The notes under the pieces are model-generated. The model saw only the letters and a program-made list of their open reading frames with translations, made no database searches and had not been told where the DNA came from. The translations under genes were made by a program, and so were the position numbers. From Planktomarina sp. (GTDB taxonomy: Bacteria > Pseudomonadota > Alphaproteobacteria > Rhodobacterales > Rhodobacteraceae), in NCBI GenBank assembly GCA_020629775.1, contig JAHDCP010000001.1, positions 1 through 64,000 on the forward strand: a DNA stretch of 64,000 nt. Reading direction: 5' to 3'. Of this stretch, positions 1-64,000 are shown piece by piece; the stretch's first letter is position 1; each line of letters starts with the position of its first letter.

Positions 1-162
1 GGCGCAAGTTATTGAGGCAGGTTTCATACAGGCAAGAAACCTATCGAGCAGTGACCCCTGTATACTTAAATGAACAAAGGGGGCCAAGTATTAAGTTTGA
101 AAACGCTTTTCTTCGGTTGTAGCGTGGTAAAAACACACGGGCTAAAACGGGGTATAACGATC

Positions 163-1986
163 ATGGCACCAACAAAGAGTTTCGGTTTCAAAGGTTTTGT
201 AGGGGCCGTTGCGGGTTGCCTGCTGTTGGCCGGTCCAGCCGCCGCACAACCCAAACACGGCATAGCTATGTATGGGGAGCCGCAGTTGCCCCCAGATTTT
301 GTGTCCCTGCCCTATGCCAACCCAGAGGCGCCAAAGGGCGGCAGTGTGGTTTTTGCTGAAGGGGGAACGTTCACATCGTTGAACCCTTACGTGCGAAAAG
401 GAAGTGTGCCTTGGCAGCTACGTTTTTTGGCATCTGAAAGCCTTATGGGGCGTTCTTACGGTGAACCATTCGCGCTGTATGGCCTGTTGGCCGAATCGAT
501 TGAGACCGCAGAAGATCGTTCTTGGGTGGAATTCACCCTGCGTGAAGAAGCCCGATTCTCGGATGGAAGCCCGGTCACGGTCGAAGATGTTATCTGGTCT
601 TACGAGACTTTGGGCACTGTTGGGCACCCGCGGTACGTCGGCTTTTGGAAGAAAATCGATAAAATTCAACAGACTGGACCACGGTCTGTACGCCTGACGT
701 TCAATGTCGAAGACAGAGAACTGGCCTTGATTGCAGGTCTGCGCCCCATTTTGAAAAAGGCACAATGGGAAGGCAAAGACTTCGCCGATTCGGGGCTGGA
801 TGATATTCCCATCACCACATCGCCCTATGTCATCAGCGATTTTGACCCCGGCAAGTTCGTAACGCTTACCCGCAATCCAGATTACTGGGGCAAAGACGTC
901 CCCTTCCGCCGCGGCACAAACAACTTTGATGAAATTCGATTGGATTTCTATCTTGATGGCAGCTTGCAGTTTGAAGCGTTTAAAGGTGGTGCAAGTTCAT
1001 CATTCCGTGAATCCAACGCCGAAAAATGGGAAACGCAGTATGATTTCCCAGCCGTCACCAATGGTGACATTGTAAAATCCGTGATCCCGCACAAACGGCC
1101 ATCAGGGATCAAAGGGTTCGTGATGAACACCCGTAAGGACAAGTTCAAAGATTGGCGCGTGCGCGAAGCGTTGATCCAAGCGTTTAACTTCAAATTCATC
1201 AACACTGCAAATACGGGCGGTCGCCAAGAACGCATCACATCGTATTTCTCAAATTCGGTGCTTTCTATGCGTCCCGGGGCTGCCGAAGGTAAAGTTGCCG
1301 CCCTTTTGGAACCCTATAGTGATCAATTGCTGCCTGGCACAATTGAAGGGTATACCCTGCCCGAAGGATCGGAGCGCGAAGTGGACCGCCGTGCCCTGCG
1401 CAGCGCCCTTGCGCTTTTTGAACAAGCGGGTTGGTCCGTAAACGATTCCGGTCAATTGGTGGATCCAGCTGGAAAACAGTTTGAAATCAACGTCATGCTG
1501 AAAGTTGGCGCCACAGAAAATCGCCTGATGATGGATATTTACGCCAATACGCTGCGCCAAATGGGGATTTTGGTAAATATCGAAAACAAAGATCCCGCAC
1601 AGTACAAGGAGCGCACCCAGGTCTATGATTTCGACATGGCATACTATCGGCGTGGGTTGTCACTTAGCCCAGGCAACGAACAGATGTTGTACTGGGGGTC
1701 TGATGGCATTGAAAACCCTGGAACCAGAAACTGGATGGGCATGAACTCCCCTGCCGCTGAAGACATGATTAACCGACTGGTCAGTTCTGAAAGCCGCGAT
1801 GATTTCTTGGCAGCTGCGCGGGCGCTGGACCGCATTTTGACAGCTGGTCGGTATGTCATTCCAATCCAAACCTCCAACATCAGCCGGTTGGCCCACGTCA
1901 AGGAAATCAAATTCCACGAAGATCTGCCTATGTACGGCGATTGGATTGGGTTCTTGCCCGATGTTTGGTGGTATGACGAAAACTGA
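163..1986 (+). CDS. ABC transporter extracellular solute-binding protein, family 5 (peptide/YejA-like)
   Basis: Signal peptide (VGAVAGCLLLAGPAAAQ) and SBP_bac_5-like sequence (FTLREEARFSDGSPVTVEDVIWSYETL); start chosen at ATG 163. Confidence 0.9.
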   Translation: MAPTKSFGFKGFVGAVAGCLLLAGPAAAQPKHGIAMYGEPQLPPDFVSLPYANPEAPKGGSVVFAEGGTFTSLNPYVRKGSVPWQLRFLASESLMGRSYGEPFALYGLLAESIETAEDRSWVEFTLREEARFSDGSPVTVEDVIWSYETLGTVGHPRYVGFWKKIDKIQQTGPRSVRLTFNVEDRELALIAGLRPILKKAQWEGKDFADSGLDDIPITTSPYVISDFDPGKFVTLTRNPDYWGKDVPFRRGTNNFDEIRLDFYLDGSLQFEAFKGGASSSFRESNAEKWETQYDFPAVTNGDIVKSVIPHKRPSGIKGFVMNTRKDKFKDWRVREALIQAFNFKFINTANTGGRQERITSYFSNSVLSMRPGAAEGKVAALLEPYSDQLLPGTIEGYTLPEGSEREVDRRALRSALALFEQAGWSVNDSGQLVDPAGKQFEINVMLKVGATENRLMMDIYANTLRQMGILVNIENKDPAQYKERTQVYDFDMAYYRRGLSLSPGNEQMLYWGSDGIENPGTRNWMGMNSPAAEDMINRLVSSESRDDFLAAARALDRILTAGRYVIPIQTSNISRLAHVKEIKFHEDLPMYGDWIGFLPDVWWYDEN

Positions 1987-2028
1987 TTTGTCACGGATAT
2001 GTTACATGGGCGGCCTAAGACGCTGCCC

Positions 2029-2484
2029 ATGAATATACTTGTTTTGTGCACTGGTAACTCAGCCAGATCGATTTTGCTTGAAAGTATCCTGCGCCGATTG
2101 GGATACAGCAGCTTTTCCGCTGGATCGAACCCCACGGGGAAAGTCCATCCGCAATCTGTGACTTTGTTGACTGAACTTGGGTATGATGTGTCCGAGGCGC
2201 GATCCAAAAGTTGGGATGAATTTGCCAAATCGGACGCACCAAAAATGGACGTTATCATTACAGTATGTGGATCTGCGGCTGGTGAAACCTGCCCAATGTG
2301 GCCTGGTGCCCCACTTACCGTTCATTGGGGTGTGGAAGACCCAGCAGCGGCAGAAAAGTCTGATTGGGATGCAGCCTTCAAAACGGCCTATGAGATTTTG
2401 AACCGCAGGGCAGAAGCATTTGCGGGAATGGCCACCAATACTCCCCTTCTGGACCGCCTTAAAACTGCGGGAAAAATACAATGA
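2029..2484 (+). CDS. arsC: Low-molecular-weight phosphatase-type arsenate reductase
   Basis: N-terminal CX5R P-loop LVLCTGNSARS; thioredoxin-type ArsC-like length; coupled to an aquaporin gene. Confidence 0.85.
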   Translation: MNILVLCTGNSARSILLESILRRLGYSSFSAGSNPTGKVHPQSVTLLTELGYDVSEARSKSWDEFAKSDAPKMDVIITVCGSAAGETCPMWPGAPLTVHWGVEDPAAAEKSDWDAAFKTAYEILNRRAEAFAGMATNTPLLDRLKTAGKIQ

Positions 2485-3131
2485 CTCGCAGTTTGGTCGC
2501 TGAATTTCTTGGAAGCGCGTTACTTTTGGTGGGCGTTGTTGGGTCTGGCATCATGGGGGCGTCTTTGGCCGCTGGAAACGATGCTGTTGCGTTGCTGGCC
2601 AACGCCATTGCCACAGGGTGCATGTTGTTTGTCATCATCACCTGCCTTGGCCCAATTTCCGGCGCCCATTTCAATCCTTCGGTTTCCTTGGCGTTCTATC
2701 TGCGCGGTGATATTTCTGCGAAAACCCTTACCAGCTATGTGCCCGTTCAAATTTTAGGCGCGATAACTGGCGTTTTGGTGACGCATTTTATGTATGATTT
2801 GGAACTTCTGCAGCTGTCCACAACCGCGCGCACTGGGCCATCGCAATGGGCATCGGAAGGCGTGGCAACATTTGGGCTGTTATTCGTGATTTTTGGTGGC
2901 TTACGGTTTAATCCTGGCTTGGTCCCTGCCCTTGTGGGCCTGTACATCACCGGGGCGTATTGGTTCACGTCATCCACCAGCTTTGCAAATCCTGCCGTGA
3001 CCATCGGCCGTCTGTTCACAGACACATTTGCCGGAATTAATCCGCAGCATGTTTTTGCATTTATTGTGGCCCAGTTGGTGGCAACGGTGATGGCTCATTT
3101 TGGGTTGCGATGGTTGTTCGCTCAAGATTAA
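2481..3131 (+). CDS. MIP/aquaporin family channel (possible arsenite channel, AqpS-like)
   Basis: Two NPA-type motifs (AHFNPSVS, FANPAVT), six hydrophobic segments; ATGA overlap with arsC. Confidence 0.85.
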   Translation: MTRSLVAEFLGSALLLVGVVGSGIMGASLAAGNDAVALLANAIATGCMLFVIITCLGPISGAHFNPSVSLAFYLRGDISAKTLTSYVPVQILGAITGVLVTHFMYDLELLQLSTTARTGPSQWASEGVATFGLLFVIFGGLRFNPGLVPALVGLYITGAYWFTSSTSFANPAVTIGRLFTDTFAGINPQHVFAFIVAQLVATVMAHFGLRWLFAQD

Positions 3132-3751
3132 GCCAGCGATGTTACCCACAAAACCGTTGCATCATCCGCGCTGATCGACACCACATTGTGCCCCATCGAC
3201 GCGTCATAATAGGCACTGTCGCCCCGACGCAGCTCAATGGGTTCATAAAACTCCGTATAAAGCCGCGCGACGCCTGTCAGAACATATAAAAACTCTTCCC
3301 CGTCATGGCGTACCCAGCCTTCGAATTCGTCCATACTACGGGCCCGAATGCGTGTGTGGTAGGGCAACATGCTTTTCTTTGTCAGCGTATCCGCCATCAA
3401 AACATGTTCGTAGGTTGCCGTTGCGATCTGACGCCCTTCACCAGCGATGCTTTGGGCCAATCGCCCATTTACCTGCCCTTTGACCGGCGGCGTAAACAGC
3501 TGGGGGATGGAAATATCCAGGCCTTCCGCCAGTTTTTTCAGCGCGTCATACGTGGGCGACATCTGACCATTTTCAATTTTGGACATCGTGGATCGCGCAA
3601 GACCGGCATGATTTGCGGCCTGTTCCAATGTCCATTTACGGGCTTTGCGCAGATCGCGGACGCGCTGCCCCAAATCCAGCGGCTGCGCGGATTCTTTTTC
3701 ACCGCGCTGGCGTTCAATGTGAAGAATGAGGGTTCGATCATCGTCAGTCAT
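3128..3751 (-). CDS. XRE-family transcriptional regulator with C-terminal cupin domain
   Basis: HTH (LEQAANHAGLARSTMSKIENGQMSPTYDALKKLAEGL) followed by a cupin-like region. Confidence 0.9.
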   Translation of the reverse strand: MTDDDRTLILHIERQRGEKESAQPLDLGQRVRDLRKARKWTLEQAANHAGLARSTMSKIENGQMSPTYDALKKLAEGLDISIPQLFTPPVKGQVNGRLAQSIAGEGRQIATATYEHVLMADTLTKKSMLPYHTRIRARSMDEFEGWVRHDGEEFLYVLTGVARLYTEFYEPIELRRGDSAYYDASMGHNVVSISADDATVLWVTSLA

Positions 3752-3816
3752 ACTTGCCTATAACGTGGGGACGGCAATCCTTGCAACATCGCGGCTTTGG
3801 TTTTAGCCACCTTCCC

Positions 3817-5313
3817 ATGACGTCGATCCTTGACCTGCGCCCCGCACCGATCTGCCCAGATAGTTTCAATCTGGCAGATTACGTTATGCATGGCGGTCAG
3901 GACCACAAGGTTGCACTGCGTCAACCAGGTGATCCGTTGCGGGAATCCATTACATTTGGCGATCTGCGTTCCGTGATTTCAAACACTGCCGCCGCGCTGC
4001 AAAAAAAACGCATCGGCGCTGGGGATTACGTGATGTTACGGCTGGGCAATACAATTGAGTTTCCAGTTGTTTTCTTGGCCCTTGCCGCGCTTGGTGCGAT
4101 CCCGGTGATTACATCTGCCCAGGCCACACAGGCAGAGGTTGATCAAATGTTGGCCCAGGTTCCGGTTCAAGCGATGGTGTTCGCGCAAAACGTGGCGTTG
4201 CCGGATTCAAATCAATGCCTAATTGACGTCAAATCTGTAATTACCTGGGACGGAACAGCAATTTGGAACCCGCTGCTGGGCTCAGCGGATCGACCAGGAT
4301 ATGTCATGTTCACATCTGGCACATCAGGGGTGCCAAAGGCGGTTCTGCATGGTCACCGCGCCGTCTGGGCCCGTCGCATGATGTGGCAAGACTGGTACGG
4401 CCTGACGCGGGAAGACCGGATGCTGCACGCTGGTGCTTTCAATTGGAGCTACACTTTGGGCACCGGTCTGTTGGACCCTTGGGCCATGGGGGCCACTGCC
4501 ATCATTGCGCAACACAGCCATCTTGAAGACCTGCCCGGAATTATTGCCGCTGAACGGGCCACAATTTTTGCGGCCTCCCCCGGGGTATTTCGTAAAGTTC
4601 TGCAAACTGATTTTTGGCCCAAAACGCCTGACCTGCGCCACGCACTGTCAGCTGGGGATCAGCTGTCCGGCAGTTTAAATGCACGTTGGGAAAATGTTAC
4701 CGACACAAAAATCTACCCAGCGTTTGGAATGACGGAATGTTCCACTTTCCTGTCAGCATCTCCCCATGGCGCGCCCACATTGTCGGTACAGACTGGCCGC
4801 AAAGTCGGGATCCTCAACGATAAAAACGTCCCCGTTGGCTTTGGTGTTCAAGGGGCAATCGCGGTGGACAAAAGTGATCCTGGTCTGATGTTGGGGTATT
4901 TGGAAAACGGTGCACCGAAGCTGCCCTTGGTTGGCGATTGGTTTGTCACATCTGACCAAGGCATGATGGAGCCCGATGGTCGAATCCACTTTGCTGGAAG
5001 GTCGCGGGATATGATGAATGCCGGCGGGTACCGCGTGTCACCGATTGAGGTGGAAAGTACTTTGAGCAACCACACAGCCTTGGATCTTGCTGTGTGCGAC
5101 ATTGAAATCAAACAAGATGTCTCAGTGATCGTGGCATTTTTAGTGGATGCAACCGATCAAGACTGCGCGACTTTGCAAGCCCATGCCGAACAGGCCCTTG
5201 CGCGTTACAAACAACCGCGCGCATATGTGTCTGTGCCGCACTTGCCGCGCAGCGCGAATGGCAAGTTATTGCGCAATGAATTGCAAACTTTGTGGGAGAT
5301 CCACCATGGTTAA
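3817..5313 (+). CDS. Class I adenylate-forming enzyme (AMP-binding acyl-CoA synthetase/ligase)
   Basis: YVMFTSGTSGVPKAVLHGH, GMTEC, and C-terminal LPRSANGKLLR motifs. Confidence 0.9.
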   Translation: MTSILDLRPAPICPDSFNLADYVMHGGQDHKVALRQPGDPLRESITFGDLRSVISNTAAALQKKRIGAGDYVMLRLGNTIEFPVVFLALAALGAIPVITSAQATQAEVDQMLAQVPVQAMVFAQNVALPDSNQCLIDVKSVITWDGTAIWNPLLGSADRPGYVMFTSGTSGVPKAVLHGHRAVWARRMMWQDWYGLTREDRMLHAGAFNWSYTLGTGLLDPWAMGATAIIAQHSHLEDLPGIIAAERATIFAASPGVFRKVLQTDFWPKTPDLRHALSAGDQLSGSLNARWENVTDTKIYPAFGMTECSTFLSASPHGAPTLSVQTGRKVGILNDKNVPVGFGVQGAIAVDKSDPGLMLGYLENGAPKLPLVGDWFVTSDQGMMEPDGRIHFAGRSRDMMNAGGYRVSPIEVESTLSNHTALDLAVCDIEIKQDVSVIVAFLVDATDQDCATLQAHAEQALARYKQPRAYVSVPHLPRSANGKLLRNELQTLWEIHHG

Positions 5314-5956
5314 ACTGGATATCATTTCTGACCCGATTTGCCCGTGGTGTTACATTGGAAAAACACAGTTGGACCGCGCATTGGCACAGGTGCCTGACCA
5401 TCCGTTTGTTATTGAATGGCACCCATTTCAGCTTAATCCTGATATGCCTGCGCAAGGGATGGATCGACGTGCTTATTTGGAGGGCAAATTTGGTGGTAAA
5501 GAAGGCGCTGTAAAGGCTTATGCGCCCGTGTTGGAGAACGCGCAGGCGTTGGACTTACCCATTGATTTTGAGGCAATGGAAAAAACCCCCAACACCATCA
5601 ACGCCCACCGCTTGATCCATTGGGCCGGCCAAGATCAAAAGCAAACCCAAGTGGTGCAAGCGCTGTTTGAGGCCTATTTTTGCAAAGGCGTGGATATCGG
5701 TGATCCAGCGGCATTGGCAAAGATCGCTGGTGAAAATGGCATGGACGCCGATGTTGTTGCCCGCCTTTTGTCAGGCGACCAGGACACACAATCAATTCGT
5801 GATCGTGATGCGCATTCGCGCAAGATGGGTGTCAATTCTGTGCCCACATCGATTGTCGCAAACCAACATGCCGTACCAGGTGCGCAACCGGCAGAGTTGT
5901 GGGTGAAAGTCATCGCTGACATTCAAGACCAAATCGCTAAAGCTGACGGTGCCTAA
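5306..5956 (+). CDS. DsbA-family oxidoreductase (FrnE-like / 2-hydroxychromene-2-carboxylate isomerase-like)
   Basis: ISDPICPWCYIGKTQLDRAL CPWC motif; 8-bp overlap with upstream ligase. Confidence 0.88.
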   Translation: MVKLDIISDPICPWCYIGKTQLDRALAQVPDHPFVIEWHPFQLNPDMPAQGMDRRAYLEGKFGGKEGAVKAYAPVLENAQALDLPIDFEAMEKTPNTINAHRLIHWAGQDQKQTQVVQALFEAYFCKGVDIGDPAALAKIAGENGMDADVVARLLSGDQDTQSIRDRDAHSRKMGVNSVPTSIVANQHAVPGAQPAELWVKVIADIQDQIAKADGA

Positions 5957-8900
5957 CCTCTTTTGGCCTTCACCTCTGCTGCCAAGTCTTTGGCGATGGC
6001 AAACGCGCCTTTGATTTTATCAGATGTTTTGGCCCAATCACGCCGCACGACGATCTTGTTGTCTTTTACTTTGGCCAATCCTCTTTGGTCTTGAATGAAT
6101 TTCACCAAGCCTTCGGGTGATGCAAACTTGTCGTTGTGAAATTGTATCGTTGCCCCACGCGGGCCACCATCCAGTTTTGCAATCCCTGCCCGCTTGCACA
6201 TGGCTTTAATGCGCACCACCAACATCAAAGTGTTCACTTCTTTCGGCAATGGTCCAAAACGATCTATCAGTTCGGCAGCAAACCCTTCTAGTTCCACCTT
6301 GGTGGTCAGTGAAGACAAGCGCCGATACAACCCCAACCGAACATCCAGATCTGGGACATAGGCTTCTGGGATCATCACTGAAACGCCCAAGTTGATTTGC
6401 GGCGCCCAAGTGCTGGAATCCTCGGGCAATGACGCCTGGCCAGATTTGATCTTCGCGATCTCATCTTCCAACATCTGTTGGTACAATTCGTATCCAACAT
6501 CCCGCATTTGACCAGACTGTTCTTCCCCCAAAAGATTACCTGCACCGCGAATGTCCAAATCTTGGCTGGCCAAAGTGAAACCAGCCCCCAGACTGTCCAA
6601 GGTGCCCAGCACCCGCAGTCGTTTCTCAGCCGCCGGGGTTAATTTCATGCGGGGTTTGGTGGTCATGTAAGCAAACGCACGGGTTTTTGAGCGTCCGACA
6701 CGACCGCGAATTTGATAGAGCTGGGCCAGCCCAAACATATCTGCACGATGCACAATCATTGTGTTTGCTGTGGGAATGTCCAACCCTGATTCCACAATCG
6801 TAGTGGCCAACAACACGTCGAACTTTCCATCGTAAAACGCGTTCATCTTGTCATCCAATTCGCCAGCAGCCATTTGACCGTGGGCCACAACGAATGAAAC
6901 TTCGGGAACGTTGTCGCGCAAGAAGTCTTCTATTTCTGGAATGTCACTAATGCGTGGCACCACAAAGAAACTTTGCCCACCCCGATAATGTTCACGCAAC
7001 AAAGCTTCGCGCAGTGTTACGGTGTCAAATTCGCTGACATAGGTTCGAATGGCCAAGCGATCGACGGGCGGTGTTCCAATGATCGAAAGATCGCGGACCC
7101 CTGTCAAAGACAGCTGCAGCGTCCTGGGGATTGGCGTGGCTGTTAAGGTCAAAACGTGAATATCAGATCGCAGTTGTTTCAAGCGTTCTTTGTGTCCAAC
7201 GCCAAACCGCTGTTCTTCATCAATAATCAGAAGGCCCAAATTGTTGAACCTGACCTGTTTGGCCAAAACAGCATGGGTGCCCACAACAATATCAACAGTG
7301 CCACGCGCCAGGCCTTCGCGGGTTTTGTCCGCTTGGGCGTTGCCCACAAATCGCGACAAAGCACGAACTTCCAAGGGGAACCCCCGGAAACGTTCAGAAA
7401 ATGATTTGGCATGCTGGCGGGCCAGCAGCGTTGTCGGCGCAATAACAGCCACCTGAAGCCCAGACATGGCCGCAACAAAGGCAGCCCGCATGGCAACTTC
7501 CGTTTTGCCAAACCCCACGTCACCGCACACCAGCCGATCCATGGGGCGCCCAGCACTTAAATCTTCCACCACAGCCTCAATTGCCGTCAATTGATCGTCG
7601 GTTTCGGTATATGGAAAACGCGCGTTGAAGGATTCCCACATGCCCAATGGTGGATCGATGATCGGTGCCTTGCGCAATGCCCGTTCAGCAGCCACCCGCA
7701 TCAGACGGTCTGCCATTTCTTTAATGCGTTCTTTCAGGCGTGCCTTTTTCGCCTGCCATGCCCCACCACCCAGTTTGTCCAACAAACCTTCTTCGTGGCC
7801 GTACCGGGACAACAGTTCGATATTTTCAACGGGCAGGTAAAGCTTTGAAGATTCCGCGTATTCAATCAGCAAACATTCATGCGGCGCACCTGCGGCGGTT
7901 ACAATTTCCATCCCCTTGTACCTGCCGATCCCATGGTCGACGTGGACCACCAAATCCCCCAAGGACAGACTTTGGGTTTCTGTAAGAAAGTTTTCTGCGC
8001 GTTTGCGACGGCGCGGTGCGCGCACCAAGCGATCACCCAGCACATCTTGTTCTGAAATCACGCAAAGATCAGCCGTTTCAAATCCGTGATCCAACGCCCA
8101 AATTGTCAAATACAGGCCTGACCCACGGATATCGCGCGCATTGTTGATTTCAATCGTTTCAACAAGTCCTTCATCCGCCAGAAGCGCGCCAATCCGTTCG
8201 CGCGCACCTTCTGAGTAAGACGCCACCACGACAGGTTTGTTTTCAAGCTTTGCTTTCACAAAGGCTGCAAGGGCATTGAACAAATTGATATTTTCAGCCT
8301 GGCGTTCGGGGGCAAAGTCGCGTCCTATCTTTGCGCCGGCATCCGTTACACCCGGTCCGGTGGGCAGTGCCAAAGCGGCTAGCTTTATCTGCCGGCGTTC
8401 CGACAAGGCGCGCGAAAACGCAGCTTCATCCAAATAGAGGCTGCCAGCTGGAACAGGTTTATAGACCGCTTCCAATCGCCCAGCTTGGCGCTGCACTTCT
8501 GCACGTGCATCATATTGATCTGCAATGCTTTCCCAACGGGATTGGTGTGCGGCGCCCAACGCCTCATCCAAGACCACAGATGCATCGGGTAAAAAGTCAA
8601 ACAACGTTTCCAGCTTTTCGTAAAAGAACGGCAGCCAATGTTCCACGCCCTGATACTTTCGCCCCGCAGACACGGCTTCATATAATGGATCATCTGAACC
8701 AGCTGCGCCAAATTCCTGCCGATAGCTTTGGCGAAACTTCAAAATGGACGCGTCATCCAACAAAATCTCGGAAACCGGCACCAATTCCACTTTTTCCAAA
8801 TGTTCAACGGTGCGCTGCGTTTCTGGATCAAAACGGCGAATGCCATCCAAAACGTCACCGAACAAATCAAGGCGGATCGGCCCTGGTTGTCCCGGTGGAA

Positions 8901-9417
8901 AAATATCAATGATGCCGCCACGGATCGCATAATCCCCTGCTTCCATAACCGTGGGGCTTTGGGTGAAGCCCATACGGACCAACGCTTGGCGCAATCGGTC
9001 TTCATCGATGCGACTGTCTTTGTTGGCCACAAAAACCGCGTCCTTTAAGACATCGCGGGCTGGCACAAATTGGGTGGACGCGGCCAAAGTTGTTAAGACG
9101 ACAAAGTCTTTGGGCATCTTGGATTGAAACGTTGCCAAGGCCGCAAGTCTTGCGGATGACACGTCGCTGTTTGGGGAGACCCTGTCATAAGGCAGGCAGT
9201 CCCAAGCGGGAAATTCAAATACGGGCAAGTCTGGCGCAAAGAACGCCAATGCATCACGCATGGCCGCAAGTCGTTTTGCATCCAAAGCAATGTGGATCGT
9301 GCCGCCAACCGCTTCGGCTGCCAGTATTTTGGCGTCAAACCCCGGAGGGACGCTGCTTTTTGTGATGCTTGTAACCATGCGACGTGACCTACGACTCCGA
9401 TGGCCGATGTCAACCAA
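5953..9417 (-). CDS. mfd: Transcription-repair coupling factor Mfd
   Basis: 1154 aa; GDVGFGKTEVAMRAAF, IIDEEQRFGVGHKE, TLTATPIPRTLQLSLTGVRD motifs. Confidence 0.98.
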   Translation of the reverse strand: MVDIGHRSRRSRRMVTSITKSSVPPGFDAKILAAEAVGGTIHIALDAKRLAAMRDALAFFAPDLPVFEFPAWDCLPYDRVSPNSDVSSARLAALATFQSKMPKDFVVLTTLAASTQFVPARDVLKDAVFVANKDSRIDEDRLRQALVRMGFTQSPTVMEAGDYAIRGGIIDIFPPGQPGPIRLDLFGDVLDGIRRFDPETQRTVEHLEKVELVPVSEILLDDASILKFRQSYRQEFGAAGSDDPLYEAVSAGRKYQGVEHWLPFFYEKLETLFDFLPDASVVLDEALGAAHQSRWESIADQYDARAEVQRQAGRLEAVYKPVPAGSLYLDEAAFSRALSERRQIKLAALALPTGPGVTDAGAKIGRDFAPERQAENINLFNALAAFVKAKLENKPVVVASYSEGARERIGALLADEGLVETIEINNARDIRGSGLYLTIWALDHGFETADLCVISEQDVLGDRLVRAPRRRKRAENFLTETQSLSLGDLVVHVDHGIGRYKGMEIVTAAGAPHECLLIEYAESSKLYLPVENIELLSRYGHEEGLLDKLGGGAWQAKKARLKERIKEMADRLMRVAAERALRKAPIIDPPLGMWESFNARFPYTETDDQLTAIEAVVEDLSAGRPMDRLVCGDVGFGKTEVAMRAAFVAAMSGLQVAVIAPTTLLARQHAKSFSERFRGFPLEVRALSRFVGNAQADKTREGLARGTVDIVVGTHAVLAKQVRFNNLGLLIIDEEQRFGVGHKERLKQLRSDIHVLTLTATPIPRTLQLSLTGVRDLSIIGTPPVDRLAIRTYVSEFDTVTLREALLREHYRGGQSFFVVPRISDIPEIEDFLRDNVPEVSFVVAHGQMAAGELDDKMNAFYDGKFDVLLATTIVESGLDIPTANTMIVHRADMFGLAQLYQIRGRVGRSKTRAFAYMTTKPRMKLTPAAEKRLRVLGTLDSLGAGFTLASQDLDIRGAGNLLGEEQSGQMRDVGYELYQQMLEDEIAKIKSGQASLPEDSSTWAPQINLGVSVMIPEAYVPDLDVRLGLYRRLSSLTTKVELEGFAAELIDRFGPLPKEVNTLMLVVRIKAMCKRAGIAKLDGGPRGATIQFHNDKFASPEGLVKFIQDQRGLAKVKDNKIVVRRDWAKTSDKIKGAFAIAKDLAAEVKAKRG

Positions 9418-9895
9418 TTCGCGTGATATGTAAGTTTGCCAACACCATTACCAAAAGCACGGTAACAACCCAGGCAAACAATCGTATTTTTCGTTCACGG
9501 TGCCAAAGGGCCTGTGGGGCTTGGTGTCCTTGCGACATTCTGAGCAAAGCCCAATTTCGTTGAATGAAGAATGCTTGTGCGGCCAGAAGAACCAATGCGC
9601 CTTGGGCTGTTGGCCAATTTGACAAGATTGCAAAAACGGCCAGCCCCATCACAATGCACGACACAAGTGCGACATGAACCGCGGTAAGATTTTCACGATG
9701 TTGACGTTGCCTCTCGCGTTGAATCGCTAGGTATTGATTAAATCGCTTGCCCCCTTCATCTTCGCCAGCCTGATCGAGGATGTCTGCAGGGACCCCGCCA
9801 ATCCACGTAAGATGGAAAATCCACTGGCACAACAAAAGAACCCAGAACCAAAGGCTCTCGAATGGGTTGATGTGCAAAAGGGAGGCAAATTGCAT
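9410..9895 (-). CDS. Hypothetical membrane protein (about four hydrophobic segments)
   Basis: ORF with hydrophobic stretches, adjacent to mfd. Confidence 0.6.
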   Translation of the reverse strand: MQFASLLHINPFESLWFWVLLLCQWIFHLTWIGGVPADILDQAGEDEGGKRFNQYLAIQRERQRQHRENLTAVHVALVSCIVMGLAVFAILSNWPTAQGALVLLAAQAFFIQRNWALLRMSQGHQAPQALWHRERKIRLFAWVVTVLLVMVLANLHITRIG

Positions 9896-10020
9896 CGAGA
9901 CGTCCTTAAAGTTGACAACTCGATACCAAGAATTGCCCCCTTGGCAAGTCCCTGCCCGCGTGTCAATTTCGTTGGACGCTCAGGTGTCATGCATGCCTGG
10001 CAACGAGTGAAGGACAAGAC

Positions 10021-11019
10021 ATGGCGCAAATTATCACACCGGCCTTTCCACGAACACGGCTGCGGCGATTAAAGCAATCGGAAAGCCTGCGCTGTATGGT
10101 CCGTGAAACCGCACTAACGCCGAGTGACTTTATTTGGCCTGTTTTCGTTCAAGCCGGGAAAAACGACGTAAGTGATGTGCCTTCAATGCCTGGTGTACAA
10201 CGCCACACCGTGGACAGATTGCCAGCATTGGCCCGCGACGCCGCCGATTTGGGCATCCCTGCCATATGCATTTTTCCTTACACGGACCCCGCGTTAAAAA
10301 CGGCTGGCTGTGAAGAAGCATGGAACCCAGATAATCTGTCGAACCAGGCCATTCGTGCCATCAAAGACGCAGTTCCAGACATCGCTGTGATGACCGATAT
10401 CGCGTTGGACCCATACAATATCAACGGTCACGATGGCATCGTGCGTGATGGTGTGATCGTCAATGATGAAACCGTAGATGCCCTGGTGCGCATGGGCCAA
10501 GCCCAAGCCGCCGCTGGCGCGGATATTTTGGGACCATCTGATATGATGGATGGCCGCATTGGCGCATTGCGCGATATGTTAGAGGCCGAGGGTTATTCAA
10601 ATGTGAGCATTCTGTCTTACGCTGCAAAATATGCCAGCGCATTCTACGGCCCCTTCAGAGATGCGGTTGGCGCGGCGGGTGCATTGGTGGGTGACAAGAA
10701 GACATACCAAATGGATCCAGCGAATTCAGACGAAGCGTTGCGTTTGGTGCAACGCGACCTGCAAGAAGGCGCGGACATGGTGATGGTAAAGCCGGGTATG
10801 GCCTATCTTGATATCTGTCGTCGTGTGAAAGACGCCTTTGGTGCCCCAACCTTTGCATATCAAGTGTCCGGCGAATACGCGATGTTACAAGCTGCTGCCG
10901 CCAACGGCTGGCTTGATGGCGAAGCGGTCATGATGGAAAGCCTGATCGCGTTCAAACGGGCCGGCTGCGATGGCATTTTGACCTATTTTGCACCAACAGC
11001 TGCGCGATTGTTGCAGTAA
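10021..11019 (+). CDS. hemB: Porphobilinogen synthase (delta-aminolevulinic acid dehydratase)
   Basis: DIALDPYNINGHDG, MVKPGMAYLDICRRVKDAFGAPTFAYQVSGEYAML motifs. Confidence 0.98.
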   Translation: MAQIITPAFPRTRLRRLKQSESLRCMVRETALTPSDFIWPVFVQAGKNDVSDVPSMPGVQRHTVDRLPALARDAADLGIPAICIFPYTDPALKTAGCEEAWNPDNLSNQAIRAIKDAVPDIAVMTDIALDPYNINGHDGIVRDGVIVNDETVDALVRMGQAQAAAGADILGPSDMMDGRIGALRDMLEAEGYSNVSILSYAAKYASAFYGPFRDAVGAAGALVGDKKTYQMDPANSDEALRLVQRDLQEGADMVMVKPGMAYLDICRRVKDAFGAPTFAYQVSGEYAMLQAAAANGWLDGEAVMMESLIAFKRAGCDGILTYFAPTAARLLQ

Positions 11020-11115
11020 ACCTTGGTAACACTTGGTGAGGTGACATTTGCAGACAATCTGTGCTAAGAGATCGGTAACGACCGCAAAAGCGGCATATAT
11101 AAATCGGGCAGACAG

Positions 11116-11673
11116 ATGAAAATTTTGAATAAACGTGGCTTTATGCTGGGAATGGTGGCTGCAGGCGCACTCGCGGGATGCGGCAATGGTGTGAACAGCA
11201 CAGGGTCTGCGCGCATAGATGGGCGTGTGGCCGAAACCGTTGAATTTATGTACGCACAGCACCCCGGGACAAAGCAGCTTGCACTGAATTCGCGCGCAAT
11301 GCTGGTGATGCCCTTGGTGACAAAGGGTGGTTTTGGATTTGGCGGTGGTTACGGCCGTGGCGCATTGATGATCAATGACCGTACTGTCGATTATTACAGT
11401 GCCGCACATGCCAGTGCTGGTCTGCAAGTCGGCGTTGAACAGTATTCCCATGTTCTGTTCTTCATGACATCAGAAGCTTTGCAAGACTTCCGGGCGTCAT
11501 CAGGATGGGCATTGGGTGCCAATGTTGAATACGCATTCTTAGATAAATCGGACGAACTGCGGGCTGATTCCACCACAACATTTTCACCCGTTGTGGCGGT
11601 GATTTTTGCGCAAGCCGGGCTGCGTGCGGGTGCCACGCTTGAAGGCATCAAATACACCCGCATTATTCCCTAA
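11116..11673 (+). CDS. SYLF/YSC84-type lipid-binding lipoprotein
   Basis: Lipobox-like LAGC; VMPLVTKGGFGFGGGYGRGALMI typical of SYLF proteins. Confidence 0.8.
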   Translation: MKILNKRGFMLGMVAAGALAGCGNGVNSTGSARIDGRVAETVEFMYAQHPGTKQLALNSRAMLVMPLVTKGGFGFGGGYGRGALMINDRTVDYYSAAHASAGLQVGVEQYSHVLFFMTSEALQDFRASSGWALGANVEYAFLDKSDELRADSTTTFSPVVAVIFAQAGLRAGATLEGIKYTRIIP

Positions 11674-11676
11674 GGG

Positions 11677-12549
11677 TCAGCCCATAAGCCTTAGTCTTTT
11701 GATCAAGCTGGAGGTGTCCCAACGCCCCCCGCCCTGGTTTTGCACGTCCTTGTAAAACTGATCTACGATTGCGGTTACAGGCAAACTGGCACCATTTTCG
11801 TCGGCTGTGTCCAAGCAAATGCCGAGGTCTTTTCGCATCCAATCGACGGCGAATCCAAAGTCGTATTCATCTTTGGCCATGGTTTCAAAACGGTTGGACA
11901 TTTGCCAAGACCCCGCAGCCCCTTGACTGATTACCGACACAACCTCTTCGATATCGAGGCCCGCTTTTTCAGCAAAGTGCAGCCCTTCGGACAAACCCTG
12001 GACCACACCAGCGATGCATATCTGGTTGACCATTTTTGTTAATTGCCCGGCCCCGCTGTCGCCCAAGCGGCGGCAGGCTTTGGCATAAACATTCATGATG
12101 GGTTCCGCGGAAGCATACGCCTTTGCGTCGCCACCGCACATAATGCCCAACTGTCCATTTTCAGCACCTGCTTGCCCACCGGAAACTGGCGCATCCACAA
12201 AACCAACCGAATTTTGGGCAGCAACATCGTACATTTCACGTGTCACTTTCGCCGACACCGTGGTGTGATCCACGAAGATTGCCCCGTTTTTCATGGCACC
12301 AAGGGCGCCTTCTGGCCCCAAACACACGCTGCGCAAGTCGTCGTCATTGCCAACACAGGCCATGACAAAATCTGCATCAGCTGCGGCTTGCGCTGGCGTG
12401 CTGGCCGCCATGCCGCCATACTGGCTTACCCAGGCATCAGCTTTAGATGCTGTTCGGTTGAAAACGGTCACGTTGTGCCCGGCTGCTTGCAAGTGCCCAG
12501 CCATAGGGAACCCCATAACACCAAGCCCTAAAAAACTTACTTTCGCCAT
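11677..12549 (-). CDS. NAD(P)-dependent oxidoreductase, 3-hydroxyisobutyrate dehydrogenase family
   Basis: MAKVSFLGLGVMGFPMAGHL dinucleotide fold; DAPVSGGQAGAENGQL. Confidence 0.92.
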   Translation of the reverse strand: MAKVSFLGLGVMGFPMAGHLQAAGHNVTVFNRTASKADAWVSQYGGMAASTPAQAAADADFVMACVGNDDDLRSVCLGPEGALGAMKNGAIFVDHTTVSAKVTREMYDVAAQNSVGFVDAPVSGGQAGAENGQLGIMCGGDAKAYASAEPIMNVYAKACRRLGDSGAGQLTKMVNQICIAGVVQGLSEGLHFAEKAGLDIEEVVSVISQGAAGSWQMSNRFETMAKDEYDFGFAVDWMRKDLGICLDTADENGASLPVTAIVDQFYKDVQNQGGGRWDTSSLIKRLRLMG

Positions 12550-12627
12550 GGGTTTGCGCCCCTTCGTAATCATGGTTATGTCCAACGAACCTAAAGCCTG
12601 TTGTGCGCAGGTCAATCAGGAGCGATC

Positions 12628-15102
12628 ATGGAACGGGCATTTTACTTGCTTTTGCGGCTGGGGTTTATCGGTCTAATCTTGACTGGGATCTCGGTGTTTT
12701 TCTTGGTCACCTTCTTGTCCCGATCGATTCCAGATTATGATGATCAGTTAACGGTGGATGGCATTTCTGGCGATGTTGAAATCGTTAGATCCACATACAA
12801 CATTCCGCATATTTTCGCAGACGCCGATGAAGATGTGATGTTTGGTTTGGGATTTGCCCATGCGCAAGATCGGCTTTGGCAAATGACCATGCTGCGCCGC
12901 ACGGCCCAAGGCCGCTTGTCTGAGGTCTTTGGCCAGGAAACCTTGCAAATTGATATGTTGATGCGGCGGTTGGACATCTACCGACTTGCGGAACAATCGG
13001 TTGGAGCTTTGCAACCACGGACCCAGCGATATTTGGATGCGTATGCAAAAGGCGTAAACGCGTGGATTTCGCAAATTAATACACAAGCGCGCGGTCGCGG
13101 CGCGCCAGAGTTCTTTGTGTTTTCTAACGCCATTGCGCCGTGGCAACCCGCTGACAGTGTTGCTGTTATCAAGCTGATGGGCGTGCAGATGTCATCCCAT
13201 CTGCAAGAAGAAGTATTGAAAGCGCGGTTATCTTTGATTTTAGAGCCCGGCCAGGTGCAAGATTTGTTGCCTGACACGTTGGGGCGGGCCGTGGCAGAAC
13301 TGCCCAACTACGCGTCCTTGGCGCCGGGTGTGACCCCGTCGCATTCCAAAATCGCGGTTAACAGCCATCCACTTTCCCCTTCAAAAGATCGCCCCTTTGC
13401 TGGTGCATCAAATGCCTGGGCCGCTGCGAAAAGCCGCAGCGCCGCCGGGGCAAGTTTGTTGGCCAATGATCCCCATTTGGGTCTGACAGCGCCCAGTATT
13501 TGGTATTTGGCCAGGCTTGATCTGTCTTCGGGGGGCGTTATCGGCGCTACGATCCCCGGCCTTCCTTCTGTTTTGGTGGGCCGGTCCGCCAAACTCGGTT
13601 GGGGGTTAACATCTTCCTATTTGGACGACCAAGACCTTTACATCGAACAATTGGAACCAAACACCCCTGGAAAATATCTGACCCCTGCAGGGTACAGGCC
13701 GTTTAAAACCCGCCAAACCATTATCCAAATCAAGGATGAGGCCCCAGTCACCTTACAACTCCGTTGGACAGAAAACGGCCCCGTTATGCCTGGCAATCAA
13801 TATGACTTGAAGGCCATCACGCCCGCCAATCACGTTATGTCCTTGGCTTGGACACTGTTAACGCCCAAGGACACGTCTTTGGACGCCACCGTGGGCATGA
13901 TGCACGCGCAAGACATTACGGGTGGTTTAGATGCATCGAAACTTTACATTGGACCGTCACAAAATTTGACGATCGCTGACGATACTGGTGTGGCGATGAA
14001 GACCATAGGCGCACTGCCGAAACGCAAACCAGAACATCAATCACAGGGGCGCATACCTTCCCCCGGCTGGCTGGACCAAAACCGTTGGGATGGTGTTTTT
14101 GCAGCGGAAAACAACCCGGTTTTCTGGGGAGAAGATGGCGGCATCGTCGGCAACACCAATAACAAATTCATTGATCGCCCGTTTCCAGAACATTTGTCTT
14201 TCACTTGGGGCGATACGCAGCGCATCCAACGGTGGGAAAGGCTGATGCAAAACCGCAAGGTCCACACCCGCGGCAGTTTTATTGAAGCCCAGTTGGACAC
14301 CGTTTCCCCGACTGCACGCAGCCTTTTGCCGTTGATGGGTAAGGATTTGTGGTTTGAGGCGGTGGCGGCCGAAGCCGGTACCCCTGATGCCCGAAGGCAA
14401 GAAGCTCTAAAACTTCTGGCGAATTGGAACGGGGAAATGAACGAACATTTGCCTGAACCTTTGATTTTTTCTGCGTGGTTGCGTGCGTTACAACAGCGTC
14501 TGATCCAAGATGAACTGGGCCCGTTGGCAGCTTCCTTTGCCCATCCTGAACCACCTTTCATTGAAAAGGTTTTTCGGAACGTAGACGGAGCCGCAAAATG
14601 GTGTGATATTTTGCAATCTGCCCCGATTGAAACCTGCCAACAAATTTCTCGGGTCGCCCTGGAAGATGCTTTGAATTGGCTGAACGATACCTATGGCGGC
14701 ACGGTTGAGGCTTTGCGCTGGGGCGATGCCCACATTGCAACGCACGACCACCCAGTTTTGGGCAAGGTGCCGATTGTGAATTGGTTCGTTAACATTCATC
14801 AATCTACGTCAGGGGGCGACAACACTTTGATGCGGGGGCGAACATCCGGTAATGCACAAGCGCCTTTTCAAAACGTTCATGCGGCGGGATATCGTGGGGT
14901 ATACGATTTTTCTGACCCTGACAGTTCCGTTTTTGCAATTGCCACAGGGCAAAGTGGGCACCCGCTTTCGCGCCATTATGACGATATCGGAGAACTTTGG
15001 CGGCGCGGGGAATACGTGAACATGTCACTTGATCCAGACTTGGCCCGGGCCGGCGCTGAAGGGATAACCGTGCTTAGCCCACTGGATGCGGCAGAAGATT
15101 AA
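12628..15102 (+). CDS. Penicillin acylase family (Ntn hydrolase) protein
   Basis: VEIVRSTYNIPHIFADADEDVMFGLGFAHAQDRLWQM; autocatalytic GASNAW motif. Confidence 0.93.
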   Translation: MERAFYLLLRLGFIGLILTGISVFFLVTFLSRSIPDYDDQLTVDGISGDVEIVRSTYNIPHIFADADEDVMFGLGFAHAQDRLWQMTMLRRTAQGRLSEVFGQETLQIDMLMRRLDIYRLAEQSVGALQPRTQRYLDAYAKGVNAWISQINTQARGRGAPEFFVFSNAIAPWQPADSVAVIKLMGVQMSSHLQEEVLKARLSLILEPGQVQDLLPDTLGRAVAELPNYASLAPGVTPSHSKIAVNSHPLSPSKDRPFAGASNAWAAAKSRSAAGASLLANDPHLGLTAPSIWYLARLDLSSGGVIGATIPGLPSVLVGRSAKLGWGLTSSYLDDQDLYIEQLEPNTPGKYLTPAGYRPFKTRQTIIQIKDEAPVTLQLRWTENGPVMPGNQYDLKAITPANHVMSLAWTLLTPKDTSLDATVGMMHAQDITGGLDASKLYIGPSQNLTIADDTGVAMKTIGALPKRKPEHQSQGRIPSPGWLDQNRWDGVFAAENNPVFWGEDGGIVGNTNNKFIDRPFPEHLSFTWGDTQRIQRWERLMQNRKVHTRGSFIEAQLDTVSPTARSLLPLMGKDLWFEAVAAEAGTPDARRQEALKLLANWNGEMNEHLPEPLIFSAWLRALQQRLIQDELGPLAASFAHPEPPFIEKVFRNVDGAAKWCDILQSAPIETCQQISRVALEDALNWLNDTYGGTVEALRWGDAHIATHDHPVLGKVPIVNWFVNIHQSTSGGDNTLMRGRTSGNAQAPFQNVHAAGYRGVYDFSDPDSSVFAIATGQSGHPLSRHYDDIGELWRRGEYVNMSLDPDLARAGAEGITVLSPLDAAED

Positions 15103-16361
15103 AGCGCCTTAAACTCTTTGGCTTTTCGGTCGCTCCAACGGACATCGATTTCGAATCCTGTTTGCGTCTGGCGTTCTTGTAAAACCAAGTTTTGTTCAAA
15201 CAACCAGGCGCGTTCGCGGGCTTGGGAAAAGCTCAAATCCAAGGTTTCATCTGTGGTTTTTGGGGCCAAAATCTTGCTGATCTGAGCACAGAATTCATCG
15301 ACCCCCTGCCCGGTGATCGCGGACAACATCAGCACATCTTCGCGCGCTTCGGCCGTTTCTTTTGCGATTTGTGCCACGTCATCTGACAGCAAATCACATT
15401 TGTTCCAGACCTCTAACCTCGGGGTATCTGCAGCAATTCCCAACCCTTCCAAAACCTTTTCAACATCGGCCGCTTGAGCCTGGGTTTCGGCGTGGGCAAT
15501 ATCACGGACATGAACAACGATATCGGCCGCGTTGACCTCCTCTAACGTTGCCCGAAAAGACGCCACCAATTCAGTCGGCAAATCGGAAATGAACCCAACG
15601 GTGTCGGACAAAATGATATCGCGTCCGTCAGGTAACTTGATCGCGCGCATGGTGGGATCCAAAGTGGCGAACAACATGTCTTGGGCAAATACATCTGCGC
15701 CGGACATCCGATTGAACAATGTGGATTTGCCGGCGTTTGTGTACCCCACAAGGGCAACAATCGGATAAGGAACCTTGGCCCGGGCAGCACGATGCAAACC
15801 ACGCGTTTTCACCACCTTCGTCAGCTGACGCTTAAGCCGCGTGAGCTGGGTATCAATGGCACGTCGGTCCGCCTCGATTTGTGTTTCACCGGGGCCGCCG
15901 ACGAAGCCCAAACCACCGCGTTGCCGTTCCAAGTGGGTCCAAGCCCGCACCAGCCGTGTCCGCTGATACGTCAGCGCGGCCATTTCAACTTGCAACACAC
16001 CTTCACGTGTCTGGGCACGATCAGAAAAGATCTCGAGGATCAGACCGGTACGGTCCAAAAGCTTTACCTTCCAAACCTTTTCTAAGTTGCGCTGTTGGAC
16101 AGGTGTCACGGGGCCATCAATCAAAACGAGATCGATCTCGTTTGATTTCAAAACCGTTGCCAATTCATCAATCTTGCCAGTGCCAAACAAGGCGCCTGGA
16201 TGGACCTTCGACAGATTGACCACATCGGACCCGCACACTTCCAATTCAGGCAGCGCTTTGGCCAAAGCCACGGCTTCTTCCAACGCTGATGCGGGTTCAC
16301 GTGCGGTTTGTGTCGCAGATTTGATGTGTGGGTGTATCACCCAAGCGCGGGTCAGTCCCAA
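15099..16361 (-). CDS. hflX: GTPase HflX
   Basis: GLGFVGGPGETQIEADRR, VGYTNAGKSTLFN, LSDTVGFISDLP; next to hfq. Start codon uncertain. Confidence 0.95.
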   Translation of the reverse strand: MGLTRAWVIHPHIKSATQTAREPASALEEAVALAKALPELEVCGSDVVNLSKVHPGALFGTGKIDELATVLKSNEIDLVLIDGPVTPVQQRNLEKVWKVKLLDRTGLILEIFSDRAQTREGVLQVEMAALTYQRTRLVRAWTHLERQRGGLGFVGGPGETQIEADRRAIDTQLTRLKRQLTKVVKTRGLHRAARAKVPYPIVALVGYTNAGKSTLFNRMSGADVFAQDMLFATLDPTMRAIKLPDGRDIILSDTVGFISDLPTELVASFRATLEEVNAADIVVHVRDIAHAETQAQAADVEKVLEGLGIAADTPRLEVWNKCDLLSDDVAQIAKETAEAREDVLMLSAITGQGVDEFCAQISKILAPKTTDETLDLSFSQARERAWLFEQNLVLQERQTQTGFEIDVRWSDRKAKEFKAL

Positions 16362-16385
16362 AACAAAATCGCGGACGAAACCACG

Positions 16386-16616
16386 TTATTCGTCGCCTTC
16401 ATAAAGACTGATGGGCTGTGCTGGCATGATGGTGGAAATAGCATGCTTATACACCAGTTGGGCTTGCCCATCGCGGCGTAAAAGAACACAGAAATTATCA
16501 AACCAAGTGATAACACCCTGCAGTTTAACGCCGTTGATCAAAAAGATCGTTACAGGCACTTTTGCTTTACGGACATGGTTCAAGAATGCGTCTTGAAGGT
16601 TTTGCTTATCAGCCAT
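16386..16616 (-). CDS. hfq: RNA chaperone Hfq
   Basis: [57 protein letters not shown]. Confidence 0.98.
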
Positions 16617-16707
16617 TTTTCTTTACCTTTGGTCTTGACGGGAACACACACAAATCTCCCGCATGAGCGCAATATGGGAGTGAAAGTTGCCCTTGACCAG
16701 CCCTAAA

Positions 16708-18216
16708 TCAGCCTGACCGCCAAAGTTCTGGATTAAGTAGTGCCACAAACACCAAGGTTTCCAAACGGCCGACAACCATGGCGATGCAAAGGACATATTT
16801 GCTGAGATCACCGAGGCTGACAAAATCGATAGGCTCCATTGCGGCCACAGCGGTCAATGGCCCTGTGTTCGACAATGTGGCCACGGTCAAAACAATTCCG
16901 TTTTCAAAATTCACGCCCGAAAATGCCAGAAGAAGAAGCACAACCGCCAGCGAAACCGCAAACATCATAAAGAACACCCAAGCCATCATGGTGGCGCGAA
17001 TTTCTTCTGCATCATTTCGTGTAATTTGCGATGGGGAAATCAGTTTTTGCATTTCCGAACGCGTGTGTCCCAACAGCAAAGCTAGGCGCAAAAGTTTGAT
17101 GCCACCCGCCGTGGTGGCAATCCCGCCGCCCACCAAAGCAAGACCCAACAACACCAAAGATGACCCATTAAGACCCGACCAAACCTGCGCGGCCGCCCAC
17201 CCTTCAGAGATGTAGCCTGCAGTTACCAAGAACGAAACAGTCGTGAAAAAGCCGCCCCAAAGAACCAGCAAAGCTTGCCTCAGGCTCTCATCTTGATCCA
17301 CAGTCGTGGCCCCGATGTAGTGTTTGAAAAAGATGGCCAATGTAATGCTTAGTACTAAGAAGGCTGCCATACGCAGTTCTTGATCATTGCGCAGGTTTTT
17401 CAAAGAAGGGGCGCCTGCTGCTGCATTCACGACAACCCGAGAAACTGAAAAGATGAAAAAGACCGCAAATGTCGCTTCCATGAGCGGTCCCACCGTCAAT
17501 GGCGTTCCCGCTGGGGCGATTTGTATACCAGACGTGGACAAAACGCCCATGGCAAAGACCGCGGCTTCTAAAGGGGATGTGCCATTGCTGAGAAGAAATA
17601 TGAACACCAACAGCGTTAGTCCTGCATAAGCTGGCAAAAGTCGCCCTGCTTCGGACGAAAACCGTACAGATGCCAGTGTTTGTTGGCGCGTTGATCCATG
17701 ATCCCCGCCCCAAACGGTCATGTTCCCCCGCGAGAGATGTTCGTAACCGCCCAAGTTCAGGGGCATGAACACTGACCATGCCAATACCCAAAGTAAAAAC
17801 CCGCCGACCCAAGCCACCAATGCGCGCCAAAGGTGCAGCGTTTCGCTGAGCCTATCGGGGTCCAAGACCTGAAGGCCAGTGGTGGTAAGCGCTGAAACCA
17901 TATCTAAGTAAGCATTTAAAAATGACGTTGTTTTCAGCGCATCATGGTACGGCACGGCCAAGATGATTGGCAGCAAAAGAAACAAAACCAACAGGGTGAT
18001 CAGCATGTTCCGCTGAGATGTGGGCCGGATCGGGGATGAACTTTGTGCGACGCGCGCAAACCCAAATCCAAACAATGACAAAATTGCTGCATACAGGAAC
18101 GCACGCCCCTCGGAAGATGTTCCAACAGTAAATCCATGCACCGCTGGAACCATCATTATGCCCGCAAACCAAAGCGGCACCAGGACCAAGATGTGGGTTG
18201 GGCTGCGACGTGGCAT
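16708..18216 (-). CDS. trkH: Potassium uptake protein TrkH
   Basis: Polytopic protein with DMVSALTTTGLQVL selectivity-type motif; upstream trkA. Confidence 0.9.
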   Translation of the reverse strand: MPRRSPTHILVLVPLWFAGIMMVPAVHGFTVGTSSEGRAFLYAAILSLFGFGFARVAQSSSPIRPTSQRNMLITLLVLFLLLPIILAVPYHDALKTTSFLNAYLDMVSALTTTGLQVLDPDRLSETLHLWRALVAWVGGFLLWVLAWSVFMPLNLGGYEHLSRGNMTVWGGDHGSTRQQTLASVRFSSEAGRLLPAYAGLTLLVFIFLLSNGTSPLEAAVFAMGVLSTSGIQIAPAGTPLTVGPLMEATFAVFFIFSVSRVVVNAAAGAPSLKNLRNDQELRMAAFLVLSITLAIFFKHYIGATTVDQDESLRQALLVLWGGFFTTVSFLVTAGYISEGWAAAQVWSGLNGSSLVLLGLALVGGGIATTAGGIKLLRLALLLGHTRSEMQKLISPSQITRNDAEEIRATMMAWVFFMMFAVSLAVVLLLLAFSGVNFENGIVLTVATLSNTGPLTAVAAMEPIDFVSLGDLSKYVLCIAMVVGRLETLVFVALLNPELWRSG

Positions 18217-19592
18217 TAGAAAAAGTCGATTGTTACCTGCAACAAACGTTCAACGTCTTGAACGTTTTGCGACAAGGAAAACAATACAAGGCCATCGCCT
18301 TCTTCGATCCGTGTGCTGCCGCGCGGTACGATCACTTCTTTGTCTTTGCGCATGGCCCCCACCAAAACGCCCGCCGGAAAATCGATCTCATTTATCAGTT
18401 TTCCTGCAATGTTCGATGTTGAAAGAACAACCGCTTCAATCACTTCAGCATCGGCATCACCAACGGAATAAACCCCTTGGACTTTACCTTGACGAATGTG
18501 CCGAAGAATCGAAGACACTGTGGTGGCGCGGGGATTAATATGCGCATCAATATTCAATGCATCCAAAAGTGGCACCAACGTGGGGTCGTTTATTAAACAA
18601 ATGGACATTTTGCAGCCCAGTGCTTTGGATCGCACGGCGGCCAAAATATTGGTTTTATCGTCATCCGTTACTGCCAGAACAGCATCTGAATTTTCGATAT
18701 TCGCTTCCCGCAGCAAGCTGGCATCCAACCCGTCGCCGTGTAAAACAATGGTTTTTTCAAGCTCTTCCGCCGCACGTTCGGCGCAAGCGCGGCTTCTTTC
18801 AATCACTTTGCATCGGACCCGGCCGGGTTGGTCCTCAAGATTTTTTGCAACAGCCAGTCCAACATTCCCGCCGCCAACAACGACAACCCGCTTTTGTTCA
18901 GGGGCATGTTTGCCAAACGCTTCTAGAGTGCGCGCAACATCTTCCACGTGGGCGAAGACGTAACAAGAATCTCCAACTTCCACGTGGTCATCGGCCTTGG
19001 GCACCATCAACTCCCCTGACCGTCGAACGCCAACAACGCGTGCCCGAAGGGTGGAAAAAAGATCACTCAATTCGCGCAGGGGTGTCCCAGCTACCGGACA
19101 ATCGTCCGAAATTCGGATGCCGATAAGTTGTGCTTTCTGCCCCAAAAAGAACTCTGTTTCAAACGCTGCGGGTGTTTGCAAACGTCTGAGGGCGGCGATC
19201 GCTACCTCACGTTCTGGGCTGATTACAACGTCAATTGGCAAGTGATCCCGACGAAACAGATCCGAATAGATAGCATTCAAATAACCCTGCGCCCTCAGGC
19301 GGGCAATTTTGCGGGGTACAGAAAAAACAGAATGCGCCACTTGGCACGTTATCATGTTCACTTCGTCGGAATGCGTGGCGGCGATAATCATATCTGCGTC
19401 TTCAGCGCCCGCACGTTCAAGCACATTTGGATAACTTGCAAAGCCCGCAAGTCCCTGTACATCCAAGGTATCGGTCGCACGTCGCACCAGATCAGCGTTA
19501 TTGTCGATGATCGTGACGTCGTTTTTTTCGTTGGCCAAGTGGCGTGCAATTTGCCACCCGACCTGTCCGGCACCGCAAATGATGACCTTCAT
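18216..19592 (-). CDS. trkA: Trk system potassium transport NAD-binding protein TrkA
   Basis: MKVIICGAGQVGWQIARHLANEKNDVTIID; duplicated TrkA_N/TrkA_C layout. Confidence 0.96.
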   Translation of the reverse strand: MKVIICGAGQVGWQIARHLANEKNDVTIIDNNADLVRRATDTLDVQGLAGFASYPNVLERAGAEDADMIIAATHSDEVNMITCQVAHSVFSVPRKIARLRAQGYLNAIYSDLFRRDHLPIDVVISPEREVAIAALRRLQTPAAFETEFFLGQKAQLIGIRISDDCPVAGTPLRELSDLFSTLRARVVGVRRSGELMVPKADDHVEVGDSCYVFAHVEDVARTLEAFGKHAPEQKRVVVVGGGNVGLAVAKNLEDQPGRVRCKVIERSRACAERAAEELEKTIVLHGDGLDASLLREANIENSDAVLAVTDDDKTNILAAVRSKALGCKMSICLINDPTLVPLLDALNIDAHINPRATTVSSILRHIRQGKVQGVYSVGDADAEVIEAVVLSTSNIAGKLINEIDFPAGVLVGAMRKDKEVIVPRGSTRIEEGDGLVLFSLSQNVQDVERLLQVTIDFF

Positions 19593-19682
19593 ATGGAAAC
19601 GGCCTTTGTTGCCCCATTCAAGGACCCACGACTGTCAGATCAGGCCGTTTTGGTCAATCTATCGTCGGTCCCCGTAATTGGA

Positions 19683-21089
19683 CTAAATTTCGCTTTCCGC
19701 ATCCAATTTAGCAACACGTCCGCCGCCACGGTTTGATGTAACGACCCCCAAGGATTTCAACTTACGGTGCAAAGCAGACCGTTCCATTCCAACAAAATTT
19801 GCTGTTCGACTAATGTTTCCACCGAAACGGTTAATCTGTGTCAGCAAGTATTCACGTTCAAAATATTCGCGCGCTTCACGCAAAGACAGCGTGGCCATAT
19901 TTCCAGAAAGAACAATGCGGCCATCCATGCTGCGGCTTTGATTTTCATTTGCAGGCAGTTCTTCCGAATTGATGGGGCCGCTTTGGCGTCCCAAAATCAA
20001 AATGCGTTCAATGACATTGCGCAATTGGCGCACGTTCCCCGGCCACAGCATGCTTTGCAGCATCGCAGAAGCATCTGAATCAAAACTGCGAAGTGGCAGG
20101 CCTTGATCTTGATGCAAGCTTTCGACGAAGAAATTCGCCAACAACGGAATATCTTCGCGGCGATCTTCAAGGCTGGGAACTTGGATCGGTACAACATTCA
20201 ATCGGTGATAAAGTTCTTCTCTGAAACGACCCGCTTCGATTTCTTCCAACAAGTCTTTGGTGGTGGAAGAAATGATCCGAACATCCACCTTAACGACGCC
20301 CTGCCCCCCAACGCGTGAGAACTTTTGGTCCACAAGAACACGCAACAGTTTTGACTGCGTGGCAAGCGGCAGATCCGCTACTTCATCTAAATACAAAACC
20401 CCACGGTCAGCGGATTCCAACAAACCGGCTTGCACACCTGTCGGGCCTTCCGAGCCGAATAGGGTTTGTTCAACGGTGTCAGGCTCCATGGTTCCGCCAT
20501 TTACGCTAACAAATGGAGCGTCTGCCCTGTTTGAATTCGCATGAATGTACCTGGCAGCAATTTCTTTGCCGGAACCACCGGGTCCCGTCAGCATCACTCT
20601 GCCGTTGGATTTGGTCACTTTTTCCAAATTAGATTTAAGCGTGCGGAACACAGCCGATTGACCAATCATGTCCAAAGCAGGCGCATCTTGACGCCGCAAT
20701 GCCTGGTTTTCTTGGCGCAAGCGCGATGTTTCCATGGCGCGGCGGATAACCACCAAAAGTTGGTCAATATTGAAGGGCTTCTCGATAAAATCGTAGGCCC
20801 CTTGCTTGATGGCAGCCACGGCAATTTCAATGTTGCCATGGCCCGAAATTATCACCACCGGAACGTCAGGTGTGTCCTGTTTAACGGCTTTAAGAATGTC
20901 GATGCCGTCCATTTGGCTGTCTTTAAGCCAAATATCCAAAATCAACAGCGCAGGCTGTGCTTTGCCCAACTCAGCCATCGCGTCGTCAGATGTACCTGCC
21001 AGCCGCGTCGTGAACCCTTCATCAATCAAGATGTCAGAAATCAATTCTCTAATATCTCTTTCATCATCGACGATTAAAATATCACCCAT
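19683..21089 (-). CDS. ntrX: Nitrogen regulation response regulator NtrX
   Basis: MGDILIVDDERDIRELISDIL receiver, AAA+ domain, FIS-type HTH; adjacent to ntrY. Confidence 0.95.
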   Translation of the reverse strand: MGDILIVDDERDIRELISDILIDEGFTTRLAGTSDDAMAELGKAQPALLILDIWLKDSQMDGIDILKAVKQDTPDVPVVIISGHGNIEIAVAAIKQGAYDFIEKPFNIDQLLVVIRRAMETSRLRQENQALRRQDAPALDMIGQSAVFRTLKSNLEKVTKSNGRVMLTGPGGSGKEIAARYIHANSNRADAPFVSVNGGTMEPDTVEQTLFGSEGPTGVQAGLLESADRGVLYLDEVADLPLATQSKLLRVLVDQKFSRVGGQGVVKVDVRIISSTTKDLLEEIEAGRFREELYHRLNVVPIQVPSLEDRREDIPLLANFFVESLHQDQGLPLRSFDSDASAMLQSMLWPGNVRQLRNVIERILILGRQSGPINSEELPANENQSRSMDGRIVLSGNMATLSLREAREYFEREYLLTQINRFGGNISRTANFVGMERSALHRKLKSLGVVTSNRGGGRVAKLDAESEI

Positions 21090-23334
21090 AATCCACCTGT
21101 TTTTCTTGCTGTAAGGCACCCACCATTGGCAGCACAACGCGTGCCACAGCGCCTTGAGTTTTTTGGTTATCCAAAGTCCAGCGATCCTCCAGCGTCAGAG
21201 AACCTCCGTGTTCTTCGATGATCTTGACCACAATTGGCAGCCCCAAACCGGTCCCTTCATCGCGGTGCGTCACATAAGGTTCAAAAAGCTTTGCACGGTC
21301 TTCCGGAAGCCCAACCCCATTGTCGGAAATTGTAAGAACGGCATCTGCGTTCTCGACTTTCAAAACCACGTCCACAGCTCCTTTGGGCAACGGCTGCGTT
21401 TGCATGCGCATTTCAATGGCTTCACCGGCGTTTTTCACAAGATTTGTAAGCGCCTGTCGCATCATGGTTTGGTCAAACAAAAACTCGGTGCTTTCATCTG
21501 GCAAATGCGAAGTCACATCAATTTTGGCCAGCGCTGTGTTTTGCAAAGATACGACGTCTTGGATCAGATCAGTTAAAGAACCAGGCCGCTTTTCCGCCTG
21601 CGGCATTCGCGCAAACTTGGAGAATTCATCGACGATCCGGCGTAAATCATCTGTTTGGCGCACAATCACGCCAGTCATGGCTTCCAGTTTTTCGGAATCA
21701 TCGCCCAAAGCGGGGCCAAATTTTCTGTAAATTCGGTCAGCTGAAAGCTTGATCGGCGTAAGCGGGTTTTTGATTTCATGGGCAATGCGTCTTGCCACGT
21801 CCCCCCAAGCCGCCATTCGCTGCGCGCTGACCAAGTCGGTGACGTCTTCTAAAGCAATCACCATGCCTTCAATCTGACCGTTTTCATTTTCACGGGCTGC
21901 AACTTGGGTCAAAAGACTTTCTTGTTTGCCATTTCGCACAAGCTTCAATTCTTGTCGGACAGTTCTGTTTCGACTGGTGGGGAGCTCCGACAGCAACGGC
22001 GCAATTTCTGGAACCAGGTCACGAAAGCTGCCGCCCAATGCCGTTGCATCCAAATCAAGGACACGTTCTGCGGCGCGATTTAGAAAGGTAATGTTGCCTT
22101 CAGTATCCAGCCCCACAACACCAGAAGTCACCGACGACAGCACGGAATCGAACAACCTGCGTCTTCGGTCAGCTTGTTCCGCGTTTTGAACCAGATTGTC
22201 GCGCTGCCCTTTCAGTTGTTTGGTCATCTGATTGAAATACCGGCCAAGCATCGAAATCTCGTCATCGCCACGCAAGTTGTCCACTTGTGCATCCAAATCC
22301 CCAGCGCCAACCCGCCGGGCTGCGGCGGCCAAATCACCGATTGGGCGTGCCAGTCGCTCAGCAAACCAAAGTCCAACCCACGTGGCTGCCAAAACCAAAA
22401 TCAAAGCAAAAACCAAATACAACACGCCGAAGTCGAACAGCAGTTTGCCCCTGTCCCGTTCAAGCTGTTGATACAAACTTGCCGTGGCGGTGGTTTCGTC
22501 CAAAAGCCCCGCCAGACGTCCGTCGATTTCACGCGCGATGTAAATGTATCTGTTGGTGAAAGCTTCCAATCGAAACAGGGCGCGAATTTCGTTGCCTTGT
22601 TGATCCAAAATAATGGCTGGGTTTGCACCTTCGGCGCTTTGGATCTGGTCTGGAGTCGGTTGCTCAAAGTTGAACAAGTAACTATCGGGCCCCCGCACCA
22701 CCAAGGTTCCTAAGTTGTCGACAACAAAAATTTCTTTCACGCCGCGTTGGATTTGGGGCGTCAGGTCCTGCAGAACTTGCCGCAGTTGCCCATCTTCGAG
22801 CGAAAAACGTTCTTCTGCTTGGTTAAGGGCCATCGCCATGGCCACAACATCTTCGCGAATGGCGGCGCGTTGATCTTCTTGATAGGCTTGGGCCGCGTCC
22901 CTTGAAACACCCACCGCGTTGCGGACCCGATCAGAAAACCAACCTTCAAAGGATTGGTTCACAGTTAACATCGCAAAAAGCGCCACCAACACAGCGGGTA
23001 CCAGTGCCAAAGCTGCAAAAACGGAAGAAAGCCGAACATGAAGCCGTGATCCTGACGATCTCGCACGGCGTGCAGATACCACTTGCGAAATCCGCCAGAC
23101 CACCAATGCAGCGGCCACAAGAACATAGACCAAATCAAACGTAAGGATGATCCGAAGAAACTGTGAAGTTCCTTCATTCAAAGGTTGCAATGCAAGGTAA
23201 GTGGCCACCACCAAAACAGGGCCAGTCACAACAAGCAAAACTGCAAATGCAAAGCGAACATTGCGCCGGTGGCTGAAATCAGCCCCGATCGACACCCAAT
23301 CGCTGACCATGCCTTGCCGCACGGCGTCCCCCAC
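21082..23334 (-). CDS. ntrY: Nitrogen regulation sensor histidine kinase NtrY
   Basis: TM N-terminus, HAMP, PAS, RRIAHEIKNPLTPIKLSADRI H-box. Confidence 0.95.
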   Translation of the reverse strand: MGDAVRQGMVSDWVSIGADFSHRRNVRFAFAVLLVVTGPVLVVATYLALQPLNEGTSQFLRIILTFDLVYVLVAAALVVWRISQVVSARRARSSGSRLHVRLSSVFAALALVPAVLVALFAMLTVNQSFEGWFSDRVRNAVGVSRDAAQAYQEDQRAAIREDVVAMAMALNQAEERFSLEDGQLRQVLQDLTPQIQRGVKEIFVVDNLGTLVVRGPDSYLFNFEQPTPDQIQSAEGANPAIILDQQGNEIRALFRLEAFTNRYIYIAREIDGRLAGLLDETTATASLYQQLERDRGKLLFDFGVLYLVFALILVLAATWVGLWFAERLARPIGDLAAAARRVGAGDLDAQVDNLRGDDEISMLGRYFNQMTKQLKGQRDNLVQNAEQADRRRRLFDSVLSSVTSGVVGLDTEGNITFLNRAAERVLDLDATALGGSFRDLVPEIAPLLSELPTSRNRTVRQELKLVRNGKQESLLTQVAARENENGQIEGMVIALEDVTDLVSAQRMAAWGDVARRIAHEIKNPLTPIKLSADRIYRKFGPALGDDSEKLEAMTGVIVRQTDDLRRIVDEFSKFARMPQAEKRPGSLTDLIQDVVSLQNTALAKIDVTSHLPDESTEFLFDQTMMRQALTNLVKNAGEAIEMRMQTQPLPKGAVDVVLKVENADAVLTISDNGVGLPEDRAKLFEPYVTHRDEGTGLGLPIVVKIIEEHGGSLTLEDRWTLDNQKTQGAVARVVLPMVGALQQEKQVDYG

Positions 23335-23394
23335 GTAATTCGATTTCCCCGAACAGAATGACGCTATGGTATATCGGTCACTCCTGTTGCGGTT

Positions 23395-24759
23395 TTACAT
23401 CAACTTACGACGCCGTGTCACGAGAATATCGAGCTCAGTTATCTTTTTTCTGAGGGTATTTCGGTTTATCCCAAGCAATTCCGCACATTTGGCTTGATTA
23501 CCGGCTGTAGCATCCAAAGCAATTTCAATCAGAGGTTTTTCGACTTCGCGCAAAATGCGTTGATAAACACCGACAGGCGGCAAATCACCGTCGTGAAGAT
23601 GGAAATAACGCGTCAGATGCCGGTTAACTGATTCTGATAGTTTTTCTTCAGAACCGCCGCCCCCAACGCTGCGCCTGCGTCCATTGGACAACAACACTTC
23701 TTCCACATGTTCCAAGCCGATTTGTGAGTCTGACGCTGTGAGTGTCAGACGCCGCACTGTAAATGCCAATTGCCGGACGTTTCCTGGCCAATCAAATGCA
23801 CGCAACGCTTGCATGGCCTCTGGACTGATGGATTTGACAGCCCCGTTTTCACGTTCCACTTCGCCCAGAAAATAATCCACAAGCAACGGCACGTCTTCCA
23901 CCCGCTCGCGCAAGGGTGGGACGTTCAGAACGATCCCAGTCAACCGAAAGTAAAGATCTTGCCGAAAATCGCCTTCATCGACGTATCGACCCAAACTGTC
24001 CTGGCTGGTGACCAACAGCGCCGTGGGTTCATCTTGATCACTTTCTAAAATTCGAACCAATCTGCCTTGGGCCGCCAGGTCAAATTCAGTGACATCTTCA
24101 ATAACGACAGTGCCTTTTTGAGCCTGATCAAAAATGGCCTTTGCCCGTTCGGAGGTGGCAAAATCTTCAACAGTTGCCACGATAAGCGGCTGGTCCCTTC
24201 GATCAGACAAAGCGTGCACAGTTCGGGCAATCAGGGATTTCCCAGTTCCGCTTTCCCCTTCGATCACGGCGGGCAAATCAGAATTCATAACACGCGCAAT
24301 AAGGCGATACAGGTCTTGCATGTTTTCAGCCCGACCCACCAAAGGAAGGCTGTCGGTCTGGCTGTGTTGAAACGCTGCTTTTTTCGGCAATCGGCGTTTG
24401 GTTTCCAAAGCTTGCGACGCGCGGGTCATCAAATCTGGCAAATCGAATGGCTTTGGAAGATAGTCAAAGGCCCGCGCCTCGGTGGCTTTCACTGCGGTCA
24501 AAATTGTATTTTGAGCAGAGATAACAATCACCGGCATACCGGGGCGTTCGTTGTGAATTTCTGGCAGCATTTCGATGCCGTTTCCATCCGGCATCATAAC
24601 GTCAGAAATCACCAGATCGCCTTTGCCTTCTTCCACCCACCGCTTCAGCGTTATCAAAGAAGACGTGGCATGCACCCGGCATCCCGCGCGCGTAAACGCT
24701 TGCGTCAAAACAGTGCGAATTGTGCGATCATCATCAGCAATAAGAACCGTGCCGTCCAT
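23395..24759 (-). CDS. ntrC: Nitrogen regulation response regulator NtrC
   Basis: Receiver ([18 protein letters not shown]), degenerate AAA+ domain, FIS HTH; downstream of ntrB. Confidence 0.94.
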
Positions 24760-25839
24760 TTATGATGCCTCCTTTTCTAAAAAATCATCTGCAACTGGAA
24801 GCGAGATCCGAAAAACTGTTTTCCCAGGGTTGGAAGTGACAGAAATCCATCCATCATGGTCTGCCACGATTTTTGAAACCAACGCCAAGCCAAGCCCGGT
24901 GCCGTTTTCACGGCCAGACACGAAAGGATCAAAAATTTGGTCTTCAATGGCGGCGGGCAATCCTGGCCCGTCATCTATGATTTCCACCTGCAAGGGCAGT
25001 GAATGTTGTTGCCCATCTTTATCCTGTCTGCGCCGCAAAGCGTGATCGTAAAATGTGCGCAACCATATGGTGCCTGAAACCTTCTGCGCCTCTGCGGCGT
25101 TTTTCAACAAGTTCAGGATCACTTGAACCAGTTGATCCAAATCGGCGTATGTCAGTGGCAAGGACGGATCGTAATTTTCCACGAACACCATGTGCCGCCC
25201 AAACCCCACAGACGCGCTTTGGCGGGCGCGATCCAAAACATCGTGGATGTTCACCGGCTTTCGATTTGGCGGCAACAGATTGCCGAATTGTTCCACCTGC
25301 CCCAGTAATCCCAAAATGCGTTTGGTCTCCGAGACAATGAGATTGGTGAGTTCAACGCCATCTGGCTCCAGATTCATGGACAAAAGCTGTGCTGCCCCTT
25401 TGATGCCTGCCAAAGGGTTTTTGATTTCATGAGCCAGCATTTCGGCCATGCCGATGGCTGATAAAGCTGCCGCTTCTGGTGAAGATCGTTTACCAAATCG
25501 CATCGCCGTGTCTTGCGGGCGTAACAGCGCTAAAATGTGCCCGGTCTCTTGTTCCAAAACGTTGATATCGACATCGCAAACCACGGGTGTCATGCCGCGC
25601 ACTTCGATTAATACGCCAGCGGCCGTGAACGGAACAGCTTCTGTCCGCGCGCGTGCGATCACCGGAACCAAATCTACATCACAATGGGTTTCCGACAGCA
25701 CCTTCGCGCCAATCAATGCATTGCGCGACGCGTTGAAAAATTCCTCTGCTACAGAATTAACATCTGTGACTTGGTCGTGCGCATCCAAAATCAGCGCTGG
25801 AAATGGCAATGCAGACCATACAGTTTGTGTCCCGGTCAC
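24760..25839 (-). CDS. ntrB: Nitrogen regulation histidine kinase NtrB
   Basis: MLAHEIKNPLAGIKGAAQLLS H-box; GTG start at 25839 gives 4-bp overlap with dusB stop. Confidence 0.93.
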   Translation of the reverse strand: MTGTQTVWSALPFPALILDAHDQVTDVNSVAEEFFNASRNALIGAKVLSETHCDVDLVPVIARARTEAVPFTAAGVLIEVRGMTPVVCDVDINVLEQETGHILALLRPQDTAMRFGKRSSPEAAALSAIGMAEMLAHEIKNPLAGIKGAAQLLSMNLEPDGVELTNLIVSETKRILGLLGQVEQFGNLLPPNRKPVNIHDVLDRARQSASVGFGRHMVFVENYDPSLPLTYADLDQLVQVILNLLKNAAEAQKVSGTIWLRTFYDHALRRRQDKDGQQHSLPLQVEIIDDGPGLPAAIEDQIFDPFVSGRENGTGLGLALVSKIVADHDGWISVTSNPGKTVFRISLPVADDFLEKEAS

Positions 25840-26861
25840 GCAGCGGCCCTCACCCTCGGGCGGTTCAACGCGTCTGGCAAAAGCTGCAAAACAGTGTTTA
25901 CGCAGGTGGCGGTCAAAATCGCTTTGCGCATGGCCTTTGGGGTTTGTGCCCAATCCATGTACCAGCCCAAGTGTTTTCTTGCGACACGCCCCCCTAAAAC
26001 GGTTCCGTAAAACGCCAGCATGGCTTCGTAATGCGTGCTGACCAATTCCACCAATTCTGTCCTTTCTGGTGGTGCGGATATCGGATGTCTTAACAAACCC
26101 GCTGCGATTTCAGCCAAGACCCAAGGCTTGCCTTGCGCGCCCCGCCCGATCATCACACCTGCGGCGCCTGATTGGTTCAACGCACGTTGGGCCGAAGGAA
26201 GATCCACAATATCGCCATTCGCAACCACTGGAATTGTAACCGCATCCACCACAGGTGCAATGGCACACCAATCGGCGGTGCCCTTATAAAATTGACACCG
26301 CGTACGGCCGTGAACGGTAATCATCTGAACGCCGGCATTTTCCGCCAATCGGGCAATGTCTGCGGCATTCATGGTGTCATGATCCCAGCCAAGCCGCATT
26401 TTCAGGCTAACAGGCAACGAAGTTGCGTTCACCACGGCCTCTACAAGAGACAAAGCCAAATCTGGGGTGCGCATCAAAGCACTGCCCGACAACCCACTGG
26501 TCACCTGCTTTGCCGGGCACCCCATGTTTATATCGATAAAACGCGCCCCTTGGTCTTCCACCAGTTTTGCTGCTTCGGCCATCCAATACGGCTCGCGCCC
26601 AGCCAACTGCACAGACGTGTTGGCCACCTGAAACCCCAGTTCAGCCTTTTCGCGTGTACCTGTTTTGGAATTTACCATGTCTTGGCTGGCAATCATTTCT
26701 GATACCACCAAGCCTGCGCCAAACTGCGCAACCACGTCCCGATAGGGTCTGTCAGTTATGCCTGCCATCGGCGCCAACAAAACGGGCGGATCGATGGTGT
26801 GTGATCCGAAGCGCAATTCTTGGGTCACTACAAAATCCCTTTGCGGTTTCACATTTTGCAC
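25836..26861 (-). CDS. dusB: tRNA-dihydrouridine synthase DusB
   Basis: LAPMAGITDRPYRDV, FIDINMGCPAKQVT, GRTRCQFYKGTADW motifs; upstream of ntrB. Confidence 0.95.
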   Translation of the reverse strand: MQNVKPQRDFVVTQELRFGSHTIDPPVLLAPMAGITDRPYRDVVAQFGAGLVVSEMIASQDMVNSKTGTREKAELGFQVANTSVQLAGREPYWMAEAAKLVEDQGARFIDINMGCPAKQVTSGLSGSALMRTPDLALSLVEAVVNATSLPVSLKMRLGWDHDTMNAADIARLAENAGVQMITVHGRTRCQFYKGTADWCAIAPVVDAVTIPVVANGDIVDLPSAQRALNQSGAAGVMIGRGAQGKPWVLAEIAAGLLRHPISAPPERTELVELVSTHYEAMLAFYGTVLGGRVARKHLGWYMDWAQTPKAMRKAILTATCVNTVLQLLPDALNRPRVRAAA

Positions 26862-26935
26862 AAATATTGTGCAAAGCTTGTTATTTGTGCATTATCGACA
26901 AAATCCAATGATTTGCAAGGAAGAATTCCCTGTCT

Positions 26936-27628
26936 ATGAACATGGGAATGGGACGCAATTCGAAGAATGTTGCCGCTTTGATCGTGGCTGCCGGAAAAGG
27001 CACAAGGGCTGGCGGGACAATTGCAAAGCAATGGCAACCGCTTCTTGGCCGCCGCGTGATTGATTGGACCCTTGAGGCTTTCTTGACGCACCCCAGCATT
27101 CATCAGGTTGCCGTTGTTTTGCCCCCCCAGTCCGAGGATTTGGCCGCTTCCTTCAATTCGGAAGTGAAAACCACATTGGGGGGCAGCAGCCGGGCACAAT
27201 CGGTGAAAAACGGCTTGGACCTTTTGCAAAATTCAAAGACCGATATTGTTTTGATCCACGATGCGGCCCGCCCCTGTGTGACCACAGACCAAATTGATGC
27301 TTGTATTAAGGCCGCTGAAAACGCGGACGGCGCTGCATTGGGTCTGCCCATGACAGATTCCGTTTGGCAAACGTCAGAGGACAATATTTGCGGAACGTTG
27401 GACCGCAGCCGTCTTTGGCGCGCCCAAACCCCGCAGGCTTTCGACTATAACAAAATTTGTGCCGCCCACGCGCAAAGCGATGGGCTTGCCAACGACGACG
27501 TTGAAGTGGCTTTGGCCGCTGGACTTGCAATTCACCCGGTCGTGGGCTCTGAAGACAACTTGAAAATCACTCTGCAGCAGGACTTTGACCGGGCAGAAAC
27601 CATTTTGCGAGGGCGCCGTGGACATTAG
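26936..27628 (+). CDS. ispD: 2-C-methyl-D-erythritol 4-phosphate cytidylyltransferase
   Basis: [34 protein letters not shown]. Confidence 0.95.
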
Positions 27629-28097
27629 ATTGGGAAATGGATTTGACGTGCACCGCTTTGAAGAAGGCGACCACGTGATTTTGTGCGGTATCCGCATCCC
27701 TTACTCCAAAAAGCTGAACGGTCATTCTGATGCTGATGTGGCGATGCATGCTGTGACCGACGCGATTTATGGCGCTTTGGCGGATGGGGATATTGGCCAG
27801 CATTTCCCACCCAGCGATCCCCAGTGGAAAGGTGCAGACAGCGCGGTTTTCTTGAAACACGCAGTCGGATTGGCGGCCGAACGTGGTTACCAGATCAGCA
27901 ACATTGATTGCACAATCATTTGCGAACTGCCCAAAATCGGCCCGCATGCTGCCCAGATGCGCGCGCAGATGGCTGACCTGATGGGATTGGACACAGATCA
28001 AGTCAGCGTGAAAGCCACCACATCAGAAACCCTTGGCTTTACTGGCCGTGGTGAAGGAATCGCTTCGCTGGCGACAGCAGCGTTGTGCAAGCCATGA
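27618..28097 (+). CDS. ispF: 2-C-methyl-D-erythritol 2,4-cyclodiphosphate synthase
   Basis: [60 protein letters not shown] start. Confidence 0.96.
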
Positions 28098-28561
28098 GCC
28101 AACTGATCGCCACTTTCTTTTACGTGGGCCATTTGCGCCCGGCCCCGGGCACATGGGGCAGCTTTGCAGCACTGATTGTAGGATGGATCATCGTAAGTTT
28201 TTTCGGGGCCTGGGGGCTGGTTGTAGGCAGCTTTGCGGCTTTCGGCCTGGGGTATTGGGCAACCCAAAAATACACCGCAGGCAAAGTAGACCACGACCCA
28301 AGCGAAGTCGTCATTGATGAGGTCGTTGGCCAATGGCTGGCCTTGGTTCCGCTGGCCCTGGCCGCGCCCGCAATGTCCCCCATAACAATCGGGTTTTGCA
28401 TGATATCTTTTGCGCTGTTCCGGTTGTTCGACATTTGGAAACCAGGACTTGTTGGTTGGGCAGACCGGCAAGATGGGGCGTTGGGGGTTATGCTTGACGA
28501 CGTTATCGCTGGGATTATGGCGGCGCTAATAATGTCGGTCTTGGTATTTGGTGTCTTGTGA
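28094..28561 (+). CDS. pgpA: Phosphatidylglycerophosphatase A
   Basis: [28 protein letters not shown] overlap with ispF. Confidence 0.93.
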
Positions 28562-29031
28562 CAGTTGCAAGTTCCATCGTCAGCCGTGCTGCATCTTTGG
28601 GCCTTAAAATCACCGCGGCTGAAAGCTGCACCGGCGGTATGATTTGTGCCGCGATCACCGACGTGCCAGGAAGTTCCGCCGTTTTCGAACGCGGTTTCAT
28701 CACATACTCTAACCGGGCAAAAACAGAAATGCTGGGGGTCACAACTGAAACCCTTGATGCCCACGGCGCCGTGTCTGAACCTGTTGCAACCCAGATGGCC
28801 GCTGGGGCTGCAAAAGCGGCTTCGGCCGATGTGGCCATATCAGTTTCCGGAATTGCGGGACCAGGCGGCAGCGACCACAAACCTGAAGGACGGGTCTGCT
28901 TCGGGCTGCACAAAAATGGGGCAACCCGTACTGAAACGATCGAATTTGGACCACTTGGGCGATCTGAGGTGCGAAAAGCAGCAACGGACCACGCCCTTGC
29001 CTTAATCTTGCGCGCTTTAGAAACTGCGTAA
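28558..29031 (+). CDS. CinA C-terminal domain protein (nicotinamide-nucleotide amidase-like)
   Basis: ITAAESCTGGMICAAITDVPGSSAVFERGFITYSN; GTGA overlap with pgpA. Confidence 0.93.
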   Translation: MTVASSIVSRAASLGLKITAAESCTGGMICAAITDVPGSSAVFERGFITYSNRAKTEMLGVTTETLDAHGAVSEPVATQMAAGAAKAASADVAISVSGIAGPGGSDHKPEGRVCFGLHKNGATRTETIEFGPLGRSEVRKAATDHALALILRALETA

Positions 29032-29174
29032 TTTCTGTCGCAGCATTGCACCGGCCGTCTAATTATTAGGCAGCGTGCAAACTTTCGCTTTTATCCCGCA
29101 AAGAATGCCCGCGCCGATTTGTGCCCCGCCAAAAATCTGCGACTCCGCCAATGGGACAAAAATTGGAGGGACCT

Positions 29175-30356
29175 ATGAACGGTGCAGATACCGCATGGAT
29201 CATTGTAGCCACAGCTTTGGTGCTGTTTATGACATTGCCTGGATTGGCATTATTTTACGGCGGGCTCGTACGTGCGCGCAACGTGCTGAGCGTGTTCATG
29301 CATTGCTTTGCCATTGCCTGCTTGATGAGTGTTCTTTGGTTGGCGGTGGGATATTCCATCGCATTTGGTGACGGGAACGCATATTGGGGTGGCCTGGGTA
29401 AGGCGTTTTTGAATGGCGTTGACGCTGACAGCCTTGCTGGCACGTTGCCAGAAGTCCTGTTCTTTGCCTTCCAAATGACATTTGCGATTATCACCCCGGC
29501 CTTGATCGTTGGGGCATATGTGGAACGGATCAGCTTTGCCTTTGTTTTGCTGTTCTCCAGCGCTTGGATGCTTCTGGTTTACGCCCCTGTGGTTCACTGG
29601 ATCTGGGGTGGTGGCTTGTTGGCGGGCGCTGAATGGTCCCTTTTCGAAAACGGCGTTAATGACTTTGCCGGAGGTATCGTGGTGCACCAGACTGCTGGCT
29701 TGGCCGCATTGATCTTGGCGGCTGTTTTGGGGCCACGGTCCAACAAATCAAAACCCCCACATAATCCAGGCATGGTTATGATCGGTGCCGCCATGTTGTG
29801 GGTCGGTTGGTTCGGCTTCAATGGCGGATCACAATTGGCCGCGGACGGTGGGGCCGCCATGGCTTTGACGGTAACCCATATTTCAGCCGCAACGGCATCC
29901 CTGACCTGGGCATTGTGGGAAAAAATCCGTCACGGCAAAGCATCTTTGGTGGGCATGGTTACCGGGACAATCGCTGGCTTGGCATCCATCACACCAGCAT
30001 CTGGATCTGTTGATCCTGTTCAAGCCATGATCATCGGCGGTGTCGCTGGGATCATGTGCCAAGAACTGTGTGGCATTGTGAAGAACGTGATTAAGATCGA
30101 CGATACGTTGGATGTCTTTGCTGTGCACGGCGTGGGCGGCATGTTCGGGATCGTTATGTTGGTGGTCTTCGGCCACGCAGGCGCGACAGAACAATTCGGC
30201 GGCTTGCTGGTGGTGGGTGTGTTCACCATCGTTGTAACGACAGTTCTGATCTACATCTGTAAGGCCATCGTGCCGCTTCGGGTATCGGAAGAAGATGAAC
30301 AGGTGGGCCTGGACCTGACATCCCATGGCGAACGCGCCTACGACATGACGTCTTAA
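29175..30356 (+). CDS. amtB: Ammonium transporter
   Basis: ADTAWIIVATALVLFMTLPGLALFYGGLVRARNVLS; DFAGGIVVHQTAG; AVHGVGG. Confidence 0.96.
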   Translation: MNGADTAWIIVATALVLFMTLPGLALFYGGLVRARNVLSVFMHCFAIACLMSVLWLAVGYSIAFGDGNAYWGGLGKAFLNGVDADSLAGTLPEVLFFAFQMTFAIITPALIVGAYVERISFAFVLLFSSAWMLLVYAPVVHWIWGGGLLAGAEWSLFENGVNDFAGGIVVHQTAGLAALILAAVLGPRSNKSKPPHNPGMVMIGAAMLWVGWFGFNGGSQLAADGGAAMALTVTHISAATASLTWALWEKIRHGKASLVGMVTGTIAGLASITPASGSVDPVQAMIIGGVAGIMCQELCGIVKNVIKIDDTLDVFAVHGVGGMFGIVMLVVFGHAGATEQFGGLLVVGVFTIVVTTVLIYICKAIVPLRVSEEDEQVGLDLTSHGERAYDMTS

Positions 30357-30377
30357 TAGAAGCCAAAACGAAGACTA

Positions 30378-30402
30378 GGGCCGCCATTGTGCGGCCCTTT
30401 TT
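30378..30402 (+). terminator. Intrinsic terminator after amtB
   Basis: GGGCCGC-cattgt-GCGGCCC followed by TTTTT. Confidence 0.9.
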
Positions 30403-30405
30403 CAT

Positions 30406-30849
30406 TCACCCGTATAAATCCCCTGCCCGGCGTTCAAACGCCCGAACAATCCGCTGCATCGCTTCATTGAACACAACTCCAATGACCCCTTGCAGAATTG
30501 CGTTTTTGAATTCGAAATCCACGAAAAACGAAACTTCGCAGCCACCACCCACATCTTTGAAGCCCCAAGTGGACTGCATATATTTGAACGGTCCGTCCAA
30601 ATATTCTGTGTCAATTTCCGTGTCGTCAGGTCGCAACGTGACGCGGCTGCCGAAGCGTTCGCGAAAGACTTTGAAGCTGATGACCAGATCTGCCTCCATC
30701 ACCTCGGCTGGGCCTTTGGGGGTACGGCTTCTGATCCGCGCCGCAGAACACCAAGGAATGAATTCGGGGTATTTGGCCACGTCCGCCACCAAATCATACA
30801 TCTGCGCCGCAGTGTAAGGCATAATTCGTGTTTCCGAATGACGGGGCAT
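30406..30849 (-). CDS. RatA/COQ10-like START-domain protein (type II TA RatA family / coenzyme Q-binding)
   Basis: YTAAQMYDLVADVAKYPEFIPWCSAARI. Confidence 0.88.
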   Translation of the reverse strand: MPRHSETRIMPYTAAQMYDLVADVAKYPEFIPWCSAARIRSRTPKGPAEVMEADLVISFKVFRERFGSRVTLRPDDTEIDTEYLDGPFKYMQSTWGFKDVGGGCEVSFFVDFEFKNAILQGVIGVVFNEAMQRIVRAFERRAGDLYG

Positions 30850-30913
30850 GGTCTTTCCTTCTGGCATTCCAGCACCATTTCGGTAAATTCGCAGATGATT
30901 ACAAGGGGACACA

Positions 30914-31450
30914 ATGTCTACGCCAGCTTACGAAATTGACCAGTTGATCTCTGCCAAATCCATTGCGGCCCGCATTGAAGAATTGGTGCAAGACATTGAA
31001 CGAGACTTTGCCGACACAGACAAATTAGTCGTGGTGGGCTTGTTGCGTGGGTCGTTCGTGTTCATCGCTGATTTGGTGCGTGAAATTTCACTGCCCATCG
31101 AAGTGGATTTTCTTGAAGTGTCATCTTACGGCGATGCCATGGAATCTTCGCGCGAAGTACGGATCTTGAAAGATTTACGCGGCAAAATTGAAGGCCGCGA
31201 TGTTTTGATCGTAGAAGACATTGTGGACACTGGTCACACCATGATGAATGTCACAAAACACCTGCTGCAAAGATCGCCTGCCAGGTTAAAATCGATCGCG
31301 CTGCTGGACAAACCTTCACGCCGCGAAATTGACTTTAAGTCTGATTACTTAGGCTTTGAAATTCCTGATGAATTTGTTGTCGGTTATGGAATTGACTACG
31401 CCCAACGCAATCGCAACTTGCCGTATATCGGCAAGGTCCGTTTTGTATGA
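30914..31450 (+). CDS. hpt: Hypoxanthine phosphoribosyltransferase
   Basis: [26 protein letters not shown]-binding motif; [18 protein letters not shown]. Confidence 0.95.
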
Positions 31451-31638
31451 GCCCTTGGTTCTTTGTCAAAATGTCGCGCCTTGTGCGCAACCCACCATCC
31501 CGCAAAATGATCATTCTGTGGGCCGTGGTTATCGGCGCTGCTCTGACCCTTGCCGGGATTGAAAAATTCATCGGCTGGCCCGACTGGATGACTGTGAACC
31601 AATGGGGCGGACGGTTTGGCGGCGGCGGATTACGCTAG
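31447..31638 (+). CDS. Small hypothetical membrane protein
   Basis: 63 aa, one hydrophobic segment, ATGA overlap with hpt. Confidence 0.6.
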
Positions 31639-32577
31639 GGCCGCGTCACGGGCTGCGCGCAGGCGGGCATAATCATCCCCCGCGTGGTACGAAGACCGCG
31701 TAAGCGGCGTGGCAGAAACCATCAAAAACCCTTTGTTCCAGGCAGCTTGCTCGTAGGAGTTAAACTCCTCAGGCGTGACAAATCTGTCCACTGCGTGGTG
31801 TTTGGGGGTTGGCTGCAAATACTGCCCGATGGTCAGAAAATCGATATCGGCAGCCCGCATGTCGTCCATAACCTGAACCACTGCTTGGCGATCTTCCCCT
31901 AAACCCACCATAATTCCAGATTTGGTAAATATCGAAGGATCAATTTCCTTGACCCGCTGCAACAGCCGCAACGAATGAAAGTACCGCGCGCCTGGGCGCA
32001 CTTCAGGGTAAAGGCCAGGCACCGTTTCCAGGTTGTGGTTGAACACGTCAGGCTTGGCCCGCACCACAACTTCCAAAGCACTGTCGTCGCAGCGAATGAA
32101 ATCGGGTGTCAGAATTTCGATGGTCGTGCCGGGCGATTGTTTGCGAATGGCCCGGATGGTCTGCGCAAAATGTTCTGCGCCACCGTCAGCCACATCGTCC
32201 CGGTCAACTGACGTCACCACAACGTGGTTCAGACCAAGTTTTTTCACCGCATCCGCCACGCGACCCGGCTCAAACACGTCCAAATCTTCGGGGGGTTTGC
32301 CTGTGGCGATGTTACAGAACGTGCAAGCGCGGGTACACACCTCGCCCATGATCATCATGGTGGCGTGGCCTTGGTTCCAGCACTCACCAACATTTGGACA
32401 ACCGGCTTCTTCGCATACGGTAACCAATTTGTTTTCACGCATAATATCACGTGTCTTTTGGTATCCTTCACCCACTGGCGCTTTAACCCTGATCCAATCC
32501 GGCTTTTTGGGCTGCGGATTGTCCGGTTTGCGGGCTTTTTCAGGGTGTCGCTGTTCAGGGATTTTAAGATCGCGCAC
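31630..32577 (-). CDS. lipA: Lipoyl synthase
   Basis: [42 protein letters not shown] start at 32577. Confidence 0.97.
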
Positions 32578-32598
32578 GGGTGCCTCTAATTTGTTTGA

Positions 32599-34938
<2,340 letters not shown>

Positions 34939-34946
34939 AAATCTTG

Positions 34947-34985
34947 CGCCGCGCCAAGGGTGGGAGAAAAATCCTTGGCGCGGCG
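34947..34985. terminator. Strong GC-rich hairpin between convergent katG and the DUF6456 gene
   Basis: 13-bp perfect stem CGCCGCGCCAAGG / CCTTGGCGCGGCG with 13-nt loop; T-rich tract (AAGATTTTTA) follows on the minus strand. Confidence 0.75.
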
Positions 34986-34991
34986 TACGGC

Positions 34992-36101
34992 CTATCCCAC
35001 CAAATCGGAGGTGGTCGCCGTGTCCTGGTAATGCCGTGCCAAACGTTGAAGTGCGATGCGCAAGACAACTTTTCCCGATCTTGCAGACCACCCCATGGCG
35101 GCTTCGGATTTTTCCAAGCCCTGCAACTGGCAGCACGTTCTATAGGCAACGTCAGCAAGACCCGGCCCCAACAATTGCAAAGCAACATAAACACGATGGG
35201 CGGCTTGATCTGTGGCCGTTTGGGCATCCGGGATTGCCATGAACCCCTGCCAAACGGCCGGCACCACATGGGACAAGCACGCAATCTCAAAATCTTCACG
35301 CAAACGTTCGCCCGCAGCCATATGTTCTGGCCCCAAGAACGGATTTCCATCCCGTTCTTTGCGGCGGCCCAACAGCATCAAGGGGCTTTCAGCAATGGCT
35401 TTGCGGGTCGGTTGGTGCCCAGATGATTGCAGATCTTCTAGATCATCGTCTTCTTCCGCGGCATCTTGCAAAAGTTCCGCAAGCTTTGCGCGTCCAGCAG
35501 CAGTCAGAGAATACCGCACAATCCGTAAATCAGGATGTTCTGTGGCGATCCACCCTTCCAAAGCCAGTGACATGACCAATGAACGGCTGGCGCTGCCCAA
35601 GCGTTCGGTCACGCCTTCGTCGGTGTCACGCACAATGACAGCTGTGTCAAAACCCGTGGCGACGGCCAGAACAGCGCCGCGTTCACGCAAGCGGCGCAAT
35701 ACACGCCTTGCGTCAGCCTCCAGGTTTTCTGGCAACGGGGGAAACTCTGTTTTTGTCTGCGCAGTTTGGGTTTGCATGGTGTGTCCTCGCTTCATGGCGG
35801 GCCCGGACGCGTTAACCTGGGTTAACCATTCCAAAGCCTGATCAATCAGCGGATTGTCACGTTGCCCTTCCACCCGGCGCACCTGGCGTAAAATAGTGGA
35901 TGGGTGCACCCCATGGTTTCGGGCCAAAACCCGAATGGGAACTCCATAAACAGTGTGCGCAAGGTAAACGCGCGCGGCATTGTTCAACCAATGCGGGAAC
36001 GCAATACCGGACAAATCGGCCACTTTTGCGCTGGGACCTAGCAAAGGCTTAACCATGTTATCCACCATTTTATCCACAATTTCAGTCAAACTATCGCCCA
36101 A
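34992..36101 (-). CDS. DUF6456 domain-containing, helix-turn-helix protein
   Basis: HTH-like VYGVPIRVLARNHGVHPSTILRQVRRVE; Rhodobacteraceae DUF6456-like C-terminus (AGERLREDFEIACLSHVVPAVWQ). Confidence 0.75.
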   Translation of the reverse strand: MGDSLTEIVDKMVDNMVKPLLGPSAKVADLSGIAFPHWLNNAARVYLAHTVYGVPIRVLARNHGVHPSTILRQVRRVEGQRDNPLIDQALEWLTQVNASGPAMKRGHTMQTQTAQTKTEFPPLPENLEADARRVLRRLRERGAVLAVATGFDTAVIVRDTDEGVTERLGSASRSLVMSLALEGWIATEHPDLRIVRYSLTAAGRAKLAELLQDAAEEDDDLEDLQSSGHQPTRKAIAESPLMLLGRRKERDGNPFLGPEHMAAGERLREDFEIACLSHVVPAVWQGFMAIPDAQTATDQAAHRVYVALQLLGPGLADVAYRTCCQLQGLEKSEAAMGWSARSGKVVLRIALQRLARHYQDTATTSDLVG

Positions 36102-36259
36102 TTGGTTACTTGATTGTTAAAATCCGCTGCAATTTCGAGCTTTGTTTACAAATATTAAACAGTTGCAAAACCAACGCTCGCTATTTCTAGCGAGGGCGCA
36201 ACACCCGATTAGGTTGTGTTTTTTGGTGTTTATCGTCGAATTTTACGAAAGAAACCAAC

Positions 36260-36535
36260 ATGCACCATCAAGATATCCCCACCCTGCGCAGACCAAAGAT
36301 TTTGTGGCGGGCGGCACGGGCCGGGGTTGGCAAACTTCCCTTGGACGTTTTGTTAACGCGCGTTTTAGGCGGCGCCCCAACAGAAAACGGCGCCAAATTG
36401 CGGGCAACCTTGTTGGAACGGGAATCGCAGTGGGAACTTGAAAGAAAACAAAAGCGCCCGGACTATTCACCGTCCGGGCACGTTCTGTGTTTGATTGCCT
36501 TGATCAGCCTGATGGGCCGACAAGACCCGATTTAA
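36260..36535 (+). CDS. DUF6477-like small protein
   Basis: LRRPKILWRAARAGVG...YSPSGHVLCLIALISL pattern; divergent to the DUF6456 gene. Confidence 0.65.
   Translation: MHHQDIPTLRRPKILWRAARAGVGKLPLDVLLTRVLGGAPTENGAKLRATLLERESQWELERKQKRPDYSPSGHVLCLIALISLMGRQDPI
36454..36481 (-). terminator. Intrinsic terminator of the mttB-like gene
   Basis: GCCCGGAC-loop-GTCCGGGC; minus-strand 3' tract CGCTTTTGTTTTCTTT; 52 bp after the stop codon. Confidence 0.7.
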
Positions 36536-38073
36536 ATGAACGCATCCGGCATGGAGGCCTTCTTGTCAGCGACATAGGCTTCCAGTGCCGCCCGGATCGA
36601 AGGATCCATTGGGGGTTGTTGATAATTGTTCAACAGATACTTCACGCGTTCTTGGGCCAGGGTCTGCGTGTCACGCGCCCCTTCTTCGTACCATGTCTCA
36701 AACGGTTTGTAGTCGAACAAGTCAGACCGCCAGAACGCATCTGCGTAATTGTTTTGCGTGTGTTCACACCCAAGGTAGTGACCACTTGGCCCCACTTCTT
36801 CAATTGCGCCCATGGCCTGGGCGTTTTCGTCACTGGGCACGCCAGCGGCCATGCGTTGCAGTGTTCCAAGTTGGTCTGCGTCCATCACGAACTTTTCGTA
36901 AGAACTGACCAAGCCACCTTCCAACCAGCCGCACGAATGCAACATGAAGTTCACACCGCCCAACAAAGCGGCATTCAAAGTGTTGGAAGATTCGTAAGCC
37001 GCCTGCGCATCGGGAAGCTTGGACCCGCACAAGCCACCGCCAGACCGGAACGGCAAATTCATGCGACGGGCCAACTGGCCAGCGCCATACAGAATCTGGC
37101 TGGCTTCCGGTGTTCCGAATGTTGGTGCGCCGGAATTCATGTCGATGGAGGTCACAAACGTGCCAAAGATAACGGGCGCACCCGGGCGCACCAATTGGCT
37201 GTAGGCGATACCGGCGGTAACTTCCGCCAAAACTTGCGTCAACGTGCCAACAACAGACACAGGCGCCATGGCCCCGCCCACGATGAAGGGGGAAACGATG
37301 CACCCTTGATTGTTTTTCGCGAACACTTCCAAAGCGCCCATCATGATACCATCAAACGTCAGCGGTGAGTTGATGTTGATCAAGGATGTCATGACCGTGT
37401 TTTCTTGAACGAATTCTTTGCCGAACAGAATTTCACACATATCAACCGAATCTTGCGCGCGGCTGGGTTCTGTCACCGATCCCATAAATGGTTTGTCGGA
37501 ATACAACATGTGCGCCAGCAACATGTCCAAATGGCGCTTGTTCACGGGCACGTCTGTTGGTTCACAGACCGTCCCACCCGAATGATGAAGATATTTGGAC
37601 ATATAGCCCAGTTTCACGAAATTCGTGAAATCGGCCATGGTGGCGTAACGGCGGCCGCCATCAACGTCCCGCACAAAGGGTGGGCCATATACAGGGGCGG
37701 CCACCAACGACTTGCCACCGATGACGACGTTCTTTTCAGGGTTGCGGGCATGTTGGGTGTATTGAGACGGGGCTGTTTCACACAATTTGCGCGCCAGACC
37801 ACGTGGGATGCGAACGCGTTCGCCTTCAACATTGGCCCCTGCATCACGCCACAGCTGCAAAGCGCCGGGGTTGTCCACGAAGTTAACGCCGATTTCTTCC
37901 AAAACCGTGTCAGCGTTGTGTTCAATCAACGCCAGGGTTTCTTCAGGCAACATTTCTATCTGGGGGATCTGCCGATCGATGTAAGGCGCGGTTTCAATTT
38001 TGAATGCCGTCCGTTCGGCACGGCGGGCTGCCCCACCGCCACTGCGTGATCTGCGCGCTGCACGTTCGCTCAT
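36532..38073 (-). CDS. Trimethylamine methyltransferase (MttB) family protein, no in-frame amber codon
   Basis: MttB-like sequence (LEEIGVNFVDNPGALQLWRDAGANVEGERVRIPRGLARKL); start set at MSERAARR. Confidence 0.9.
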   Translation of the reverse strand: MSERAARRSRSGGGAARRAERTAFKIETAPYIDRQIPQIEMLPEETLALIEHNADTVLEEIGVNFVDNPGALQLWRDAGANVEGERVRIPRGLARKLCETAPSQYTQHARNPEKNVVIGGKSLVAAPVYGPPFVRDVDGGRRYATMADFTNFVKLGYMSKYLHHSGGTVCEPTDVPVNKRHLDMLLAHMLYSDKPFMGSVTEPSRAQDSVDMCEILFGKEFVQENTVMTSLININSPLTFDGIMMGALEVFAKNNQGCIVSPFIVGGAMAPVSVVGTLTQVLAEVTAGIAYSQLVRPGAPVIFGTFVTSIDMNSGAPTFGTPEASQILYGAGQLARRMNLPFRSGGGLCGSKLPDAQAAYESSNTLNAALLGGVNFMLHSCGWLEGGLVSSYEKFVMDADQLGTLQRMAAGVPSDENAQAMGAIEEVGPSGHYLGCEHTQNNYADAFWRSDLFDYKPFETWYEEGARDTQTLAQERVKYLLNNYQQPPMDPSIRAALEAYVADKKASMPDAFI

Positions 38074-38218
38074 CGGTCTTACCCCTTTGGTGTGTATGCG
38101 CATTTGATAGGCAATTCCCCAACGCCGCCACGCAGAAAATCCGCCATCTGCGACCGGAAAGCGACATCTGCTGTCGGTTCAGCCTTGAACCCCCGCAGGA
38201 CGCGGCGTAAATCGCGCC

Positions 38219-39793
38219 ATGACACAAACCCACGACCGCCTGCTTATCATCGATTTCGGAAGCCAGGTCACCCAGCTGATCGCGCGGCGATTGCGGGAAC
38301 TGAGCGTTTATTGCGAAATTCATCCCTATCAAAATGTCGATGACGCCTTTTTGGCGGACTTCGCCCCCAAAGCTGTGATCTTTTCCGGCGGGCCCGACAG
38401 TGTGACCCGCGAAGGATCGCCGCGCCCCCCGGAATCAGTTTTCCAAAAGGGCATACCAATCTTGGGCATTTGTTACGGCCAACAGGTGATGATGCAAATG
38501 CTGGGCGGCGAAGTGCATGGCGGCAAAAACACCGGCGGTGGCGGCACAGCAGAATTTGGCCGCGCTTTTGTAACGCCCACTGCGGACAGCTTGTCCTTGT
38601 TGGAAGGCTGGTTTGAAGAAGACCGCGAACAAGTTTGGATGTCCCACGGGGACCACGTGGCCAAGTTGGCCCCTGGATTTGAAGTATATGGCACATCCCC
38701 CAATGCACCTTATGCAATTACAGCAGATGCATCGCGCAACTTCTTTGCAGTGCAATTCCACCCCGAAGTACACCACACACCCAACGGTGCAAAGCTATAT
38801 GAAAACTTTGTCCGCCTTGCTGGGTTCACAGGTGATTGGACGATGGCAGGTTACAAAGACCAAGCCATTCAAAACATCCGCGATCAAGTTGGCGATAAAC
38901 AAGTAATCTGCGGTCTTTCGGGTGGCGTTGACAGTTCGGTCACCGCGGCCCTGTTGCACGAAGCGATCGGCGATCAATTGACATGTGTTTTTGTTGATCA
39001 TGGATTGTTGCGCAAAGACGAGGGCGCTGACGTTGTTGCCATGTTCCGCGACAACATGAACCTTAAAGTCATCCATGCTGATGAAGCAGACCTGTTCTTG
39101 GGGGAATTGGAGGGCCAATCCGACCCCGAAACCAAACGCAAAATCATTGGGCGTTTGTTCATTGACGTCTTCCAAAAATACGCGAACGAGATCGAAGGTG
39201 CGGAATTTTTGGCCCAAGGCACCCTGTACCCGGATGTGATCGAATCTGTCTCCTTCAGTGGCGGGCCTTCGGTCACCATCAAATCCCACCACAACGTGGG
39301 CGGCTTGCCAGAAAAGATGGGCCTGAAATTGGTGGAACCGCTGCGCGAATTGTTCAAAGACGAAGTGCGCGTTTTGGGCCGTGAATTGGGGTTGCCCGCC
39401 AGCTTTATCGGCCGCCACCCCTTCCCCGGCCCCGGTCTTGCGATCCGTTGTCCCGGCGAAATAACGCGGGCCAAATTGGATATCCTGCGTGAAGCGGATG
39501 CAGTCTATATCGACCAGATCCGCAAGCACGGGCTGTATGATGATATTTGGCAGGCGTTTGTGGCTATTTTGCCCGTGCGCACCGTGGGTGTCATGGGCGA
39601 TGGGCGAACATATGATTATGCCTGTGCGCTGCGGGCGGTCACGTCTGTCGATGGAATGACGGCAGATTATTATCCCTTCAGCCATGAATTCTTGGGCGAA
39701 ACCGCGACGCGCATCATCAACGAAGTGCCAGGGATTAACCGGGTCACGTACGACATTACATCGAAACCACCGGGCACCATCGAATGGGAATAA
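38219..39793 (+). CDS. guaA: GMP synthase (glutamine-hydrolysing)
   Basis: [45 protein letters not shown]-terminal KPPGTIEWE. Confidence 0.98.
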
Positions 39794-40119
39794 GGGCGCT
39801 GACCAGTGCATGTCTTTTGTCCGCCAGTGCCGCATCGGCGCAGGTGCCGGACTTGGTATGTACTGGGACGAACCCGATCTGGACCTTAGAGATTTTGGGC
39901 GACACAGCCCAATTTCGATTTGCAGACCGAACCATTGATTTCGATGTCATGGACAAAACCCATGGCCAGCCTGGGCCCTGGCCAATTGCACTTACCTTGG
40001 TGGCATCACGGGATACAGCAATTGTCTTGGTGCGTGGGCCCGCGCCGTTTTCCGTGGACATATTGACCCAACACCGTGAATTGCCCGTGCTGTTCAGCGG
40101 CACCTGTGACGCACGCTAG
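39784..40119 (+). CDS. Hypothetical secreted protein
   Basis: Signal peptide-like N-terminus ([16 protein letters not shown]); overlaps guaA stop. Confidence 0.55.
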
Positions 40120-40971
40120 ATGTCTACAAACTTGCGCGCAGCTTTGTGGATGATCGGTGCTATTTTCAGCTTCACATCCATGGCCATTGCCGGGCGATTT
40201 GCATCCTTGGACCATGACACATTTGAAATCATGTTCTTCCGGTCGATCCTTGGCATTCTCATTGTACTGGTGGTCGCCCACGTCGCAGGCACCTTGGGTC
40301 AAATCAACCGCGACAGAATTGGCCTGCATTTCGCACGTAACCTTGCGCATTTCACTGGACAAAACCTCTGGTTCTTTGCCCTGCCCTTAATCCCATTGGC
40401 ACAGCTTTTTGCCTTGGAATTCACAGGGCCGATTTGGGTGTTGTTGCTGGCCCCCCTTTTCTTGAATGAAAGGCTGACTGTTGAAAAACTCGCCTATGCC
40501 GCATTGGGGTTTGTTGGGATAATGATTGTGGCCCAGCCAGATTTTGGTGGGATTTCCATTGGGGTGCTGACCGGGGCAACTGCGGCCATTGCGTTTGCTT
40601 TGACCGCAATCTTCACACGCAAATTGACGGCGACAGCGTCCATCACCTGCATCTTGTTTTACCTGACCACGATGCAGGCTGTCTTTGGGGCGATCATGGT
40701 GTTTTATGACGGGCAGGTTACATGGCCAACGGCAAGTGGATTGCCCTGGCTGGCAGTGATTGGCGTTGCCGGGTTATTGGCGCATTTTTGTTTGACCCAA
40801 GCCCTTAAAATTGCCCCAGCCAGTGTTGTTATGCCATTGGACTTTGCGCGTCTGCCTTTGATCGCAATCATCGGCATGGTCTTTTACAATGAAACTTTGG
40901 ATGGCTGGGTCTTATTGGGGGCCGTTTTGATTTTCACGGCCAACTATTTGAACGTCACGCGGGCAAAATAA
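40120..40971 (+). CDS. DMT superfamily (EamA) transporter
   Basis: About ten TM segments with EamA repeats. Confidence 0.88.
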   Translation: MSTNLRAALWMIGAIFSFTSMAIAGRFASLDHDTFEIMFFRSILGILIVLVVAHVAGTLGQINRDRIGLHFARNLAHFTGQNLWFFALPLIPLAQLFALEFTGPIWVLLLAPLFLNERLTVEKLAYAALGFVGIMIVAQPDFGGISIGVLTGATAAIAFALTAIFTRKLTATASITCILFYLTTMQAVFGAIMVFYDGQVTWPTASGLPWLAVIGVAGLLAHFCLTQALKIAPASVVMPLDFARLPLIAIIGMVFYNETLDGWVLLGAVLIFTANYLNVTRAK

Positions 40972-41023
40972 TCCGCAAGATTCGGATTGGCACGGGCAGG
41001 TTTTTCGGTCACCCCTTGTTTCC

Positions 41024-41932
41024 ATGAGTACACAAAAATCCATGGATGGCCGGGCTTGGGTCGAAATGTTGGTGTTGGCCTTGATCTGGGGCGGCAGCTT
41101 TCTGGCAACCCGTGTGGCGTTGGATGAAATCGGGCCATTAACCACGGTATTACACAGGGCGGGTTGGGCAGCCGTCATACTGTGGATTTGGGTCCTGATG
41201 CGCAGGTATCCGGTTCCGCGCACGGCGCGGTTTGTTTTGGCCTGCGCTGGCATGGGACTTTTGAACAACGTGATCCCATTTGGGTTGATGGCCTGGGGTC
41301 AGTTGCACATCGAAAGCGGGCTGACGGCCATTTTCAATGCGGCTACAGCCATCTTCGGTGTGGTGGCAGCGGCCATTGCATTCCAAGATGAACGATTGAC
41401 TTGGAACCGCGCTTTGGGGGTTCTGTTGGGCTTTTTTGGTGTGGCCACGGCCATTGGTTTGGCGTCTTTTGCTAGCTTTGATGTACGATCTTTGGCCCAA
41501 TTGGCCGTCATTGGCGGAACCATTTCTTACGCCATCGCGGGCGTCTGGGCGCGAAAAATGATGACAGGCGTGCGCCCTGAAGTGGCGGCCATGGGCATGT
41601 TGACCGCATCAACTTTAATGTTGCTTCCCATGGCTTGGGCGCTGGAAGGCCAACCCAGCTTAAACCTGCAAAACAACACTTGGGTGGCCCTGGCGTATGT
41701 ATCCATCGTGGCCACGGCCTTGGCGTATTTGTTGTATTACCGCGTGTTGGCGTCAGCTGGGTCCGGAAACTTGATGCTGGTGACATTGCTGGTGGCGCCT
41801 GTGGCGATTGTTCTGGGCACATTGGCACGCGACGAAACTTTGCCCCCCCAAGCCTATGCCGGATTTGCAATTTTGGCGTTGGGATTGGTGGTGCTGGACG
41901 GACGGGTTTTCAAGCGCTTCAAAAAAGCATAA
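41024..41932 (+). CDS. DMT superfamily (EamA) transporter
   Basis: LALIWGGSFLATRVALDEIGPLTTVLHRAGWA; about ten TM segments. Confidence 0.88.
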   Translation: MSTQKSMDGRAWVEMLVLALIWGGSFLATRVALDEIGPLTTVLHRAGWAAVILWIWVLMRRYPVPRTARFVLACAGMGLLNNVIPFGLMAWGQLHIESGLTAIFNAATAIFGVVAAAIAFQDERLTWNRALGVLLGFFGVATAIGLASFASFDVRSLAQLAVIGGTISYAIAGVWARKMMTGVRPEVAAMGMLTASTLMLLPMAWALEGQPSLNLQNNTWVALAYVSIVATALAYLLYYRVLASAGSGNLMLVTLLVAPVAIVLGTLARDETLPPQAYAGFAILALGLVVLDGRVFKRFKKA

Positions 41933-41943
41933 TCCCAAAGTCA

Positions 41944-42812
41944 TGATTTATACATCCGCCGATGAATGGCTCAAAAGCCCCCATAAACGTGCCTTGTTGT
42001 TCGCTATGTCGGGCTTGGGCAAAACCCACACGTCTGCCATGCTGCGCGAGGCAGGCAATTGGTTCCATTATTCCATCGATTACCGCATCGGCACGCGGTA
42101 CATGGGCGAATACATCGACGATAATTTCAAACGCCGCGCCATGCGCGATCCGTTCTTGGCCGATTTGTTGCGCAGCGATTCCTTGTCGATGGTGTCCAAC
42201 ATCACGTTCGAAAATCTCAAACCCTTGTCCACGTACTTGGGCAAACCAGGGGACGAAGCCCAAGGCGGCATCGACATTGATGAATACCGCCGGCGCCAAG
42301 CCCAGCATCACCGTGCCGAAGTTCAAGCTTTGTTGGACACCCCTTATTTCATTGACCGTGCCGTGGACTTGTATGGGTATGAACACTTCATCTGCGATAC
42401 GGGTGGATCAATCTGCGAAGTGGTGGATCCGAACGATCCAGATGACGAGGTTATGAAAACATTGGCCGCCAGCACGCTGATGATTTGGATTGAAGGATCC
42501 GATGCCCACACCGATGACTTGGTGGCCCGCTTTGACCGCGACCCAAAACCAATGTGTTATCAAGCCGCGTTTTTAGACCAAGCTTGGGCAGATTTCTTGG
42601 CCGAACAATCCGTGGCACCGGACCGCGTAAATCCCAACGATTTTATTCGCTGGGCCTATGCCCGTGCCCTGGCCAACCGCCAACCCATTTACCGCGACAT
42701 GGCGAAATGGGGCGTGTCCATCACCGCTGACGAGGCCACCAGCATCCGCACCCCCACAGACTTTGAAACTGTCGTTGCGTCAGCCCTTGATCGCCAGACA
42801 AGCCAGTCCTAA
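41944..42812 (+). CDS. P-loop ATPase-like protein of unknown function, upstream of metA
   Basis: [20 protein letters not shown] Walker A-like motif; no strong family recognised. Confidence 0.7.
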
Positions 42813-42838
42813 CTTCCAAAGCCCCGGAGGTTTTAAAC

Positions 42839-43756
42839 ATGCCTATCACCATTCCATCCGCCCTGCCCGCACACAAAGTGCTGACGGACGAAGGTGTTAT
42901 GGTCATGGATCCGTCCGACGCCACGCGCCAAGATATCCGCCCCTTGCGTATCGGGTTGCTGAACTTGATGCCCAAAAAGATCGCCACGGAAAATCAATTC
43001 GCGCGTTTGATCGGGGCCACGCCCTTGCAAATCGATTTGTCGCTGATCCGCATGTCGGAACACCGCACGCGCAACACCGCGGCCGAACACATGGCAGAGT
43101 TTTACCGCCCGTTCCAAGAGGTCAAAGATCAGTTTTTTGACGGGTTGATTATCACCGGCGCGCCCATCGAACACTTGGACTTCCAGGATGTGACTTACTG
43201 GGACGAATTGGTTGAAGTGATGAACTGGACCCAAACCCACGTGCATTCCACTTTTGGCGTGTGCTGGGGCGGCATGGCGATGATCAACCATTTCCATGGC
43301 GTTCAAAAACACATCCTGGACGCCAAGTCTTTTGGCCTGTTCCGACAACGTAACATGGATCCATCGTCGCCCTACCTTCGCGGATTTTCTGACGAATGTT
43401 ACATTCCCGTCAGCCGCTGGACCGAAATGCGCCAGAATGAAATCGACGGTGCCCCGGATCTGCAAACATTGCTGGGCTCAGATGAAACAGGCCCCTGTTT
43501 GGTGGAAGATGCTGCGCATCGCGCGCTCTATATCTTTAATCATTTCGAATATGACACCGATACGTTGAAGGGCGAATACGACCGCGACATCGCCGCAGGC
43601 GTGCCCATCCATGTTCCTGATCATTATTACCCAAACAATGATCCAACCCAACAGCCCAGCAACCGCTGGCGGTCCCACGCCCATCTTTTGTATGGCAATT
43701 GGATCAACCAAATATACCAAACCGTCCCGTTTGATTGGGGGAAATCTCGTGTTTAA
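42839..43756 (+). CDS. metA: Homoserine O-acyltransferase (MetA)
   Basis: [62 protein letters not shown]. Confidence 0.97.
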
Positions 43757-44714
43757 AGCCGTTTTTGTTATCCTGCTGGTGATTGTGCTGATTTTCGTGG
43801 CCATGACACAATGGTTTGCAGGGGTACGAGAACGGGATGTGAAACGCGACTTTCCCCCCTTGGGACAAATGGTGGATGTAGACGGTGTCAAAATCCACAC
43901 GGTTGTAATGGGGCAAGGCCCCGATGTGGTTTTAATTCACGGGGCCAGCGGCAGTCTGCGTGAATTCACCTTTGATTTCGCCAAGCGCCTTGCCACAACC
44001 CATCGGGTATTTATCGTCGATCGGCCGGGGCTGGGTCTAAGTGATTTGGCCGGTGAAGATTACGGGCGCGTTTGGTCTACAAAATCTGCATCTATAACTT
44101 TGCAAGCTGACTTGATCCGTAAAGCCACAGCCCAGCTGGGCGCCACTAAACCGATTGTTGTGGGTCATTCTTACGGCGGTGCTGTTGCTTTGGCATGGGG
44201 CACAACTTCGCCAGAAACCCTTTCTGGGCTGGTCACGTTGGGCGGCGTTTCGAACCCTTGGGAAACGTCTTTGGGGGCCTATTACGTGGTGAACGGATCA
44301 AAAATTGGTGGCGCAATTGTCCCTGCAATTTTGGCGGCTTACGTTTCTGAAACAAAAGTAGAAAACACCATAGCCAGCATTTTTGAACCGCAAAAAGCAC
44401 CAGAAGGTTACGCAGATTACGTAGGGGCGGAATTGGTCCTGCAACGAAGTGCAATTCGGTCAAATGCAAGACAAGTCAGTAACTTACTGGAAGAAGTCAA
44501 AGCAATGGTACCGAATTATGGTAAAATTTCAGTCCCCACCGTGATTTTCCACGGGGATAAAGACACCATTGTGCCACTGGAAATCCATTCCGCGAAATTG
44601 GTTAATCAGGTTCCTGATGCTGAATTGGTGGTGCTGCCCGGTGTTGGCCATATGCCCCATCACACCAACACAGAAGACGTGCTGGCTGCGATCAAACGTA
44701 TCTCTGGATTGTGA
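43749..44714 (+). CDS. Alpha/beta hydrolase
   Basis: [27 protein letters not shown] nucleophile elbow; GTG start. Confidence 0.9.
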
Positions 44715-44769
44715 AACGCGTTAACATCCCCCATATAAACCCCAAGGGACAGCGCGAAGGGGTATTCAC

Positions 44770-45639
44770 ATGGCCAAACCATTTGACGGTGCGATCAGCA
44801 CATTTTTCGAAAACAACGCCCCAGAAGACATCCGCGCGGCCATTGCCAACAGCGATGGCAAAAACCCGATAGATCCAGATTACCCATATGCAAAACGTCT
44901 GAAGCGCGCTGACTACGAAACTGCCTTGGCGGCGCTTCAAATTGAATTGGTCAAGTTCCAATCTTGGGTGAAGAACACCGGTCAACGCATTGTAATCGTT
45001 TTCGAAGGTCGTGACGCGGCGGGCAAAGGCGGCACCATCAAGCGGTTCCGTGAAAACCTAAATCCACGAAACGCACGGGTGGTGGCCCTGTCCAAACCCA
45101 CCGACCGCGAAGCTGGTGAATTGTACTTTCAAAGGTATATTAAACACCTACCCACTGCAGGCGAAATCGTGTTTTTTGATCGGTCCTGGTACAACCGCGG
45201 CGTTGTGGAACACGTGTTTGAATTTTGCACCCCAGATCAACGCGAACAGTGGTTCAAACAGGTCCCTGCTTTTGAAGACATGCTGGTGAACGATGGGATC
45301 AGCTTGACCAAATTGTGGTTAAACGTTGGGCGCGCCAGCCAGTTGCAACGCTTTTTGGCCCGCGAAAGTGATCCATTGAAGCAGTGGAAACTGTCTTGGA
45401 TTGACGTCGAAGGGCTAAACCGTTGGGATGCATACACCGCAGCAATCGGCGAAACGTTGGACAAAACCCATACCGACACCGCCCCCTGGACCGTTGTGCG
45501 CACCGATGACAAGCGCCGTGCGCGCATAAATGCCATTCGTCATGTTTTGACGCAGTATTCCTACGATGGTCGCGACAACGCGGCATTGGGGGCCGTTGAT
45601 CCAAAAATCGCGGGTAGTCCGGAAATTTGGCATGCCTAA
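44770..45639 (+). CDS. ppk2: Polyphosphate kinase 2
   Basis: VFEGRDAAGKGGTIKRFRENLNPRNARVVAL; FFDRSWYNRGVVE. Confidence 0.95.
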   Translation: MAKPFDGAISTFFENNAPEDIRAAIANSDGKNPIDPDYPYAKRLKRADYETALAALQIELVKFQSWVKNTGQRIVIVFEGRDAAGKGGTIKRFRENLNPRNARVVALSKPTDREAGELYFQRYIKHLPTAGEIVFFDRSWYNRGVVEHVFEFCTPDQREQWFKQVPAFEDMLVNDGISLTKLWLNVGRASQLQRFLARESDPLKQWKLSWIDVEGLNRWDAYTAAIGETLDKTHTDTAPWTVVRTDDKRRARINAIRHVLTQYSYDGRDNAALGAVDPKIAGSPEIWHA

Positions 45640-46246
45640 GGCCGGGTATCATCACGGAAACCTGAAACAAGCTTTGGTGGACGCCGCCCTTTTGCTGGTC
45701 AACGAAAAGGGCCCGACCGGTTTTACCTTGTCTGAGGCCGCCAAGCGCGCTGGCGTCACCCCAGCGGCCGTGTATCGCCATTTTGACGGCCGCGAAGATT
45801 TGATTGCTGAATGCGCGTTGCAAGGGTTTCGGATATTTGGCGACCTCATGGAACAAGCGTTTGATAAAGGCGACACCCCGCTGGCCGCCTTTGAAGAAAC
45901 CGGACGCGCCTATATTGCTTTTGCGCGCAAATACCCTGGCCACTATGTCGCGATGTTCGAAAGCGGAATTTCTTTGAACCGCAATCCCGCATTGTATGAC
46001 GCATCGCAACGGGCAACAGGTGTTCTGGAAAAGGCATCGGCGCAGCTGTGTCTAAACCTGCCCGAAGATCGCCGCCCACCGCCGCAAATGTTTGCCAATC
46101 ATATCTGGGCCCTCAGCCACGGGGTCGTGGAATTGTTCACGCGCGGCGACAAATCCACCAACTGCCCCATCGCGCCCGAAGATCTGCTGGAAAGCGGTAT
46201 CGGCATTTACTTACGTGGCTTGGGGATCATTGACGCGGACCGCTGA
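45632..46246 (+). CDS. TetR/AcrR family transcriptional regulator
   Basis: FTLSEAAKRAGVTPAAVYRHFDGREDLIAECA; 8-bp overlap with ppk2. Confidence 0.92.
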   Translation: MPKAGYHHGNLKQALVDAALLLVNEKGPTGFTLSEAAKRAGVTPAAVYRHFDGREDLIAECALQGFRIFGDLMEQAFDKGDTPLAAFEETGRAYIAFARKYPGHYVAMFESGISLNRNPALYDASQRATGVLEKASAQLCLNLPEDRRPPPQMFANHIWALSHGVVELFTRGDKSTNCPIAPEDLLESGIGIYLRGLGIIDADR

Positions 46247-46267
46247 CGCGGACGCCATGTTTGGTTT

Positions 46268-46338
46268 GGGGCGCCGCCCCCTTTGGTTTGACGATGCCAA
46301 ACCAAATTCCCCCGGGATATTTTCACAACAATGATGAC
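46268..46338. repeat. Hairpin-bearing intergenic repeat, copy 1
   Basis: GGGGC-gcc-GCCCC hairpin, TTTGGTTTG/CAAACCAAA hairpin, then CCCCGGGATATTTTCACAACAATGATG. Confidence 0.65.
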
Positions 46339-46476
46339 GCAAAGATGGATCAGCTGGTCCCGCCACTGACCCACAACCCGACAGTCAAGGGACCGGGTCA
46401 TCACCGTTGGCGGCCATCGGCGTCCCCGCCTGTACCGCAAATCCAAAATCGCTTTTAAAAGTTAAAGTGCGGTTAC

Positions 46477-46528
46477 CATCATTGTTGGAAAAATATCCCC
46501 GCCGGAGGCATCAGGGGCCGCAGGCCCC
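46477..46528. repeat. Hairpin-bearing intergenic repeat, copy 2 (inverted relative to copy 1)
   Basis: CATCATTGTTGGAAAAATATCCCC...GGGGCC-gca-GGCCCC is a diverged reverse complement of copy 1. Confidence 0.65.
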
Positions 46529-46530
46529 AA

Positions 46531-46566
46531 AACAAAAAAGCCCGCAGCGACAAGCTGCGGACCTTT
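46531..46566 (-). terminator. Intrinsic terminator of rplM-rpsI
   Basis: Minus strand GCTGCGG/CCGCAGC 7-bp stem, 5-nt loop, followed by GCTTTTTTGTTTT. Confidence 0.88.
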
Positions 46567-46587
46567 TGATCACATATATTGTGCGAA

Positions 46588-47085
46588 TTAACGCTTGGAG
46601 AACTGGAACGAACGACGCGCTTTGCGCTTACCGTATTTCTTCCGTTCAACAACACGGCTGTCGCGTGTCAGGAAGCCAGCGGCTTTCAGTGCACCACGCA
46701 GCGATGGATCATACAGTTGCAAAGCTTTTGAAATACCGTGCTTCACGGCACCCGCTTGGCCTGTCAGACCACCACCTTTAACAGTGGCAACCACGTCGAA
46801 TTGTCCTTCGACACCAGCAACTTGCATGGGTTGGCGCAGGATCAACTGCAAAACAGGACGTGCAAAATATGTGTCTTGGTCTTTGCCGTTGACTGTAACT
46901 TTACCGGAACCGGGTTTGATCCAAACACGGGCAACCGCGTCTTTACGTTTACCAGTGGCATAAGACCGGCCCAGGTCGTCCCGTACGGGTTCACGTGGTG
47001 CTGCCAGTTCTTCCATGGCCATTTCAGAAACGGTGCCTTCAGCCACAGCGGCCAAATCTTCCAATGAGTTCACTTGATCTGTCAT
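46588..47085 (-). CDS. rpsI: 30S ribosomal protein S9
   Basis: [29 protein letters not shown]-terminal [17 protein letters not shown]. Confidence 0.98.
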
Positions 47086-47090
47086 TGTTC

Positions 47091-47549
47091 TCAGGCCCTC
47101 GTGTTTTTCTTGTTCATGGATGCAACATCCAGAACGGTGGGCGCTTGTGCTTCATGGGGGTGTTCGGCCCCAGCATAGACACGCAGGTTTGTCATTTGAA
47201 CGCGGCTCAGGCGGTTGCCTGGCAGCATACGTTTGACCGCTTGGGTCACAACGCGTTCAGGATACTTGCCTTCCAGGATTTGACCCGTGGTGCGCGATTT
47301 GATCCCGCCTGGATATCCTGTGTGCCAGTAATTTTCTTTGTTGCGCTTGTTGCCTGTCAGCTGAATTTTATCAGCGTTGATGACAATCACGTTGTCGCCC
47401 ATATCCATGTGCGGCGTGAAGGACGCTTTGTGCTTGCCGCGCAAACGCATGGCAATAATCGACGCCAAACGGCCCAGAACAACGCCTTCAGCGTCGATCA
47501 GGATCCATTTCTTGTCGATATCTGCCGGTGTCGCAGAGAAGGTTTTCAT
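47091..47549 (-). CDS. rplM: 50S ribosomal protein L13
   Basis: [39 protein letters not shown]. Confidence 0.98.
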
Positions 47550-47702
47550 GTTTATACCCATCGAGATTGGTGATGGACGCGTTATAAACACGCGCCATTT
47601 CGCGTCAACGGGCAATTTCTTAAATTAAACGTTTAAAAACAATGGGATATAAATTAGGTATCATAATACCCCCACAAAATCCCAGCGGAAACCATCACGA
47701 TA

Positions 47703-48266
47703 CTACCGCAATTCCCCGAACAGGTTGAAATTCACAAGATCACCTTCGGCGCTTATAAAGAAGCGGTCGAAATCCGTCCAAATCCAGCACTGTGAACTTG
47801 GCCCAGCAAAGGTAAAATCCACCGATGCGCCAGCTGCGTTGACAAACACACCGCTAGCAGCGGCGATCCCAGTGAGTGTTACTTCGGTATATGCCGTCAT
47901 TGTGGGGGTGCCGGACATCACATCCAAATCAACTTGGAAAACTTCCACCTCAGGGCCCAATGGAATTTCCATCTTCCCTGCGGGAGCGTGGGATGTGATG
48001 GTCAAATGGTCATCCGTTGCGGCAATCGTCAAAGAATAAGTACTTTGTGGATCAATAAGCCCTTTGGCGGTTACCTCCAAAGGGGCAGCCGTTTCAAACA
48101 AGATGCCAGTGGTCTTCGTTTGCCAGCGCGACAGTGCATTGCGCTGATAAGGGGCCAAAAGTTGCGTGCCCCGAGTGTGCACGCCTTTGTCGTGGCAACA
48201 TGCACAGGCCGATGCCAGGTCCGCAGACAAAAGAACGACCAAGAAAGCAAAAATCCGCAACACCAT
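47703..48266 (-). CDS. Hypothetical secreted protein
   Basis: Signal peptide followed by CACCHDKGVHTRG; no family recognised. Confidence 0.6.
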   Translation of the reverse strand: MVLRIFAFLVVLLSADLASACACCHDKGVHTRGTQLLAPYQRNALSRWQTKTTGILFETAAPLEVTAKGLIDPQSTYSLTIAATDDHLTITSHAPAGKMEIPLGPEVEVFQVDLDVMSGTPTMTAYTEVTLTGIAAASGVFVNAAGASVDFTFAGPSSQCWIWTDFDRFFISAEGDLVNFNLFGELR

Positions 48267-48270
48267 GGGC

Positions 48271-48693
48271 TTAGCCTTTTGGCGGAATGGAATAAGTGAG
48301 TTGCGCGGCTGCCAGAACGCGTGGGTCGCCTTCAGACTTTATTTTCACAGAAACCACCGCCAAGGCCCTGCCCAGTTTCAACAATTCACCATGGGCCACA
48401 ATCCGTTTGTCCGCCGCGGGCTTGCGCATGAAATCAATGGAACAATTGGTGGTGACGGCCAGGGCCTTGGGGCCGATTTGCGCCAAGATCAAAAGATACG
48501 CGGCAACATCGGCCAAACCAAACATGGATGGCCCGGACACGGTGTTTCCCGGGCGCAAATGGCGTTCGCTGACATTCAATGCAATTTCACACGTCTGTTC
48601 ATCCACAGCCATCACGTCAAAGTCTTCATGGACCTGCGGGAACACCTCCACCAGGAACTGCGTCAATTGATCCGGGTTCATCTGCACTGCCAT
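48271..48693 (-). CDS. PaaI-like hotdog-fold thioesterase
   Basis: GNTVSGPSMFGLADVAAYLLI...NCSIDFMRKPA; start set at MAVQMNPDQ. Confidence 0.85.
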   Translation of the reverse strand: MAVQMNPDQLTQFLVEVFPQVHEDFDVMAVDEQTCEIALNVSERHLRPGNTVSGPSMFGLADVAAYLLILAQIGPKALAVTTNCSIDFMRKPAADKRIVAHGELLKLGRALAVVSVKIKSEGDPRVLAAAQLTYSIPPKG

Positions 48694-48741
48694 GGGCCAC
48701 CTGTCCTTTTCTTTCCTGTATCCCTGCCCTAGACCACCGCC

Positions 48742-50106
48742 ATGATGCAACGACTGAATATTGTGGGCGGCGGCATGGCTGGCGCAGAAGCGGCCTGGCA
48801 GGCCGCGCAAATGGGCGTACCCGTGCGGATCCATGAGATGCGCCCAAAGGTGGAAACTTTTGCCCACCAGACGGGGGATCTGGGGGAAATGGTGTGTTCC
48901 AATTCCTTTCGATCTGATGATGATGAAGCCAATGCCGTGGGGCTGTTACATTGGGAAATGCGGGCCGCAAATGGGCTGATTATGGCCACCGCCGAAAAGC
49001 ACCGGCTGCCCGCCGGGGGTGCCTTGGCGGTGGATCGCGAACCCTTTGCCAAATCGGTCACGGCCGCGCTGCACGCCCATCCATTGATTGAAATCGTGGG
49101 CGAAGAAATCACCACCCTGCCCGAAGACGGCACTTGGATTTTCGCCACGGGTCCTTTGACAAGCTCTGATTTGGCCACAGCCATTCAAGCAGAAACCGGC
49201 GCGGAAGCCCTGGCGTTTTTCGATGCCATCGCCCCCATCATTTACGCCGAAAGCATTAACATGGATGTCGCATGGATGCAGTCGCGGTATGACAAGGGTG
49301 AAACTGAAGAAGAACAAAAAGCATACCTGAATTGCCCGATGACCAAAGACCAGTACGAGGCGTTTATTGATGCCCTGCTGGCCGCCGAAAAAGCGGAATT
49401 CAAACCCGGGGAAACCGCCGGTTATTTTGATGGGTGCTTGCCCATCGAAATCATGGCGGAACGGGGCCGTGAAACGTTGCGATTTGGCCCGATGAAACCT
49501 GTGGGCCTCACCAATGCCCATGATCTTGAAAACAAAGCTTATGCCGTGGTGCAACTGCGCCGCGACAACGCGTTGGGGACGTTGTTCAACATCGTGGGGT
49601 TCCAAACCAAGATGAAATACGGCGCGCAAAAGGAAGTTTTGCGCATGATCCCTGGGTTGGAAGACGCGGAATTTGCACGTCTGGGGGGCATTCATCGCAA
49701 CACGTTCTTGAATTCGCCTACGCTGTTGGATGATCAAATGCGTCTGAAGTCGCGGCCTAACATCCGCTTTGCAGGCCAGATCACAGGCGTGGAAGGATAC
49801 GTGGAAAGTGCCGCCATGGGCTTGATCGCCGGGCGTATGGCCGCCGCCGAAATCCAAGGTCACACGATTACCCCCCCGCCCGCAGAAACGGCAAGCGGTG
49901 CTTTGATCACCCACATCACTGGCGGCGCGGATGCCAAAACGTTCCAACCCATGAACGTGAACTTCGGCCTGTTTCCACCAGTTGATGGGGTCAAAGGGGG
50001 CCGTAAGAACCGCAAAAACCGGTACAAGGCTTACACAGACCGCGCCAAAATGTCCTTCTCGGACTGGCTTGCACAGGTGTGCATTCCCGTTAAAGTGGAA
50101 GAATGA
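48742..50106 (+). CDS. trmFO: Methylenetetrahydrofolate-tRNA-(uracil(54)-C(5))-methyltransferase (FADH2-oxidizing)
   Basis: [43 protein letters not shown]. Confidence 0.97.
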
Positions 50107-50723
50107 GCGATGATCGCCACGACACCCTGAAAGAACCCCTGTGGGTCCCACGCCCCGTGGAAGAAACCCTGGCAATGTATGCTGATTGGGCCGCCACTTA
50201 TGATGCGGATGTCACTGGGGCCGGTTATGCCACCCCTGCACGTATCGCCAATGCGCTGGACGGTCGGGTGCCGTATACTGCACGCGTTTTGGACTTTGGG
50301 TGTGGCACGGGCTTGTCGGGTCTGGCCCTCAAAGACATTGGTTTCACCAAAATCGACGGCACCGATATATCCGCACAAATGCTGGACTTTGCGCAAACCC
50401 GCGCCGTTTATGGGGCGTTGTGGCAATCCCAACCAGGCACTTTGGACATCACGCGCGGAACCTATGACGCGATAGTCGCCACTGGGGTGATTTCTTTGGG
50501 CGCGGCCCCGCCAGAAACTTTGGATTTGGTGCTGTCCAAACTGGCCCCGGGTGGGCTTTTGGCACTGTCGTTCAATGATCCCACCATCGCTGAAGGCAGT
50601 TATGACGCAGCCCTTCAAGCGGCCCAAAACGCCAATACCTGCACAGTCGTCTTCAGAGAAAACGGCCCCCATTTGCCGGGCAAAAATATGGGGTCCGACG
50701 TGATGGTCCTGCGCCGTCAATGA
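50103..50723 (+). CDS. Class I SAM-dependent methyltransferase
   Basis: [26 protein letters not shown] overlap with trmFO. Confidence 0.9.
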
Positions 50724-51616
50724 TCCGCACCCGGTTTGCCCCGTCCCCAACGGGGCCTTTGCACTTGGGCCATGCCTTTTCTGCCATGACTGCATTTCGC
50801 TTAGCCCAAGCCTTGGAGGGCGAATTCCACGTCCGCATGGAAGACTTGGACCAATCCCGGTCCCGCGACCATTGGGAAGCCCAGATGTATGACGACATGG
50901 CTTGGTTGGGCCTGACATGGGCGCAACCGGTGATCCGGCAATCTGAACGTGGGGCGGCTTACAAAAACGCACTTCAAAAGCTTTGGGATCTGGGGCTGAT
51001 TTACCCGTGCGATTGTACCCGCCGTGACATTGCCCAAGCCGTCAGCGCGCCCCAACACGGCGCGCCCCTTTCAGGGCCCCACGGTGTGATCTATCCCGGC
51101 ACGTGCCGGCACAAACCCAAACCAACCCAAATGCCCGAAAACATGGCCCTGCGTCTGGATATGGAATTGGCCCACGCGCCGGGGCGAAGTTTTATTCAGG
51201 TTGACGGAATGGGCATTGAAACCGCCAACACGGTGGTGGCAGCCCCGCACACACAACGCCACATCGGCGATCCTGTCATCAGCCGCAAAGGCTTGGATGC
51301 CGCATATCACTTGGCCGTGGTGGTGGATGATGCATTCAGCGGCATAACCCATGTGGTGCGCGGCGCAGATCTGTTCGAAGCCACAAAAATCCACGTACTA
51401 TTGCAAAGTGCCTTGGACCTGCCCACCCCCAAATACCACCACCATCGACTGATGACCGATGAACACGGCAAGCGCCTGGCCAAGCGGGACGACGCGCGCG
51501 CAATCGCCGCTTACCGTAAAGATGGGTTATCGCCATCAGACGTTTTAATGTTGGTGGGGCTTCAGGCTTCTGGGCCAAAAAGTTCTTCGGGCTGGTCTCC
51601 AAGAATGGACGTGTAA
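50720..51616 (+). CDS. gluQ: Glutamyl-Q tRNA(Asp) synthetase
   Basis: TRFAPSPTGPLHLGHAFSAMTAFRLAQ; YPCDCTRRDI; short GluRS paralogue. Confidence 0.94.
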   Translation: MIRTRFAPSPTGPLHLGHAFSAMTAFRLAQALEGEFHVRMEDLDQSRSRDHWEAQMYDDMAWLGLTWAQPVIRQSERGAAYKNALQKLWDLGLIYPCDCTRRDIAQAVSAPQHGAPLSGPHGVIYPGTCRHKPKPTQMPENMALRLDMELAHAPGRSFIQVDGMGIETANTVVAAPHTQRHIGDPVISRKGLDAAYHLAVVVDDAFSGITHVVRGADLFEATKIHVLLQSALDLPTPKYHHHRLMTDEHGKRLAKRDDARAIAAYRKDGLSPSDVLMLVGLQASGPKSSSGWSPRMDV

Positions 51617-51918
51617 AAACAGTTGCGCCGGTTGGTGTGACACGCCGCACCTTTTTGACGCACTATCGCCAAAACAGCGTCCTGGTCACAATCAATCCTC
51701 AGATCAACGATGTCCTGCGTGTGCCCGCTGGTTTCACCCTTCACCCAAAAACTTTGCCGTGACCGCGACCAATATGTCATCCGGCCCGTTTCCAAGGTTT
51801 GGCGCAAAGCGTCCTGATTGGCCCAGGCCATCATCAAAACCTCGCCCGTGTCCGCCGATTGGGCAATCACCGGGATCAATCCGCGATCATCATATTTCAG
51901 TCCGGTCAAATCGATCAT
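51562..51918 (-). CDS. hisI: Phosphoribosyl-AMP cyclohydrolase
   Basis: LIPVIAQSADTGEVLMMAWANQDALRQTLETGRMTYWSRSRQ; AACHTNRRNCFY. Confidence 0.96.
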   Translation of the reverse strand: MIDLTGLKYDDRGLIPVIAQSADTGEVLMMAWANQDALRQTLETGRMTYWSRSRQSFWVKGETSGHTQDIVDLRIDCDQDAVLAIVRQKGAACHTNRRNCFYTSILGDQPEELFGPEA

Positions 51919-51955
51919 CGTGCACCCTTTCCGTTTGCGGTGTTGCAGCCTATCT

Positions 51956-52447
51956 ATGCAGGGAAACGCGAAAGGCCAAGCCGTGGGCGCAGACACCGAT
52001 TTGATGCAACTCTACTCGTCTCGCATTCTGGCGTTGGCCGCAGAAATGCCGTTTGCGGCACGTCTGTCCGCCCCACAAGGCAGTGCCATGCGCCGGTCCC
52101 CGCAGTGTGGGTCAAAAGTCACCGTGGATGTGACTATGAATTCCGATGGGCGCATCGCTGATTTCGGACAAGACGTGAAAGCCTGCGCATTGGGTCAAGC
52201 CAGTGCATCTTTGTCTGCCAGCAATATCTTGGGCAGAAATGAACAAGAGGTGAAGGCGGCGCGCGATGCCCTGGCAGGCATGTTGGCGGGCAGCGGTGAA
52301 CGCCCAGGCACACCCTTCGACGGGTTTGAGGTTTTGACCCCCGCGATTGATTTTAAAAATCGCCATGCGTCCATCATGTTGGCCCTGGAAGCAACGCTTG
52401 ATGCCATGGCCGACGCGAAGACAAAAAACCACTGCCTAATCAAATAG
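51956..52447 (+). CDS. IscU/NifU-like iron-sulfur cluster scaffold-related protein
   Basis: SPQCGSKVTVDVTMNSDGRIADFGQDVKACALGQASASLSASNILGR; start uncertain. Confidence 0.8.
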   Translation: MQGNAKGQAVGADTDLMQLYSSRILALAAEMPFAARLSAPQGSAMRRSPQCGSKVTVDVTMNSDGRIADFGQDVKACALGQASASLSASNILGRNEQEVKAARDALAGMLAGSGERPGTPFDGFEVLTPAIDFKNRHASIMLALEATLDAMADAKTKNHCLIK

Positions 52448-52460
52448 TTAGATCCAAATG

Positions 52461-52501
52461 ATAAAAAAACCGCCGCACTTTGGGGATACCAAAGGCGGCG
52501 G
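52461..52501 (-). terminator. Intrinsic terminator of a minus-strand transcript downstream of recG
   Basis: Minus strand CCGCCGCCTTTGG-tatcc-CCAAAG(T)GCGGCGG, then GTTTTTTTAT; 13-bp stem with one bulge. Confidence 0.85.
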
Positions 52502-52635
52502 CAAGTCAGCACCTCGCAAGGGACCCGGAAAACTCTGTCCCAGAGGCAGTCTGGACAGAAAAGTGACGGCAGTCAGGCGTTTCAAATGTGGGATATGAAA
52601 CGCGTTCCGGTGCGGATGTGCAGGCAGAAATTTCG

Positions 52636-52749
52636 TTAGATGGCAGGAATGAACAGCGCGATGTAAAGCATTGACATCAAAGCAAAAACGCCAACGGCAT
52701 CTTTGATTGCGGCGATTGTCTCTGGGTGGCTTTTGATCCAAGTTTTCAT
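52636..52749 (-). CDS. Predicted 37-aa single-TM membrane peptide
   Basis: MKTWIKSHPETIAAIKDAVGVFALMSMLYIALFIPAI; preceded by a GTTC-N7-GTTC box, followed by a terminator. Confidence 0.55.
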   Translation of the reverse strand: MKTWIKSHPETIAAIKDAVGVFALMSMLYIALFIPAI

Positions 52750-52816
52750 CGGTCTGCTCTCAATGTGTTTTGTCGTTTGTTGCACCTTTGTTCTCATTTC
52801 AGAAACGATTTGTAAA

Positions 52817-52841
52817 GAACTTTTTAAGAACATTTGTGAAC
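52817..52841 (-). promoter_or_regulatory. Candidate LexA (alphaproteobacterial SOS) box
   Basis: Minus strand GTTC-ACAAAT-GTTC-TTAAAAA-GTTC; the second pair matches GTTCN7GTTC exactly. Confidence 0.6.
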
Positions 52842-52882
52842 AAAACGTGTTTTCAGCAGGCCCTATCGCCAACAGATTCCTG

Positions 52883-57102
<4,220 letters not shown>

Positions 57103-57184
57103 TCACCGTGAAGGTAGAAGCAAGGGGGGCCACCGTCCAGATTTGGACGTGCGAATAACGAAACTATTCGCAGGTATTTTCAGA

Positions 57185-57898
57185 TTAGGCCATTGCAGCT
57201 AGACGATGGTCAACGTCCACCGGTTGTGGATCGCGCAAAACATAGCCGCGACCCCAAACTGTTTCGATATAGCTTTGTCCATCTGTTGCGGACGCAAGTT
57301 TCTTACGCAGTTTGCATATGAAGACGTCGATGATTTTCAGTTCTGGCTCATCCATCCCGCCGTACAGATGGTTGAGGAACATTTCCTTGGTGAGCGTCGT
57401 TCCTTTACGCAGGCTCAGCAACTCTAGCATTTGGTATTCTTTGCCAGTTAGGTGGACTGGCTTGCCGCGCGCTTCCACAGTTTTTGTGTCCAAGTTGATG
57501 TGGACATCCCCAACTTCAATGATGGACTGCGAATGCCCTTTCGAACGACGGATAATCGCGTGGATCCGGGCCACCAATTCTTCTCGGTGAAATGGTTTGG
57601 TCAAATAGTCATCGGCACCAATTCCAAAACCCTTGATTTTGCTGTCAGTGTCGGAATCTCCAGAAAGGATCAAAATAGGCGTTTCAATTCTTGCCAAACG
57701 TAGATGCCTTAGAACTTCGTACCCATTCATGTCGGGCAGGCCAAGATCGAGCAAGATCAAGTCGTAGTCATAAAGTTTGGCCAGATCCAAACCTTCTTCA
57801 CCCATATTTGTGGCGTAAACATTCAGATTTGCATGCCCCAACATCATCTCGATGCTTTTGGACGTGGCCGGATCGTCTTCGATAAGTAAAATACGCAT
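57185..57898 (-). CDS. ctrA: Cell cycle response regulator CtrA
   Basis: [67 protein letters not shown]. Confidence 0.97.
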
Positions 57899-57945
57899 AT
57901 CGTGCCCCCATGGTTAATGATCGCACACACCTTCACTCACAAAGG

Positions 57946-57960
57946 TTAATTACACGTTAC
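57946..57960. promoter_or_regulatory. Candidate CtrA box in the sciP-ctrA intergenic region
   Basis: TTAA-N7-TTAC; additional TTAA half sites at 57914 and at 58002 (GGTTAAC). Confidence 0.45.
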
Positions 57961-58001
57961 TCGATATCTACCGGCATTCAATACCATTCAGAGTTGCATG
58001 G

Positions 58002-58262
58002 TTAACGTTTTGTCACACGTAAGCCGGTTTCACCATTTGCAATAAAGGCATTCCGCCATTCATCGAATTCTTCTTTGCTTAACCCATAGCGCTGCAAAGC
58101 AGTCGCAATATCAATCAGTCCGAACTCCACCGCCTTAACCAAAACAGCTTTACGAGATGCCACCCACCGCGTGCATTCCGGTTCTGGTAAGTCCGCTTGT
58201 GACAACGTTTGCCCATCGGGCAACGTCACCGTGCGCGGTCCGTCAATTTTGCGCAGATACAC
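58002..58262 (-). CDS. sciP: CtrA inhibitor SciP (DUF1153)
   Basis: GTG-YLRKIDGPRTVTLPDGQTLSQADLPEPECTRWVASRKAVLVKAVEFGLIDIATALQRYGLSKEEFDEWRNAF; adjacent to ctrA. Confidence 0.85.
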   Translation of the reverse strand: MYLRKIDGPRTVTLPDGQTLSQADLPEPECTRWVASRKAVLVKAVEFGLIDIATALQRYGLSKEEFDEWRNAFIANGETGLRVTKR

Positions 58263-58389
58263 CTCGAATTTCCTTTTCCCAATCACCCCTTTCGCATCTG
58301 TACAGGTTAGGCTTAAAGCAGCATGAAGCATCCCATCGAGAATAGGTTGTATTTTCCTATATTTATATGGATCACACTGGAGAATGAAC

Positions 58390-59541
58390 ATGTCGTTGGC
58401 CATGACCGAGACAAAGCTAAACTCTTTAGGATTTGCCAAGTCACCCGCTGAAACACGAGTGGTTGTGGCAATGTCTGGGGGCGTGGACAGTTCCGTTGTG
58501 GCCGCAGAATTGGCAAGCCAAGGATATGATGTCGTGGGCGTTACCCTGCAACTCTATGACCATGGCGCTGCCCTGGCCAAAAAGGGTGCATGCTGTGCGG
58601 GAACGGACATCCATGATGCCCGCCGCGTTGCCGAAAAACTGGGCTTCCCGCATTATGTTTTGGACTATGAAAACACATTCAAAGATGCGGTCATCGATGA
58701 GTTTGCTGACAGTTATTTGGCCGGTGCGACGCCCGTCCCGTGCATTCGCTGCAATGAACGGGTCAAATTCAAAGATCTTTTAGAAACCGCGAAAGATCTG
58801 GATGCAGATTGCATGGCAACGGGCCATTACATCCAACGGTTTGATGGTCAGAAAAGTGCTCAGCTGCATCGCGCGGCTGATCCTGTCCGTGATCAAAGCT
58901 ATTTTCTATTTTCCACCACGCAGCAGCAATTGGAATACCTGCGGTTTCCTTTGGGGCATTTGCATTCAAAAGCGCAAACCCGTGCGCTGGCGGAAAAGCA
59001 CGGTTTATCTGTCGCAGATAAACCCGACAGCCAAGATATTTGCTTTGTGCCCGATGGCGATTATGCCGCAGTGATTGAAAAATTGCGTCCTGGGTCCGCC
59101 CAGCCAGGTCATATCGTGGACCAAAACGGTGGTGTGGTCGGTAATCATGAGGGCGTTATTAACTTTACGATTGGCCAGCGGCGTGGGCTGGGGATCGGTG
59201 GTTTGGCCGAACCCATGTATGTTGTAAAATTGGACCCAGATAGTCGCGAGGTGGTTGTGGGCCCAAAGCACATGCTGGCCACACGAACTTTGCACCTGAA
59301 AGAGGTGAACTGGCTGGGGGATCATCCATTTGATTCATCAGAAAAGCACATTCTGGACGTCAAGGTACGGTCAACACGGCCGCCAGCGGAAGCCACGATC
59401 ACGCCCATCAGCCCGACGGAAGCAATGGTAACTCTGGCGGCAGCGGAAGCGGGTGTTGCCCCAGGACAGGCATGCGTTTTTTATGATCAAGATGGGTCAC
59501 GGGTTTTGGGCGGCGGTTGGATCAGCGCTGCAAAAAGTTAA
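58390..59541 (+). CDS. mnmA: tRNA 2-thiouridine(34) synthase MnmA
   Basis: [36 protein letters not shown]; start could be 58402. Confidence 0.97.
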
Positions 59542-60670
59542 TGACAGATTGGGCGGCCCGTATACCCGGGGACACGCCGCCCTTCCCCAAACGCTGCATC
59601 GTCGATGCCATAGCCGCTTTTTGATCCATCGGGTTCTGAATAACATCTTGCAGACCATCAGCGATCAAATCTGGTTTGCAATTTGCGCCAATAAACTCCG
59701 GTACTGCTCGTGTTTCGGACACCAAGTTTACCAATGTCACTGTATCCACGCGCAACATCCGGCCGATAATTTGCCGTGACAGCCATTGCATATCGTAAGC
59801 AATCACCATCGGCGTTCCAACACTGGCCAATTCCAGCGAAACAGTACCAGACGCCGCCAACGCAGCCCCAGATGCAGCAAAGGCAGTGCGCCGCATGTGC
59901 GCCGCAGCATCCGCCTGAGACGCATCCCCCACAACCATAAACGGCTTTCGCGCCAGGGAATTTATGTGCCTTTCCAAATGTGGAACAAGGTGCGGAAGTG
60001 TCGGTAATACCCAATCAAATTCGACAAATTCTTCGCGGGCCATAACATCGGAAAAAACAGGCATAAGCCGATCGATTTCTGACCGCCGGGAGCCAGGCAA
60101 AACTACCAACGTATTTTCCGACAGATTATGCGCAGTTCGAAAGGATTGAATATCGGCCAAAGATATTTCTGGATCTTGAACAACAGGATGCCCAACAAAA
60201 TCACAGGTCATGCCAGCTTTTTGCATAAAGGGTGGTTCAAATGGCAAAAGCGCCAAAACATGATTGACATGGGCCGCCATTTTGGCCGCACGTCCCGGGC
60301 GCCATGCCCAAACACTGGGGGCAACGTAATGAACAGTGGGAATGTTCGACTGCGCTTTCACCTTGTCAGCGACACGCAGGGAAAATTCAGGCGCATCGAT
60401 GGTAATAACAACGTCGGCTTGCCAATCCACTGCCGCTTCAGCCGTTTGGGCGATCCGTTTTTTTAGATCAAAATATTTTGGAAGTATTTCCATCAACCCC
60501 ATAACCGACAGTTCGGACATGTCGAACAAACTGCTCAGGCCTTGGCCGATCATGCGCGGACCACCAATCCCTTTAAATTCCATAGTCGGATCAAGCGATC
60601 TTAGTCCATTGATCAAATCCGCGCCCAAACGATCGCCTGACGCTTCACCCGCTGTTATAAACACCCTCAC
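59522..60670 (-). CDS. lpxB: Lipid-A-disaccharide synthase
   Basis: [41 protein letters not shown]. Confidence 0.97.
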
Positions 60671-61467
60671 GACAATGGTCCGGTCCCGTGCAAAATCAAA
60701 CCCAGTTGATTAGCGCGTTCTATGGTTAGCTCAGGATCAAGAACCATCACCTGACCAGCCGCAAAAGCAATCCCGCGCAGTCGCGCAGCGGCTGCCGCTT
60801 CTACCGTTTCAATACCGATCGTGGGCATATCGACGCGCAAATCTTGGCCAATCTTGGGGGCCTTAACAAGCATACCACCTGTGGGCACGCGTTCGGACCT
60901 TCGGGTCAAACTGGACAGCATCCAATCCGTTCCAGCCACAGATTCCACAGCGATGATTTGCCCCGCGCTTGCTACACATGCTTGCCCAACGTCCAACGGG
61001 GACAAAGCTGACAAAACGGCCTTTGCGCGTTCAATATCTTTGAGATTTTGATCACTGACAGCAAGTTTGGTTGCATCACCCGCGGGCAATAAGAAATCTG
61101 GCACAAATTCCGATGCAGATCGCACTTTGAAACCCGCAGCTTCAAACACCCGAATAATGATCGCCAAAGCGCCCCCGTCGCCATCGCGCAAGGCTTCAAG
61201 GATTTTGGGGACCAACGGTGCCGTCGCTTGGTCAATCAAGTCTGGATTCAAAGTTGGCCGGTGTATTGCGCCAGCAAAACACACCTCAGAGACACCCGCT
61301 TTGGCCAGTGTTTGCAGCAGTGTCCCCAAAGTTTCCAAGCGAAAAGTGATTTCGGGAAGCAGTTCGTCAGGCGCAAATCCATCCAAAGCTGCCACCAAAG
61401 GCCAACGATCGCAGCGCGCCGCGACGCGGGTGGGTAAATCGCCCTGCCCGGCGACAAGCGCAAGCAT
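60667..61467 (-). CDS. lpxI: UDP-2,3-diacylglucosamine diphosphatase LpxI
   Basis: MLALVAGQGDLPTRVA; DMPTIGIETVEAAAAARLRGIAFAAG; between lpxA and lpxB. Confidence 0.95.
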   Translation of the reverse strand: MLALVAGQGDLPTRVAARCDRWPLVAALDGFAPDELLPEITFRLETLGTLLQTLAKAGVSEVCFAGAIHRPTLNPDLIDQATAPLVPKILEALRDGDGGALAIIIRVFEAAGFKVRSASEFVPDFLLPAGDATKLAVSDQNLKDIERAKAVLSALSPLDVGQACVASAGQIIAVESVAGTDWMLSSLTRRSERVPTGGMLVKAPKIGQDLRVDMPTIGIETVEAAAAARLRGIAFAAGQVMVLDPELTIERANQLGLILHGTGPLS

Positions 61468-61471
61468 GAGC

Positions 61472-62278
61472 TTATTGCCCTGTGCCGGGCGTCAAAAACG
61501 ATCGGCCCGAATTGCCCAACACGAAATCAACAATGGTTTGGACATATTCGCTGTCTGTTTCTTTGCCCAATTTACGTGCACGGTCTTGAAAAGCGCCTTC
61601 ACCCTGCGCCAACATTTGGAACGCTGCGCGTAAGGCAGTTATATCTGAACGCGCAACGCCACGGCGTTTCAAGCCCACCAAATTTAAACCTGACAATTCA
61701 CCACGTGGCGCTTGAACCAAACCAAATGGGATCACGTCATTGGTGACCATGGTCACAGCACCGATTATGGCGCCCCTTCCGATCCGAACAAATTGGTGCA
61801 CTCCGCACAGACCACCAATAATCACGTCGTCTTCGATAACGACATGGCCCGCAATTGCTGCAGAATTCACCAAAATTACGCGATTGCCGATAACAGCGTC
61901 ATGGGCCACGTGGCAGCCTGCCATCAAAAGGCAATCATCGCCAACAGCAGTCAAGCCACCGCCACCTGCTGTCCCTGTGTTGATGGTCACGTGTTCGCGA
62001 ATACGACAACGGGCGCCAATCTCAAGACGAGTGCTTTCACCTTGAAACTTTTTGTCCTGCGGAATTTCACCGATAACAGCGAATGCATGCACCAGTGTGT
62101 CATCTCCAATGCTGGTATCGCCCTTCACGACAACGTGGCTGGTAAGTTCCACGTTGCGCCCCAAAGAAACCCCTGCATCAATCAAGGAGAATGGACCGAC
62201 TTTGCAGCCCGGTCCAATCGTCGCGCCGTCTTCAACGATTGCGCTTGGGTGCACTTGTGCTGTTGGATCAATGGTCAT
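61472..62278 (-). CDS. lpxA: UDP-N-acetylglucosamine acyltransferase
   Basis: Hexapeptide repeats; HPSAIVEDGATIGPGCKVGPFSLID. Confidence 0.97.
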   Translation of the reverse strand: MTIDPTAQVHPSAIVEDGATIGPGCKVGPFSLIDAGVSLGRNVELTSHVVVKGDTSIGDDTLVHAFAVIGEIPQDKKFQGESTRLEIGARCRIREHVTINTGTAGGGGLTAVGDDCLLMAGCHVAHDAVIGNRVILVNSAAIAGHVVIEDDVIIGGLCGVHQFVRIGRGAIIGAVTMVTNDVIPFGLVQAPRGELSGLNLVGLKRRGVARSDITALRAAFQMLAQGEGAFQDRARKLGKETDSEYVQTIVDFVLGNSGRSFLTPGTGQ

Positions 62279-62281
62279 GCT

Positions 62282-62737
62282 TTATGCCTCAGGCAAATCG
62301 ACCATCGCGGTAAACTCAGCCTCGGCAGCCATTTCATCACCAACCATGGCGCGACCTTTGAATTTCCAGATTTTCGAACCGCCGCGCACCGTTTCAATAG
62401 TCATTTCCAATACATCGCCGGGAATGACTTTTCGACGAAACTTACACTTATCAATCGCCATGAAGTAGATCAGGAAATTTGTGCCAGCTAGTTCTTTGGT
62501 AACCCCCACCATAACACCTGCTGTTTGGGCCATGGCTTCGACAATAGTCACTCCAGGCATGATTGGTGTCCCTGGAAAATGCCCCTGAAAATGAGGTTCA
62601 TTCATGGTTACATTTTTAATGCCTTTGGCGGAAGTTACGCCGTCAATGTCCACAACTTTGTCGACCAACAAGAACGGATATCGGTGAGGCAATATCGCTT
62701 GAATTTGTTGAATGTCTGCTTGCGCCAAATCTGCCAT
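62282..62737 (-). CDS. fabZ: 3-hydroxyacyl-ACP dehydratase FabZ
   Basis: [42 protein letters not shown]. Confidence 0.98.
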
Positions 62738-62803
62738 CTGTCATCCCCGAATTGCTTAGGTTGGCCTAGCAAGGGAAAGACATCCCATCAAGCACCATCG
62801 CAC

Positions 62804-63343
62804 TTATTGGTCATCTTGACTTTGTTGGGCGCGCGTAAACGCTTCATCGACACGCGAAATCACTAGATCGGTGATTAAAATGTCTTGAAGACCGAACAAA
62901 ACGCTTCCCTCTTCCAACACTACACTCGCGCCGCGTTCACGCATAATTTCCAAAACGACGGGCTGAATGCGCGTGAAAAATTCTCGGCGAACGGCCAACA
63001 GAGACTGTTGCAAGTTTAGCTCTTTTTGATCTTGCTCTCTGCGTGTGCGTTTGACCTTTGCGTCAAACTCCCCAGCGGCCGCCTGAAAATCCACCGGGTC
63101 CATTGTTGGCCGCTGCTGCGTTAAAGACAGTTCTTCCGCTTCAAGGGACGCAAACAATTCCGCATTTTCTTCAGACAAGGCAACGCGATTTGCTTCCGTT
63201 CCATTTCGTAAAAATGCTGCAAAAGCCGATCTTTGGTAAACTTCATCGGAATTGATCAATAAGATACCCACGCTTTGGGCTGCCACGGCATTGGCAAGGA
63301 ATGCCGTGGCTAGAAAAACCCAAACCTGGACCAGTCGAGCCAT
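62804..63343 (-). CDS. OmpH/Skp family periplasmic chaperone
   Basis: Signal peptide, charged helical middle, position between bamA and fabZ. Confidence 0.85.
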   Translation of the reverse strand: MARLVQVWVFLATAFLANAVAAQSVGILLINSDEVYQRSAFAAFLRNGTEANRVALSEENAELFASLEAEELSLTQQRPTMDPVDFQAAAGEFDAKVKRTRREQDQKELNLQQSLLAVRREFFTRIQPVVLEIMRERGASVVLEEGSVLFGLQDILITDLVISRVDEAFTRAQQSQDDQ

Positions 63344-64000
63344 TAGAAACTGGTAGAGATCGTCAAATCGAACGAGGTATCACGATCTAGAGTTTCTTTC
63401 TTGATCGTTTCGGTGAAGTTGAAACGCAAAGGACCGATCGGCGTTTTCCAGAACAATGAGACGCCCGCCACCGCGCGTACCGACGCGTCGTCATACAAAA
63501 CGCCAGTTTGCCCAACCGTTGTTCCTGGATCCAACCCCCATACTGACCCCACGTCAACGAATGCACCCCCCGAAATTCCGTATTCATCAGGAAGCCCAAG
63601 TGGAAACTGTGCTTCAAATCGCGCAACCGCAAAGTAATTCCCGCCAATCGCGTCATCATCAGACCCGTTAACTTGGCGCGGTCCCCAGCCACCGGCTTCA
63701 AATCCCCGCATCTGGCCGGAACCAATAAAGAAACGATCATTAACGCGGCTAACACCTTCGTCGAAATGTAAAGCGCCTGCTTCAAATATCGCGGTTAAAG
63801 TGACGTCCTCATTCAGCACATGCGTCTCTACGCCTGTTGAAAGCGATGATCGCAAAAAGCGAACATCGCCGCCATTGCTGTCTTCACCAACCCCCAGGTC
63901 TTGTCCAAACCGGAAATAGAAGGCGGTCTTCGGATCCAAGCCCGAGCGGCGGTTGTCAAAGCTATAGGTATAACCAAGCCCCAAAACGTTTCGCCGCCCA
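63343..64000 (-). CDS. bamA: Outer membrane protein assembly factor BamA (C-terminal part, truncated by window end)
   Basis: IGSGQMRGFEAGGWGPRQV; C-terminal SFDLTISTSF; start is outside the window. Confidence 0.92.
   Translation of the reverse strand, partial: GRRNVLGLGYTYSFDNRRSGLDPKTAFYFRFGQDLGVGEDSNGGDVRFLRSSLSTGVETHVLNEDVTLTAIFEAGALHFDEGVSRVNDRFFIGSGQMRGFEAGGWGPRQVNGSDDDAIGGNYFAVARFEAQFPLGLPDEYGISGGAFVDVGSVWGLDPGTTVGQTGVLYDDASVRAVAGVSLFWKTPIGPLRFNFTETIKKETLDRDTSFDLTISTSF

Follow-up and report, generated by a model that had tools for sequence, protein, structure and literature searches.

We report that a 37-residue open reading frame (ORF) of Planktomarina sp., located downstream of recG in a stretch of 64,000 nucleotides (hereafter the window), belongs to a protein family that is new but of a known functional kind. 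An earlier note on this DNA had proposed that the frame encodes an SOS-regulated small membrane protein, and the comparison of genomes strongly supports that proposal, because the ORF is conserved, is under purifying selection and is preceded family-wide by LexA-type operators. Control of the gene by LexA is very likely, and the most likely action of its product, by analogy rather than homology, would be that of a division inhibitor resembling SidA.

Location and Architecture of the Peptide Gene

The locus and its surroundings in the window comprise the following features:

52462-52502, minus strand: intrinsic terminator, strong hairpin and U-run (-27.7 kcal/mol, z -5.0)
52636-52749, minus strand: 37-aa ORF, MKTWIKSHPETIAAIKDAVGVFALMSMLYIALFIPAI plus stop, with a basic N-terminus, one predicted transmembrane helix and a short C-terminal tail
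52779-52793, minus strand: operator 2, GAACAAAGGTGCAAC, GAAC-N7-CAAC, operator-like and at a fixed spacing to operator 1
52811-52816, minus strand: TTTACA, a -35-like hexamer that abuts operator 1, nearly invariant family-wide
52817-52831, minus strand: operator 1, GTTCTTAAAAAGTTC, an exact GTTCN7GTTC, LexA-type box
52838-52841, minus strand: third GTTC, N6 upstream of operator 1
52883-54973, minus strand: recG, on the same strand as the peptide gene and immediately upstream of it in nearly every orthologous locus
54970-57084, minus strand: NAD-dependent DNA ligase
57185-57898, minus strand: ctrA, a response regulator with a DNA-binding domain, named from a reading of its translation

The ORF starts at an ATG at 52749 and ends with a TAA at 52638-52636. 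Longer in-frame starts were rejected because they lie in or adjoin operator 2, have no convincing ribosome-binding site and are not conserved. Both this ORF (52749-52636) and the minus-strand array GTTC-N6-GTTC-N7-GTTC (52841-52817) were confirmed as the earlier note had given them. The downstream terminator to which it had appealed does exist, but at 52502-52462, outside the interval under consideration and ~134 nt past the stop codon of the peptide; a simple consensus scan did not list this hairpin. An Rfam match to the rdlD antitoxin at 52464-52518 (minus strand) overlaps the terminator, scored 18.8 bits against the 50 required and is most likely due to chance; the Rfam search gave no credible RNA at the peptide locus. 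Over 52636-57898 the order on the minus strand is ctrA, NAD-dependent DNA ligase, recG and the peptide gene, which puts the predicted SOS peptide in a row with repair genes and a cell-cycle regulator.

Conservation and Coding Capacity

Within the genus, the peptide is present in 18 of 20 genomes, the window's own included, and at all 17 of the same-genus loci that extend to recG it follows that gene. A profile built from the same-genus peptides found matches family-wide, and the best 28 outside the genus were all (28/28) located after recG. With a wider profile the gene was detected, nearly always as a single copy, in 258 of 298 genomes of the Rhodobacteraceae sensu GTDB, sampled at essentially one genome per genus. 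This count is a lower bound because divergent copies escape the profile: in seven genomes scored as gene-less, a short ORF containing D-x-x-G lies behind the same operators, and it was from the operator context that these very divergent copies, missed by the profile, were predicted. All 80 named orthologs that we retrieved follow recG, in Ruegeria, Leisingera, Phaeobacter, Sulfitobacter, Roseovarius, Rhodovulum, Tritonibacter and others. Conservation of ORF and box in related genomes had been named beforehand as a check on the proposal, and both proved to be conserved downstream of recG across the family. Elsewhere in the alphaproteobacteria, ~380 genomes yielded no credible match to the profile and five weak ones (E about 0.004), most of them lying within longer frames. 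A phage or plasmid origin was rejected, there being no phage record, no PHROG and a single plasmid match, the 1.58-Mb replicon of Pseudorhodobacter turbinis, on which recG and the peptide gene are both carried.

The pattern of substitution is that of a protein-coding gene under purifying selection. Over 38 disjoint ortholog pairs pN/pS was 0.17, with a median dN/dS of 0.09, which is the outcome of the dN/dS check that had been suggested for the peptide; the remaining two same-strand frames, taken as controls over a wider set of pairs than these 38, gave ratios of 1.35 and 5.05. Changes at codon positions 3, 1 and 2 numbered 2855, 1100 and 395, respectively, a Shine-Dalgarno sequence or ribosome-binding site precedes most starts, and ortholog length is uniform (39-43 aa in the 80 named genomes, with a family range of 37-47 residues). 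That the peptide gene is real is, in our judgment, virtually certain. Could genuine operators nonetheless drive a small RNA in which the ORF is incidental? The predicted transcript is short and has a strong terminator at its end, which would suit an RNA of this kind, but the excess of changes at position 3 over position 2, the low pN/pS beside its frame controls, the Shine-Dalgarno sequences, the uniform length and the lack of any Rfam match of note make this so improbable that we reject it.

A Conserved Double Operator

On the minus strand the array reads GTTC(52841-52838)-ACAAAT-GTTC(52831-52828)-TTAAAAA-GTTC(52820-52817). Operator 2 is a second LexA-like half-site pair, overlooked in the earlier note, and its distance from operator 1 is identical in 107 of 113 loci. 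The consensus of the box-bearing upstream regions, tGTTCnCaaATGTTCt-n-aaAAAGTTCTTTACa-n11-aaaTGAGAACAAAg-n-ggCAACaaa, holds ~1.7 bits per column in each operator, against 0.46 in the intervening spacer and 0.17 past operator 2, where the leader is short and hardly conserved. In Pseudorhodobacter operator 2 is an exact GAACN7GAAC. We infer, rather than observe, a promoter at TTTACA, because a consensus promoter scan returned no sigma-70 promoter here and no matching -10.

How much weight can the box bear by itself? The caveat that about two chance matches are to be expected in 64 kb was a fair one, as shuffling predicts 2.5 for the window and one was found. Across the genome GTTCN7GTTC occurs 83 times against 124 for a reversed control, and since it is not enriched the bare motif alone is no evidence. 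The window likewise gives no excess over chance, and the weight of the box must therefore come from comparison across genomes; the third repeat, on which the earlier note had partly relied, holds up well in that comparison (exact in 100 of 113 loci). In 78 of the 80 named orthologs an exact GTTCN7GTTC precedes the ORF by 68-165 nt, and the two without it are Zongyanglinia, which have GTTC-N6-GTTC-N6-GTTC in place of the N7 spacing. The flanking DNA of the same loci contains three matches in 460 kb, counted on both strands, and shuffled versions of the same upstream regions contain the motif in 25 of 4000 cases. The null raised by the caveat, a chance box next to a spurious ORF, would accommodate the single match in the window where 2.5 are expected, but box and ORF are both conserved across no fewer than 23 named genera and the ORF itself recurs in 258 of the genomes sampled, so that the probability of this null is negligible and we reject it.

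Relationship to the SOS Response

The genome encodes LexA, and GTTCN7GTTC stands just upstream of its lexA, recA, uvrA, uvrD and PA0069-like radical-SAM genes and directly before imuB, where imuA ends (apart from LexA and RecA, the SOS genes were named from readings of their translations). The SOS interpretation put forward earlier is thus backed by the fact that known SOS genes of this genome are preceded by the box as well. The recA operator is TAAGAACAAGAGGCGAACA, the lexA operator is TAAGAACAAGCGTAGAACA and the second element of the peptide gene is TGAGAACAAAGGTGCAACA, which matches those two in layout and differs by a single half-site base. It is because of this shared layout, of the box that the peptide gene has in common with known SOS genes and of the conservation of both operators across the family that we rate control by LexA as very likely.

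Does the distribution of LexA itself bear on its control of the gene? A LexA DNA-binding profile matched 288 of the 298 family genomes, and the peptide gene is absent from five of the ten LexA-negative genomes, a small set of which some are incomplete, versus 35 of the 288 LexA-positive ones (Fisher p 0.005, kinship ignored; p 0.007 within near-complete genomes, kinship again ignored). This co-occurrence runs in the direction expected but is weak evidence because LexA presence barely varies. One near-complete genome without a match to the LexA profile (G193) retains the peptide together with an intact box, and has either a diverged LexA or another regulator that reads the site.

Two other probable SOS loci of the Planktomarina genome deserve mention in their own right. 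At its 3′ end the imuA-like frame contains two overlapping GTTCN7GTTC boxes in an 11-bp register, with three GTTC (L037:1486-1511), which suggests that imuB may have a separate SOS promoter. For the PA0069-like radical-SAM gene the box is ~20 nt or less from the start (L031:3036-3050), and this is a probable SOS gene.

The Predicted Protein

AlphaFold modeled the peptide as one helix (residues 9-33) and a short helix (2-7), with a mean pLDDT of 84. Since basic residues occur solely before the core Asp (2.2 K/R before it, none after), the positive-inside rule would place the N-terminus in the cytoplasm. The D-x-x-G core keeps both its Asp and its Gly in every one of 28 dissimilar representatives; small residues are conserved too, as is a Pro close to the end, and conservation is concentrated on one face of the helix (permutation p 0.016), which would suit a specific helix-helix contact. 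We found no match of note among Pfam, NCBIfam and PHROG profiles or PDB chains, and no earlier description in the open literature that we searched. Its absence from the family databases is probably due to its small size.

Proposed Function and Alternatives

We propose that LexA would repress the peptide gene by way of two operator-like elements, one on each side of the promoter, and that DNA damage would turn the gene on. The product would be an inner-membrane protein of ~40 residues with a single helix and its basic N-terminus in the cytoplasm, and this helix may dock, via its conserved face, onto a membrane protein and so arrest division, with the septal FtsW/FtsI/FtsN machinery as the likeliest point of action, until LexA returns. 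Of these steps, LexA binding, damage induction and topology are inferred from sequence features, and the divisome as target is speculative. A role in division inhibition is the best fit because this would be an alphaproteobacterial, SOS-controlled, single-helix protein like the known damage-induced inhibitors; by that analogy we regard damage-induced inhibition of division as having an even chance of being correct, and the entire chain, from LexA repression through damage induction and the membrane protein to a division checkpoint, as falling just short of that.

What else might a LexA-controlled membrane peptide do? Larger membrane proteins are often modulated by small ones, and the peptide could tune a target other than the divisome during damage, such as a transporter, a respiratory complex, a protease, or the machinery of DNA uptake or gene transfer agent release. 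Its presence in most family genomes would fit a housekeeping damage response, and the production of gene transfer agents in Rhodobacteraceae has been linked to LexA (PMC9638019), but no neighbor or fusion indicates such a target, the gene being solitary between recG and a convergent gene, and we consider this explanation unlikely, if still a serious one. A poorer prospect is that the peptide is an SOS-induced membrane toxin of the TisB/DinQ type, which would insert into the membrane, lower membrane potential and ATP, and slow growth or favor persistence. DinQ and TisB are LexA-controlled single-helix peptides, and overproduced DinQ depolarizes the membrane (PMC3567139). The size and single helix of our peptide would agree with such a toxin, as would the tight-looking double operator, which would keep a harmful product firmly off. 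DinQ and TisB are, however, held by antisense RNAs, whereas here the leader is short and hardly conserved and there is no credible Rfam RNA; the lack of a visible antisense partner or conserved leader makes a toxin less likely, and the invariant Asp and Gly, the conserved Pro and the single conserved face would fit a specific partner over a general disturbance of the membrane. We therefore judge a toxin improbable.

A division inhibitor would have several counterparts. SidA and DidA of Caulobacter crescentus are small damage-induced membrane proteins that act on late steps of division (PMC4211646). SidA, a LexA-controlled, FtsW-directed inhibitor of 29 aa, shares with the peptide an alphaproteobacterial host, very small size and, as predicted for the peptide, one membrane helix and LexA control of the GTTCN7GTTC type, but the Rhodobacteraceae peptide has 37-47 aa, a fixed linkage to recG and a double operator; SidA was compared by description, and the Rhodobacteraceae profile found no credible relative in other alphaproteobacterial families. 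DidA likewise is a small membrane protein of an alphaproteobacterium induced by damage, as is predicted here, but it is SOS-independent, being induced by DriD, and acts via FtsN (PMC4211646). YneA, SosA and ChiZ are also small membrane proteins that damage induces and that inhibit late division steps, and in models their transmembrane helix contacts FtsW (PMC13396833). The peptide would resemble them as a predicted small membrane protein of the damage response, but they belong to other phyla and are larger, with extracellular parts (including a LysM domain in YneA and ChiZ), and no profile or PDB match connects them with the peptide family. With TisB and DinQ of Escherichia coli the peptide would share LexA-type control and a single helix, although no antisense partner of the kind with which they are paired is evident for it.

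Significance

Although the Rhodobacteraceae, among them the marine roseobacters, are both abundant and well studied, our search of the open literature turned up no account of an SOS division inhibitor in this family. What is striking about the peptide gene is its near-universality in the family, its tie to recG, its rigid double operator and the apparent absence of any description. As a single-copy gene of most family genera with strongly conserved operators, it is a candidate core SOS gene. We suggest, tentatively and by analogy, that it may specify a family-wide damage checkpoint of the Rhodobacteraceae, in which an undescribed family unrelated to SidA, encoded beside recG under an unusually rigid double LexA operator, would stop septation by way of helix-helix contact within the membrane; this fuller picture we hold to be somewhat less than an even proposition. 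Such a checkpoint would be a further, independent example of regulation by small membrane proteins that damage induces.
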